In this document: positions 1 to 52,603 of the stretch, in pieces
Numbering within the stretch: the stretch's first letter is position 1
How the letters are laid out: each line of letters opens with the position of its first letter
Notes under the pieces: model-generated
Seen by the model: only the letters and a program-made list of their open reading frames with translations
Told to the model about the DNA's origin: nothing
Database searches by the model: none
Source of the DNA: Candidatus Berkelbacteria bacterium
GTDB lineage: Bacteria > Patescibacteriota > UBA1384 > JACPKC01
DNA length: 52,603 bases
Direction: 5' to 3'
NCBI GenBank assembly: GCA_016198415.1
Contig: JACQIO010000016.1
Coordinates: forward strand, 70,084 to 122,686
Translations under genes and position numbers: made by a program

Positions 1-122
1 CCGAGTTCAATCTGTTTGTTCTTGAGCCCAGCCCGAGCCAGCCGGAGGACGGAGACCACGTCAGACTGACCACCCTTCAGGGCGGCCTTGAGATCTTGGT
101 CGATGCGCTCTTCGATACTCAT
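1..122 (-). CDS. GatB/YqeY domain-containing protein (N-terminal part; runs off window start)
   Basis: Reverse strand from 122 reads MSIEERIDQDLKAALKGGQSDVVSVLRLARAGLKNKQIEL, typical YqeY N-terminus. Confidence 0.8.
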   Translation of the reverse strand, partial: MSIEERIDQDLKAALKGGQSDVVSVLRLARAGLKNKQIEL

Positions 123-171
123 CCGACTCCTTCCGTGATTGTGGTCTGGATGACTGAGCACGCTGCTAATG

Positions 172-399
172 TCAGTAGCCGAGACGTCGGCGTTTCCGTT
201 GGACCTTCCGAATAGCGGACTGGCGTCGCAGTTTCCGAGAGACGTCTTTGACGCGAAAACGGCGCTTCTTCACTTCTGAGAGAATGCGACTCTGTTGGAC
301 CTCTCTGAAGAACCGTCGAAGCACAACGTCAAAAGACGCCTTCCGAGCCGGTCTCTCTCGATCGCGCGTTGCGCGCGCATCCTGAAAATCTGCCATCAA
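172..399 (-). CDS. rpsU: 30S ribosomal protein S21
   Basis: Short basic protein with S21-like core (DVVLRRFFREVQQSRILSEVKKRRF...KVQRKRRRLGY). Confidence 0.85.
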   Translation of the reverse strand: MMADFQDARATRDRERPARKASFDVVLRRFFREVQQSRILSEVKKRRFRVKDVSRKLRRQSAIRKVQRKRRRLGY

Positions 400-442
400 G
401 AACTCACCTCACCTTCGGGGTGGCACACCGATAGTACGCCGG

Positions 443-784
443 TCAGGATACCAAAGGTCCGAGTGGCTGTCCACCAACAAGATGGAGGTGGAGGTGATCG
501 ATTTCTTGGCCTCCGTGGGAGCGGACATTGACAATGAGTCGGTAGCCGTCATCGGCAATCTCGAGCTCCTCGGCCAGCTGTTTGGCAATCCAGCTGAGGT
601 GGCCAATCAGCGCCGAATCCTGCTCCTCCATGTCGGCAATGCTCGCTACGTGCTGCTTGGGGACAACTAACAGGTGAACCGGCGCCTTGGGGTGGATGTC
701 CCGGAACGCGACGGCCCGATCGTCCTCGTAGAGGAACTCCGTGCCCATCGTGCCACTGGTAATCGTACAGAAGAGACAGTCCAT
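443..784 (-). CDS. HIT family protein (histidine triad hydrolase)
   Basis: MDCLFCTITSG... with HIT motif HLHLHLVGG; start chosen at MDCLF (784) rather than 862. Confidence 0.93.
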   Translation of the reverse strand: MDCLFCTITSGTMGTEFLYEDDRAVAFRDIHPKAPVHLLVVPKQHVASIADMEEQDSALIGHLSWIAKQLAEELEIADDGYRLIVNVRSHGGQEIDHLHLHLVGGQPLGPLVS

Positions 785-889
785 GGTTGCTCCTTTTCTA
801 TCCCAGTATAGACGAAGTGTGATATGGAGAGACCGGCGGGGATCCGCCGGTCTCTGGGGCACTGTGTGCCATGGCCTCCTCCCTCCGGA

Positions 890-1756
890 CTAGCGAGTGA
901 CGGGGTAGGCGTGGAGGTAGTTGATGATCCAGCGCCGGAGCGCTGGATGCCGTCCGAATGGGTGGTGCTCGAGGGTGGGGCCATGGCCGTGTGCGGCTGG
1001 TCCGACCACGAATCCAAGGACCTCGGTCGTGACCGCCTCGGCGAGCGCCTCGTGGAATGGAACTGGATCCTCGCGGGGATCGATGAGTCGGCCAGACCAG
1101 TACGCGCTCGCGTAGTGGCTGAACGGCCGGCCGAGGTCGGCCAGGAGTCGGTAGCCCTCGAGGAGGTAGTCCCGACTCGAGATGACCGTATCCGCACCAA
1201 CGTTGAGGCGGCGGTCAGCTCGGAACCACTCCGGCCACGCGACCGTGTGGACGATCTCGTGGGCAAGTGTCCAGGCCAGGGCGATCGTTGCCACGCGCTC
1301 CTCGTACTGGTCCTCGTCCAGGCCCAGCTCGTAGAGCGTGATCGTCGCCTCGCAGTACGTGTCGTCGGCCCCGGTGTAGCCGGGAACGACCGCTGTTGGT
1401 GAGAGCGCCTCTGCGGGCTGACTGGTGACGTGCTCGGGCGTGAGCGGCTGCGCGTCGACCGCACTTGGTTTGAACCAGAGCGGTCGTGCGAACCGAATCC
1501 CCTTGAGGATCGAGCGGGTGTACCAGACCGCCGAGAATCGCCCGAGAATGCTGGCGACGTTCGGCTTCGTGAACTGCCCATCGTAGGGCATCTCCACGCG
1601 CAGGCCATCCAACATCCGCTCGTCGAGCACTCGGCTGACGTAGAGGCCGAGGTCGATCCAGAGTCGGTCCCTGATCGACCGGTAGCAGTCGAGCTCCGGC
1701 TTCATGTCGAGGCCGGGCAGGGGTTGAGCTGAGCCGTTCAAGCTCAAGTGAACCAC
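890..1756 (-). CDS. putative zinc metallopeptidase-like protein (HEIVH)
   Basis: 288 aa ORF with LAHEIVHT zincin-like motif. Confidence 0.6.
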   Translation of the reverse strand: MVHLSLNGSAQPLPGLDMKPELDCYRSIRDRLWIDLGLYVSRVLDERMLDGLRVEMPYDGQFTKPNVASILGRFSAVWYTRSILKGIRFARPLWFKPSAVDAQPLTPEHVTSQPAEALSPTAVVPGYTGADDTYCEATITLYELGLDEDQYEERVATIALAWTLAHEIVHTVAWPEWFRADRRLNVGADTVISSRDYLLEGYRLLADLGRPFSHYASAYWSGRLIDPREDPVPFHEALAEAVTTEVLGFVVGPAAHGHGPTLEHHPFGRHPALRRWIINYLHAYPVTR

Positions 1757-1832
1757 TTCCTTTCATGTTCCCCGCAGGGAAAGGATCAGGAGTAAACTCC
1801 CGGCCGCATTGAGACAGATGGCCGGCGGGAAG

Positions 1833-2276
1833 TCAAGTGCGATGAGTTCGAAGGTACGGTGCCCAGTGCTGCTTGAGCCAGTGGTTGCCAGACCGCAAGA
1901 TCTCGCCGAGGCCGCGCTTCTTGAGCTCGCGATCGACGACCCCGCCGTGGTGGGGGTGGCGGTAGAGCTGCGGGTTGGGGCTGGAGAAGCCGTGGGCGTA
2001 GTGGACCAGTTCGTGGGCGATCACGCCCTGGACGACATCGTCGGGAATGGCGGGATCGCGGAAGTGACCGGTAATGGTGATGATCGAGCGCTTCTGAAGG
2101 GTGCCGTCTGGGTGTTGGACGGGCTTCCGCCCCCACTTAATTGAGCCGAGCCGCGTCCTGGCTCCCCGGCCAAACTGAATCCGGACGTCATTTCGCTGCG
2201 GGACATCCGGGAAGTGTCGGTACCAGAGCTGGGCGAGTGTCTCCTCCAGCCACTCGTTGTCTCGTGCTCCGCGCAT
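1833..2276 (-). CDS. SprT-like / M48-like metallopeptidase domain protein
   Basis: 147 aa with VIAHELVHYAHGF HExxH motif and downstream H/E residues. Confidence 0.65.
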   Translation of the reverse strand: MRGARDNEWLEETLAQLWYRHFPDVPQRNDVRIQFGRGARTRLGSIKWGRKPVQHPDGTLQKRSIITITGHFRDPAIPDDVVQGVIAHELVHYAHGFSSPNPQLYRHPHHGGVVDRELKKRGLGEILRSGNHWLKQHWAPYLRTHRT

Positions 2277-2345
2277 GGTGCGAGTATACCGCTGTTCGGC
2301 GAATGTGCTACGATGCGATTGATATGAGCGACTGGAGGCGCGGAC

Positions 2346-2624
2346 ATGGCATTCAGTAAGGAAGAGCTCAAGCAGTTCGAGGAACTACTGGATCGTAAAC
2401 TCGATGAGAAGCTCGATCAAAAGCTCGATGAGAAGCTCGCAGCATTCAAGTCCGAGTTCAAGTCTGAGCTCATCGTCGCCGTTGGCGAGATGATCGAGGA
2501 GCAGATGCTCCCACAGCTAACCGAACTCGGCAGTACGATTGGCAGCACGACGCGGACGGTTAATCGACATGAGCGTGTCCTCGTTTCAGTCAAGAAGGCG
2601 CTCGTCAACGTCTCGTTGCACTAG
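2346..2624 (+). CDS. small charged coiled-coil protein
   Basis: 92 aa ORF with repeated DRKLDEKLDQKLDEKL; purine-rich sequence upstream. Confidence 0.55.
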   Translation: MAFSKEELKQFEELLDRKLDEKLDQKLDEKLAAFKSEFKSELIVAVGEMIEEQMLPQLTELGSTIGSTTRTVNRHERVLVSVKKALVNVSLH

Positions 2625-2680
2625 TAGCTGGAGCCTACAAGACGTCATCCTTGCTGAGCCTAGGCGACCCCGGTCCACGC

Positions 2681-3889
2681 TCAGTGCTTGCTTATCGGAG
2701 GCTCATAATACCGCACGTTCGCAAGACTCTTGGGGAGGAAATCGGGCATGCCCTCCTCTTTCTGCCCATAGCCCTGCTCCTCCATGAATGTGGTGACGGC
2801 GTTGCGCAGGTGCAGCGGGATGGGCTCAAGCGTCAGCTCGCGGACATCGTGGAGGGCCCGCTCGATGCCGGTGTAGGCGGCCCGGTTCTTGGGTGCGCTC
2901 GCCAGGTACGTGGCGCACTGGGCCAGGACAATCCGTGCCTCTGGGTAACCGATCATGTGCGCTGCTGTCATCGTGGCCGTGGCGACCACCAGGGCCGTTG
3001 GCAGGGCGTTGCCCACATCCTCTGAGGCAAAGACGACCATCCGCCGGGCAATGAAGACCGGATCCTCGCCCGCCTCAATCATCCGAGCCAAGTAGTGGAG
3101 GGCGGCGTTGGCATCCGAGCCGCGCAGGGACTTGATGAAGGCCGAGATGGTGTTGTAGTGCTCTTCGCCGGCTTGATCGTACCGGACCACCTTCCGCTGG
3201 ACGGCTTCCCGCGCCGTTTCAAGATCGATCCGGAGCCCTAGTTCGCAGGCCACTTCGAGCGAGCCCAGCAGCGTCCGGGCATCACCGTCGGCGGCCGCAA
3301 TCAGGTACTCCGTCGCCTCTCTCGTCGATTGGTGCTCCGGGTAGAGCGTCAGGGCGCGCCGGATCAGCTCGTGGAGTGCCCTGTGCTCGAGTGGCTTGAG
3401 CGTAAAAACGCGGAGCCGGGATAAGAGCGGTGCGTTCACCTTGAAGCTGGGGTTCTCCGTGGTGGCGCCAACGAGCGTGATAGTCCCCTCTTCGACCGCA
3501 TGGAGGAGCGCATCCTGCTGGGCGGTGTTGAAGCGGTGAATCTCATCGATGAACAGAATTGGCGTGGCCTCCTCGAGTCGACGCCGCACGCCGGCGGCTT
3601 CAATGATACGGCGGACATCCTTGACCGTGGCATCGACTGCCGTCAGGGCCTCGAATGGACGGTCGAGTTCTCTGGCGATGACGCGGGCGAGCGTGGTTTT
3701 GCCGGTCCCCGGTGGTCCCCAGAAGAGCAGGCTGGGCATCCGGCCGGACTTGAGAAACTTAGTCAGCGGCTTGCCGGGGCCAATCAGGTGGTCTTGACCG
3801 ACGACCGCTCGCAGGCGCTCTGGACGCAGGCGCTCAGCCAACGGTGGCTGAATATCCTGGTCCTGACGACGGAGTCGCTTTGGTGACAT
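2681..3889 (-). CDS. rarA: replication-associated recombination protein A (AAA ATPase, MgsA/RarA)
   Basis: Walker A GPPGTGKTTLA, Walker B FIDEIHRF, LVGATTENPSF; start likely at MSPKRLRRQD (ORF extends to 3925). Confidence 0.93.
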   Translation of the reverse strand: MSPKRLRRQDQDIQPPLAERLRPERLRAVVGQDHLIGPGKPLTKFLKSGRMPSLLFWGPPGTGKTTLARVIARELDRPFEALTAVDATVKDVRRIIEAAGVRRRLEEATPILFIDEIHRFNTAQQDALLHAVEEGTITLVGATTENPSFKVNAPLLSRLRVFTLKPLEHRALHELIRRALTLYPEHQSTREATEYLIAAADGDARTLLGSLEVACELGLRIDLETAREAVQRKVVRYDQAGEEHYNTISAFIKSLRGSDANAALHYLARMIEAGEDPVFIARRMVVFASEDVGNALPTALVVATATMTAAHMIGYPEARIVLAQCATYLASAPKNRAAYTGIERALHDVRELTLEPIPLHLRNAVTTFMEEQGYGQKEEGMPDFLPKSLANVRYYEPPISKH

Positions 3890-3928
3890 ACCGACATTGT
3901 ACTCTACCGAATGAACCCCGAACACTTC

Positions 3929-3980
3929 CGTTCCAACACTCCCGGAGTGGATAGCTGGTCACTCCGGGAGTGTTGGAACG
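3929..3980. repeat. perfect 21-bp inverted repeat (hairpin/cruciform)
   Basis: CGTTCCAACACTCCCGGAGTG (3929-3949) - 10 nt - CACTCCGGGAGTGTTGGAACG (3960-3980). Confidence 0.95.
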
Positions 3981-3983
3981 CAG

Positions 3984-4010
3984 AGCGGCCCGGCGTACTA
4001 CCGGGCCGCT
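3984..4010 (-). terminator. GC-rich 10-bp hairpin downstream of the 4036-5115 gene (possible terminator, no U tract)
   Basis: AGCGGCCCGG/CCGGGCCGCT, 7-nt loop. Confidence 0.5.
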
Positions 4011-4035
4011 TTGGGCCGCACAAATCGTGGTTGCC

Positions 4036-5115
4036 TTAGTTTGAGTGGTAGACCTGGGCGACCAGACTCTCGAACACCGCCCGGACCTCACGTGCCTCAG
4101 GCGGCATCTCGGGTTCGTGGAAATCAAGCCGCTCGCAATCTTGACGGGCTTGCTCGATGGTCACTCGGAGGAGATCAGATGCCGGGACCCGGCCGAGTCG
4201 CTCGCGGAGCGCTGCGGCCAGCGCCAGGATCGGGACGAGTTCCATGTAGACAACGGGAATAGGGATGCCACTCATGTTGGTGGCGTCCGAGATCGCTTCC
4301 ACGGTCAGCGTGTCCCACGCCTCAAGATCCAGGTTGGCTTGATCCGAGAACTCGATGATCTCGGCCAGGCTGAGTCGTCCGCGGAGATAGCCTCGGAGCT
4401 GGAAGACGGCCGCGCTCGGGAGATTCATCCCACCGTCGCCTTGCTGCCAGTTCATCAAGAACTCTTGGGTGTCGCTGGGGAGACCCTGTTGGGCGCGGAA
4501 CTCATCCTTGACGCGGACTGATTGGTTCCCATGAAGGGATTGACCGACTGCTGCGGCTTCAATTCGAGCGCGGGCAACGGCGAGGTCTTGCTCGAGAGCG
4601 GCGGCGGCCAGCTCTTCCCCACGCAAAGATTCCGCGAGCATGAGCTCAACCGGGAACTCGCCGGCGGTGTACGACTGGCTCTCCACCCAGTCGCCCGGCC
4701 GATCCCAGTCAGCCTCATTGCTATAGACAGGGCCGTCCTCGCGGCAGACTTCGTAGACCACGTTGAGCACAACGCCCCGCTCAGTCGGTTGGACCGACTC
4801 AATCGTCAGTTTGGTCAGGTCGCCATCGAGCTCTTCCAGGACCGTTGCCATTGGCGACTCAACGATGGCTTGGGCCAACCGTTCTAGTTCCAGTCCAAGC
4901 TCGGTGGCGATCACCTGGAGCGAGTCGTCCCAGGGGTAGGCACCGGCATACGTCTCCTCGGGTGCGTCGTCCCAGTCCTCCATCGCGTCCCACTCGGTTG
5001 TATCAGGAAGCACCCAGGCGTCTGGGTCACGGTTTTCTTCATCTTCTTGGGGGTTGGACTGGAACCGCTCGTCCCGCTCCCAATCTCGGGGCTCGTCGTT
5101 AGGATTGGGGTTCAT
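4036..5115 (-). CDS. hypothetical acidic protein
   Basis: About 359 aa from MNPNPNDEPRDWERDERF; highly acidic N-terminus; RBS-like AAGGAGCG upstream. Confidence 0.75.
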   Translation of the reverse strand: MNPNPNDEPRDWERDERFQSNPQEDEENRDPDAWVLPDTTEWDAMEDWDDAPEETYAGAYPWDDSLQVIATELGLELERLAQAIVESPMATVLEELDGDLTKLTIESVQPTERGVVLNVVYEVCREDGPVYSNEADWDRPGDWVESQSYTAGEFPVELMLAESLRGEELAAAALEQDLAVARARIEAAAVGQSLHGNQSVRVKDEFRAQQGLPSDTQEFLMNWQQGDGGMNLPSAAVFQLRGYLRGRLSLAEIIEFSDQANLDLEAWDTLTVEAISDATNMSGIPIPVVYMELVPILALAAALRERLGRVPASDLLRVTIEQARQDCERLDFHEPEMPPEAREVRAVFESLVAQVYHSN

Positions 5116-5248
5116 CACGCGCTCCTTGCGACAATGCCTTCTCGTCTTAGGGGAGGTCCGGTGTGATACCGGACCGCTTCCCAAGGTGGGAAGCAGGCGA
5201 TTCCGGCGCCGGCGCGCCAGAATCTGCCAGGCCCAGCTGTCGGGTGGG

Positions 5249-5572
5249 CTACCGATCTCCGCTCAGGAGGTGCCAGAACCGAGTGGTTTGCCCGTGGGCA
5301 CTCATGATCAGTACGATCATGAGGCAGACGTGCATCACCAGCATGTCCCGGTAGAACCATGCAGGTGCGTCGGGGCGTAGGGAGTTGGGCAGCGCCACCG
5401 CCATGAGCCCGACGATGAGAAAGAACAGGCCGGTGATGGCCAGTGCCGCCAGCTGAGCGCCGGCGGCCGCCAGTCGGATACCCCAGGCGTTGGGGCGCCG
5501 CTGGAGAACCGTCTCCAGAACGATGGACAGGCCGTGGGCTCCCAGCCCAGCGGCCAGCCACAGGAACAACAT
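5249..5572 (-). CDS. small integral membrane protein
   Basis: MLFLWLAAGLGAHGLSIVLETVLQ... with hydrophobic segments; strong RBS AAGGAGG upstream (start 5572, not 5815). Confidence 0.7.
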   Translation of the reverse strand: MLFLWLAAGLGAHGLSIVLETVLQRRPNAWGIRLAAAGAQLAALAITGLFFLIVGLMAVALPNSLRPDAPAWFYRDMLVMHVCLMIVLIMSAHGQTTRFWHLLSGDR

Positions 5573-5602
5573 TGGCTCGTCCTCCTTGGGAAAGGTGCGG
5601 GG

Positions 5603-5980
5603 TGAACCGCCCGCCCTGATGCATCGGGGTGATGCCACCTGGGTGGGCGGTTCAGTTACCTGTTTCGCCCTGCCTGCCGCTCCGAAGCTCGCGATGCGAG
5701 CGAAGGGTGGAGCGAAGTCGAATGGGCTCATCAGATCCGATCTCATCGGATGACAGGCCCGGGGAGGGAGCCGCAGCGCAGGGAATATGGGGGCTCTGCG
5801 CGGGCTCAACCTCAACCCGGTGTGCCGACCAAGGTGCTCGGTCGGAATCGGCGCCAGCTGACAGTCGGGTCACCCGACAATCTCCAGCTGGCCAAGAACT
5901 ATTGACGGTCCGTCGGCACAGGCCCAACGACCGTCCGCCGCTTCTATCTCCCCGCCGGTGAGCGGGTCAGGGGCTGATAG
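5603..5980. other. block of consecutive nested hairpins (candidate structured RNA or leader)
   Basis: Perfect or near-perfect stems: 5603-5616/5641-5654; 5678-5683/5709-5714 enclosing 5687-5692/5696-5701; 5724-5731/5750-5760 enclosing 5737-5741/5745-5749; 5768-5772/5803-5807 enclosing 5776-5781/5796-5801; 5854-5860/5885-5891 enclosing 5864-5869/5873-5878; 5904-5910/5929-5935; 5944-5948/5976-5980. Confidence 0.6.
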
Positions 5981-6040
5981 GGCCCAGGGGCACGGGTTCC
6001 CCTCCGCGCAACGCACCGAAGTACGCGCGCGGCTTGGCTC

Positions 6041-6274
6041 CTAGGCGTCGAGAGTCGGGATTTCCAGGAGATCGGGCTGGTCAGGCTCGAGCTCCAGGAT
6101 CTCCTCTCCCCCTTCGTCCAGGAGCAGGAAGTAGTAGACGGTCTCCCCATCCTCGGAGAGGATGATGATTTCCGTCACCCCCGGTGGCTCGCCCTGCCAC
6201 TCGGGGTCCTCCTGCACCCGGCCACAGCCGGCCAGCAGGAGGATGGTGAGGAAAAGTACCAGGGAGCTGCGCAT
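6041..6274 (-). CDS. small secreted lipoprotein
   Basis: MRSSLVLFLTILLLAGCGRV..., lipobox LLAGC, RBS GGGAGG upstream; start 6274. Confidence 0.7.
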   Translation of the reverse strand: MRSSLVLFLTILLLAGCGRVQEDPEWQGEPPGVTEIIILSEDGETVYYFLLLDEGGEEILELEPDQPDLLEIPTLDA

Positions 6275-6311
6275 TGCACAGTCCCTCCCTTCATGGTTGT
6301 GACGGGTGTCA

Positions 6312-6360
6312 ACCGCCCAGTGTTGTGCCCGTGCCCCCTGCGGGCGCAACGCTGGGTGGT
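6312..6360. repeat. 20-bp stem hairpin in the leader of the lipoprotein gene
   Basis: ACCGCCCAGTGTTGTGCCCG (6312-6331) vs CGGGCGCAACGCTGGGTGGT (6341-6360); 17 WC + 3 GU pairs when read on + strand. Confidence 0.85.
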
Positions 6361-6504
6361 CCACCCTTCTAGCGGTGGACCGCCAGGCGCTCTGCCGTCA
6401 GCTGGGCGGCACAGCACCTGAAGGTCCAATCGCGTCTCTTAGCCTCCTTGGTCTGGCGGGGTGAGAGCGAGCGATACACCACACGAGTCTCTGACGCAGA
6501 AGGC

Positions 6505-6597
6505 CTAAGGGGTTTGTATCCCGGCCCTGCGCAGATCCCGCGGATGAATGTGCAACACTCGCTCACTCCCATCCCGCCACACGCTGTAAAGTTTCAT
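6505..6597 (-). CDS. possible leaderless 30-aa ORF
   Basis: ATG only about 5 nt from predicted TSS of the 6637-6609 promoter; encodes MKLYSVWRDGSERVLHIHPRDLRRAGIQTP*. Confidence 0.35.
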   Translation of the reverse strand: MKLYSVWRDGSERVLHIHPRDLRRAGIQTP

Positions 6598-6608
6598 TGA
6601 CGAAGCGG

Positions 6609-6637
6609 ACTATAGCACACCTGAATACATATGTCAA
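6609..6637 (-). promoter_or_regulatory. sigma70-like promoter
   Basis: Minus strand TTGACA - 17 nt - TATAGT. Confidence 0.75.
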
Positions 6638-6779
6638 GAGTATCTGACACGACTGGGCATCGAATCGATCGAACCGTTCCTGCGAACAGGATCGGGAGTA
6701 GCTGTCAGCCAGTCTGTCCCGGGTCAGTCTGAACGGACATACGCGGAACAGCAGATCTCATACATCGGATCAGTCTCGC

Positions 6780-6808
6780 TTGACAGACCCAAGCTCCTCT
6801 GCTACTCT
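6780..6808 (+). promoter_or_regulatory. sigma70-like promoter for the 6815-7184 transcript
   Basis: TTGACA (6780-6785) - 17 nt - TACTCT (6803-6808); predicted TSS about 6815. Confidence 0.65.
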
Positions 6809-6862
6809 TCCCCCGTCGCTTCGGCGACTAAAATGAAGGACACGAAAGGAGGAAGAGCGCAC

Positions 6863-6952
6863 ATGAAACGCTCGCTGAGCGGAGGTGCTGGCGGAAAGCC
6901 GGCACATACGTACCCCAGCGAGCAACCGCTCGCAGGGGTCAATCGCATCTGA
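6863..6952 (+). CDS. possible small peptide ORF
   Basis: GAAAGGAGG SD-like sequence ~10 nt upstream of ATG; MKRSLSGGAGGKPAHTYPSEQPLAGVNRI*; an in-frame ATG also at 6833. Confidence 0.3.
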   Translation: MKRSLSGGAGGKPAHTYPSEQPLAGVNRI

Positions 6953-7162
6953 AGTGGGCGCCCGACTGGGCGCCCCGGCAAGAGCGAAGCCGCGTTGTGG
7001 CCATCAATCCCATATGCCAGACGCGGCAACGAACCCCGACGAGCGGAGGTGGCACGTATGGGCGGATAGCCCTTGGGCCCTGCCCCGCCGGTGACCCCGG
7101 CGGGGCGGACCGCCCACGTACCACCAGCGCTCGCAGAACGATGGGGTGCTAAACAGCAAAAA

Positions 7163-7184
7163 AGCGAGGACCTGAGTCCTCGCT
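7163..7184 (+). terminator. 9-bp hairpin at end of candidate RNA (terminator-like, no U tract)
   Basis: AGCGAGGAC-CTGA-GTCCTCGCT. Confidence 0.45.
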
Positions 7185-7199
7185 CAACCATCGACCTTC

Positions 7200-7225
7200 A
7201 AGGGTGCGCCTCCGGGCGCACCCTT
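7200..7225. terminator. 11-bp GC-rich hairpin between convergent transcripts
   Basis: AAGGGTGCGCC-TCCG-GGCGCACCCTT. Confidence 0.6.
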
Positions 7226-7240
7226 GTCACGTTCGCCTCG

Positions 7241-8026
7241 CTAAGACCGTTTTACTTCTGAATGATGCTTAGCCCCAAGCCAGGCGAACTCGAGCATGAC
7301 CCGCATGTTTCTCGCGATGGCCTCATTCTCAATCAAAATCCCATAGGGTTTGTGCTCATCAAGGTAGAAGATCTTTACCCCCCAAGGGAACACTGTGAGG
7401 GTCATATCAATAGGTAGGACAGTCCGTGGAAGGTAGAGAGCTTCGCGGTTTTCTTGCTTGTTTCTCTCTTCGTCGACGGGGCCACCGTCACGAGTATAGA
7501 TAGCGCGTGAGTGGATGCCTGCCTTGACTCGACTCGTAACCGCTTCCTTGCGACGCTCGGGGAACTGTCGTTCCAGGATATCGAGCGGGAAGATAGAAAA
7601 GATCTCGTTCTTCCCCTCCTTGACTTTCTTCTCCTGGCCGTACTTATCAAGTGCAACAAGTCCCTCAGCGCCTTCGAAGTACCTGACCGTCGGTTTATCA
7701 CCCGAGGCGTTGTAGATGGCCATCAGCTGGTTCAGGGAGTCGTCGAGCTCCTGTTTGCGCGCCTCGATCGACTGCTGTTGCTGGCTCAACAGGTTGGCAA
7801 GCTCTTTGGGTGACTCAGCAATGAAGAGGGTCTTTTTACCCTCTTCAACCGTACTCACTAAGCCCAAGGACATCAGTTTCTCCAGAATCACGTAGGTGGT
7901 TGGGCGAACCACGCTCGCCTTCTTGGCGATGTGTTGGACCGTATCCTGACCGAGTTCCAAGGTGGCCAGGTAGACCTTCGCCTCCTTCTCCGAGAGGCCG
8001 AGTTTCTCAAGGAGTTTCTCAAGCAT
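7241..8026 (-). CDS. TrmB-family HTH transcriptional regulator
   Basis: LEKLGLSEKEAKVYLATLELGQDTVQHIAKKASVVRPTTYVILEKLMSLGLV winged-HTH, TrmB-like. Confidence 0.88.
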   Translation of the reverse strand: MLEKLLEKLGLSEKEAKVYLATLELGQDTVQHIAKKASVVRPTTYVILEKLMSLGLVSTVEEGKKTLFIAESPKELANLLSQQQQSIEARKQELDDSLNQLMAIYNASGDKPTVRYFEGAEGLVALDKYGQEKKVKEGKNEIFSIFPLDILERQFPERRKEAVTSRVKAGIHSRAIYTRDGGPVDEERNKQENREALYLPRTVLPIDMTLTVFPWGVKIFYLDEHKPYGILIENEAIARNMRVMLEFAWLGAKHHSEVKRS

Positions 8027-8123
8027 TGCGGACTCCTTTGGCGCTTTTTCTCAGTATATCCTGAAAACCCGCCAGTCTACCAGGCATTCTCCCCCTTTAC
8101 CAGCCCACCGGCCCTCACGCCGG

Positions 8124-9170
8124 TTCTAGACTCAGTGCACCACTCGTCACTTGTAGGATGAGGTGGCAAGGAGGTGCACATGGAGCAGGAACGGCTCACG
8201 TTCCGCGACCGGCAGTGGATTGAGTTCGGTGCGGCGCTGGGGTGGAGTTGCCGGCAGATTGGACGCCATGTTCGTCGCAACCACTCGGTGGTGGTCCGGG
8301 AGCTGAACCGGAACAGCGACCACTTCGGCTACGAGGCAGACCGCGCCCAGCACTATGCGACACGACGGGAGGCTGGGAAGTCACAGCTGAAGTTGGGCAA
8401 GGATCCCCGCCTCAAGGAGTGGGTGGTGGAACGGCTGCAGGAGGACTGGAGCCCGGAACAGATTGCCGGGAGGCTCCGGCACCACCCACCGAAGGAATTA
8501 CGCGACAGACAGGTGTGCCACGAAACGATCTACCAGTTTGTGTACAACAGTGAGGGTCAGTGGCTTGACCTCTGGCGGTGCTTACGACGGCGACACCAGA
8601 TGAGACGTCCAGTGCGAACGCGACAAACCAGACCAACCCTCATCCCAGAGCGTACCTCCATTCACCTGCGACCGGAAGCGGTGAACGACCGTACGATCCT
8701 CGGTCACTGGGAGAGTGACACCGTGGAAGGGCGGCGGGGCCGCCCTGGCGGCCTCTCCGTCCAAGTGGAGCGGCTGAGCCGGTTCACCCTCATGACGCTC
8801 CTTGGGAGCAAACGAGCGGAGGAAACGGCGGACGCCCTGGTGCGCACGGTGGAGCGACTGCCTCAGGGAACGGTGCGGTCCGTCACCTTCGACAACGGAC
8901 CGGAGGGAGCCAAGCATACGGTGCTTCAGGGTGAGTACGGTATCCCGACGTACTTCACCGACCCGTACTGCTCGTGGCAGAAAGGCACCGTGGAGAACAT
9001 GAATGGCTTCATCCGCCAGTACTTCCCGAAGCGGTTTGACCCAACTACCACCACGGATGACCAAGTTCGCCGGGCCGAAGACCGGTTGAACCACCGACCG
9101 AGAAAGTGCCTCACCTACCAGACCCCAGCTGAGGTCTTTGCCACCCTGAGTGGTGCATTAGCGTCTTGAA
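8124..9170 (+). mobile_element. IS30-family insertion sequence
   Basis: Imperfect terminal inverted repeats TTCTAGACTCAGTGCACCACTC (8124-8145) and GAGTGGTGCATTAGCGTCTTGAA (9148-9170) flank one DDE transposase ORF. Confidence 0.85.
8180..9169 (+). CDS. IS30-family DDE transposase
   Basis: GHWESDTVEG ... VTFDNGPE ... WQKGTVENMNGFIRQYFPKR catalytic motifs; N-terminal HTH. Confidence 0.95.
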   Translation: MEQERLTFRDRQWIEFGAALGWSCRQIGRHVRRNHSVVVRELNRNSDHFGYEADRAQHYATRREAGKSQLKLGKDPRLKEWVVERLQEDWSPEQIAGRLRHHPPKELRDRQVCHETIYQFVYNSEGQWLDLWRCLRRRHQMRRPVRTRQTRPTLIPERTSIHLRPEAVNDRTILGHWESDTVEGRRGRPGGLSVQVERLSRFTLMTLLGSKRAEETADALVRTVERLPQGTVRSVTFDNGPEGAKHTVLQGEYGIPTYFTDPYCSWQKGTVENMNGFIRQYFPKRFDPTTTTDDQVRRAEDRLNHRPRKCLTYQTPAEVFATLSGALAS

Positions 9171-9308
9171 TTCACCTCACCCCAAGAAAAAATGAAAGAG
9201 CGTTCCATAACTCGACGGCCGTCAGGTTATGGAACACCTTCCTCGTTCGTTCGATCACAAGATCAATAGTGGGCACGAGTTGGCACGTCGGATACCATGT
9301 TTTATGAC

Positions 9309-9336
9309 TTGACAAATGCGATGTATATGGTAGTAT
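9309..9336 (+). promoter_or_regulatory. sigma70-like promoter of the transglycosylase gene
   Basis: TTGACA - 16 nt - TAGTAT. Confidence 0.7.
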
Positions 9337-9342
9337 CTCCCG

Positions 9343-9465
9343 TTCCCTGAAAAGGGACCTTTTGTTTCAAGAGGTCCTAAAGGGATCTCTTGGTTCCGCA
9401 AGAGGTCCTCGCGAACCCCGGTTCATACCCGGAGCAGTAGCGGCCAGGGAGCAGGAGTATCACCT
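9343..9465 (+). promoter_or_regulatory. structured 5' leader with alternative hairpins
   Basis: CAAGAGGTCCT at 9368-9378 and again at 9399-9409; GGATCTCTTG at 9383-9392 can pair with either copy (10 bp each). Confidence 0.6.
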
Positions 9466-10221
9466 ATGATGCGTTCCCTTGACCTTTCAAGGAGGGTCAA
9501 GCACGGCATCGAGACCGTTCAGACGTACCTTACCCAACCGAAACTCTCTGCGTGGACGCTCCTCTCGGCTATGGCTGGGTACCTCCTGACGACGGGCGTG
9601 CTGCCTGCCCAGGGGCTGACACTGCCTGATACCCTCGTCAGTTCGGTCCAGGCCGCGGATGAGGACCGAGTGGCTGTGCCGCTGGTGTTCACGCCCGTGC
9701 TGGTTGACTTTGTCCAGGCTACTGCCGAGTCAACCGTGTCCGTGACGCTCGTTGAGTCACGGGCCGATGCGGCCGCCCGCCTGAAGCAGGAAGAGGAGGC
9801 GCGGGCCAAGCGGGCGCTGCGCTCCCAATCGACTCAGCCGGCAACTCCGGCGGCCGATGTGCCGCTTGAGGTCAAGCGAGCCTTGGTTCAGGCGGCGGCT
9901 GCCCAGTATGGCCTTGACTGGAAGATTCTTGAGGCCGTCTGGCAGGTGGAATCTGGCAAGCGCTGGCAGACGACCGTCCGTTCTTCCGCTGGTGCCCAGG
10001 GTCCAATGCAGTTCATGCCCGGCACCTGGCGTGCCTATGCCGTGGACGGCAATGGTGACGGTGTTGCGAACGTCAACGACGCCCGAGACGCGGTCTACGC
10101 CGGTGCCCGGCTTCTTGCGACCAACGGTGGAGCCACCAACATTGACCAGGCCCTCCTGCGTTACAACCATGCAGGTTGGTACGTCACCAAGGTGAAGGCA
10201 GTCGCCTCATCGATCGAGTGA
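9466..10221 (+). CDS. secreted lytic transglycosylase (SLT domain)
   Basis: LVQAAAAQYGLDWKILEAVWQVESGKRW...SSAGAQGPMQFMPGTW...NVNDARDAVYAGARLLATNGG. Confidence 0.93.
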   Translation: MMRSLDLSRRVKHGIETVQTYLTQPKLSAWTLLSAMAGYLLTTGVLPAQGLTLPDTLVSSVQAADEDRVAVPLVFTPVLVDFVQATAESTVSVTLVESRADAAARLKQEEEARAKRALRSQSTQPATPAADVPLEVKRALVQAAAAQYGLDWKILEAVWQVESGKRWQTTVRSSAGAQGPMQFMPGTWRAYAVDGNGDGVANVNDARDAVYAGARLLATNGGATNIDQALLRYNHAGWYVTKVKAVASSIE

Positions 10222-10265
10222 GGTCGGTAACTAGAATAGAGAACTTCGCACATGGAACCTAGTGG

Positions 10266-10293
10266 CAAAGACGGTCCCTTCGGACCGTCTTTG
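10266..10293. terminator. bidirectional terminator hairpin
   Basis: CAAAGACGGTCC-CTTC-GGACCGTCTTTG between convergent genes. Confidence 0.85.
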
Positions 10294-10327
10294 CATGTCG
10301 TCGGATGGACGGACTACCTTCTCCGTT

Positions 10328-11530
10328 CTAGGCACTCGGTTCTGTCGACGTGTCTACGGCCGTTTCGCTGTGGGTGAGGAAGGCTTCGCGGTCCGGCGGA
10401 ATCACCTCGTACCAGGTGGCACCAGCCACTAGTGGGATCTCCTCACCGTGCTCGTAGTAGAGCTTGAGGAGGGTGTCCTTCCGCTCCTTCTTCCAGGTTC
10501 CTTGACTCATTATCCCTTCGTGAAAGATATAGACCTTGCCAGCGCCCTCGGTGACGTACGTCCATTCCCCCTTGCCCTGATTGGTGTTGGGATTGAAGCT
10601 CCGCTCTACCACCAAGACTACGATGTTCTTGGCGGTCAACTGGTCGCCACTCACCTTATCGACATGTGGACTGCCGGCGAGTGACCTCGTGTAGTGATTC
10701 TTCTCACGATCGTAGGTCCAATCGACTTTGTATGAGTCAGTTGAGAAGTCCACGCTGACGCTGGCTGACGCTGGCCGGTCCGCAAGGGCTCCATCCTGAC
10801 TGAATCGGATCTCGCCGAAGTCGGCGGTCAGCGACGCCCCTTTTTCCTTGGCAAAGTCGTAGAGCTCGCTCGTCGAGGTGAAGAGAGTATGCTCACTGGC
10901 AATCCCTGGCTGAGGCTCTCGGTGAAAGTAGGCGGCGGTGTGCGGTAAGTCCACAATCCCTGACAGGGTAGGGATGAGTGCCAAGGCCCCTTGAGAGCCG
11001 CCGGCGTGGGCGTAGAGGGCTTTGTAGCCAGCCGCCCAGTGGAGGTACTGCGTTCGGGCCGATCGAACGGGCCCAATTTTGCTGGCACTTCTTGGGGCGT
11101 ACAGCGCCATGAATCGAGTGATGCCACCCTCAACCATGGCCTCCCAGACCGCACCTGCCTCACTGAGCCCGGCTTGCGGCCGGGCATCAGGGTGATTCTC
11201 AATCATCACCGCGAGCGGCCGTTGATCGGCGAGTTCCGGACTGACGGATGTGCCATCGAGACTGGACGGACGAGTCTCGGCTTCGGCCACGGTGACGGTT
11301 GGGAGGAGCCCCTCTGTGACAGCGGCTGGAGCCGGTTCGCTCGCAAAGTACCGTTGGTAGGCGGCCAGACTGGCGCCGATCACCACCAGGACGATGCTGC
11401 TGAGGAGGATCAGACGGCCCCGATGTCGCGGCTCGGTGAGGCCCTTGAACCAGGCACGAGTTGTCGTTGGGGAGGACTCCGCTAGGGGCGCGATCGGCTC
11501 CTGCGGTTCCTTGGGGGGTGAGTCAGACAT
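10328..11530 (-). CDS. DUF3048 (YerB-like) domain-containing membrane-anchored protein
   Basis: N-terminal TM; ENHPDARPQAGLSEAGAVWEAMVEGGITRFMALY...GPVRSARTQYLHWA...HAGGS typical DUF3048; start MSDSPPKEP. Confidence 0.88.
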   Translation of the reverse strand: MSDSPPKEPQEPIAPLAESSPTTTRAWFKGLTEPRHRGRLILLSSIVLVVIGASLAAYQRYFASEPAPAAVTEGLLPTVTVAEAETRPSSLDGTSVSPELADQRPLAVMIENHPDARPQAGLSEAGAVWEAMVEGGITRFMALYAPRSASKIGPVRSARTQYLHWAAGYKALYAHAGGSQGALALIPTLSGIVDLPHTAAYFHREPQPGIASEHTLFTSTSELYDFAKEKGASLTADFGEIRFSQDGALADRPASASVSVDFSTDSYKVDWTYDREKNHYTRSLAGSPHVDKVSGDQLTAKNIVVLVVERSFNPNTNQGKGEWTYVTEGAGKVYIFHEGIMSQGTWKKERKDTLLKLYYEHGEEIPLVAGATWYEVIPPDREAFLTHSETAVDTSTEPSA

Positions 11531-11531
11531 C

Positions 11532-12623
11532 TCAGACCAACTGCGCACCCTTCTGGTGCCACTGCCAGGCGGCCTGAAGAACGGTGCCAAATCCGACGAG
11601 CCAGGCTACGAACACCAGGAGACCACCCAGGAATGGGATCAGACCCAGGACTCCCACGACGACCGTTCCCAGGAGGAAGGCCGCCATAGGATTCCACTTC
11701 TTCTTGGTGAGGAGGTCGCCGGCCCAGAGGTTGCCAAAGATCCCACCCAAGATCCCAGCGGCACTGAGCAGCGCCAGCATGAGCAGACCAAGAGGAATCG
11801 TCACGATGAAGACCATGAGGAGCACGAAGAGAATAGGAGCCACAATGAGCGTCACCAGGCCACTCAAGAGCGAGGTGCCTGGGACCATGAAGCTCATCGT
11901 CCTGAGGTGGGCCAAGAGCTTGGGCGCCACAAGGAATAAGACCAAGCCAGTGACCAGTACCCCCAGCATACCAAGGAGTGCCGAACTCACGGTTGCCGTG
12001 ATGAGGCCGGGCATCCAGGCTCCGTCCGTTCCGCTCCCGACGGTCAACGAGGTCTCGCCTTGGACGGTCGCTGCCGGGTTTTCTGTATACGGCTGGACGA
12101 GTTGACCAGAGAGAGAGCCGCTGATGATGGTGCCATTGGCCACGGTCAGAGTTTCTCCCTGCACCTTGACATTACCGGCGACGGTTCCACCAAGTTCAAT
12201 CGAGCCGGCATAGGTGTCGAGATCACCATCGATGGTGCCGAGGATCTCGGCGGCGCCGGTGAACAAGAGGACATCGCCGGTGACCACAGCCTCCTTGGTG
12301 AGAACCACCGAACCAGCGGCTACAATCACGTCGCCGGTCACGGTTCCTGAGATCTGGACGGTGTTCCCAGCGGCGATGACGTTGCCGCCCACGGTGTCAC
12401 TCACCGAGACGGCATTGCCGGCGACAAAGACGTCTTTGGTGATGGCGCCTCGCAGATCAACGGTATTCCCGGCGGTCAGCAGTGTGTCATTGACGGTTTT
12501 GTCGGCCTCGAGGACAACGCCGCCGTCTGTACCCGGTTCAATAATCTCAAAGGCGTGGGCACCGCCCACAGCGAGTGTCAGGGCCAGCATCCCAGCGCTG
12601 GCGGTCAGGACGAGTCGGTTCAT
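11532..12623 (-). CDS. exported polymer-forming (bactofilin-like) domain protein with C-terminal TM region
   Basis: Signal peptide; repeating short beta-solenoid pattern (GAITKDVFVAGNAVSVSDTVGGNVIAAGNTVQISGTVTGDV); several TM helices at C-terminus. Confidence 0.78.
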   Translation of the reverse strand: MNRLVLTASAGMLALTLAVGGAHAFEIIEPGTDGGVVLEADKTVNDTLLTAGNTVDLRGAITKDVFVAGNAVSVSDTVGGNVIAAGNTVQISGTVTGDVIVAAGSVVLTKEAVVTGDVLLFTGAAEILGTIDGDLDTYAGSIELGGTVAGNVKVQGETLTVANGTIISGSLSGQLVQPYTENPAATVQGETSLTVGSGTDGAWMPGLITATVSSALLGMLGVLVTGLVLFLVAPKLLAHLRTMSFMVPGTSLLSGLVTLIVAPILFVLLMVFIVTIPLGLLMLALLSAAGILGGIFGNLWAGDLLTKKKWNPMAAFLLGTVVVGVLGLIPFLGGLLVFVAWLVGFGTVLQAAWQWHQKGAQLV

Positions 12624-12675
12624 TGGTTCCCTCCTTTGCATTGATCCAAACTATACCAGATGAGTGGGTCGCGCT

Positions 12676-13563
12676 CTAGTAGATGTAGCCTCGGATCACG
12701 CCGGCCGAGGCTTTCATGCGACGCTTGGACACCGTGTTCCACCCCACAATGTTCATGTCCGAGACAACGATCTCATCACCTTCCACGGCCTCAATGTAGC
12801 CTACGTGGCCAAGCCGACTTTCCGCAGTCACAACAATGGCGCCGACCCGAGGCTCATTCCCGGTGGGGAGGCCTTGCGCTCGGGCTCGCCCAAGCCACGA
12901 GTAGGCGTTGCCGAGTTGATTGGGCAGGTCGGGACGCTTGGTCTTGGCCCACCACGTACAGTATCCGTACGCGTAGGTGTTGCCCGCGGTGACCGACGGT
13001 GCTGGACTGACTGGTGCCAGTTCGTTCCGTGCGGACGCGGGGAGGGCGCGTGTTTTGGAGGCGCGTCGGCGCTCACTAGCACGCTGCTCAGCTTCCAGTA
13101 GGGCTCGCTCCGGTCTGCCGATCTGCGTGGTGACCACGAGGGGTTTCTCAACAAAGCCTTGCTCAATGGCCACGATCGGATCGTCCACTACCTCAAGACT
13201 CTCGTACTCAAAAAAGGCGAGCTGGGCAGGGTTGGCGGCGAGTTCGCCGGTGACGATGGCAGCCTCAGCACTCGCAGCCGGGTTGAGGGAGACAAGCAGG
13301 ATGGCGGCCAGTCCAGCGCGGAGCGAGCGAACGATCAGCGGTTGCCAGAGTTTTTGATAGATCCAGGCGCGCTGCTTGGTCAACCAGACGTAGCGACCGA
13401 CTGCCACACCCACGTGCGTGAGGTGATCCACTCCCACACGCACGCGTGTGATGAGGAGCTGACCATTCGTCGTTGGTTGCGTCCCCCCTGCCCCAATTGT
13501 TGCAAGGGGGTCGGATATCAGTGGCGGTTCAGCGCCGTCAGACATAGGTTGGGTCGAGGCCAT
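12676..13563 (-). CDS. CHAP domain amidase/endopeptidase
   Basis: YAYGYCTWWAKTKRPDLPNQLGNAYSW...PRVGAIVVTAESRLGHVGYIEAVEGDEIVVSDMN. Confidence 0.9.
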   Translation of the reverse strand: MASTQPMSDGAEPPLISDPLATIGAGGTQPTTNGQLLITRVRVGVDHLTHVGVAVGRYVWLTKQRAWIYQKLWQPLIVRSLRAGLAAILLVSLNPAASAEAAIVTGELAANPAQLAFFEYESLEVVDDPIVAIEQGFVEKPLVVTTQIGRPERALLEAEQRASERRRASKTRALPASARNELAPVSPAPSVTAGNTYAYGYCTWWAKTKRPDLPNQLGNAYSWLGRARAQGLPTGNEPRVGAIVVTAESRLGHVGYIEAVEGDEIVVSDMNIVGWNTVSKRRMKASAGVIRGYIY

Positions 13564-13667
13564 AGAGACACTCCTTGAACAACGAAGCCAGCGACCCCTT
13601 TGCCGCTGGCGCTCGATTGTGGTGTGTTGAGACGAACAATGACTACCGGCTGGTAGTCACGACCGAC

Positions 13668-13695
13668 AGTGTACCACCGGTGCCAAACCTGTCAA
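13668..13695 (-). promoter_or_regulatory. sigma70-like promoter of the CHAP gene
   Basis: Minus strand TTGACA - 16 nt - TACACT; hairpin GACTACC/GGTAGTC at 13641-13658 just downstream. Confidence 0.6.
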
Positions 13696-13871
13696 GGCGT
13701 CGCTGTGGACAGGTCTCCTCGCCGCGTCCGCTAGCCCGAATACACAACAACGCCCCGAGATCGGAGCGCTGCTGAGGTGTCGGACTGCGTGAGGAGGGTA
13801 AACACGCACTCACGACAACATCCCTCACTCTACCCCACTCTTCCACGGTCGGCAAGCCAGCCATCCACAGA

Positions 13872-13891
13872 AACCGAACATGATCCGAACT
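13872..13891. promoter_or_regulatory. putative LexA-like direct-repeat site
   Basis: AACCGAACATGATCCGAACT: GAAC-N7-GAAC. Confidence 0.4.
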
Positions 13892-13897
13892 GGTTCC

Positions 13898-14569
13898 CTA
13901 GCGATCACTGCCGATGACAACGAGGACATCGGCCGGGGAGGCAATCGAACTCTGGATCAAGATAGGCGTTGACTCACTCAGGTCGTTTGCCAACGTCTGT
14001 GCCTGCTCTTCAAACCCAGTGGCGTAGTAGACCGTGGTCCGGGCATGCGGATTGATCGCGTTGCCAACGGAGAGGACTCGGTAGCCGCCGGCCTCGAGCC
14101 TATCCCGAAGGGCCGCGGCGGCGCCGGCTGGTCCACCACCGTTCAAGACCCGTACCGTCAAGCTCGCTCGATCCACTTGGCTCTCTGGCGGGATGGTCTC
14201 CGCGGGACGGGCCGTCGATTCGAGTCCTGGATCCTGTGGCGCTGACTCCTCCAATGGGGCATCGAGAATAACTAACTCATCACGCACACTGTCTGGACCA
14301 GACCCTTGGGGAACGGAGGCCGGTCCGAGGCCGCTCGTTCGCTCTGCAGTATCGATCAGGCTTGGGACGCTGGCCGTGCGGTCCGACTGATCGGCCTCAC
14401 TCACCTGACCGCTCGGCTTGATGAGAAAGAGCAGGAGGAGAAATCCCAGCATCAGGAGCACTGAGAAAAGCCCTCCGGTACCACGCCCCCTCGCCGGTGG
14501 GGCGACCGTGTGACGGGGTTGAGACTGACGCCGAGAAGATCGAATGCCATCCAAGGTTGCGATCGTCAC
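13898..14569 (-). CDS. LytR C-terminal domain-containing protein
   Basis: TM segment then LTVRVLNGGGPAGAAAALRDRLEAGGYRVLSVGNA...TTVYYATGFEEQA LytR_C-like. Confidence 0.85.
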   Translation of the reverse strand: MTIATLDGIRSSRRQSQPRHTVAPPARGRGTGGLFSVLLMLGFLLLLFLIKPSGQVSEADQSDRTASVPSLIDTAERTSGLGPASVPQGSGPDSVRDELVILDAPLEESAPQDPGLESTARPAETIPPESQVDRASLTVRVLNGGGPAGAAAALRDRLEAGGYRVLSVGNAINPHARTTVYYATGFEEQAQTLANDLSESTPILIQSSIASPADVLVVIGSDR

Positions 14570-14630
14570 CTCCTGAGTTCCCCTCTAGTCTAGCGCATCC
14601 TGCTCAGCGTGACCGAGGCGGACTATATGG

Positions 14631-15242
14631 TTACTGGGCTAGGCTGAGTTGTCGGATGACCCCCAGCACCCGGCCCTGAATATTGACGTGGTTGGTGTAG
14701 ATCGGCTTGTACTTGGGGTTTGCTGGCTGGAGGCGGATCCGCCCGCGCTCCTTGTAGAAACGCTTGAGCGTGACACTCTCTTCATCCAAGAGCGCGACGA
14801 CGATATCACCGTTCCTGGGTCGATCGGTTCGCTGAATGACGACGTAGTCACCATCCAGAATTCCGTCGTCTTGCATCGAGTCGCCGCTGACTTTGAGGGC
14901 AAAGACGTCCGGGGCCATCATTGAGCGAGGGATGTCGATGGTCTCGTTGGTGCGGAGGGCGGCAATGGGTGACCCGGCCGCAATCGATCCGAGGAGCGGG
15001 ATGTCGTAGGCGCGCTCATCCCACGTGGGGGTGAGCTGGAGGGAGCGTGCCTCGCGCCCGTCTTTGTCGAGGTGACCCTTGGCTTGAAGAGTGTCGATGT
15101 GTTCCGCCACAGTGGCCACGGAGCGGAGGTGGAAGTGTTCGGCAATCTCCCGGTAACTTGGGGCGTACCCGTGGTCCTCAATGTAGCCCCGGAGGTAGTC
15201 GAGAATCCCCTTCTGTTTGGGGGTGAGGGTGGCGAGCTTCAT
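14631..15242 (-). CDS. lexA: LexA repressor
   Basis: HTH domain, cleavage region SIAAGSPIAA, SGDSMQDDGILDGD catalytic Ser, VTLKR Lys. Confidence 0.96.
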   Translation of the reverse strand: MKLATLTPKQKGILDYLRGYIEDHGYAPSYREIAEHFHLRSVATVAEHIDTLQAKGHLDKDGREARSLQLTPTWDERAYDIPLLGSIAAGSPIAALRTNETIDIPRSMMAPDVFALKVSGDSMQDDGILDGDYVVIQRTDRPRNGDIVVALLDEESVTLKRFYKERGRIRLQPANPKYKPIYTNHVNIQGRVLGVIRQLSLAQ

Positions 15243-16660
15243 GATTCCATCCTACCCGAACAAAGACCGTAGTCACTGTGGACAACGGCGGTTGCGGTCA
15301 AGTCTGGCGTGAAGCGCTTCCGTCGACCGTCGGGGATGACGTGGTGATGGACCGTTGTGCTCAAGCCACTCCGAATCGATTGGTTGCCGTATCGGTTCCG
15401 GATGGCGTCAAGGGCCCGAGTCAGGGCCTGAGATCGCTGATCAGCTGCCAAGAAGGAGCGGGAGGCGGCTCGGGTTGGCACGAGCTCACTGACCGTCAGG
15501 CTCGGCATACGGATGGGGGTGACGTACGAGAGCGGCACGAGTGGATCCTCGCAGGCGGTGTGGATGAGGTACCAGGCCGCCTTGTAGAGAGCGGTGTCGG
15601 ACTCAAGGTATGTGCTCGTTCGATACCCACTCCCCCACCCTGTGGCGTGGGTTTGACGGAGGTACAGACTCAGGTGCTTGGCAACGAAGCCCTGGGCTCT
15701 GAGGCGTTGCCCCACCCGTTCGGCTAACCACATGAGGGTGGGTGGCAGATCGACCACCGCGGTGTCAGACGGGAGCGTGTACTGGTGGCCGATCGACTGC
15801 TCGGGCAAGGCTCTCCAGTACGGCACGACCGGGCTGGGATCGAGGCCACGGCCCACCAGGTAGAGCTCGCGCTCGTACGGGAAGACGATTGGGCGGAGCT
15901 CATCGAGCGAGCGGGTGGCGAGGTCGGCCAGAGTGTGGATCCCACTGCCGCGGAGGCGCCGGCCGAGCCGGGACCCAATCCCGGCGAGCTCCTCAACCGG
16001 TGTCACGGCGTAGAGCGCAGCGCGAGTGAAGGCGCGGACCCCCAGGGATTGAAAGCGGGCGACGAGCTCAGCCTCCTTATCACCCAGGAGGACGGTGAAT
16101 CCATTCGGTTTCTGAGACTCGCTGGCAAGTTTGGCGAGTCGTTTGCTGCGGCTCAGGCCAATCGACGCCGTCAGCACCGCGCCGAGGTGGGTGTGAAGTA
16201 GGGTTTTGATGCGCTGGACGGTGGCAGTGAGCCAGCTGACTTCCAGAGGTGATACATCCACGGGCGTGTTCGCTGAAGGTCGTAGAGTCGATTCTGCGTC
16301 GTTCTGCGTACAATGCTGCGGCTGTGTCACCTCTACAAACGCCTCGTCGATCGAGAAGATCTCAAGCTGGGGTGAGATTGATTCGAGAATCCCGAACAGC
16401 CGTTCGGAGTAGGCTTGGTACTTCCGGTAATCGGGCTCCACAATGATAAGCTCGGGGCAGATCCGCATGGCTTCCCAGCTGCTCATGGCGGTTTTGACGC
16501 CTCGCACCTTTGCCTCGCGTGAAGCGGCGGCAATCACCGACCGTGTTCCTGGCTTGCCGCCCACGCCAATCGGACGGCCACGGAGGGCTGGGTTGCACTG
16601 CTGCTCCACCGAGGCAAAGTAGCAGTTCATGTCGACGTGGAGGATCCAACGGTTTCCCAT
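15239..16660 (-). CDS. dinB: DNA polymerase IV (Y-family)
   Basis: ILHVDMNCYFASVEQQCNPALRGRPIGV ... FSIDEAFVEVT ... TASIGLSRSKRLAKLAS; overlaps lexA start. Confidence 0.93.
   Translation of the reverse strand: MGNRWILHVDMNCYFASVEQQCNPALRGRPIGVGGKPGTRSVIAAASREAKVRGVKTAMSSWEAMRICPELIIVEPDYRKYQAYSERLFGILESISPQLEIFSIDEAFVEVTQPQHCTQNDAESTLRPSANTPVDVSPLEVSWLTATVQRIKTLLHTHLGAVLTASIGLSRSKRLAKLASESQKPNGFTVLLGDKEAELVARFQSLGVRAFTRAALYAVTPVEELAGIGSRLGRRLRGSGIHTLADLATRSLDELRPIVFPYERELYLVGRGLDPSPVVPYWRALPEQSIGHQYTLPSDTAVVDLPPTLMWLAERVGQRLRAQGFVAKHLSLYLRQTHATGWGSGYRTSTYLESDTALYKAAWYLIHTACEDPLVPLSYVTPIRMPSLTVSELVPTRAASRSFLAADQRSQALTRALDAIRNRYGNQSIRSGLSTTVHHHVIPDGRRKRFTPDLTATAVVHSDYGLCSGRMES
15254..15273. 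promoter_or_regulatory. putative degenerate LexA-like site upstream of lexA
   Basis: ACCCGAACAAAGACCGTAGT: first half identical to dinB site, second half degenerate. Confidence 0.35.
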
Positions 16661-16671
16661 ACCATCACGAT

Positions 16672-16691
16672 ACCCGAACACGGACCGAACA
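16672..16691. promoter_or_regulatory. putative LexA box upstream of dinB
   Basis: ACCCGAACACGGACCGAACA: GAAC-N7-GAAC direct repeat ~12 bp upstream of dinB ATG. Confidence 0.55.
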
Positions 16692-16851
16692 GGCTGTGGA
16701 TAGTCTTTTCCACTGTCAAGCCCCCGACCCCACACTGCTTCTCCTTGACATCAGGTTCAGTCTTCGCTACGCTGCTCTGTTTTGCGTTCGGTGACGGAGG
16801 GCGCCGCGGCGCCCTTAAGAATCGAGAAGAAAGAGGAGGGACTCAGAGGAA

Positions 16852-18234
16852 ATGAGCGATATACGTCGTAAGCAGACCGACAAGTACTTGGGGAAGGAGA
16901 TGGACAGGTTGCGGGACCAGGCCCAGAAGCTGGCCGAAGCCATCCAGCAGGCCACCCTGGGGGCGCAGGCGCGCTTTGGCGACCCCGAGGTTCGGCCAGA
17001 CGAGCTGACGGTGATCGTGGAGCGACGAGAGGATGGGGAGGACGCTGGCTCGATCCGGATCCTCCTGGCGATCGGCGGCGTTCGGGTCCGCTTCCAGGTG
17101 GAGTCGAACGGGCTCGGTCTCATGCGCACCTACGCGGGAATCCAGCGGGCACTCCAGTCGTCTTCCATCACACGCCACATCGGCACGCGCTGGATCGAGG
17201 GCGAGCTCATCAACAAGGGGCAGGCCGAGCAGGTGCTCCTGGAGCTCCGGGGCTTGGGCTCGAACGAGTTGGACGGGGCCGTCTACGACCTCGTGGAGGC
17301 GATTCTGCGCGGCGATGCGTCGGTTGTCCCTGGCCTGGCGGCGTCGATTCGGTGCGAGGTCGCGGCCTTCGGCCAGTCCAAGGCCCGGCCGGTAGACTCG
17401 GCTCGGATCAGTGAGCTGGAGAGTCAACTGGCGTCCGAGCGGGCGAGCGCGGTGGCGCGGTTCGCCAAGCTCGAGGCGCAGCTGATCGCCCAGAAGGCTG
17501 AGGCCGAGCAGGCGCGGGTCCAGTCCGAGGTGCAGGCCACGGTCGACGAGGTGACGGCCGAGAAGCAGGAGGCACTCGGGCTCGCTGGTCGACTTGAGGA
17601 GGAACTCGGGGTGGCGCGGGCACTCGTGGTCGAACGCGAGGGCGAGCGAGACGTGCTGGCCCAGGAACTCCGGGAGCGGCAGCGTGAGCTCGGGCTGTTG
17701 ACGCGTAAGTTCAAGCGCCAGCTCGATGAGCTGGAGGAGGAGAACGATCTCCTCCGCGATCCGCAGTCGATCGCACTCCCGGCCGCGTTCATACGGATCC
17801 GGGAGGCGCTCACCGAGCGTCAAGTCTGGGGCGAGCAGATCGACACCGCCCGTGAGGGGATCCTCGCGCGACTGGTGACGGCCTGTACGTCGGCCACCCA
17901 GGCGGTGACGGCGGCGGACCGCCGATCGGACGAGGAACAGGCGCTCCGCGCTCGATTGGAGCAGGAGGCTGGGACGCTCGCTCCGAGCGAGCTGACCGCG
18001 ATTGCCGCCGAGCTTGCGGCTCTCGTTATCAACCAGTCGGAGCAGCGGGACGGGCTCCTGGAAACGGCGGAGCTCGAGTTGGAGCGGCTCGAGGACTACC
18101 ACGTCCTCTTCCTGAACAACCTGGTGTTGCTCCGGCAGCTTGCCGAGCTGGTCGACCAGCTCAACCAACTCGAGGCCGTCCTGCTGCCAGGTGGCCTCAT
18201 GACCGAACTCCCCTCCTTGCTCCCCAGCGAGTGA
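16852..18234 (+). CDS. hypothetical coiled-coil protein
   Basis: 460 aa, long heptad-like central region (ELESQLASERASAVARFAKLEAQLIAQKAEAEQ...); preceded by TTGACA-N17-TACGCT and AGGAGG. Confidence 0.8.
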   Translation: MSDIRRKQTDKYLGKEMDRLRDQAQKLAEAIQQATLGAQARFGDPEVRPDELTVIVERREDGEDAGSIRILLAIGGVRVRFQVESNGLGLMRTYAGIQRALQSSSITRHIGTRWIEGELINKGQAEQVLLELRGLGSNELDGAVYDLVEAILRGDASVVPGLAASIRCEVAAFGQSKARPVDSARISELESQLASERASAVARFAKLEAQLIAQKAEAEQARVQSEVQATVDEVTAEKQEALGLAGRLEEELGVARALVVEREGERDVLAQELRERQRELGLLTRKFKRQLDELEEENDLLRDPQSIALPAAFIRIREALTERQVWGEQIDTAREGILARLVTACTSATQAVTAADRRSDEEQALRARLEQEAGTLAPSELTAIAAELAALVINQSEQRDGLLETAELELERLEDYHVLFLNNLVLLRQLAELVDQLNQLEAVLLPGGLMTELPSLLPSE

Positions 18235-18248
18235 GGTGGAGTCAACCA

Positions 18249-18300
18249 AAAGACCGGTCGGTGACATCCGCCTCAGGCGGACAAGTTGCCGCCGGTCTTT
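18249..18300 (+). terminator. terminator-like nested hairpin
   Basis: AAAGACCGG...CCGGTCTTT enclosing TCCGCC-TCA-GGCGGA. Confidence 0.7.
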
Positions 18301-18363
18301 CCTTATCCCCTACCCCCTGGTACGCTCGGCGGGCTTGGGACACCCAAGACATCGGAAGGAGGA

Positions 18364-19566
18364 ATGCATGTGGCTCAGGCACCGTACATTCACAGTCTCG
18401 AACGGGCACTCCAGTGTGCCCGACATCCGGAGCAGCTGCTCCGACCATTCCCGGACGCCGATCCGCTCTGGTACGTGCCGCTGAGTGGCCGCTACGTACC
18501 GGCTGACACACTCCATGCGCTCAACGTCGAGCAGGTCGGTGAGGTGGAGGATGCGCCAGCGGTGGTGACCGTCAGCGTCTCGTTCCGTCCCGGCCAACTG
18601 GTCTCCCGGGCCTGGCGTGACGCGAACAAGCTCGAGCTCGCCTTCATCGCAGAGCACGAGGAGCGAGCCCGATCGCTCGGCTTCACGCGGTTCCCAGTCG
18701 GTCGGGGCGCGGCCTCCGTCTGGCGGATTCAGATTGCGGTGGTCTATGACTCGATCCACCGCGCCCTGGAGGCGTTCGCCGGTTACATCCCCGACGCACT
18801 CATGGGCGAGCTCGAGGTCTGCAAGGAGTTAGCGCTTCCCGGGCAGTTCGGGACACTCGGCGGACTCGTTGAGCGAGCGAGTGGGCTCGCGGCCGAGCTC
18901 GGTAAGCAGGCTTTCGATCCAGCGAGCGCCGTGCAGCTCTGTCGCGAGCTCTACGGTCTCGCCAGCGCGCTCAGGTCGGGCCGAACCCCGCTCAAGCGCC
19001 AGGCCCGGACCCACTTCCAGGCTGCCACTGTGACCGGACGACTCCGGGCGGTGCGGGAGGTCTCGGCCGGGACCACGGCGCTCATTGAGCGGATGGAGGT
19101 GGTCCTGCACCAGACCGAGGAGTACCTCAAGCGGGCTGGCGACCTCTGCGATTACCTGTATCGGCTCCACGCTGGCCTGGCCGATCTGGTCGGGTGGATG
19201 CGGATTGCGCACCGGGAGTTACGGCAGAGTCCAACGCTCGCGACGGCTCGGCGGGTGCTGGCACCCGCCATCGAGCAGTACCCTGGCCTTCGATCGCAGA
19301 TCTACGTCGACCCGTACCTCACCAAGCTCTGCTGGCAGAAGCGCTGCAGCGATGACAGTGCTTACGCGTTCTGTCGGCTGGCCGAGCTTCAGACATGGAT
19401 CGACAAGGAAGGTGAGACGGAGGAGCGGCGTGTCGAGTGGCTCAGGCGGGCCCTTGAGCGAGCGATCCCGTTCTGTAAGCGGGTCGGTAACCTGGGCAGG
19501 ATTCCGGATGCCGAGGAGTTCGCACGGCGGGAAGCGCAGCTTGCACTGGCGAACATCCTCTTCTAG
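18364..19566 (+). CDS. hypothetical protein, co-oriented with the coiled-coil gene
   Basis: ORF with GGAAGGAGG immediately upstream; start ATG 18364 or GTG 18370. Confidence 0.75.
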   Translation: MHVAQAPYIHSLERALQCARHPEQLLRPFPDADPLWYVPLSGRYVPADTLHALNVEQVGEVEDAPAVVTVSVSFRPGQLVSRAWRDANKLELAFIAEHEERARSLGFTRFPVGRGAASVWRIQIAVVYDSIHRALEAFAGYIPDALMGELEVCKELALPGQFGTLGGLVERASGLAAELGKQAFDPASAVQLCRELYGLASALRSGRTPLKRQARTHFQAATVTGRLRAVREVSAGTTALIERMEVVLHQTEEYLKRAGDLCDYLYRLHAGLADLVGWMRIAHRELRQSPTLATARRVLAPAIEQYPGLRSQIYVDPYLTKLCWQKRCSDDSAYAFCRLAELQTWIDKEGETEERRVEWLRRALERAIPFCKRVGNLGRIPDAEEFARREAQLALANILF

Positions 19567-19621
19567 CCGGTGGCTGGCGGTCATGGATCCTGCGGTCCTT
19601 GGCTGCCACCACCGGCTGCTT

Positions 19622-20359
19622 TTATTCGTCCAGCTGCGGAATTGGGGTGTATATACTGGCAATGGCGATCTTAGGTCGGCGCGTCCCCCCGTATGGAGGA
19701 CCGCCCGCACCGGCCAGTTCGTTGCCAATATCAATCCCCAAGCGAGTCATGACGGCGTAGAGGCGAGCGAAGAGATCGGCAAGTTCGTAGGTGAAGGCTT
19801 GGGCATCCTCTGGGGTAAAGGCGTTGCCCGCCGCTGCCCAGTGTTCAATCCACTCCTCCACCTCCGTGGCCTCCTTGAAGAAGCTCTCGGAAAGCTCAGA
19901 GACGGTCCGTGGCTCGTTCGTGCGGCCGTAGACCCGTTCCAAGAGTCGCTGGGCCTGTTCCGGGCGGATGAGTTCGTTCTGTGGCAGGATTGGCCGAGGC
20001 GGCATTGGCTCCCTCCGCTCGACGAGACCTCTCCGAACTTCCGGACAGTGGCACTCGTCGTAGTGGCAGTACGGACAGTAGCCGGGATACTTCTCAAGGA
20101 TCGCTCGGTTGGGATCAATGAACTGCCGGAGCGTGTAGATGCGCAGTGCCCCGTACACCCCAATGAGGAGGGGCCGGAGTTCCGCAAGCGGCACCTCTTC
20201 ACGGTCTACACCACGACGCAACTCCTCAATGGTTTCGCTGACGTTCTCCCAGAGAGCGGTTGGATCTCGGTACTCGTTGGGGTCCTTGTTGAGGACTCCA
20301 AAGTACTCACGGGCGGGGAGTCGCTCGTAGTGTGGATCCGGACGGCGCCGCTCACTCAT
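19622..20359 (-). CDS. MazG-like NTP pyrophosphohydrolase-type helical domain with Zn-knuckle
   Basis: CPYCHYDECHC Cys cluster; EATEVEEWIEHW...YELADLFARLYAVMTRLGIDI resembles ExxE..ExxD MazG pattern; start MSERRRPDP. Confidence 0.6.
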   Translation of the reverse strand: MSERRRPDPHYERLPAREYFGVLNKDPNEYRDPTALWENVSETIEELRRGVDREEVPLAELRPLLIGVYGALRIYTLRQFIDPNRAILEKYPGYCPYCHYDECHCPEVRRGLVERREPMPPRPILPQNELIRPEQAQRLLERVYGRTNEPRTVSELSESFFKEATEVEEWIEHWAAAGNAFTPEDAQAFTYELADLFARLYAVMTRLGIDIGNELAGAGGPPYGGTRRPKIAIASIYTPIPQLDE

Positions 20360-20858
20360 ACTGACCCCACCGGAGCCAGGCGCAGGCAATCCCAAAGGCG
20401 ACAGCGGCATTCAAGGACTCTTTCTGGCCGAGCATGGGGATCTGCACGACGTGATCGGCCAGGCGGAGGGTTGATTCTGTGACGCCGTGGAGCTCGTTGC
20501 CAACAACGAGGGCGATCCGGAGAGGGGGTGAAACGTGAAACGTGAACAGTGAAACGGCAGACGGAGCCTGCTCGAGGGCGAGAACCGTCCAGCCGCCACG
20601 CTTTAGTTGATCAACGATCGTAAGATGATTATCGAACTTTGTCCAGGGTACGGTGTTCTCGGCACCAAGGGCGGTCTTGGCAACGCGTCCCCGAACTACA
20701 GGATCGTTCAGTCCGTCTGGGCCAGCCGTGAAGCCGCTGAGGTAGAGATGCTCAAGGCCAAAGCCATCGGCCGTCCGGAAAGCGGCCCCAACGTTGTAGA
20801 GGCTCCGAACGTTTTCGAGGATGGCAACCACCCTTCGCTTGTGGGGTGGCCGGCTCAT
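20352..20858 (-). CDS. TrmH/SpoU-family RNA methyltransferase
   Basis: AILENVRSLYNVGAAFRTADGFGLEHLYLSG ... IALVVGNELHGV ... IPMLGQKESLNAAVAFGIACAWL. Confidence 0.93.
   Translation of the reverse strand: MSRPPHKRRVVAILENVRSLYNVGAAFRTADGFGLEHLYLSGFTAGPDGLNDPVVRGRVAKTALGAENTVPWTKFDNHLTIVDQLKRGGWTVLALEQAPSAVSLFTFHVSPPLRIALVVGNELHGVTESTLRLADHVVQIPMLGQKESLNAAVAFGIACAWLRWGQYE
20528..20555. repeat. tandem heptanucleotide repeat (GTGAAAC) within the methyltransferase gene
   Basis: GTGAAAC GTGAAAC GTGAACA GTGAAAC. Confidence 0.95.
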
Positions 20859-22174
20859 GCCTCTTCAGATAGCTCGGCGAGCTTACGCTCGATGACCGTC
20901 TCAATATCGGCAAAGTCGACTGTCTCCTGCGTACTATCCTTCATGTTCCGGACGATGATCGTCCCATCGATGGCCTCGCGTTCGCCGACAATCAGGGCAA
21001 GGATGGCACCCATCTTATGGGCGCTGCGGAGCTGAGCCTTGAGACTCTCTTTGCCCAGTGCCATGGAAGCCGCGAGGCCCTTCTTGCCGAGGCTGACGAG
21101 GAGCGGAATCGCCTTCTTCTTGGCCCGATCACCGAGCTGGATGATGAGGACCTGGGTGGTCAGTTGGGCCGGAGCCGGAATCCCCTTCTCTTGGAGTTTG
21201 CCGACGATTCGCTCGATGCCCAACCCAAACCCGAACGCCGGTGTTGGCCTGCCACCGAGGAGTTCCACGAGAGCATCGTATCGGCCTCCCGCTGCGAGGA
21301 CTGCCTGGCGTGCCTCATCGCCGCGCTCTCGGATTTCAAAGACCGTCCGGGAGTAGTAGTCAAGCCCACGAACGAGGTAGGGGTTGAGATCGTATGGGAC
21401 ACCAGCTTCGTCCAGGTACTCGAGGACCAACATGAAGTGGGCGCGCGACTCATCGTCGAGGAAGTCGATGATCTGCGGTGCGTTCTCACGGAGCTTGAGA
21501 TCGGCCTCGGCCTTGGAGTCGAGGAGGCGGAGAGGGTTTGCCTCAAAGCGTCGCTGACTGTCTTCTGAGAGCTCACTCAAGTGAGGCCGATAGTAGGCCT
21601 GGAGGGCGGCCCGCATCTTCTCGCGTGACTTCTCCTCGCCAATCGAGTTCAGCTCGATGACGGCATCTTGATCCAGTCCCAGATCCTGGAGGATCTGCCA
21701 GAGTGCCAGGATGGTCATCGCGTCCGTGAGGGGCGAGCCATCACCCAACACCTCGACGGAGAGCTGTGTGTGCTGGCGGTAGCGCCCCTTCTGGGGTCGA
21801 TCGTACCGAAAGTTTTGGGAGAAGGTGTAGAGCTTGACTGGCTGCGGCCGGGTGTGCATTCCGTGCTCGATGTAAGCGCGGACGATGCCGGCGGTTGCCT
21901 CGGGTCTCAGGACGAGATCGCGATCGCCGGCGTCGAGCTGGGTGGCACGGGTGCCAACGCGTCCCACGCCAAAGAGCTCTTTCTCCACAATATCCGAGGT
22001 GGCTCCCACGCCTCTCAGGTAGAGCTCTTGTGACTCAATGATGGGTGTATCGATGCGTTGGAAACTGAAGCTCTGGAGCCGGGTCTTGGCAACCTCCTGA
22101 ATGAGGCTCCAGTACGCCTGCTCTTCTGGTAGGACGTCTCGCATTCCCCGAGAGATGCTGACTGGCGTTGGCAT
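20855..22174 (-). CDS. hisS: histidyl-tRNA synthetase
   Basis: RGMRDVLPEEQAYW; FRYDRPQKGRYRQHTQLSVEVLG; LVRGLDYYSRTVFE; class II aaRS motifs. Confidence 0.96.
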   Translation of the reverse strand: MPTPVSISRGMRDVLPEEQAYWSLIQEVAKTRLQSFSFQRIDTPIIESQELYLRGVGATSDIVEKELFGVGRVGTRATQLDAGDRDLVLRPEATAGIVRAYIEHGMHTRPQPVKLYTFSQNFRYDRPQKGRYRQHTQLSVEVLGDGSPLTDAMTILALWQILQDLGLDQDAVIELNSIGEEKSREKMRAALQAYYRPHLSELSEDSQRRFEANPLRLLDSKAEADLKLRENAPQIIDFLDDESRAHFMLVLEYLDEAGVPYDLNPYLVRGLDYYSRTVFEIRERGDEARQAVLAAGGRYDALVELLGGRPTPAFGFGLGIERIVGKLQEKGIPAPAQLTTQVLIIQLGDRAKKKAIPLLVSLGKKGLAASMALGKESLKAQLRSAHKMGAILALIVGEREAIDGTIIVRNMKDSTQETVDFADIETVIERKLAELSEEA

Positions 22175-22257
22175 GCGACCTCCTGATCACGCGCATTGTA
22201 CCAGGGAAGTCCTCCGAGGACAAACCTTAGGCACTCGAAGCATGGAGGGACCTGGTG

Positions 22258-23772
22258 CTATGAGGCGAGGTGAAGTTGGGCCTTGATGTGAGTTCGCGCC
22301 TTCTGGGTTTTGACGAACTTCAACCAGTCACGCTTTGGTCCTTTGCTTGCCTTCGTGCTCAGAATCTCCACGATGTCACCATTCTTGAGCGGAGTCCGGA
22401 GCGGGATGAGCCTGCCGTCCACCTTGGCGCCGGTGGTGGCGTTGCCGATGTCTGAGTGAACCGCGTAGGCAAAGTCGATTGGTGTACTCCCAGCCGGTAA
22501 CTTAATGACGTCTCCCTGGGGCGTGAAGACGAAGATCTGGTCTGAGAAGAAGTCGAGGTGGAGGACCTTCTTGAGTTCTTTGGGGTCCTTGAGGGACTCT
22601 TGCCAGCGATGCAACTCCTGGAGCCACTCGAGCTTGGTTTGCGACGCTTCCTGGGCATCCTCTCTCGCATGTCTCCCTTCGGCATAGTGCCAGTGAGCGG
22701 CAATTCCGTACTCAGCGTGTTCGTGCATCTCAGGCGTGCGGATTTGGACCTCAACAATCTCGCCGTCAGGGCCAAAGACCGTTGTGTGAAGCGATCGGTA
22801 GCCATTCGGCTTGGGGGTGGCAATGTAGTCCTTGATCCTACCCAGGAGTGGGTTCCAGCGACTATGAACCAGTCCGAGGGCTTGGTAGCAGTCAGCTGGG
22901 TCTGGCAGGATGATCCGAATGGCGACGAGGTCGTAGATCTTCGCCAGATCGCCTTCGTACCGATTTAACTTTCTCCAGAGACTGTAGAGGTGCTTGACTC
23001 GGCCATGAACGTCGATCACCCACATCTCTTCAGATTCCAAAAAGGCGCGGAGGATCCGCTGGAAACGCAAGATGTACTGCTCTCGCTCTTGGATCTTGGG
23101 GCCGATCATGGCCTGGAGCTGCTCCTGCTCGGCTGGATAGACGTACGGGAAGGCTAGATCCTCAAGTTGCCCCTTCATCTCCCCCATCCCGAGCCGGTGG
23201 GCCAAGGGTGCATAGATCTCAAGCGTCTCTTGGGCAATCCGAGCGCGTTTGTGTTCCGGCACAGCCGTCAGAGTCTGCATGTTGTGGAGGCGATCAGCTA
23301 GCTTGATGAGAATGACCCGAATGTCATCGGTCATCGCCAGGAGCATCTTCCGCAGTGATTCAACCTGTCGCTCAAACCGCTGTCGTTCCTCGGCCCGGCG
23401 CCGGAGGAACTCGGGCAGGAGTGGTGTGGTGCTGCTCAGGCGGATGCGGCCGAGCTTGGTCACGCCGGCGACGAGCGAGGCCACCTCGGGACCAAACTCC
23501 CGTTCCAGATCGCGCTCGGTCGTTGCAGTATCTTCGATCACATCGTGGAGGAGCGCAGCCGCGATCGTGGCGGCATCAAGTGATCGAGAGGCGAGGTAGT
23601 GAGCAACGGCCAGTGGGTGAACCACGTACGGTTCGCCTGACTGCCGAGCGGTGCCGGCGTGAGCGCGCGCCGAGAACCGGTACGCCGACTCGATGAGACG
23701 CTGATCGTCTCGGCTCATGTATGAGGCGATGACCGCCTTAAGGGTGGCGAACTCGTCGGGAGTGCGGGGCAT
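22258..23772 (-). CDS. RelA/SpoT family (p)ppGpp synthetase/hydrolase
   Basis: HD domain (PYVVHPLAVAHYL...ALLHDVIEDT), synthetase (YDLVAIRIILPD...TPKPNGYRSLHTTVFGPDG), TGS-like region. Confidence 0.94.
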   Translation of the reverse strand: MPRTPDEFATLKAVIASYMSRDDQRLIESAYRFSARAHAGTARQSGEPYVVHPLAVAHYLASRSLDAATIAAALLHDVIEDTATTERDLEREFGPEVASLVAGVTKLGRIRLSSTTPLLPEFLRRRAEERQRFERQVESLRKMLLAMTDDIRVILIKLADRLHNMQTLTAVPEHKRARIAQETLEIYAPLAHRLGMGEMKGQLEDLAFPYVYPAEQEQLQAMIGPKIQEREQYILRFQRILRAFLESEEMWVIDVHGRVKHLYSLWRKLNRYEGDLAKIYDLVAIRIILPDPADCYQALGLVHSRWNPLLGRIKDYIATPKPNGYRSLHTTVFGPDGEIVEVQIRTPEMHEHAEYGIAAHWHYAEGRHAREDAQEASQTKLEWLQELHRWQESLKDPKELKKVLHLDFFSDQIFVFTPQGDVIKLPAGSTPIDFAYAVHSDIGNATTGAKVDGRLIPLRTPLKNGDIVEILSTKASKGPKRDWLKFVKTQKARTHIKAQLHLAS

Positions 23773-26314
23773 GATTGGCTGGGCGCTGGCCGGTGATGGT
23801 CAGTGACTGTTTCAGGTAGTCGGCTTTGAGGAGGCTGCGGTGGGGCCAGCGGAGCCGGTAGGTGGCGAGCGGTGTGGCCAGGGTGCGCAGGACGAGGTGT
23901 CGGACGTCCCGGGCGCCCCGGCCGCTTTCCATGAGTTCAGCCAAGAGGTGTTCGGCCAGCCGGGGGGTGACGGTGAGCCGGACGTCCTCTTCGGCCAGCT
24001 GGGCGGCGACGCGCTGCAGCTCCTTATGAAGGATCTCGGCGAGCGCCACGCGGCTGAGGGGCTGAAAGTAGATGATCTGGTCAAGGCGAGCCAGGAGCTC
24101 GGGTTGAAAGCGTGCCTTCAGGGCGGCGCGGGCCTGCGCCTCCCTGGCCTGGGTCTCTTGGCGTGAATCTCGGGAGAACCCAACGGCTGCCTGTGAGCCA
24201 AAGTGACTGCTGCCAAGATTGGACGTCAAAATCACGATGGTTTCATGGAAGTGGATCTGTCGACCCCGGCCGTCGGTGAGAACTCCGTCTTCCAAAATCT
24301 GCAAGAGGAGGTGGAAGACGTCCGGATGGGCCTTCTCGATCTCATCGAACAGCACCACGCTGTAGGGTCTGCGGCGAATCGTGTCCAGGAGAGACGTGCT
24401 CGTATCATGGCCAACGTAGCCGGGTGGTGCACCAAGGAGACGTGACACTTGGTGACGCTCCATATACTCGCTCATGTCGAGTTTGACGAGGGCCGCCTCA
24501 TCGCCAAAGAACTCCCGGGCCAGCGTCTTGGCAACCTCGGTCTTGCCGACGCCGGTTGGTCCGATAAAGAGAAAGCTGCCAACGGGTCGATGGGGATGCT
24601 TGAGTCCACTCTTGGCCCGACGAATGGCCTCGGCCAGTGCCGTCAGGGCTGCGTCTTGACCGACAATGTGTGTCTTGAAGAGTTTCTCAATCCCCAAGAG
24701 GGCCAGGCGATCGGACCGGGCCAAGCGCTCGGCTGGCACGCCGGTCCAGCGACTGATCACCTCTCTGATGTCGTGCTCGGTGACCGGAACGGCCCGGACT
24801 GGGGCTGGCTCTTTAGAGAGGTGCTGCTCTCTGAGGCGGAGTTTGACTTCCTGGTCTCGTAAGAAGGCCGCCCTCGTCAGGTTGCCCGCCTTGAGTTCCG
24901 CTTCCTTCTCTTTGACCGTGGTCTGGAGCTCGGCGAGCAGGGCTTCGCGGGGATCGAGCTTCTTGCGAACGATTGGTCGCCGGGCCTTGGCCATCGAGGC
25001 GGCTTCATCGACGAGATCGATGGCTTTGTCGGGGAAGCGACGGTCGTAGACGTAGCGACGCGCCAGTTCGATCGCGTCTCTGAGGAGCGTGTCCGTCATG
25101 GTCACGCCGTGGTACTCCTCGTAGCGGTGCTTGAGGCCCTTGAGAATACCCAGGGTTTCGGTGGGAGTTGGCTCTGGGACGAGAATCGGCTGGAGGCGTC
25201 GCTCGAGGGCGGTATCGCGCTCGATGTATTTCTGATACTCGGCCGTGGTGGTGGCGCCGATCACTCGGAGACCGCCCTTCGCCAGGAGCGGCTTGAGGAT
25301 ATTGGCGGCATCGAGCGTGCCCTCAGCCCCGCCCGCTCCAATGAGCGTGTGGATTTCGTCGATGAAGAGAATGACTCGATCGAGCTCGGCGAGCTCGCCG
25401 AGGATTCGCTTAAGTCGGTCCTCAAACTGTCCTCGGTACATTGTCCCGGCCACGACGCTCCCCAGATCGAGCGCGAGGAGTCGCGAACCCTGGAGGTCGG
25501 CCGGCACTGTGCCGGCGTGGAGCCGCTGGGCCAGTCCCTCCACGATGGCCGTCTTGCCAACACCCGGATCTCCAATCAGCACCGGATTGTTCTTGCTTTT
25601 GCGGCCCAAGATATGGACGATGCGCTCAAGTTCTCGCTCGCGACCAATGATCGGATCGAGTTGGTGCTCACCAGCCGCCCGAGTGACGTCGGTCGTGTGC
25701 TCTTCCAGCAAGGTGGGGGCGGCCTCGGTCTCCCCGACCTCCTCGTGAGGCCGGGCCAGTTCCTCCTTGTGGGCGGGGTCAAAGAGGATCGCTTGGTCGT
25801 CCGACTGCCCGACAATCCCGAGGACCTCGATCTCGTGGCCGCTGAGGATGGGCCGATCGATCCCGGCATCGTGGAGGAACCGCTCGACGGCCTTGCGCAC
25901 CGTCTTTGGTTCAACCCCGAGTTGCTGGATGATGTGGTAGGCGGTGCAGCGCTTCTCTGATGTCATCGCCCAGAGGAGGTGTTCGGCTTCGATCACCACT
26001 GCGCCCAGGGTGGCCGCGTGGAGGGCAGCCCGCTCGAGGATGGCCTTGGCCTCGGTGGTCATACCCTTAGACCGGGTGGCGCTCTCGTGTTTCCCGCTCT
26101 CGAGCCGGAGGACCAGGCGGAGCTGATCAAGCGTGACCGGGATCTTCCGAAGGAGGCCGTAGGCGGCTGAGTCTGGCGTGACAGTCAGGGCCAGGAGCAT
26201 GTGCTCCGAACCAAGGCCTTCGTGCATCGCCTCTGCGTACCTCTGAGAGGCGACCAGGACCGCCCGGGCCTGCGGTGAGAAGCGATGGAAAGTGTCGGTC
26301 TGTTCGGTACTCAT
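23738..26314 (-). CDS. ATP-dependent Clp ATPase subunit (ClpC/ClpB-like)
   Basis: Clp_N repeats, two AAA modules (GDPGVGKT, GPTGVGKT), FIDEIHTLIGAGGAEGTLDAANILKP. Confidence 0.92.
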   Translation of the reverse strand: MSTEQTDTFHRFSPQARAVLVASQRYAEAMHEGLGSEHMLLALTVTPDSAAYGLLRKIPVTLDQLRLVLRLESGKHESATRSKGMTTEAKAILERAALHAATLGAVVIEAEHLLWAMTSEKRCTAYHIIQQLGVEPKTVRKAVERFLHDAGIDRPILSGHEIEVLGIVGQSDDQAILFDPAHKEELARPHEEVGETEAAPTLLEEHTTDVTRAAGEHQLDPIIGRERELERIVHILGRKSKNNPVLIGDPGVGKTAIVEGLAQRLHAGTVPADLQGSRLLALDLGSVVAGTMYRGQFEDRLKRILGELAELDRVILFIDEIHTLIGAGGAEGTLDAANILKPLLAKGGLRVIGATTTAEYQKYIERDTALERRLQPILVPEPTPTETLGILKGLKHRYEEYHGVTMTDTLLRDAIELARRYVYDRRFPDKAIDLVDEAASMAKARRPIVRKKLDPREALLAELQTTVKEKEAELKAGNLTRAAFLRDQEVKLRLREQHLSKEPAPVRAVPVTEHDIREVISRWTGVPAERLARSDRLALLGIEKLFKTHIVGQDAALTALAEAIRRAKSGLKHPHRPVGSFLFIGPTGVGKTEVAKTLAREFFGDEAALVKLDMSEYMERHQVSRLLGAPPGYVGHDTSTSLLDTIRRRPYSVVLFDEIEKAHPDVFHLLLQILEDGVLTDGRGRQIHFHETIVILTSNLGSSHFGSQAAVGFSRDSRQETQAREAQARAALKARFQPELLARLDQIIYFQPLSRVALAEILHKELQRVAAQLAEEDVRLTVTPRLAEHLLAELMESGRGARDVRHLVLRTLATPLATYRLRWPHRSLLKADYLKQSLTITGQRPANHAPHSRRVRHP

Positions 26315-27462
26315 ACGGATGGTGCGTCCTCCGTGGCTGTGTCTGCGTCTTGAGTTGGTTCAGGCGAGGGCGTGGCGTCGTCAGTCGCCGCCTCAGCCGC
26401 TGGCGGTTCGGCGTCCCCTCCCTCCTTCACGATGTCGAGACTCCAGCCAGTCAGCTTGCTCGCCAATCGGACGTTTTGGCCGCCTCGACCGATGGCGAGA
26501 GAGACCTGGTCTTCGGGGACATGGATCTTGGCTGAGGTGGTGTCCTTGTTCAGGATAATCTCGTCGACCTTGGCCGGCGAGAGCGAGTTGGCAATCAGTT
26601 TCTCAGTCTCCTCGTCCCAGAGGATGATGTCGATCTTCTCTTCTCCGAGCTCAGAAAGGACCGCCTGGACGCGGATGCCGCGTTGGCCAACGCACGATCC
26701 AACGGGATCCAGACCGTCCTGGTGGGCTGCCACCGCCAACTTGGTCCGAGAGCCAGCCTCTCGGGCGATCACCTCAATGGTGACGGTGCCGGACTGGAGC
26801 TCGGGTACCTCTTGCGTGAACAAGCCACGGATGAGGCCTGGGTGCGATCGAGAGACCAGAACCTTTGGGCCGCGATTGGTTTCCTCGACCCCCTTCACGT
26901 AGACCTTGAGTCGCTGGCCAATGTAGTAGCGCTCCTGGTGGACTTGGTCGGGCGGGAGCATGACGGCATTCAGTCGGCCGATGTTGATGACCACGTCCCG
27001 ACCCTCCAGCTGCTGCACCGTGCCGCTGACAATCTGACCTTCTTTGTCCTTGAACTCATCGTAGAGCATCGTTCGCTCGGCCTCGGCAATCCGCTGGATG
27101 ATGACTTGCTTGGCGGTTTGCGCAGCAATCCGGCCAAAGTCCGCGTGACGCGGGAGCGGCACAACCAGTTCTCCGCCCGCTGCAACTGAGGCATCCTGAA
27201 GCTTGGCCTCGGTGAGGTGGATCTGTCGTTCGGGCTCATCGATCTCCGTGTCATCCTCGAGGACCTCGTAGACCTTGAACATCTCCGTCTCCTGGATGTC
27301 GTCTCGATTGAGGCGAGCCCGGAGCACCTGGCCTGGTTTCCCGTAGTCTTTTCGGTAAGCGGCGGCCAGCGCTGATTCCACGGTCTCAATCACCGTCTCA
27401 ACGCTCAGTCCCCGCTCTTCCGCGAGTTCCTCAAGAGCCTGCATAAATGGCGAGTCTGCCAT
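26311..27462 (-). CDS. nusA: transcription termination/antitermination factor NusA
   Basis: N-terminal domain, S1 (GQIVSGTVQQLEGRDVVINIGRLNAVMLPPDQ), KH (DPVGSCVGQRGIRVQAVLSELGEEKIDIILW). Confidence 0.95.
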   Translation of the reverse strand: MADSPFMQALEELAEERGLSVETVIETVESALAAAYRKDYGKPGQVLRARLNRDDIQETEMFKVYEVLEDDTEIDEPERQIHLTEAKLQDASVAAGGELVVPLPRHADFGRIAAQTAKQVIIQRIAEAERTMLYDEFKDKEGQIVSGTVQQLEGRDVVINIGRLNAVMLPPDQVHQERYYIGQRLKVYVKGVEETNRGPKVLVSRSHPGLIRGLFTQEVPELQSGTVTIEVIAREAGSRTKLAVAAHQDGLDPVGSCVGQRGIRVQAVLSELGEEKIDIILWDEETEKLIANSLSPAKVDEIILNKDTTSAKIHVPEDQVSLAIGRGGQNVRLASKLTGWSLDIVKEGGDAEPPAAEAATDDATPSPEPTQDADTATEDAPSV

Positions 27463-27665
27463 GGGATCCTTCCTTTGTGATGAGTTCAGTATAGGTGCTC
27501 ACCTTGTGTGGAGCAAACAAAGACACCGCCGGCTGGCTGTGTCAACGGCAGTCTATCGATCCTACTCCAGCAAGGCAAGGGGCTGTTGTCGACGCGCCAG
27601 AATTTGCTAGGCTACAGTAGAGCTCAGGAGGGTGAGCCCGCAACTTAGGAAGGGGGTGACAGGCA

Positions 27666-27869
27666 ATGAAGATGAACACGCTCGATTGGATTGCGTGGAT
27701 TCTCGTGATCATTGGTGGTCTCAACTGGGGCCTGGTTGGTCTCTTTGAGTACAATCTCGTTGACGAACTCTTTGGCGTGGGTAGTGGCGTCAGCAAGGTG
27801 ATCTACGATCTCGTTGGCTTGAGTGCCATCTACATGTTGTTCATGGCTCCCAAGATGGGTGCCAAGTAG
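27666..27869 (+). CDS. DUF378 family small membrane protein
   Basis: LDWIAWILVIIGGLNWGLVGLFEYNLVDELFG. Confidence 0.9.
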   Translation: MKMNTLDWIAWILVIIGGLNWGLVGLFEYNLVDELFGVGSGVSKVIYDLVGLSAIYMLFMAPKMGAK

Positions 27870-27899
27870 CCCATTCCAGTCTCTGAGGAACGGCTTCAA

Positions 27900-27924
27900 C
27901 AAGGACGGTCCCTGACCGTCCTTG
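27900..27924. terminator. bidirectional terminator hairpin
   Basis: CAAGGACGGTC-CCT-GACCGTCCTTG between convergent genes. Confidence 0.8.
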
Positions 27925-27934
27925 TTCGTGCCCA

Positions 27935-28822
27935 TCAGTGACTGCGGATCTTTTGGCGGTCTACCAACACCAACCATGGAAACACCACGATCGCAGCGAG
28001 GATCCGGCCGAGACGCCACGGCTGGACGATCAGTCGCCAGAGCCACTCCAGGCCAAGTGATCGGATCCAATCTGGAGCGCGCTTGACCTGGCCCGAGATG
28101 AAGTCGAAGGCACCGCCGACCCCCATTGTCACGGGGACGCCGAGCTGGCGCCGGTGCTCAGACAGGAACTCGTCCTGGCGGGGCGCCCCAAAGGCAAGGA
28201 ATAGGACATCGGCTTGGGCGGAGCGGACGCGATCCAAGAAGCCCGCTACGTGCTCGTTGAAGTTGCCCTGCCGATGCCGTGGGTCGGGTGGGCCTTCTTC
28301 AGCCCCCGCGATGATGAGCCCGGGGTAGCGGGCTTTGAGGACAGCGGCGGCCCGCGCTGCGATCCCGGGTTGGCTGCCAGCCAGGTAGAGCCGCCAGCCT
28401 ACTGCCGCAGCCTGCTTGGCAATGCGATCAACGAGATCAGTTCCGGTAATCGTCTCCGGGAGGGGGTGAGCAAGAGACGCGTCCTGAGCCAGGAGGGCGA
28501 GCTCACTCCCCAGGAGCTGTCCGAACGCCAGGAGCGCTCGGGCTGGCTGCCAACCTGGCAGCGAGAGGCCCTGGAAGCGAGCCATCGCGCGGAGTCCAGC
28601 CCCATCCGGGATCCGAAGCTGGGCGTCTTTGAGGGCGTGCCGGAACGATCGATTGGTGCGGGCCGCAACGAGGAACTCCGGATTGACCGTCGCAATCTGA
28701 AGCGGCAGCCGTGCCTCGATGGCCTGACCGATGAGGCGAAGGGTCTCCTCGGTGGTGATGGCGTCAATCGGAATACCGAGGAGGCGAACGATTGGTCGGG
28801 CCACGGACGCTCCGTTCTTCAC
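27935..28822 (-). CDS. WecB/TagA/CpsF family glycosyltransferase
   Basis: ATVNPEFLVAARTN...DGAGLRAMARFQG...DVLFLAFGAPRQDEFL...GVGGAFDFISGQVKRAPDWIRSLGLEWLWRL. Confidence 0.94.
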   Translation of the reverse strand: MKNGASVARPIVRLLGIPIDAITTEETLRLIGQAIEARLPLQIATVNPEFLVAARTNRSFRHALKDAQLRIPDGAGLRAMARFQGLSLPGWQPARALLAFGQLLGSELALLAQDASLAHPLPETITGTDLVDRIAKQAAAVGWRLYLAGSQPGIAARAAAVLKARYPGLIIAGAEEGPPDPRHRQGNFNEHVAGFLDRVRSAQADVLFLAFGAPRQDEFLSEHRRQLGVPVTMGVGGAFDFISGQVKRAPDWIRSLGLEWLWRLIVQPWRLGRILAAIVVFPWLVLVDRQKIRSH

Positions 28823-29394
28823 TCCCGACTGACCGTGACTGACTGCATGGTGTCGCCGATGACTAGGGTGTCCACCGTTTCCATGCCGCTGGCGACCTCA
28901 CCAAAGATGGTGTACTGCGGGGGGAGGGCGGCATCCTCAAGGACAATGAAGAACTGGCTGCCGTTTGTATCCGGACCACGATTGGCCATTGCCACCGTGC
29001 CGCGGAGATATGGTCGGGTGACCGACTCATCCTCAAAGGTGTAGCCCGGTCCCCCAGTCCCGTCGCCTTCTGGGTCCCCGCCCTGGACCACAAAGGCCGG
29101 TTCCACCCGGTGGAACGTCAAGCCATCGTAGAATCCGTCCTCAGCCAGAAAGACAAAGTTGCTCACGGTCCGGGGTGCCTCATCCGGAAAAAACCGTATC
29201 GTGATCGTCCCCTTCTCAGTCACAATCGTGGCGCTGGTCTTCTGGATTTGGTCAGCGGACAGGATGCCGGGACTGGTCTCATACTGCTGGGTGGCTGGCG
29301 ACATAGGCTCCTCCTTGGTTGGTGCCGGCTTCGCGCAGCCGCCCAAGACGAGGGCAACGCCTGCCAGCAGATAGAGCAATGGGTAGTGTCTCAC
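28819..29394 (-). CDS. cyclophilin-type peptidyl-prolyl isomerase, lipoprotein
   Basis: Lipobox LVLGGC; FHRVEPAFVVQGGDPEGDGTGGPGYTFEDE...GSQFFIVL. Confidence 0.94.
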   Translation of the reverse strand: MRHYPLLYLLAGVALVLGGCAKPAPTKEEPMSPATQQYETSPGILSADQIQKTSATIVTEKGTITIRFFPDEAPRTVSNFVFLAEDGFYDGLTFHRVEPAFVVQGGDPEGDGTGGPGYTFEDESVTRPYLRGTVAMANRGPDTNGSQFFIVLEDAALPPQYTIFGEVASGMETVDTLVIGDTMQSVTVSRE

Positions 29395-29574
29395 ATGTCC
29401 TCCTTGTCGAGTTGGCTGCGGAGCGCGGACCGTTGCTCAGTCAGATCAAAGTATCCTTGGTACGAGATGGTGCGTCGGGCGACTGCCCCTGGGTTGTCGT
29501 CAGCTGGGAACTTGGTTGAGCGGTAGGCGTGCCTGCCGATAGCGTATCGCCTTTCGTCGCAAGGGACTAGTGGA

Positions 29575-30171
29575 TCACGTCTTGCTCTGGAACGTCAGGC
29601 GCTGGTAGATCTGACGGGTGAGTTCAACGTCGCGAGCGCAGTAGTCGTAGACGGCCTGGTGCTGACCCTTCAGATAGGCAGCGTAGACGAGCGAGCCGTC
29701 CATGCCCTGCTTTGAGCTGGCCAGCCCAAGAATCTTGGCGAGCTGATCGAGGCTCGTGCTCGGGGTGCTCCAATTGTCCCACTCACGCATCGTGTCAAAG
29801 ATGGGACTGGATCGGTACCGGGCAAACGAGAGTTGGTGGCTCGGCTTGATGCCGTGAATGATTGAGCGCTTGTAGATGAACGGGAGGTCAAACTCAAGAA
29901 TGTTATGGCCAATAAAGAGGGAGGCCTTGGCAACCATCTGCCAGAACTGGGTCAGCATCGCAGGCTCTTCCCCCTGGAGGACGCTCGCGGCGTCGTCGCC
30001 GAGGGCCAGACCAATACAATAGAGCCGTCCAAAGTTGCCGGAAAACGATGTCCCACGCCAGTACTCATCAAAGCTCGTGGCTCGACCCGGGCGGCGTTCG
30101 TAGAGTTCGCGGAGGAGCGGCTCAGTTTCCTTGGGGGCCGGTAGGGTTTCGATGTCAATCACTGCCTTCAC
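29575..30171 (-). CDS. RNase H-like 3'-5' exonuclease (PolB-exonuclease-like)
   Basis: VIDIETLPAP ... FIGHNILEFDLPFI ... YCARDVELTRQIYQRL (DEDD-type motifs). Confidence 0.82.
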   Translation of the reverse strand: MKAVIDIETLPAPKETEPLLRELYERRPGRATSFDEYWRGTSFSGNFGRLYCIGLALGDDAASVLQGEEPAMLTQFWQMVAKASLFIGHNILEFDLPFIYKRSIIHGIKPSHQLSFARYRSSPIFDTMREWDNWSTPSTSLDQLAKILGLASSKQGMDGSLVYAAYLKGQHQAVYDYCARDVELTRQIYQRLTFQSKT

Positions 30172-30398
30172 GCGGACTCCCCGGGCCCGGGTTCCAAGGG
30201 GCCCGACTTGGCTTGGATCGTTTGGAAGTGATGCTCCATCTTGGCTAACCGGCGCCTCGCGTCCGCAATCAAGGCAGACGTTGCGTCAAACAGCTTGAGA
30301 CTTTCCTCAAGCGAGGTGTGTGGGTCCTGAAGCCTGGTAACGTGTTCCTCAATCTGCTTCATGAGCGCGTCGAACGACTGGGGCTTTTGACTCGACAT
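30168..30398 (-). CDS. xseB: exodeoxyribonuclease VII small subunit
   Basis: SFDALMKQIEEHVTRLQDPHTSLEESLKLFDATSALIADARRRLAKME. Confidence 0.88.
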   Translation of the reverse strand: MSSQKPQSFDALMKQIEEHVTRLQDPHTSLEESLKLFDATSALIADARRRLAKMEHHFQTIQAKSGPLEPGPGESA

Positions 30399-31641
30399 AC
30401 TCGACCTCCGATATAAGTTGGCCATCACTGAGGTGTGTTCGCAGGCGAGTGCCAGGTTGGGCCTGGTCAACGCGTAGGACCACAGTAGCGGATTCGGCGA
30501 GTTCCGTGAATGAGTACCCTCGCGCCAGGACGCTGCGGGGATTGAGCGAGTGGCTCACCTCGTTCCAGCGATTCAGGTGCTGGTGGACCTGCCTCAGCTG
30601 GTCCGTGACGCGGCGAGTGGCGGTGCTGGCGAGTTCGTTCACCCGGTGTTCACGTTCGCTCTTCTGGTGGCCTCGAGCCACGAGAAGAGCGCGCAGTTGG
30701 TCGAGCTGCGTGTTGACGAACTGTCGAACCTGATCCAAGCGGAGTTCGAGTGCCGAAGCGCCAAGCGCGAGGAGCTCCCGGACTTCGCGCAGGCCCTCCC
30801 CTACCGTACTCAATGAACGGTCGTAGAGTGTATCAAGCTCGAGTGCGACCGTCGCCCGGTCAGGAACGGCCCGCTGAGCGGCATTGCTGGGGGTAGCAGC
30901 TCGAACATCGGCAACGAGTTCTGCAATCGTAACGTCCTGATCATGGCCGATCGCCGCGATGATCGGAACTCGGCTGGCAAAGATGGCTCGAGCTAACCGC
31001 TCGTCGTTGAATGCCGCCAGATCCTCCGCAGATCCACCACCCCGAGTCAGGATGATCACATCGACGGGTTTGTAGGCGGTCAACGTCGTCAGGGCGGCGA
31101 TCATCTCGCTCACGGCCGAGGCACCTTGCACCGTCACGGGGCAGAGGGAGAGCGTAAAATCGCCCCAGCGTTCTTCAAGGACGTGACGAACATCGCCCAA
31201 GGCGGCTCCTTCGGCTGAGGTCACCAGGCCAATGTGATGGGGGAAGCGGGGAAGGGGGCGCTTGTGGGAGGGATCGAACAGTCCTTCGGACCCGAGTTTC
31301 TCCACCATGAGGAGGTAGGCCCGTCGCAGGGCGCCCTCACCAACGAGTTCGATCGCCTCAACGCTCAACGAGAACCGACCATTCTTGCCGCGTAGCTTTG
31401 GACTGCCAAGGACGCGGACGTGCATCCCCTCCTCAAGGACGCTGCCGACGTTTCCCCGGAAGGCAAAGCACGACACCACGCTCTGCGCATCTTTGAGTTC
31501 AAAGAACAGGAACTTGTTCTGCCAGACTTTTGGTTGACTGAGTTCACCCTCAACCAGCACGACCCCGAGCTGCGTCTCGAGCAGCTCGTTGACGCGCTCA
31601 ACAAACTCTGACACGGAGTAGCGACGCGGTTGGATCGTCAC
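30349..31641 (-). CDS. xseA: exodeoxyribonuclease VII large subunit
   Basis: SVSEFVERVNELLE...VEGELSQPKVWQNKFLFFELKD...GLVTSAEGAALGDVRHVLEERWG...ILTRGGGSAEDLAAFNDERLARAIFASRVPIIAAIGHDQDVTIAELVADVRAATPSNAA. Confidence 0.96.
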   Translation of the reverse strand: MTIQPRRYSVSEFVERVNELLETQLGVVLVEGELSQPKVWQNKFLFFELKDAQSVVSCFAFRGNVGSVLEEGMHVRVLGSPKLRGKNGRFSLSVEAIELVGEGALRRAYLLMVEKLGSEGLFDPSHKRPLPRFPHHIGLVTSAEGAALGDVRHVLEERWGDFTLSLCPVTVQGASAVSEMIAALTTLTAYKPVDVIILTRGGGSAEDLAAFNDERLARAIFASRVPIIAAIGHDQDVTIAELVADVRAATPSNAAQRAVPDRATVALELDTLYDRSLSTVGEGLREVRELLALGASALELRLDQVRQFVNTQLDQLRALLVARGHQKSEREHRVNELASTATRRVTDQLRQVHQHLNRWNEVSHSLNPRSVLARGYSFTELAESATVVLRVDQAQPGTRLRTHLSDGQLISEVEYVESKAPVVRRAHEAD

Positions 31642-32078
31642 CGTTGACCCAGGTGATCAATGGCCCGCTCGATCACTGGATGGAGTGAGCGGTAGCGGAT
31701 GATGCCCCGCAGTTCTCGCGGAGAGACCCAGTGGATCCGCTGGATCCGCTCGACCTCGTTGATCTGGGCGTGTTGCCAGTCTGGTGCTTTGGCGAGGAAG
31801 TACTGCACGCGCTTATGGACCGTTTCCCCTGGGTGCTCCCAGCGATCGCGGTACCAGAAGTCGGTGTTCCCGAGCTCCGCCACAATCTCAAGCGCTGAGA
31901 GTCCCACCTCTTCCTTGGTTTCCCGTAAGGCAGCCTCCGGCACGCCCTCGTTCGGTTCGATCCGTCCTTTGGGAAATGCCCAGCGGCCGTACGAATCTTT
32001 AATGACGAGGACCTTGACGCCAGCCTGGGGGTGGTCCGAGAAGACCACTGCGCCAGCCGAAAACTCGTCACGGCTCAT
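31638..32078 (-). CDS. NUDIX hydrolase
   Basis: Nudix box GRIEPNEGVPEAALRETKEEVGL; start MSRDEFSAG. Confidence 0.93.
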   Translation of the reverse strand: MSRDEFSAGAVVFSDHPQAGVKVLVIKDSYGRWAFPKGRIEPNEGVPEAALRETKEEVGLSALEIVAELGNTDFWYRDRWEHPGETVHKRVQYFLAKAPDWQHAQINEVERIQRIHWVSPRELRGIIRYRSLHPVIERAIDHLGQR

Positions 32079-33211
32079 GGTTGGTCTGGCCCACGCGCGA
32101 CATCTTCCAGGATGTTGATGGTCTCCCGGGCGGCTCGCTCCCAGGTGAACTGGGCGGCTCGCTCGCGACCACGCAGGATACACCGGTTGCGCAGGCTCTC
32201 GTCATTGGCGAGCCGGAGGACGCCCTGGGCAATGGACGCAGCTTGCGTGGGATTGACGAGCACGGCAGCCTCACCTGCCACCTCGGCGAGTGAGCCGGTC
32301 CGACTGGTCACAACGGGAACTCCTGAGGCCATGGCTTCAAGGACTGGCATCCCGAAGCCCTCAAATAGCGAGGGGAAGACGAGGCTCTCACTGAATCGCA
32401 GCCACGCGGCGTGCTCCTGATCGGAGACGTATCCCAGGAGGAGAATGTCATTGCGAATCAGCTCGGGGAGCTCGGCCAGGAGGGTGGAGATTTCGTCGTA
32501 GCCATACCGGCCAGGCTTCCCGGCGAGCACGAGCTGGTGCGGGAGATGGTGTCGCTCCTTCAGGATTCTGAAGGCCCGGATCAGCTGGGCGGTGTTTTTC
32601 TTTCGCTCGAGACGACCAATTGAGTACAAGTAGGGTTGGGTGGCGCGCTGGACTGGGGTCGGTTGCTCGCGAATCGTGGGGGGACGGAACGTGTCGAGAT
32701 CAACACCGTGATAGACTACCTTGACTCGTTCGGCCGGAAGGCGGACTTGGTCAATGAGATCCTGCCCGGTTGCCTCGGACACGGCAATCAATCGGCGAGC
32801 CTTCCGAGTGGCTTGCCAGAGGGCCCAGCGTTGTTCCAGGCGCTCCCCCAGTGAATACTCGCTCGGAATGTGGAGGAAGGCGAGATCATGAATGGTGATC
32901 ACCGTGTGCCTGGGCGAGATCAGGGGGGCGGTATGAGCTGGAATGAAGAGCACATCTGGGTGTGGTTGGGTGAGGAACTCCCATGAAAGGCGAAGTTGCG
33001 TCCAGAAGCGCGGGAAGGGCATGACGCGCCAGTTCACATCTGCGGTGCCGGTTGCGAGGGCCTTTGATGGCCGACCGTGAGCGTAGATGGTGTAGCGGTG
33101 ATGCGGAGCAATCCGGAAGAGCGCGCAGAAGAGATGGTAGGTGTAGTGTTCGGTCCCGGTGTACTGGGTCTCTGCCAAGCGAGAGCCGTCGAGTCCAATA
33201 TGAAGCTGCAT
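32075..33211 (-). CDS. glycosyltransferase family 4
   Basis: YLYSIGRLERKKNTAQLIRAF...SLFEGFGMPVLEAMASGVPVVTSRTGSLAEVAGEAAVLV; start MQLHIGLDGS. Confidence 0.93.
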   Translation of the reverse strand: MQLHIGLDGSRLAETQYTGTEHYTYHLFCALFRIAPHHRYTIYAHGRPSKALATGTADVNWRVMPFPRFWTQLRLSWEFLTQPHPDVLFIPAHTAPLISPRHTVITIHDLAFLHIPSEYSLGERLEQRWALWQATRKARRLIAVSEATGQDLIDQVRLPAERVKVVYHGVDLDTFRPPTIREQPTPVQRATQPYLYSIGRLERKKNTAQLIRAFRILKERHHLPHQLVLAGKPGRYGYDEISTLLAELPELIRNDILLLGYVSDQEHAAWLRFSESLVFPSLFEGFGMPVLEAMASGVPVVTSRTGSLAEVAGEAAVLVNPTQAASIAQGVLRLANDESLRNRCILRGRERAAQFTWERAARETINILEDVARGPDQP

Positions 33212-33219
33212 CCGTTCTC

Positions 33220-34236
33220 CTACACCTTTGCCCACAACACGGAGCGCTTGTACGCATCGAGGTGCTCGGCCGCAATCCCGGTTCCTTTGACGGTGCACAG
33301 AACCGGCTCCTCGGCGAGTTGACACGGAACCCCTGTGACCTTGGTGAGTAGGTCATCGAGGCGCCGCATGAGCGATCCCCCGCCAGTCAGGACCACGCCC
33401 TTATCCATGACATCTGAGGCCAGCTCCGGGGGAGTCTTCTGGAGGACCTGTTTGACAGCCTCGATAATCTCCCCCAGTGGCTCCCGGACGGCCGTCACAA
33501 CGTCGCTCGAGTGGACGAGCACACTTTCCGGGAGACCGGTCACAGCATTTGAGCCAGAGACTTCCATCGTCAGTTCCTTCTTGAGGTTCATCGCGGCACC
33601 GATCTTCATCTTCACGTCCTCGGCGGTCCGCCGACCAATGAGAAGACTATACTTCTTACGAACGTAAGAAGCTATCGCGTCATCCATCGCGTTGCCTGCC
33701 ACGCGAACCGACGACGAGGCGACGACGTCACCCAGGGAAATCACCGCCACCTCAGATGTTCCACCCCCAATATCGATGACCATGTGCCCGCTCGGAGAGG
33801 CAATTGGGATGCCAGCACCGAGGGCGGCGGCGACCGGCTGCTTGATCACGTAGGCGGCCTTGGCACCGGCCGCAATGCAGGCATCGATGACGGCTCGCTG
33901 CTCGGTGTTGGTGGCACCGGCCGGCACGGAGATCACGATCTCGGGGCGGACGAAGCGAATCCGCCCTCCCAGCTTGTTCACAAAGTAGCGCAGCATCGCC
34001 TGGGTGACGCGGTAGTTGGCAATCACCCCGTCCTTCAGTGGGTGGGCGGCGACGATACTCTCAGGAGTTCGGCCAAGCATATCGCGCGCCTCTTGCCCAA
34101 TGGCCATGACCTGGTTGGTCTGTGCCTCGACCGCGACCACGGCCGGCTCGTTGATGACAATCCCCTGGCCAGGCACGTGGACCATCACATTCGTGGTGCC
34201 GAGGTCGATGGCCAATCGTCGTAAGAAAAGCGCCAT
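33220..34236 (-). CDS. mreB: rod shape-determining protein MreB
   Basis: AIDLGTTNVMVHVPGQGIVINEPAVVAVE...VIDIGGGTSEVAVISLGDVV...VVLTGGGSLMRRLDDLL. Confidence 0.96.
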   Translation of the reverse strand: MALFLRRLAIDLGTTNVMVHVPGQGIVINEPAVVAVEAQTNQVMAIGQEARDMLGRTPESIVAAHPLKDGVIANYRVTQAMLRYFVNKLGGRIRFVRPEIVISVPAGATNTEQRAVIDACIAAGAKAAYVIKQPVAAALGAGIPIASPSGHMVIDIGGGTSEVAVISLGDVVASSSVRVAGNAMDDAIASYVRKKYSLLIGRRTAEDVKMKIGAAMNLKKELTMEVSGSNAVTGLPESVLVHSSDVVTAVREPLGEIIEAVKQVLQKTPPELASDVMDKGVVLTGGGSLMRRLDDLLTKVTGVPCQLAEEPVLCTVKGTGIAAEHLDAYKRSVLWAKV

Positions 34237-34237
34237 G

Positions 34238-35557
34238 TCAGTGCTCGAATCGCGTGATGCTGGCGCCGAGTCGGGTCAGTTTCTCTTGGAGGCCCGTGCC
34301 ATAGCCTCGATCGAGATGATGAATGCCATGCAGGACGGAGGTGCCCTGAGCTGCCAGCGCGGCAATGAGGTGGGCCATCCCTGCTCGAATGTCGAGGAGC
34401 TCAAGTTCGGTGCCGTGAAGCTGACTGGGGCCATGGATCGTGGCGACGTGGGCATGACCTTTTCCGTCAAACCGACAGGGTACTGGCGAGCACCCGGAAG
34501 TGACCTCGATCATCGCACCCATGTGCCGGAAGTCTCGGACGTACCCAAACCGATCTTCAAAGACGGTTTCGTGGATGGTTGAGTCTCCGGTTGCGGTGAC
34601 GAGCACAACCGCACTTGGCTGCTGCCAATCACTGAGAAATCCCGGATGGACGCCGGTCGTGATGGTCGTGGCACGGAGTTGACGATGGTTGCCGCGGATG
34701 CGTAGATCGGATCCTTGCAGCTCGTAGTTGGCCCCAATCTCATCGAGGAACGGCCGGTACGCATCAATGGCTGCGAGCCCAGCCTGTTCAATCAGGATTT
34801 CTCCACGCGTGGCGAGCGCCAGGGCAATGTAGGAGACTGCCTCGATGCGGTCAGGCATCACCGTCCAGTCAGCCCCTCCAAGTTCCCTCGTGCCAGTGAT
34901 GACGTAGGTTCGCTCGGTGCGCTCAATGCGGGCACCCAGGGCACAGAGAAAGCGAACGAGTTCCAAGATCTCTGGTTCAATCGCGCCGTTCCTGAGCTCA
35001 GTAACGCCCTCGGCTGTGGTCGCCGCCAGGAGGACGTTCTCCGTGGCACCAACGCTCGGGAATGGGAGCTGGATCATCGCCCCCCGCAGTCGATCCGCCC
35101 TGAGGACGTAGAAGCGGCCCTGTTGCTCAACGTGCGCACCAAGCTTCGTGAGCGCATCCAGATGGAAGTCAATCGGTCGCAGGCCAATCCTGTCTCCACC
35201 AGGTGCTGGCAGGATTGCCCGTCCGGTTTTGCGCAAGAGCGGTCCGGCTGCCAGGATCGGGATTCGATTACTCGTGACCTGACGTAAGTCGAACTGGTTC
35301 AGGGATTGGGGATCGATGGTGAGGGTCTCTGCACGGCGCTCAATGTGGGCGCCGGTGGCCTGAATAATCCCTGAAACGATGTCAATCTCGCCAATCTCAG
35401 GAACGTTCTGGAGCGTGCATGGCTTTGAGGCGAGCAGCGATGCGATCATGAGCTTGTTGGCAAGATTCTTGGCACCGCTCAGCCGGACCGATCCAACGAG
35501 CGGTTGCCCACCTTCAATCACATATCGTCCCGGCGGATCGTGTAGAGCCATACACAT
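34238..35557 (-). CDS. murA: UDP-N-acetylglucosamine 1-carboxyvinyltransferase
   Basis: GGQPLVGSVRLSGAKNLANKLMIASLL...VGATENVLLAATTAEGVTEL...EPEILELVRFL. Confidence 0.92.
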   Translation of the reverse strand: MCMALHDPPGRYVIEGGQPLVGSVRLSGAKNLANKLMIASLLASKPCTLQNVPEIGEIDIVSGIIQATGAHIERRAETLTIDPQSLNQFDLRQVTSNRIPILAAGPLLRKTGRAILPAPGGDRIGLRPIDFHLDALTKLGAHVEQQGRFYVLRADRLRGAMIQLPFPSVGATENVLLAATTAEGVTELRNGAIEPEILELVRFLCALGARIERTERTYVITGTRELGGADWTVMPDRIEAVSYIALALATRGEILIEQAGLAAIDAYRPFLDEIGANYELQGSDLRIRGNHRQLRATTITTGVHPGFLSDWQQPSAVVLVTATGDSTIHETVFEDRFGYVRDFRHMGAMIEVTSGCSPVPCRFDGKGHAHVATIHGPSQLHGTELELLDIRAGMAHLIAALAAQGTSVLHGIHHLDRGYGTGLQEKLTRLGASITRFEH

Positions 35558-35629
35558 GGTAGACTACTGTGCGTGTCCAGCGGCCGCAAGGGATCTGGAC
35601 CGTACTACGTTCACTCGTTGGAGCAGACG

Positions 35630-36346
35630 ATGCCAAGCCATCGGTACTACAAACAGAAGAGTCTTTGGGAGATTGGAGCGAGCGTGCTCCTCTTTGGGCT
35701 GACTGCCCTGACAAGTAGCATTCTGCTTCTCCAGGCCAACGGGTACTGGATCGATTTCCAGGAGCTCTCGGTCCAGAAGATGGGCCTCCTAGTCTTGCGC
35801 TACGCTCCCTCGGACGCAGTGGTCATCGTGGCCGACACCGAGTCACGTTCGTTTCGGGGAGAGTACGCGGAAGTCCTGCCTCCTGGGGTCTATGATGTGA
35901 CAATCACTAAGCTTGGCTACCACGCATGGCAACGGACCGCTGCCATCCATCCCGGAGCCGCGACGAGCTTCTTGAATCGAGAGCTCTTTCTCCAGTCGCC
36001 CGTTCTCCTCGCAACGACCTCACCTGACCCGACCGACGTGACCACCCCGGTGATTGGTGCTGGTCTACTGGTACGAGAGAACGAGCTTTGGATCCACCGT
36101 GAAGACGCAGCCTTGCAGCTGGTGACGCGCCTATCCCGGCCGATTCGTTCAGCAGTGCGGACGAGCGATCAGACGCTGGCCTATCAGGTGGAAAACGAGA
36201 TCCACGTCATCGATGAGGATGGGCGGAATGACCGAGTGCTCTTCCAGTTGCCGGATGACCGAGAACGGCGGATTCGGAGTCTTGACGGTGGGCGCCGCAT
36301 CCGTCTTATTGAGGCAGACGTGGTCGAGGAGTACCAGATTCAGTGA
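35630..36346 (+). CDS. membrane-anchored PEGA-like domain protein
   Basis: N-terminal TM; FRGEYAEVLPPGVYDVTITKLGYHAWQRTAAIHPG PEGA-like. Confidence 0.65.
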   Translation: MPSHRYYKQKSLWEIGASVLLFGLTALTSSILLLQANGYWIDFQELSVQKMGLLVLRYAPSDAVVIVADTESRSFRGEYAEVLPPGVYDVTITKLGYHAWQRTAAIHPGAATSFLNRELFLQSPVLLATTSPDPTDVTTPVIGAGLLVRENELWIHREDAALQLVTRLSRPIRSAVRTSDQTLAYQVENEIHVIDEDGRNDRVLFQLPDDRERRIRSLDGGRRIRLIEADVVEEYQIQ

Positions 36347-36355
36347 CCGGCCGGT

Positions 36356-37063
36356 CTACATCGGCTCAGCAATGATCAGGAGTCGATTGAGTGTGGTACC
36401 GACTGGCGTGCAGGTCATGAGGACGAGTTGGTTGGACGGGAGCGCGTCGTCCCTCAGCACCTGCACATCTTTGGGTGAGACGACCTCACTCCCCGTCATG
36501 CGGTACTGGTAGACCGTCCCGGCCCAGTTGAGCAGAATCTGATCACCCGGATCGAGTTTGTCGAGCAGGGCAAAGACTTTGGTCCACGGATTATTGTTCC
36601 ACCAGTACCCAGCCGAGTGACCAACGAGGACCGTTCGTCCTGGGTCGCCTGGGCGCACGGTTTCACGGGCGTGGACGACGCCCTGCTGGAGTCCGTTCAG
36701 CGACTCTGCCAGCGGTACATCCCAGAGGATGGGAGCCCGGATTCCAAGAGCTGGGATCACGAGTTGGTTCTCCTCTAAATCCGCGGCGGCGGCATCCTGC
36801 ACGACCGGAGCCGATCCCAAGAAGCGTTCCACCCAGCCAAGATCGTGGCTCGGCCCCTGCGTCAGCTCACGGGAGTACTCGTTCCATGTGAAGCGCAGGC
36901 GCTCAAGTTGGGCCGGGAAGGTGAGGAGGATGAACATCGCAACGGTCAGCGCAGCGAGCAGCCCGAAGCGACCAAGCCAGCGAGCACCGGCTGGGAAACT
37001 GCGACGGATCCGAGCGACTCGTTCCGCATCGTCACTCGTGATAAATGGGTGTGCCATCTCCAA
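36356..37063 (-). CDS. sortase family protein (class D/E-like)
   Basis: N-terminal TM; TVLVGHSAG (His), LVLMTCTPVGTTLNRLLII (Cys...Arg). Confidence 0.92.
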   Translation of the reverse strand: MEMAHPFITSDDAERVARIRRSFPAGARWLGRFGLLAALTVAMFILLTFPAQLERLRFTWNEYSRELTQGPSHDLGWVERFLGSAPVVQDAAAADLEENQLVIPALGIRAPILWDVPLAESLNGLQQGVVHARETVRPGDPGRTVLVGHSAGYWWNNNPWTKVFALLDKLDPGDQILLNWAGTVYQYRMTGSEVVSPKDVQVLRDDALPSNQLVLMTCTPVGTTLNRLLIIAEPM

Positions 37064-37251
37064 GGGACTCCTTCCGAAAACGGCTCATCGTACAAGGTTG
37101 CTTCGAGAATGTCAAATATCTCACGGTCGTAATATGCCTAACGGGACACCTGTGGATAAGTGGGTTTGACAGAGGAAAGAACCGGTTGCTAGCGTCGACG
37201 TACACCGTTAGATCGGCAACGAACGTCAAGCAACTCACATGAGGAGGTGCC

Positions 37252-38265
37252 ATGAGTAGCACACGAGGGGCATCGAGCTGGAGGTACCACACGGCAACCG
37301 GGGTGCTGGGATCGTGGATGCTCATTGCAGCGGTGCTCGTTGCGCCGGTTTCCGCGGTAGCCGACGTCGACGCAACCCTTGAGAATGACCACACTGGTGC
37401 GGATAGCGACAACGACAATGATCTCACGGCGAACACGTCAATCTCCTTTACATTCACGAACGTTGGGACCGTCGAGAACGACCTGGATCTGACACTCAAC
37501 ACTGGTGGGAACACGGTTGACTCTAACACCACGGTTGGGGACATCACGACCGGCGACATCACCGTCGATGCGGTGCTTGAGAATATCGTGAATGAGGTGT
37601 CACCGATGTCGATGCTGAGCGACCTCACGATGCAGGCGCATGGGCCAACAGACGACATCTCGATCCAGATTGTCAATGCTCACACTGGTGCCGGGAGTAC
37701 CAATACCAACACTGCCGATGTGACGCGCGATGAGACCGTCGCAGTCACGAACGATGCCACTGCCACGAATACACTGACGCTCGACGTCAATACGGGCGAC
37801 AACACGATCGCCAATAATACGACCGTTGGTGATATCACAACCGGTGACATCGACGTTTCCATCCGGGGCGAGAACCGACTCAATGCGCCTCCCAAGCCAA
37901 CTCCACCGCCGCCGGTTCAGCCATCGCTGGGAGGTCTGGGCGGCGTGGGTGGCGGAGGAATTGCTCCCCTGACGCCACTCCCCACGTTCGTTGACCAACC
38001 ATCAGTGGTGGTTGCCTCACTCCCTGCTGCTCCAGCCCCAACGACGGTTGCTCAAGCACCCACCCCCACGCAGCCAGCGGTCGTGACGCAGCTCATGCAG
38101 CCAAAGCAAGAGTTCTTCCCAGCCGGTGCCGCGCTCGATGGGCTGACCGTGCTTCTCTTCCTGGTCGTTGCCCTTCTCCTCGCGTACGCCCCAGAGCTCC
38201 TGACGGTCCTGCGGCGTCAACGTGGATTGCTGTACCCCAGTCTCGCCGTTCTGCCGCTCCTCTAA
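37252..38265 (+). CDS. secreted repeat protein with C-terminal TM (2 repeats)
   Basis: Signal peptide; two ~70-aa repeats (NDHTGADSDNDN...NTTVGDITTGDITVDAVLENIVN; NAHTGAGSTNTN...NTTVGDITTGDIDVSIRGENRLN); P/A-rich linker, TM, basic tail. Confidence 0.85.
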   Translation: MSSTRGASSWRYHTATGVLGSWMLIAAVLVAPVSAVADVDATLENDHTGADSDNDNDLTANTSISFTFTNVGTVENDLDLTLNTGGNTVDSNTTVGDITTGDITVDAVLENIVNEVSPMSMLSDLTMQAHGPTDDISIQIVNAHTGAGSTNTNTADVTRDETVAVTNDATATNTLTLDVNTGDNTIANNTTVGDITTGDIDVSIRGENRLNAPPKPTPPPPVQPSLGGLGGVGGGGIAPLTPLPTFVDQPSVVVASLPAAPAPTTVAQAPTPTQPAVVTQLMQPKQEFFPAGAALDGLTVLLFLVVALLLAYAPELLTVLRRQRGLLYPSLAVLPLL

Positions 38266-38367
38266 ATTCCATTGCGGTCGATACTCATGGGCTCGGCATG
38301 CGGCCCACGAGTCTATAACACAGCATGTCAGTAGTACAAGCTTGTCGTACTGAGGAAAGGAGTTTCC

Positions 38368-39234
38368 ATGAAGCTCAACCTCATTACCCTACGCAACCGA
38401 ATGCGTGTCCTGGCAGCTGTGGCTGCCCTAGCATTGCTCGGCGGCGCAGGCTCGGCCTGGGCGGATGTTGACCTCTCAGCAGGCAACAGCACGACCGGTT
38501 CGGGTTCTGCCAACGACAACACGTTTGACATCGACGACGTGGTTGACGTTGACGTGACGAACGATGCAACGGCTGATAACACAGTTGACCTTGATGTCGA
38601 TTCAGGTTCGAACGACATTCTGGACAACACAACGGTTGGCGACTTTGAAGGTGGCGATATTGAGATCGAGGGTGAGTTCATGACTGAACTCAACGAGAGT
38701 GATCTCGCACTCGACGATTTGGAGATGGGTGATGTCAGCGCTGACTTCAGCAACGACACCACCGGTGCCGACTCGACGAACGAGAACACGCTCGATCTCG
38801 ACCGAACGCTCACTGTGGACGTGACGAACGATGCAGAGATTACGAACAGCATTGACGCCACGCTCAACAGCGGCGGTAACACGTTTGACTCAAACACCAC
38901 CGTCGGTGACATTGAGACCGGCGACATTGAGATGAACGTGGAAGTCGAGAGTGTTGCCAACCAGGGCAGCACCGATCTTGATCTGTCTGGCTTGTCGGGT
39001 GACGTTGACCTCGAGTTTGAGAACGACACCACTGGTGCCGATTCCACAAACACGAACGATGCGACAATCACCGACACCAAGACGGTGACGGTCACCAACA
39101 CGGCGACGGTTGACAACGACCTGACCCTGGATGTGGACAGTGGTGGCAACACCGTTGACTCCAACACCACGGTTGGCGACGTGAAGACCGGCAGCGTGAA
39201 GATCGATTTTAGCTTCACGAACATCCTGAACTAA
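38368..39234 (+). CDS. secreted repeat protein (3 repeats, no C-terminal TM)
   Basis: Signal peptide ending SAWA; three ~70-aa repeats of the same family, last ending FSFTNILN*. Confidence 0.85.
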   Translation: MKLNLITLRNRMRVLAAVAALALLGGAGSAWADVDLSAGNSTTGSGSANDNTFDIDDVVDVDVTNDATADNTVDLDVDSGSNDILDNTTVGDFEGGDIEIEGEFMTELNESDLALDDLEMGDVSADFSNDTTGADSTNENTLDLDRTLTVDVTNDAEITNSIDATLNSGGNTFDSNTTVGDIETGDIEMNVEVESVANQGSTDLDLSGLSGDVDLEFENDTTGADSTNTNDATITDTKTVTVTNTATVDNDLTLDVDSGGNTVDSNTTVGDVKTGSVKIDFSFTNILN

Positions 39235-39306
39235 GGTTGTTCGTGGCTGACGTGGGCCTAGGGAGTCTCTCCTTGGGTCCCGCTAGCCGACAAGGACGGA
39301 GGAGAC

Positions 39307-41598
39307 ATGCGTACGCGGCAGCACCAGTGGTTCTCGATTGTCCTCGCCTGGACTCTGTCCGCACTCTTAGTGATCACGCCCTGCACCGCGCCCCTGGCGT
39401 TGGCAGCAGGCGCTCAAGGACCGACGGGGGCCCAGGGCGCGACTGGTGCGCAGGGACCAACCGGCGCCCAAGGTCCCACCGGGGCCCAGCTGCCGACCGG
39501 CGCTCAAGGACCGACGGGGGCTCAGGGCCCCACGGGCGCCCAGGAACCAACGGGTGCTCTCGGTCCAACTGGGGCTCAATCAGAGGGCGCGGCCGAGACC
39601 GAACCGAGCGTTCAGTTGCCAGCCGCCGCCCTCGCGGAGGAGCCGTTGCGGCAAGGTGAGGACCAGGGGGTTGGACAGGGAGAGGGCCAGGGTGCGCTGC
39701 AGGGAGAGGAGCAGAACCTTCCCGCACCGACGACTGCGTCGGGAGCCGCTCTCCCAGCCTCGTCTGGACTGGGGGCATCGTCGGTCCATCCAGATGGGAC
39801 GCTCGCCAACACCACAACTGGCAGCGGGAGTTTGAATGAGAACACCGTCACACAGGATCGGGAGACGACCGTCACACAAACCAACACAGCCACTATCACC
39901 ACGAACGCTGAGATCGGTCTGGGGACCGGAGAGAATACGATCCGCTCTAATACCGAGACGGGCAGCGTCCAAACCGGTGATATTCAGGGTTCGGTCAGCG
40001 TGGTCAACGCTGCCAACTCGCAGTTTGCCCCCGGCAGCAGCGTGGGGCTTGGATCACTCGGCCTGACGGCAACCGGTGACCTGGTGCTGAGTCAGGGGAC
40101 AGATCGCGCCTTACTCCCCAGCAACGAGCGGACCGGTGCTGATTCGGAGAATCGGAACACCTACACGGGTACCGATCTTGTGACAATCATCACGGAGAAC
40201 ACGGCTCTCGCTGACAATGACATCGATATTGTGGCCGATACCGGCAATAATCTTCTTGAGGAGAATACGTTGCTCGGCGATATCACGACCGGCTCAATTG
40301 ACCTGGCCGTGAATCTCATTAATCTCCTGAATCTCAGCTTGCCAGACACCGTCTTCACGCTCGACCTTTGGTCATTCTTTGGCGACCTGGTTGGGGATCT
40401 CATCATCCCCAGTTCCAACACCCAGACCGGTGCTGGTTCAACGAACGTGAATAGTGTCGACTCGACTCGGACGACAACGGTTGATATCACGAATAACGCC
40501 ACGGTCGACACCGCCTTTGATGTCGATGTGGAGACTGGGAACAATCTTCTGGATCGGAACAGCGCCGTGGGCAATGTGACCACCGGAGCGGTGAATGTGG
40601 ATGGCAACGCCACGACCGTCGCGAACGTGGGGACGCCCACCCTCTACCTTGTGAACGTGCTCGGAACGTGGAATGGCTCGCTGGCTGGTTTGCCGGCTGG
40701 GACCTTCATCATCAACGAGTTATCGAATGCGATGACTGGGGCTGACTCCACGAATGAGAATTCGGTCAGCACCTCAGAGACGCTCGATGTCACGCAGACG
40801 AACACGGCCACGGCTACCAACTTGATTGCAATCGATGCGAACACCGGAAGCAACACGCTCAGTCGGAACTCTCAGGTAGGGAATGTCACAACCGGTGATA
40901 TCAATATCTTGGCGAACGTGGTCAACTTCCTGAACTCATTCTCGAGTGGCTTGGAGTCATTCTCGCTCGGCATCATCAACATCTTTGGTGACTGGAAGGG
41001 CAAGCCAGTCAGTCAGGCGCAGCCACTCGCGGCCGCGAGTGGCCCAACCAGTTCGCACAGTGCGGTACCAACGGTCTCCCCTGCCGCGGGAGTGACGGCC
41101 AGCGCCCAACCAGTGGCTTCGTCAGCGGTCGGAGCAGTGGCAACTAGCCCGAGCCAAGCTCCAGCCCAATCGGTGACACTGACCCCGGTCGCCGCCCCGG
41201 CACCGGAAGGCGCACCGTCAAGCTCGGCAGTTGGCGGTGGCCCAATGACACTTTCAGAGGGTACTGCAGAGGTCCCAGTGGCCGGGCAGCGCACCACCGG
41301 TCAGGCCACTTCTAAGGCGGCGGCGATCGCCGGGTCACCTCTGATCCTTGCGCAGGCCGCAGTCGATGCTCCGCACAGCCAGGCAGCCCTGTCTCAGTCC
41401 AACTCACCGACACTGGCTGCGGCACCAGCTCAAACGGTCTTAGCGGCATCGTCACCGACACTCACTCAGGCAGCCCAGACAGCGCCAACACCATCGATCA
41501 ATTGGCAGCTCGTTCTCCTCGCACTCTTGGCGGTCATCGTGGCGGGGAGCTGGGTCAGCCTCGAGGTAGCAGCGGCCCGAACCACTCGACATTCCTAG
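39307..41598 (+). CDS. secreted collagen-like/repeat protein (4 repeats) with C-terminal TM
   Basis: Signal peptide, GAQGPT triplet tract, four ~70-aa repeats, A/P-rich stalk, C-terminal [19 protein letters not shown] and basic tail. Confidence 0.87.
39409..39579 (+). repeat. collagen-like triplet tract (19 triplets, mostly GAQ/GPT)
   Basis: [57 protein letters not shown]. Confidence 0.9.
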
Positions 41599-41601
41599 GC
41601 A

Positions 41602-42204
41602 ATGTCGACCAGTTTGCACCTGAAGCGGATCGCGTGCGCGCTCGTCATCTTTGGGTCCCTGATCCTCATCTGGCAGTGGCGACTCGCTGCCACGGTTGCC
41701 CTGCCCGCGCTCATTCAGGCGGGACTGATTGGGCAGGCTGCTGATGAGAGACTGGACTCGGATGGTCTCAGGTACCCGGCGCTCGGTATCCAGGTTCCGC
41801 TCACAGAAGCGGCGTGGACCAGCCCACTGAATGCCCAAGACTGGACAGAGATTCGCTCTGCTCTCAGGAACGGCGTCAGTCTGGCGTACACCGAGCCGAC
41901 CTTTGCTGAGGCGCCCCTGGCATTCATGACTGGGCACTCTAGTGACGTGACCGCGCACCGCTACGCCTCGGTCTTTGCTGGGCTCGGCCAAGCTCAAGTT
42001 GGTGATCAGTTCTTCATTCAGTTGGGCGATGCGACGTATCCGTACACCGTTGCCGACCGACGCGTCCTAAATCCTGGGGACATTGAGGCGTTCCGAGCTT
42101 TGGGCCCGAGCAATGATCGGCAGCGGGTCGTCCTGGTTACGTGTTGGCCGGTCTTGACGACGAAAGCGCGACTTGTTGTGATTGGTGAGCGAGCCGATCT
42201 CTGA
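41602..42204 (+). CDS. sortase family protein
   Basis: N-terminal TM; FMTGHSSD (His), VVLVTCWPVLTTKARLVVIGE (Cys...Arg). Confidence 0.9.
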   Translation: MSTSLHLKRIACALVIFGSLILIWQWRLAATVALPALIQAGLIGQAADERLDSDGLRYPALGIQVPLTEAAWTSPLNAQDWTEIRSALRNGVSLAYTEPTFAEAPLAFMTGHSSDVTAHRYASVFAGLGQAQVGDQFFIQLGDATYPYTVADRRVLNPGDIEAFRALGPSNDRQRVVLVTCWPVLTTKARLVVIGERADL

Positions 42205-42215
42205 CATGGAGGCCC

Positions 42216-43403
42216 ATGCCGAATCAACGATCCTTCCTTATTGTTGCCTGCGCCATTGCGCTCGTGAGCGGTCCCCTACTTGGTCAGGCCGGTGCAGCCG
42301 GTACCGCTGCCAATCTTGGCCAGCGTGTCATCATTGAGCTCAAGTCTGACGGAGGCAGTCAACAGGCAGTCCAGAACGTGCTCCGCGAGGAGCGGGTCCA
42401 GATTGTTCACAGCCTGAGTGGCGATGACGCGGTGGTCGTGACGCTCAGTCAGCGCCAACAAGAGCGCTTAGAGCAGGCTGACCTGGTTCAGTCAGTCTAC
42501 CCGGATGTTGAGGTAGCGGCGCTCAGGCATAAGGATCAGGGCAGCAACGGCGGGTTTCAGGCTATCCCATGGAACATCACCGCTGTTCAGGCGCCACCAG
42601 CCTGGCCGACGACGGAAGCGCTGGGCGTCCGAGTGGCGGTCATCGACACGGGCATTGACCTCGATCACCCAGATCTCCAAGGCAGTATTGCGGGGGGAAC
42701 GAACATCGTTGATCCTCGTCGATCGGCTGATGACGATGCTGGGCACGGGAGCCACGTGGCCGGGATCATTGCCGCTGGGCACAACGCGATCGGTGTGGTT
42801 GGCGTGGCTCCGCGTGCCTCACTCTATGCGGTGAAGGTGCTTGATCGCCGAGGACGCGGCTATCTGTCCGATGTGATCGCTGGCCTTGAGTGGGCGATCG
42901 CCCAGGATATAGACGTCATCAATCTCAGTCTTGGGACCTCTGTTGATATCCCACTCTTGCACGAGGCAGTTCAGGACGCCCGGGCGGCGGGGATCCTGGT
43001 GGTAGCGGCGGCGGGGAATGATGGGGGAGCGGTCTCCTACCCTGCCGCGTACGACGAGGTGATGGCAGTTGGCATGACCGATGATCGGAACGAGGTCAGT
43101 CGATACTCAGCTCGCGGCGCGGCGCTCGATCTCGTTGCCCCAGGCGTCAAGGTGGAGTCCACCTACCAGCGAGGGCGCTACAAGCGGATGACTGGAACCT
43201 CGATGGCTGCCCCCCACGTGACCGGGCTGGCCGCTCTCCTCATTGCCCAGCGCACGGCCTGCGACACGAACGGCAGTGGCACCTGCGATCCGACGGAGGT
43301 CCAACGTCGTCTGGAGAACACCGCAACCGATCTTGCTCCGGCTGGACGAGACGACGTTGCCGGGTACGGTCTCATCAATGCCCGGGCCGCTCTTGGACTG
43401 TGA
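42216..43403 (+). CDS. S8 family serine peptidase (subtilisin-like)
   Basis: I9-like propeptide; VIDTGIDLDHPDL (Asp), GHGSHVAGI (His), GTSMAAPHVTGLAALL (Ser). Confidence 0.97.
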   Translation: MPNQRSFLIVACAIALVSGPLLGQAGAAGTAANLGQRVIIELKSDGGSQQAVQNVLREERVQIVHSLSGDDAVVVTLSQRQQERLEQADLVQSVYPDVEVAALRHKDQGSNGGFQAIPWNITAVQAPPAWPTTEALGVRVAVIDTGIDLDHPDLQGSIAGGTNIVDPRRSADDDAGHGSHVAGIIAAGHNAIGVVGVAPRASLYAVKVLDRRGRGYLSDVIAGLEWAIAQDIDVINLSLGTSVDIPLLHEAVQDARAAGILVVAAAGNDGGAVSYPAAYDEVMAVGMTDDRNEVSRYSARGAALDLVAPGVKVESTYQRGRYKRMTGTSMAAPHVTGLAALLIAQRTACDTNGSGTCDPTEVQRRLENTATDLAPAGRDDVAGYGLINARAALGL

Positions 43404-43489
43404 GCTGGAATCACACGTGATGGTCCGCTAGACTAGGTTGGTTGTGCCGGAGTGTAGGGAATCAATCACTGTGATCGTGAACGGCTGGA

Positions 43490-43576
43490 GGCCAGGTGGC
43501 GGAACCGGCAGACGCGTTGGACTCAAAATCCAATGACCGCAAGGTCGTGAGGGTTCAACTCCCTCCCTGGCCACCA
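43490..43576 (+). tRNA. tRNA-Leu (anticodon CAA), CCA encoded
   Basis: GGCCAGG/CCTGGCC acceptor; anticodon arm TTGGA-CTCAAAA-TCCAA; long variable arm; GGTTCAACTCC T arm. Confidence 0.95.
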
Positions 43577-43616
43577 TCCGTTTATGATGTGTGGCAAAAT
43601 CCGGCTCTACCTGAGG

Positions 43617-44237
43617 TCAGCGGAGTCCGCGAAACGCACCGGCGCCTTGGCGAATGATCACTGGCTCTGACTTGGTGAGATCAACAACCGTTGATGAGGG
43701 GCTGCGGACGAGTGGTCCTGCATCCAAGATCAGATCTGGCTGGAGCGACGCCCGAGTCCCGGCGAGAAGCGAGGACTGAATCTCCTCAAATGAATACAAG
43801 GCCCCAGTTCCACCCAGATTCGCGCTGGTGGTGATGTAGGCTTCAGAAAACTCATCCGCAATCGCCTGGGTGACGGGGCAGTCTGGAATTCTCACCCCCA
43901 GCGTGCTGGTCTGGGCCACGGAAAAGTCGGCGTTCAGGAGGATGAACGTATACGGTCCGGGCAAGTACTGCTCAAGGATCGACTGCTGCAAACGATCAAC
44001 GATCGTGAGTGAAATAATGTGATCAATATCGCGGGCAATGACGGAGAACTTCTTGGCCTCCTCCCTGCCCTTCAGTTGGGTAATCCGCTTCATCGCTCGA
44101 ACGCTGCGGGCGTCGCAACCCAACCCATAGCAGGTGTCGGTTGGGTAGACAATACACCCGCCTTGCCGCAGGACTTGAACCGCCCGGACAATGACGTCCG
44201 GCTCGGGATTCGTGAAGGAGATCTTGAGATGCTCCAC
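43617..44237 (-). CDS. L-threonylcarbamoyladenylate synthase (Sua5/YciO/YrdC)
   Basis: GGCIVYPTDTCYGLGCDARSVRAMKRITQLKGREEAKKFSVI...ITTSANLGGTGA. Confidence 0.95.
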   Translation of the reverse strand: MEHLKISFTNPEPDVIVRAVQVLRQGGCIVYPTDTCYGLGCDARSVRAMKRITQLKGREEAKKFSVIARDIDHIISLTIVDRLQQSILEQYLPGPYTFILLNADFSVAQTSTLGVRIPDCPVTQAIADEFSEAYITTSANLGGTGALYSFEEIQSSLLAGTRASLQPDLILDAGPLVRSPSSTVVDLTKSEPVIIRQGAGAFRGLR

Positions 44238-44298
44238 AGTTTCATCCTACCAAGGAACTTGCTAGAATGCTGCAAGGTCTGGACAGAGAGTTCAATCC

Positions 44299-44374
44299 GG
44301 GCCGTTAGCTCAGCCGGTAGAGCGCCACATTCGCATTGTGGAGGTCGGGAGTTCGAATCTCCCACGGTCCACCA
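44299..44374 (+). tRNA. tRNA-Ala (anticodon CGC), CCA encoded
   Basis: GGGCCGT/ACGGTCC acceptor with G3:U70; anticodon arm CCACA-TTCGCAT-TGTGG; GTTCGAATC T loop. Confidence 0.95.
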
Positions 44375-44537
44375 CTCTTCGCCCGCTGTGGCGGGCTACG
44401 ACGTGGCACACCACACGCGAGTGAAGAGTGCCCCAAACAAAGCCAGAGGCGGAGTGGGGCAAAACAATTCAGTCACACTCCACTTGCAAACGATTGATCA
44501 ACCAGCAGATTACACATCACACGCTCGTGAGGTACCT

Positions 44538-45611
44538 ATGGACACCCTTGAGAATGAGACCCTCATCAAATCTGTGGATTCGGAGAACATGCTCCAGTCG
44601 CTCATGGACATGCCCGATCAAATTGCTGATGCCTGTCGACTTTGGGATGCCTTTGTCCTACCAACTCATTTTGTGCAAGCCAAGCAGATTGTCATCCTAG
44701 GGGTCGAGGCCGGGGCGATCGCTGCTCACCTGGTGAAGGAGTTGGCCCAGGCCGTCGGCCGGGTCCCGGTTGAAGTCGTCGAGCGCTCCGAGCTCCCGGC
44801 CTACGTCTCGTCGCAGAGCCTGGTCGTGGGGATCGACTACTCAGGACAGACCGAAGAGATCCTGGAGGGATTTCGACAGGCTGGTGGGCTGGGTGCCAAG
44901 CTCTTGGGGGTCAGTGCTGGTGGCGAGCTCGGGGCGCTGTGTCGGAAGTACCGGGCCCCACACTTCCACATTCAGTATGGGGCGCCAAGCCGAGCCGCCC
45001 TCGGCTATCTCCTGATCCCCCTCCTTGGACTGTTGGCGCGACTTGGACACGTCGAGCTTGATCGTCGCTCGCTTGATCAGCTGCCGGGATACCTCCGGTC
45101 GTTTCAAGCCCGCCTCGTGCCGAAGGTCCCTGAGGTCCAAAATCCGGCCAAGCAGCTTGCCCGACAGCTCTCCGGGAAGCTGCCTCATGTGATTGCCTCA
45201 GGCCTCCTCATGCCAGTGGCCAGACGTTGGCAAGAGCAGCTGGCCCAGAACGCCCACAGTCACGCGATCGTCAGTTCCTTGGCCCAGTTCTCCCACAGCC
45301 TCGTGGCCGGCCTTGATCTGCCGACTGCTGCACAGGATCTCTTAGTCTACGTCCAACTCCGGAGCAGTCACGACGGCACACTCGCTTCCCTGCAGCAGAA
45401 CCTCCTGGCACGTCTGTTTGGAAAACTGGGACGTCGGCATGAGGAGCTTGTGCCATCGCCGCAGGGCTCAGTCCTGGAAGAGCAACTCGCCTTGATCGTC
45501 TGGGGCGACTACGTGAGTTACTACCTGGCGCTCCTTGGGGGAGTTGACCCTGCCGCCTCAGCGCATATGATGTTTCTAGTAGAACAGTCTCAAGGCAACA
45601 CCGACCGCTAA
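44538..45611 (+). CDS. SIS-domain bifunctional phosphoglucose/phosphomannose isomerase-like
   Basis: MLQSLMDMPDQIADACRLWD...VILGVEAGAIAAHLVKEL...VVGIDYSGQTEEILEGFRQAGGLGAKLLGVSAGGEL. Confidence 0.85.
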   Translation: MDTLENETLIKSVDSENMLQSLMDMPDQIADACRLWDAFVLPTHFVQAKQIVILGVEAGAIAAHLVKELAQAVGRVPVEVVERSELPAYVSSQSLVVGIDYSGQTEEILEGFRQAGGLGAKLLGVSAGGELGALCRKYRAPHFHIQYGAPSRAALGYLLIPLLGLLARLGHVELDRRSLDQLPGYLRSFQARLVPKVPEVQNPAKQLARQLSGKLPHVIASGLLMPVARRWQEQLAQNAHSHAIVSSLAQFSHSLVAGLDLPTAAQDLLVYVQLRSSHDGTLASLQQNLLARLFGKLGRRHEELVPSPQGSVLEEQLALIVWGDYVSYYLALLGGVDPAASAHMMFLVEQSQGNTDR

Positions 45612-45627
45612 GATCTCCAGGAGGGGC

Positions 45628-46830
45628 ATGGCTACCATCCGGTCAGTGACCGCGAGAACGATCATCGATTCACGGGCCAAGCACACGCTCGAAGTTGATG
45701 TGTTGCTTTCGGATGGTTCGCTCGGCAGGGCCTCAGTTCCATCGGGCGCCTCGACTGGCAGCCACGAGGCCGCCCGCGTTGACGATCCCGGGCTGGCGGT
45801 TGCGAACGCCCAATCACTGGGGGATAGTCTCATTGGCCAAGATCCGTCGAATCAAGAGCGGATCGATCTGGCGCTCATCGCCGCCGATGGCACGCCGGAG
45901 AAGAGTCGTCTTGGAGCGAACGTCATCCTGGCCCTCTCGCTGGCTGTGTGTGAGGCTGCGGCCCACGCTGAGCAGCGCTTCCTCTTTGAGCACATTCATG
46001 CGATTGCCGGCCTCAAGACTGCGCCGCGGCTGCCTACGCCACTCTTCAACATCATCAACGGTGGCAAACACGCCGATAACAATCTCGAGATCCAGGAGTT
46101 TATGATTGTCCCAACGGCAGCGGGGCGGAGTTTCCGTGATCAGCTTGAAATTGGCGTCCGGCTGTTTCACGAGCTTAGAGCTATCCTCAAGACCATGGGC
46201 CACTCGGTTTCTGTTGGCGACGAAGGTGGATTTGCCCCCCGCTTGAACTCCAACCAAGAAGCCCTGGAGCTCCTCGTGCAGGCCATCGATGCCGGATCGT
46301 ACCGACCACAGACTGACGTCACGCTCGCGCTTGACGTCGCGGCCAGCTCGATTGCTGACCTCTCGGCCGTCACCTACCCGGATGACCCACGTCGCTTCTA
46401 TGAGCGGCTCGTCAGCACCTACCCGATCTCGCTCATTGAGGATCCGCTCACAGAAGATGATTGGCAGGGTTGGACCGAGCTGACCGCCGCGCTGGGGTCT
46501 CGGATTCTGATCGTTGGTGACGACCTGTACACCACCAACCCCAAGCGTCTGAGGATTGGGATTGAACGCCAGGCCTCGAACGCGGTCATCATCAAGCCTG
46601 ATCAAGTTGGGACACTGACCGAGACGCTCCAAGCCGTTCGCCTGGCCGAGGAGCACGGTCTGACGGTCATCGTCTCGCACCGATCCGGAGAGACCGAGTC
46701 AACCTTCATTGCCGATCTGGCGGTTGGCGTGGGAGCGTCGTTCCTTAAGACCGGTGCGCCATCCCGGGGAGAACGGGTGGCCAAGTACAATCAGCTCTTG
46801 CGGATTGAAGAGCAGCTGGCCCGCTCATGA
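45628..46830 (+). CDS. eno: enolase
   Basis: DSRAKHTLEVDVLLSDGSLGRASVPSGASTGSHEA...NIINGGKHADNNLEIQEFMIVP...VGDEGGFAP...IIKPDQVGTLTETLQAVRLA...VSHRSGETESTFIADLAVG. Confidence 0.97.
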   Translation: MATIRSVTARTIIDSRAKHTLEVDVLLSDGSLGRASVPSGASTGSHEAARVDDPGLAVANAQSLGDSLIGQDPSNQERIDLALIAADGTPEKSRLGANVILALSLAVCEAAAHAEQRFLFEHIHAIAGLKTAPRLPTPLFNIINGGKHADNNLEIQEFMIVPTAAGRSFRDQLEIGVRLFHELRAILKTMGHSVSVGDEGGFAPRLNSNQEALELLVQAIDAGSYRPQTDVTLALDVAASSIADLSAVTYPDDPRRFYERLVSTYPISLIEDPLTEDDWQGWTELTAALGSRILIVGDDLYTTNPKRLRIGIERQASNAVIIKPDQVGTLTETLQAVRLAEEHGLTVIVSHRSGETESTFIADLAVGVGASFLKTGAPSRGERVAKYNQLLRIEEQLARS

Positions 46831-48422
46831 CGGCCCCGTCCTCGCCACTCGTCCTGCTGATCTTGGATGGCTTTGGACTTTCGCCCGCTGTAGCCGGGAA
46901 TGCCATCCTCAACGCCAAGACGCCAACGCTCGATCGGTTGACCAGTCAGTACCCCTACGTTGCCCTCCGCGCCCACGGGACTGAGGTGGGACTCCCTTGG
47001 GGAGAGATGGGGAACTCTGACGTTGGCCACGTCAACCTCGGCGCGGGTCGGATTGTCTTGCAGGACGTGACGCGAATCACGATGGCCATTGACGATGGGT
47101 CGTTCGCCACGAACGAGGCCCTGTTGGCGGCCTGTCGGCGCGTCAAGGAAACGGGCGGCACGCTTCACTGCCTCGGCTTAGCGTCTCCGGGCGGAGTCCA
47201 CGGACATATCGACCACTTGCTCGCTCTCCTCTCGCTCGCCCACGCCCAGGGGGTCAACAACATCCACGTTCACCTGATTGCCGATGGCCGGGACACCGAG
47301 CCACGCGCCCTCACAACGTACCTTGCAAGGCTCGAACAGGGGGCGGCTAAGGCTGGTGCCCAGATTCGGAGTCTCGCGGGCCGCTACTACGCGATGGATC
47401 GGGATCAGCGCTGGGATCGGACCCGGGCTGCCTACGCCGCGATTGCCCGCGCGGAGGCACCGTATCAGGCAGCGACGCTCAGCCAGGCCGTTCTGCAGGC
47501 CTACCAGCGCGGTGAGAGCGATGAGTTCATCCAGCCGACGCTGATCGGTCGGGCCACCCAGGCATCGGCAGTCCTGAATGCGCAGTCGGACGTTGTGATC
47601 TTCACCAACTATCGGTCCGACCGAGCCCGTCAACTTGCTCAAGCCTTGGGTCAGGCTGAGTTTGCCGACTTTCAGCGTCCGGAGGCGCCGTGTACGCTCG
47701 TGACCATGACGGACTACGGTGTTGAGCTCGCTGCTGGGACGGTGGCCTTTCCAGAGCCAGCACTCGCCAACCAATTCGCGGCCGTCGTTGCCCATGCCCA
47801 ACTGCGCCAGCTCCACGTTGCCGAGACGGAGAAGTATGCCCACGCGACCTACTTCTTCAACGGTGGGGTTGAGCCGACCTTTCCCGGAGAAAAGCGTCTC
47901 CTCATCCACTCGCCCAAGGTGACCACGTATGACCAAGCGCCAGCGATGGCGGTTCCCGAGGTGATGAACGCGCTCCTCGCGGCCCTGGCGAGTCAGAGCT
48001 GTGAGGTCGCCATTGTCAACTTGGCCAGTCCCGATATGGTTGGTCACACCGGGAACCTTGCGGCCACCACTCAGGCGATTGAGGTGGTCGATCGTGAGCT
48101 CGGTCGTCTCTTGACGGTGGTCGAGACCGGGCAGGCACGACTGCTCCTGACGGCTGATCACGGGAATGCCGAACAGCTCATCCACCCGGAAACCGGAGAC
48201 ATCGATAAGGAACACACCACCAACCCTGTCCCGTTGCTCTACGCTGACCCCCACCATCAACGCGAGCGCGTCCCGCTGGCTGAGGCAAAGCTCACCTTCA
48301 TGGCCGAGCAGCCGATTGGGATCCTGGCGGACGTGGCACCGACCGCGCTCGAACTCTTGGGGCTCACCCCACCGACTGAAATGACCGGCCAGAGCTTGCT
48401 CTCGGAACTGGAGCGCTCGTAG
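46827..48422 (+). CDS. gpmI: 2,3-bisphosphoglycerate-independent phosphoglycerate mutase (copy 1)
   Basis: ILDGFGLS; GNSDVGHVNLGAGR catalytic Ser; LTADHGNAEQL; overlaps eno stop (ATGA). Confidence 0.95.
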   Translation: MTAPSSPLVLLILDGFGLSPAVAGNAILNAKTPTLDRLTSQYPYVALRAHGTEVGLPWGEMGNSDVGHVNLGAGRIVLQDVTRITMAIDDGSFATNEALLAACRRVKETGGTLHCLGLASPGGVHGHIDHLLALLSLAHAQGVNNIHVHLIADGRDTEPRALTTYLARLEQGAAKAGAQIRSLAGRYYAMDRDQRWDRTRAAYAAIARAEAPYQAATLSQAVLQAYQRGESDEFIQPTLIGRATQASAVLNAQSDVVIFTNYRSDRARQLAQALGQAEFADFQRPEAPCTLVTMTDYGVELAAGTVAFPEPALANQFAAVVAHAQLRQLHVAETEKYAHATYFFNGGVEPTFPGEKRLLIHSPKVTTYDQAPAMAVPEVMNALLAALASQSCEVAIVNLASPDMVGHTGNLAATTQAIEVVDRELGRLLTVVETGQARLLLTADHGNAEQLIHPETGDIDKEHTTNPVPLLYADPHHQRERVPLAEAKLTFMAEQPIGILADVAPTALELLGLTPPTEMTGQSLLSELERS

Positions 48423-48432
48423 TTGGAGTATC

Positions 48433-50091
48433 ATGCCCAAACCCGTTGTCACGGACATGCACAGGCGACCGAAGCCAGTCGTCTTGGTCATCATTGATGG
48501 CTGGGGCGTCTCGCCATCCTGGGGCGGCAATGCGATCAGCGCCAACAATCCTCCAACCTTCCAGTACTTGTGGAAGTACTACCCGCACGCTATCCTCCAG
48601 GCCTTTCGGGTGGTGGCTGACACAACCGGCGTGGTTGGCTCGTCCGAGATTGGCCACGCCTCGATTGGGTCGGGCCGACTCGTCAAGCAAGACCTGACCG
48701 AACTGAACCTTGCGATCGGGAGTGGCCAGTTCTTTCAGAATCCTGGGCTGCGGGATGCCTTCCAGCGGGTCCGCGCGGATGGGGGCGTAGTTCACCTGAC
48801 CGGCCTCCTCTCCGACGGCGGCATCCATGGCGATGACCGACACGCCCTTGCGCTGGCCGAGTTTGCCAAGCGTGAGGGGATTGAGAAGGTCTGGCTTCAC
48901 CCCATCCTCGACGGCATCGACGTGGACACCACCTCAGGCCTGCGGTACCTTGAGCGGCTCGAGACCGGGCTTGGTCAACTGGGAGTCGGAACGGTTGCGA
49001 CGGTCATGGGTCGGTACTATGGGATGGACAAGGGTGGATACTGGGACCGGACCGAGCGGGCGTATCGAGCGATGGTGATGGGCGAGGGCAATCGGGCCCG
49101 CTCGAGCACCGAGGCGCTCACCCAGGCGTATCAAGCTGGCCTGGATGATGAGCACCTCGTGCCCACCGTCGTGAGTGACGGCGGATCAGGCGGCCAGACG
49201 GCCACAGCCAAGCGGTACGTGGCGGGCCGAGTCCAGCCGGGCGATCTCCTCATCCACTGGAACTTCCGGGCCGACCGAGCCCGACAACTCGTCCGTGCTT
49301 TTGCCGATCCGCGGGCCCTGCGCCGGCTGTTCCTGCGACACTTCCCACTCTGCGGAGCGCGTGTGGTGACGATGACCGACTACCACCTGGACCTCCCGCT
49401 CGTACAGGTAGCATTTCCAGCCGCAGCGATTGAGAACACCCTCGCCCACCTCCTGGCCAACCACGGCTACTCACAGCTCCACGTGGCCGAGTCTGAGAAG
49501 TACGCGCACGTGACCTACTTCTTCAATGGCGGCCGGGAGGAGCCGTACCCGAATGAAGACCGGCTGATTTTGCCTTCGCCCAGAGCCGAGTCGTATCAGA
49601 CCGTCCCGGCGATGAATGCCGGCGGGATCACCCGGGCGCTCGAGCAGGCAATTCGGAAACGCTCCCACGACTTCATCGTGGCCAACTTTGCGAACGTGGA
49701 TATGGTGGCCCACACTGGCAACCTAATTGCGACGGGTGAGGCCGTCCTGGTGGTGGACGAAGCGCTCAGGCGGATTGCCAATGCCGTCATTGATGTTGGG
49801 GGGGTGCTCTTCATCACGGCCGACCATGGCAACGCCGAGTCCGTGGTGACGCTCGAGCGCGGGGATCGGGAAACTCTGCACACCCTGAATCCAGTCCCCT
49901 TCCTCTACGTGGCCGCGGATGCCAAGAAAGATGAGCGTCTGGCTGGCCACCCCATCCGCGCCAATCTCCTCGGTCAAATTGTCCAGTCCAAGCACACGCT
50001 GGCTGACGTCGCCCCAACCGTCCTCGAGATCTTTGGCGTTCCCAAACCCAGCGACATGACCGGCTCCTCGCTCTTCCCGAACCTTGAGTAG
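48433..50091 (+). CDS. gpmI: 2,3-bisphosphoglycerate-independent phosphoglycerate mutase, divergent (copy 2)
   Basis: IIDGWGVSPSWGGNAI; GSSEIGHASIGSGR; FNFRADRAR-like HWNFRADRARQL; FITADHGNAESV. Confidence 0.9.
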   Translation: MPKPVVTDMHRRPKPVVLVIIDGWGVSPSWGGNAISANNPPTFQYLWKYYPHAILQAFRVVADTTGVVGSSEIGHASIGSGRLVKQDLTELNLAIGSGQFFQNPGLRDAFQRVRADGGVVHLTGLLSDGGIHGDDRHALALAEFAKREGIEKVWLHPILDGIDVDTTSGLRYLERLETGLGQLGVGTVATVMGRYYGMDKGGYWDRTERAYRAMVMGEGNRARSSTEALTQAYQAGLDDEHLVPTVVSDGGSGGQTATAKRYVAGRVQPGDLLIHWNFRADRARQLVRAFADPRALRRLFLRHFPLCGARVVTMTDYHLDLPLVQVAFPAAAIENTLAHLLANHGYSQLHVAESEKYAHVTYFFNGGREEPYPNEDRLILPSPRAESYQTVPAMNAGGITRALEQAIRKRSHDFIVANFANVDMVAHTGNLIATGEAVLVVDEALRRIANAVIDVGGVLFITADHGNAESVVTLERGDRETLHTLNPVPFLYVAADAKKDERLAGHPIRANLLGQIVQSKHTLADVAPTVLEIFGVPKPSDMTGSSLFPNLE

Positions 50092-50094
50092 CCG

Positions 50095-51429
50095 ATGACG
50101 GTCCGCGACCGAGCCACCGAGATTGTGCGCACACTCCAGAGCGCTGGCTACGAGACCTACTGGGTTGGCGGATCGGTTCGGGATCTCCTCTTGGGTGGTC
50201 AGCCGAATGACTATGACATTGTCACCAGCGCACCACCCGAGGATGTCCAGCGACTCTTCCCAGACCACTTTCTGGCTGGTAAGGCCTTTGGTGTGGTCAC
50301 GGCTACTTTTCCTGAGGGACTGTTTGAGATTGCGACCTTCCGGCGGGAGGCCAACTACACTGATCGGAGACGCCCGGATACGGTGGCCTGGGCCGACGCC
50401 AAGGCCGATGTTCTCCGCCGGGACTTTACGGTCAATGGCCTCCTCTACGATCCACTCACGGAAACGGTCATCGATCACGTTGACGGTCAACGTGATCTGC
50501 GACTCCGACTCATCCGGTTCATCGGTGACCCGGAGCAGCGGGTTCTCGAAGATCCCTTGAGGTTGCTCCGTGCCATTCGACTCAAGTGCCAGCTCGATTT
50601 CCAGTACGACAAGCCCACCTACGAAGCCCTCAGACGCCAGGCTCCGGAGATTCGCCACGTGGCTGCCGAACGGGTCAGAGACGAGCTCGCCAGGATGTGG
50701 GCTGGACCACGCCGCGCCAGCGCCCTCCACGATCTGGACCAGGTCGGCCTCTTGCAGGCGATCCTGCCTGAGGTTGACAATCTCAAGGGAACGCCGCAAC
50801 CGTACGAGTTTCACCGGGAGGGTGACGTGTTTGAGCACACCAGCCAGGCGGTGGCCGCGTTGCCGAGCGATGCGCCGAGTTTCTTGGTCTGGGCGACTCT
50901 GCTCCACGATGTGGCGAAGCCGGCCACGCTCACCTACCCGAGTGGGAGCCAGGGTCGGATTAGTAGCCGGAGTCACTCGGATACCTCAGCGGTCATGGCC
51001 GGTGCCATTCTTCGTCGGCTGCGCGCACCCAAGGCAGAGATTGAGACCGTTGCGTGGCTGATCGGACACCACATGCGCTTGGCCGACATCGAGCACATGC
51101 GACCAGCCCGTCAGGAAGCCTATGTCCTCGATCCGCGCTTCCCTTGGCTCCTGGAGCTCCTGCGAGCCGATGCCACGGGGACTACCCCTACCGATCTCTC
51201 GCTCTACGCCCACGACCTCAAGCTCTATGAACGGCTGAAGGCCAATCACGAGCGCCAGGTGCGAGAACGACCACCGCTCCTCCTCAATGGTCACGATCTC
51301 CAGACAGAGCTCGGTCTCGAGCCTGGTCCCAAGATCGGCGAGCTGCTCGAGCAGGTGCGCGATGCCCAGCTACATGGGCAGGTCAAGACCAAGACCGAGG
51401 CCCTGAAGTTTGTCCGCGGGTTGCTCTAG
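50095..51429 (+). CDS. CCA tRNA nucleotidyltransferase / polynucleotide adenylyltransferase with HD domain
   Basis: GGSVRDLLLGGQPNDYDIVTSAPPEDVQ...RRDFTVNGLLYDP...LRAIRLKCQLDF; HD-type LLHDVAKP. Confidence 0.94.
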   Translation: MTVRDRATEIVRTLQSAGYETYWVGGSVRDLLLGGQPNDYDIVTSAPPEDVQRLFPDHFLAGKAFGVVTATFPEGLFEIATFRREANYTDRRRPDTVAWADAKADVLRRDFTVNGLLYDPLTETVIDHVDGQRDLRLRLIRFIGDPEQRVLEDPLRLLRAIRLKCQLDFQYDKPTYEALRRQAPEIRHVAAERVRDELARMWAGPRRASALHDLDQVGLLQAILPEVDNLKGTPQPYEFHREGDVFEHTSQAVAALPSDAPSFLVWATLLHDVAKPATLTYPSGSQGRISSRSHSDTSAVMAGAILRRLRAPKAEIETVAWLIGHHMRLADIEHMRPARQEAYVLDPRFPWLLELLRADATGTTPTDLSLYAHDLKLYERLKANHERQVRERPPLLLNGHDLQTELGLEPGPKIGELLEQVRDAQLHGQVKTKTEALKFVRGLL

Positions 51430-51445
51430 CGTGTTGCTCTAGCGT
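51420..51445. repeat. perfect 13-bp tandem duplication spanning the stop codon
   Basis: GTTGCTCTAGCGT GTTGCTCTAGCGT. Confidence 0.95.
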
Positions 51446-51501
51446 CGAAAAGCCGTGTTTGTTCAGATATACTAGACTCGACTTTGGTGGAAGGAGCAGA
51501 C

Positions 51502-52603
51502 GTGGATCTCAACAAGTTCACCGTGAAAACGCAGGAGGCGCTCTTCCAGGCTCAAAACCTGGCCCTTGAGCGACAACAGCAGCAAGTCGATGTGGGGCAC
51601 GTCACCCTGGCGCTCCTGGAGCAGGCCGATGGGATCGTCAAGCCGCTCCTTGAGCGGATGCGCGTCAGCGAGCAGCTCCTCAGATCAAGAATCAATCAGC
51701 TCCTCGATCTCATGCCCCGGACCGTTTCTCCCACAGGTCAGTTTGGTCAGGTCTACATTTCCGAGTCGCTCCGCCGCGTCCTGGTGCAAGCCGGCAAGGA
51801 AGCCGAGGGCCTCAAAGACGAGTTCATCAGCACGGAGCATGTCCTCCTCTCGCTACTGGAGGTGAATACTCCCGTCAAGCAAATCCTCAACGCCCTGGGT
51901 GTCCACCGAGAAGAAACGCTCAAGGCGCTCGCCGATGTCCGGGGCAGTCAGCGGGTGACCGATCAGACGCCCGAGAACAAGTACCAGGTCCTGGAGAAGT
52001 ACACCATTGATCTCACCGAGGACGCCCGGGCCGGCAAACTTGATCCCGTCATCGGGCGGGATGAGGAGATCCGTCGTGTCATGCAGGTCTTGTCGCGGCG
52101 AACCAAGAACAATCCCGTTCTGATCGGAGAACCAGGCGTGGGCAAGACGGCGGTTGTGGAGGGCCTGGCGCAACGGATCGTGGCCGGGGATGTGCCTGAG
52201 TCGATTGCCAACAAGCGGCTCCTGGCCCTGGATCTTGGCTCGCTGATTGCCGGCACCAAGTTTCGGGGTGAGTTTGAGGATCGCCTCAAAGCCATCCTCA
52301 AGGAGATCGATCAGTCGGCCGGACAGGTGATCCTCTTCATCGATGAGCTTCACACGATTGTTGGCGCTGGTGCAACCGATGGGGCGATGGATGCGGCCAA
52401 TCTCTTGAAGCCGGCCTTGGCGCGCGGCAAGCTCCACGCCATTGGCGCAACCACGCTCAAGGAGTACCAACAGCACATTGAGAAAGACGCTGCCCTGGAG
52501 CGACGCTTCCAGCCGGTGACCGTGCCCGAGCCGAGCATGGAGGATACGATTGCGATTCTTCGCGGCATCAAGGAGAAGTACGAGGTGCACCATGGGGTCA
52601 AGA
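51502..52603 (+). CDS. ClpB/ClpC-type AAA+ chaperone/ATPase (runs off window end)
   Basis: GTG start after GGAAGGAG; Clp_N repeats; [60 protein letters not shown]. Confidence 0.93.

Follow-up and report, generated by a model that had tools for sequence, protein, structure and literature searches.

The window, as we call the whole 52,603-nucleotide stretch analyzed here, comes from a Berkelbacteria genome of 738 kb that is 83% complete. It holds a putative RNA gene on the plus strand and, 56 bp away and convergent with it, a gene for a TrmB-family regulator (trmB, 7241..8026, minus strand). The promoter of the RNA (6780..6808, plus strand) consists of TTGACA (6780-6785), a 17-nt spacer, and TACTCT (6803-6808), with a TG standing two bases before the latter (TG-n-TACTCT). 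A simple scan overlooks it because its −10 element matches at only three of six positions. When the 300 nt upstream were shuffled with dinucleotides preserved, no shuffle reached its score of 10, which bears out the sigma70-like promoter that the original prediction had placed here. The predicted start is the G of GTCGC at 6815, seven bases past the promoter, and the hairpin said to be based there is indeed present (GTCGC-TTCG-GCGAC, 6815..6828, plus strand) and forms part of the predicted fold. Beyond it lie a purine-rich, Shine-Dalgarno (SD)-like stretch, AAAGGAGGAAGAG (6845..6857), a 29-codon ORF, MKRSLSGGAGGKPAHTYPSEQPLAGVNRI (6863..6952), a hairpin, GTGCTGGC-GGAAA-GCCGGCAC (6885..6905), and a large multi-tier arm (7033..7148), all on the plus strand.

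The region 6815-7184 (370 nt) has a minimum free energy of −199.8 kcal/mol (z=−8.86), and none of 100 dinucleotide shuffles folded as well, so the multi-stem structure that had been proposed is present and far better than shuffled controls. The arm on its own (7033-7148) gives z=−5.8. When the whole window was scanned in nonoverlapping 200-nt tiles, 7001-7200 (plus strand) was the second most extreme; other extreme tiles are 801-1000 (minus strand, z −9.5) and 3801-4000 (minus strand, z −7.5), of which the latter overlaps the upstream end of mgsA. The minus strand of the RNA region also folds well (z=−7.6), as expected for palindromic DNA, and the strand is therefore assigned from the promoter and the SD sequence. 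A possible internal duplication of two arms (the GAGCGGAGGTG repeat) reached only p=0.019 against shuffles and thus is not claimed.

No Rfam (release 15) family matched 6815-7184 at the gathering score, the only matches in the window being two tRNAs elsewhere. Relaxing the cut-off to E≤10 brought only chance-level matches to the RNA region; among the weak ones, Scr6925 (18.5 bits) and flavi_FSE were dismissed as chance. The RNA is not tmRNA or RNase P RNA, both of which the genome encodes on other contigs (G000:C37, 108 bits, and G000:C36, 161 bits, respectively), and the window has no Rfam match to SRP RNA or 6S RNA. With its own predicted promoter, strong fold, and place outside Rfam, the candidate holds up as an independent, highly structured RNA gene. 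Searches by blastn with the RNA against 99 genomes of the phylum and 55 of the class returned only short chance matches, and no relatives of the RNA were found in the plasmid collection. Viral contigs, searched with the TrmB alignment, also gave none.

The 3′ end requires some care. The 9-bp hairpin with which the RNA had been proposed to end is present; however, together with its T6 run it makes a good intrinsic terminator of trmB on the minus strand (7162..7185), so the plus-strand end is not fixed by it. This terminator could act for both strands. Alternatively, the end may lie at a perfect 12-bp hairpin between the RNA and trmB (7199..7226). Recognizable T-run terminators occur in seven of 31 related loci, compared with 1.6 in shuffles.

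Several neighboring features deserve mention in their own right. The minus strand of 6280-6640 contains a strong divergent promoter (TTGACA-17-TATAGT, 6637-6609) and about 330 nt of sequence that folds well (two tiles, with z −6.3 and −5.5), ahead of a small lipoprotein-like ORF (6041-6270). This stretch may be a second RNA or else a structured leader of considerable length. Directly upstream of trmB is an IS30-like transposase gene (8174-9169, plus strand).

The original prediction overlooked a second SD sequence and a three-codon ORF that lie within the large arm. The SD, GGAGGTG (7045..7051, plus strand), is separated by 8 nt, counted from GGAGG, from ATG GGC GGA TAG (7058..7069, plus strand), which would encode MGG; the whole reads GGAGGTGGCACGT-ATG-GGC-GGA-TAG (7045-7069). 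In the predicted fold the SD is mostly paired (unpaired probability 0.16). Just past the ORF is a 10-bp hairpin, GCCCCGCCGG/CCGGCGGGGC (7082..7106, plus strand).

Because direct nucleotide searches gave no relatives, we sought them via the neighboring TrmB protein and its flanks. The closest is a locus from another Berkelbacteria MAG (L059), whose TrmB is 52% identical. Its 3′ flank contains a promoter, a hairpin directly past it (GCTGAA-TCG-TTCAGC), GGAGGAAGAG (also part of the purine-rich stretch in the window), GTACCCC, and GGAGGTGACGCTATGGGCAATTAAATGCCC, which resembles GGAGGTGGCACGTATGGGCGGATAGCCC of the window. The nearest relatives have micro-ORFs of their own: MGN in L059, MGH and MGW in L016, and MGF in L015. 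In L059, no ATG follows GGAGGAAGAG, so that the start codon of the 29-codon ORF has no counterpart and this ORF probably is not the conserved unit. The original prediction had suggested a dual-function RNA carrying a frame of 29-39 aa, and had held that conservation of the 39-aa frame without RNA covariation would speak against an RNA gene; the ORF that does recur is a different and far smaller one. A dual function is still plausible.

How much of the structure is shared is a separate question. The hairpin at 6885..6905 aligns with a helix of L059 in which eight of eight pairs are kept, three of them via changes on one side. The consensus of the window and L059 contains 17 pairs changed on both sides, in a MAFFT alignment that is poor in the 3′ half, and a set of four sequences gives only 15 pairs. 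By eye, the micro-ORF regions of the window and L059 share a closing stem that incorporates some of the SD, a small GGGC/GCCC hairpin directly downstream from the AUG, and a long hairpin whose sequence differs; L059 and L016 both have a hairpin of other sequence at the site equivalent to 7082..7106. Matching of the window with L059 succeeded only for these local helices near the micro-ORF, and they serve as no more than a lead, given the unreliable 3′ alignment. No fold was found to be shared class-wide across the related loci compared. The mean fold z of 33 loci is −2.8 versus −1.7 in controls (p=0.018), a modest family-wide signal. Thus, the strong fold holds for the window, but the fold is not the unit that recurs among relatives. 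That unit is the combination of a predicted strong SD and a micro-ORF, usually of three codons, beside a trmB gene.

The flanks of other trmB genes have no overall sequence likeness to the window, yet repeatedly contain an SD ahead of a frame that runs from ATG to stop in two to nine codons (e.g., MGMGG, MASPGGGR, MGT, MGE, MNW, MVD, MGN). In a first set there were 20 such ORFs 0-500 nt past trmB; elsewhere, each 500-nt bin held roughly one on each strand. We then applied a fixed rule (AGGAG, GGAGG, AAGGGG, or AGGGGG 3-12 nt before the ATG; two to nine codons; 450 nt of 3′ flank) to one well-supported TrmB clade drawn from many Patescibacteria. Micro-ORFs were detected beside 32 of 52 clade genes versus one of 31 on the sister side (p=3e-8) and 25 of 482 background tiles of the same loci (p=2e-22); shuffled flanks gave a mean of 3.9 per 52 and a maximum of nine. 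For ORFs of exactly three codons, the counts were 19/52 in the clade, 0/31 in the sister set, 3/482 in tiles, and 0.6/52 in shuffles. Twenty clade genes have no detected micro-ORF under this rule, perhaps in part because the SD requirement is strict (L061 and L064 show one by eye).

The TrmB phylogeny agrees with these counts. A branch marked 99* parts a side on which 32 of 53 rows have a micro-ORF from a side on which one of 31 does, and the micro-ORF label changes 13 times on the tree versus 26 times when shuffled (0/500), in loci that share ancestry and are not fully independent phylogenetically. All members of the starred group that includes the TrmB of the window (L059, L015, and L016) have micro-ORFs. 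Using a profile (A3) built from clade members, for which at least 250 bits separates clade genes from paralogs, we found a micro-ORF in all 10 genes of the fetched loci at or above this score and in one of 22 other paralogs below it, with the caveat that the threshold was set after scores were seen and that seven of the 10 genes were already known. The other three of the 10, from new loci found later (L160-L162), each have one (MGGG, MGG, and MGS). The 22 paralogs include four other TrmB genes from the genome of the window, none of which has a micro-ORF. The paralog and held-out tests are only partly blind, as the clade set, the sister set, and A3 were all defined after the first micro-ORFs had been observed. 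The module is patchy: 20 of 380 genomes of the phylum have a TrmB that passes the profile threshold applied.

The neighboring protein has a PF01978 winged helix (55 bits versus a cut-off of 25.6; Pfam TrmB, 5.4e-15) and a TrmBL2-like C-terminal domain. Its AlphaFold2 model (pLDDT 91, pTM 0.57) has TrmBL2 as the best PDB match in Foldseek (E 7e-14), so that both the domain score and the full-length fold place it in the TrmB family. In three assemblies (L018/L079, L019, and L077) the trmB contigs end at about residue 126-132, and other TrmB matches cover residues 1-123 only; this may reflect recombination, or a repeat, at the junction of the DNA-binding half with the C-terminal domain.

Among related loci, the RNA is located 3′ of trmB, in either convergent or codirectional orientation. 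A sigma70-like promoter scoring at least 10 was found upstream of the first micro-ORF in 21 of 31 loci, and in some codirectional cases it overlaps the end of trmB. A boxA-like GTTCTTT occurs on the RNA strand in 10 of the 31 (including L066, L069, L085, L128, L131, L133, L138, and L145), whereas the opposite strand has one and shuffles give 1.3; it is absent from the RNA of the window. boxA is an antitermination element, needed by some untranslated RNAs. In one genus, a pth gene directly follows the micro-ORF RNA (L126:425-1003, L128:378-959, and L129:2729-3331), and a conserved element (CTGGCGGAACATTGC...) precedes pth in L126 and L129. A gene for an MgsA-type AAA+ ATPase adjoins the RNA in L015 (L015:1-1101); in the window, mgsA (2681-3925) is about 3 kb from the RNA, which hints at a common gene order in the class.

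Of 41 micro-ORFs, 22 have Gly at codon 2, versus four of 26 background micro-ORFs (p=0.002), and the codons used, among those counted, are GGA (seven), GGC (six), GGT (five), and GGG (one). The use of all four Gly codons suggests a real peptide, as does the scarcity of aliphatic last residues (two of 42 versus 36% expected from codons); both signals point to constraint at the peptide level. Two loci of one genus, L125 and L126, have MTH (ACT CAT TGA) and MGRTH (GGA CGT ACT CAC TAA), which are set apart by an indel of two codons that keeps the frame, by one synonymous change (CAT/CAC), and by their stop codons. Several RNAs contain paired, similar micro-ORFs (MNW/MLW, MGH/MGW, MGT/MGS, and MEG/MES). 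Start, stop, and length persist across loci while codons vary, and close TrmB relatives can differ, as in L135 (MVD, ATG GTC GAT TAA) and L138 (MGN, ATG GGT AAC TGA). Such fast residue turnover would be unlike a fixed ligand. At the level of sequence, the comparisons establish linkage to one TrmB clade, a persistent start, stop, and short length, a residue bias, and a predicted promoter of its own in most loci.

Our preferred reading, to which we give a little less than an even chance, is a two-gene module in which a gene for a TrmB regulator is paired with an RNA gene on its 3′ side, the SD and micro-ORF being the essential parts of the RNA, the output a peptide made reiteratively, and TrmB the controller or receptor. 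Ribosomes recruited by the strong SD would stay on the RNA and translate the micro-ORF again and again, a behavior reported in vitro for ORFs of two to eight codons (PMC6495379). A stable, folded RNA would in this way yield a short formyl-peptide in quantity (fMet-Gly-Gly in the window). Because the SD lies in a stem, translation in the window may require that the arm opens. TrmB would govern transcription of the RNA and/or sense the peptide or its product. The receptor role is disfavored by the modeled structure, in that its closest match, TrmBL2, is a chromatin protein and no known peptide sensor. That the module is widespread in Patescibacteria, with dedicated RNAs making di- to nonapeptides (mostly fMet-Gly-X) reiteratively and the adjacent TrmB as receptor or controller, is a tentative proposal that we consider somewhat doubtful; if true, there would be stand-alone three-codon genes that serve as signals.

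The chief rival, which we think unlikely, is that translation itself is the function: fast initiation with early termination or drop-off at codon 2-3 would tie up tRNA, peptidyl-tRNA hydrolase (Pth), or ribosomes and slow growth, and TrmB would keep the RNA off. The window has a few-codon ORF after a predicted SD sequence, the defining arrangement of a minigene; toxic minigenes combine a strong SD with a very short ORF, and their effect depends on both the final codon and recycling by Pth (PMC8708949). Drift of peptide residues among close relatives and the location of pth immediately downstream from the RNA in L126, L128, and L129 would both fit, although the latter is limited to one genus. 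However, the most common length is three codons, with very few ORFs of two codons (reputedly the most toxic length), and Gly at codon 2 with a free third base and few aliphatic last residues point to the peptide.

Less probable again is that the folded RNA is what functions, as an sRNA or by binding protein, and that the SD and micro-ORF only load a ribosome that protects it from RNases or Rho. The very strong fold found in the window is consistent with this, as are GTTCTTT in 10 of 31 loci, reminiscent of untranslated RNAs that need antitermination, and the 5′ SD without a start codon in L059; the SDs of minigenes can protect mRNA (PMC8708949). However, folds are unshared across loci and their mean z is only modestly lower than that of controls, the window lacks GTTCTTT, and protection would need neither Gly at codon 2 nor a stop at codon 4. 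We consider it very improbable that the initial proposal of a plain structured ncRNA is right and the three-codon ORF a single-locus coincidence: an SD, ATG, and nearby stop do arise by chance (six further ORFs of two to nine codons with an SD in the 52.6-kb window), but L059, L015, and L016 all have micro-ORFs and the statistics hold clade-wide. Least probable of all is that terminators and repeats between the convergent genes account for most of the palindromic DNA, which would fit the clear minus-strand terminator (7185-7162) and the second hairpin (7199-7226) but not a 370-nt multi-helix fold behind a consensus promoter, nor the codirectional RNAs elsewhere that own their promoters.

If translated, the three-codon frame would rank with the smallest coding units known to be conserved. 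Such units would be invisible in annotated genomes because gene callers skip genes of three codons, and the label “structured ncRNA” can conceal a micro-ORF. The association of micro-ORFs with one TrmB clade across many lineages of streamlined, mostly uncultured bacteria is a testable case for genes at the lower size limit, whether the module proves to be a new type of peptide signal, a translation-based control of growth, or a ribosome-loaded RNA. In the open-access papers searched we found no TrmB paper that deals with Patescibacteria or the Candidate Phyla Radiation and no description of the module; an earlier report elsewhere is possible.

Among known systems, mccA, the seven-codon precursor gene of microcin C (PMC6495379), resembles the RNA of the window in its very short ORF in the reiterative range, strong SD, downstream terminator hairpin, and abundant short RNA. 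It differs in that it heads an operon with modification enzymes (MccB), whereas here the ORFs have two to nine codons and the partner is TrmB; no MccB-type adenylating enzyme was found among the eight window proteins and 20 neighbor proteins of related loci scanned. In Rap-Phr, PlcR-PapR, and phage arbitrium, a short, fast-changing peptide gene likewise lies beside a regulator gene. Their known peptides are released by cleavage of exported precursors that are tens of residues long, and act with RRNPP regulators; here the regulator is TrmB, and a three-codon ORF is too short for a signal peptide. The dual-function sRNAs SgrS/SgrT and RNAIII also combine a structured RNA with a small ORF, which is far longer than a micro-ORF. 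Archaeal TrmB and TrmBL2 regulators share the winged helix and C-terminal domain and include the best fold match of the neighboring protein. We know of no linked micro-ORF RNA for them, and the fetched archaeal loci (such as L100-L102, L104, L112-L114, L116, and L118) have no micro-ORF. Minigenes, of which bar of phage lambda is an example, offer another comparison. A further example is axe-txe mg2 (PMC8708949). Both are alike in having an ORF of two to three codons after a strong SD and a link to peptidyl-tRNA hydrolase. However, known minigenes belong to phage DNA or to the leaders that precede larger genes, whereas the micro-ORFs described here lie in stand-alone RNA genes linked to a regulator across lineages.
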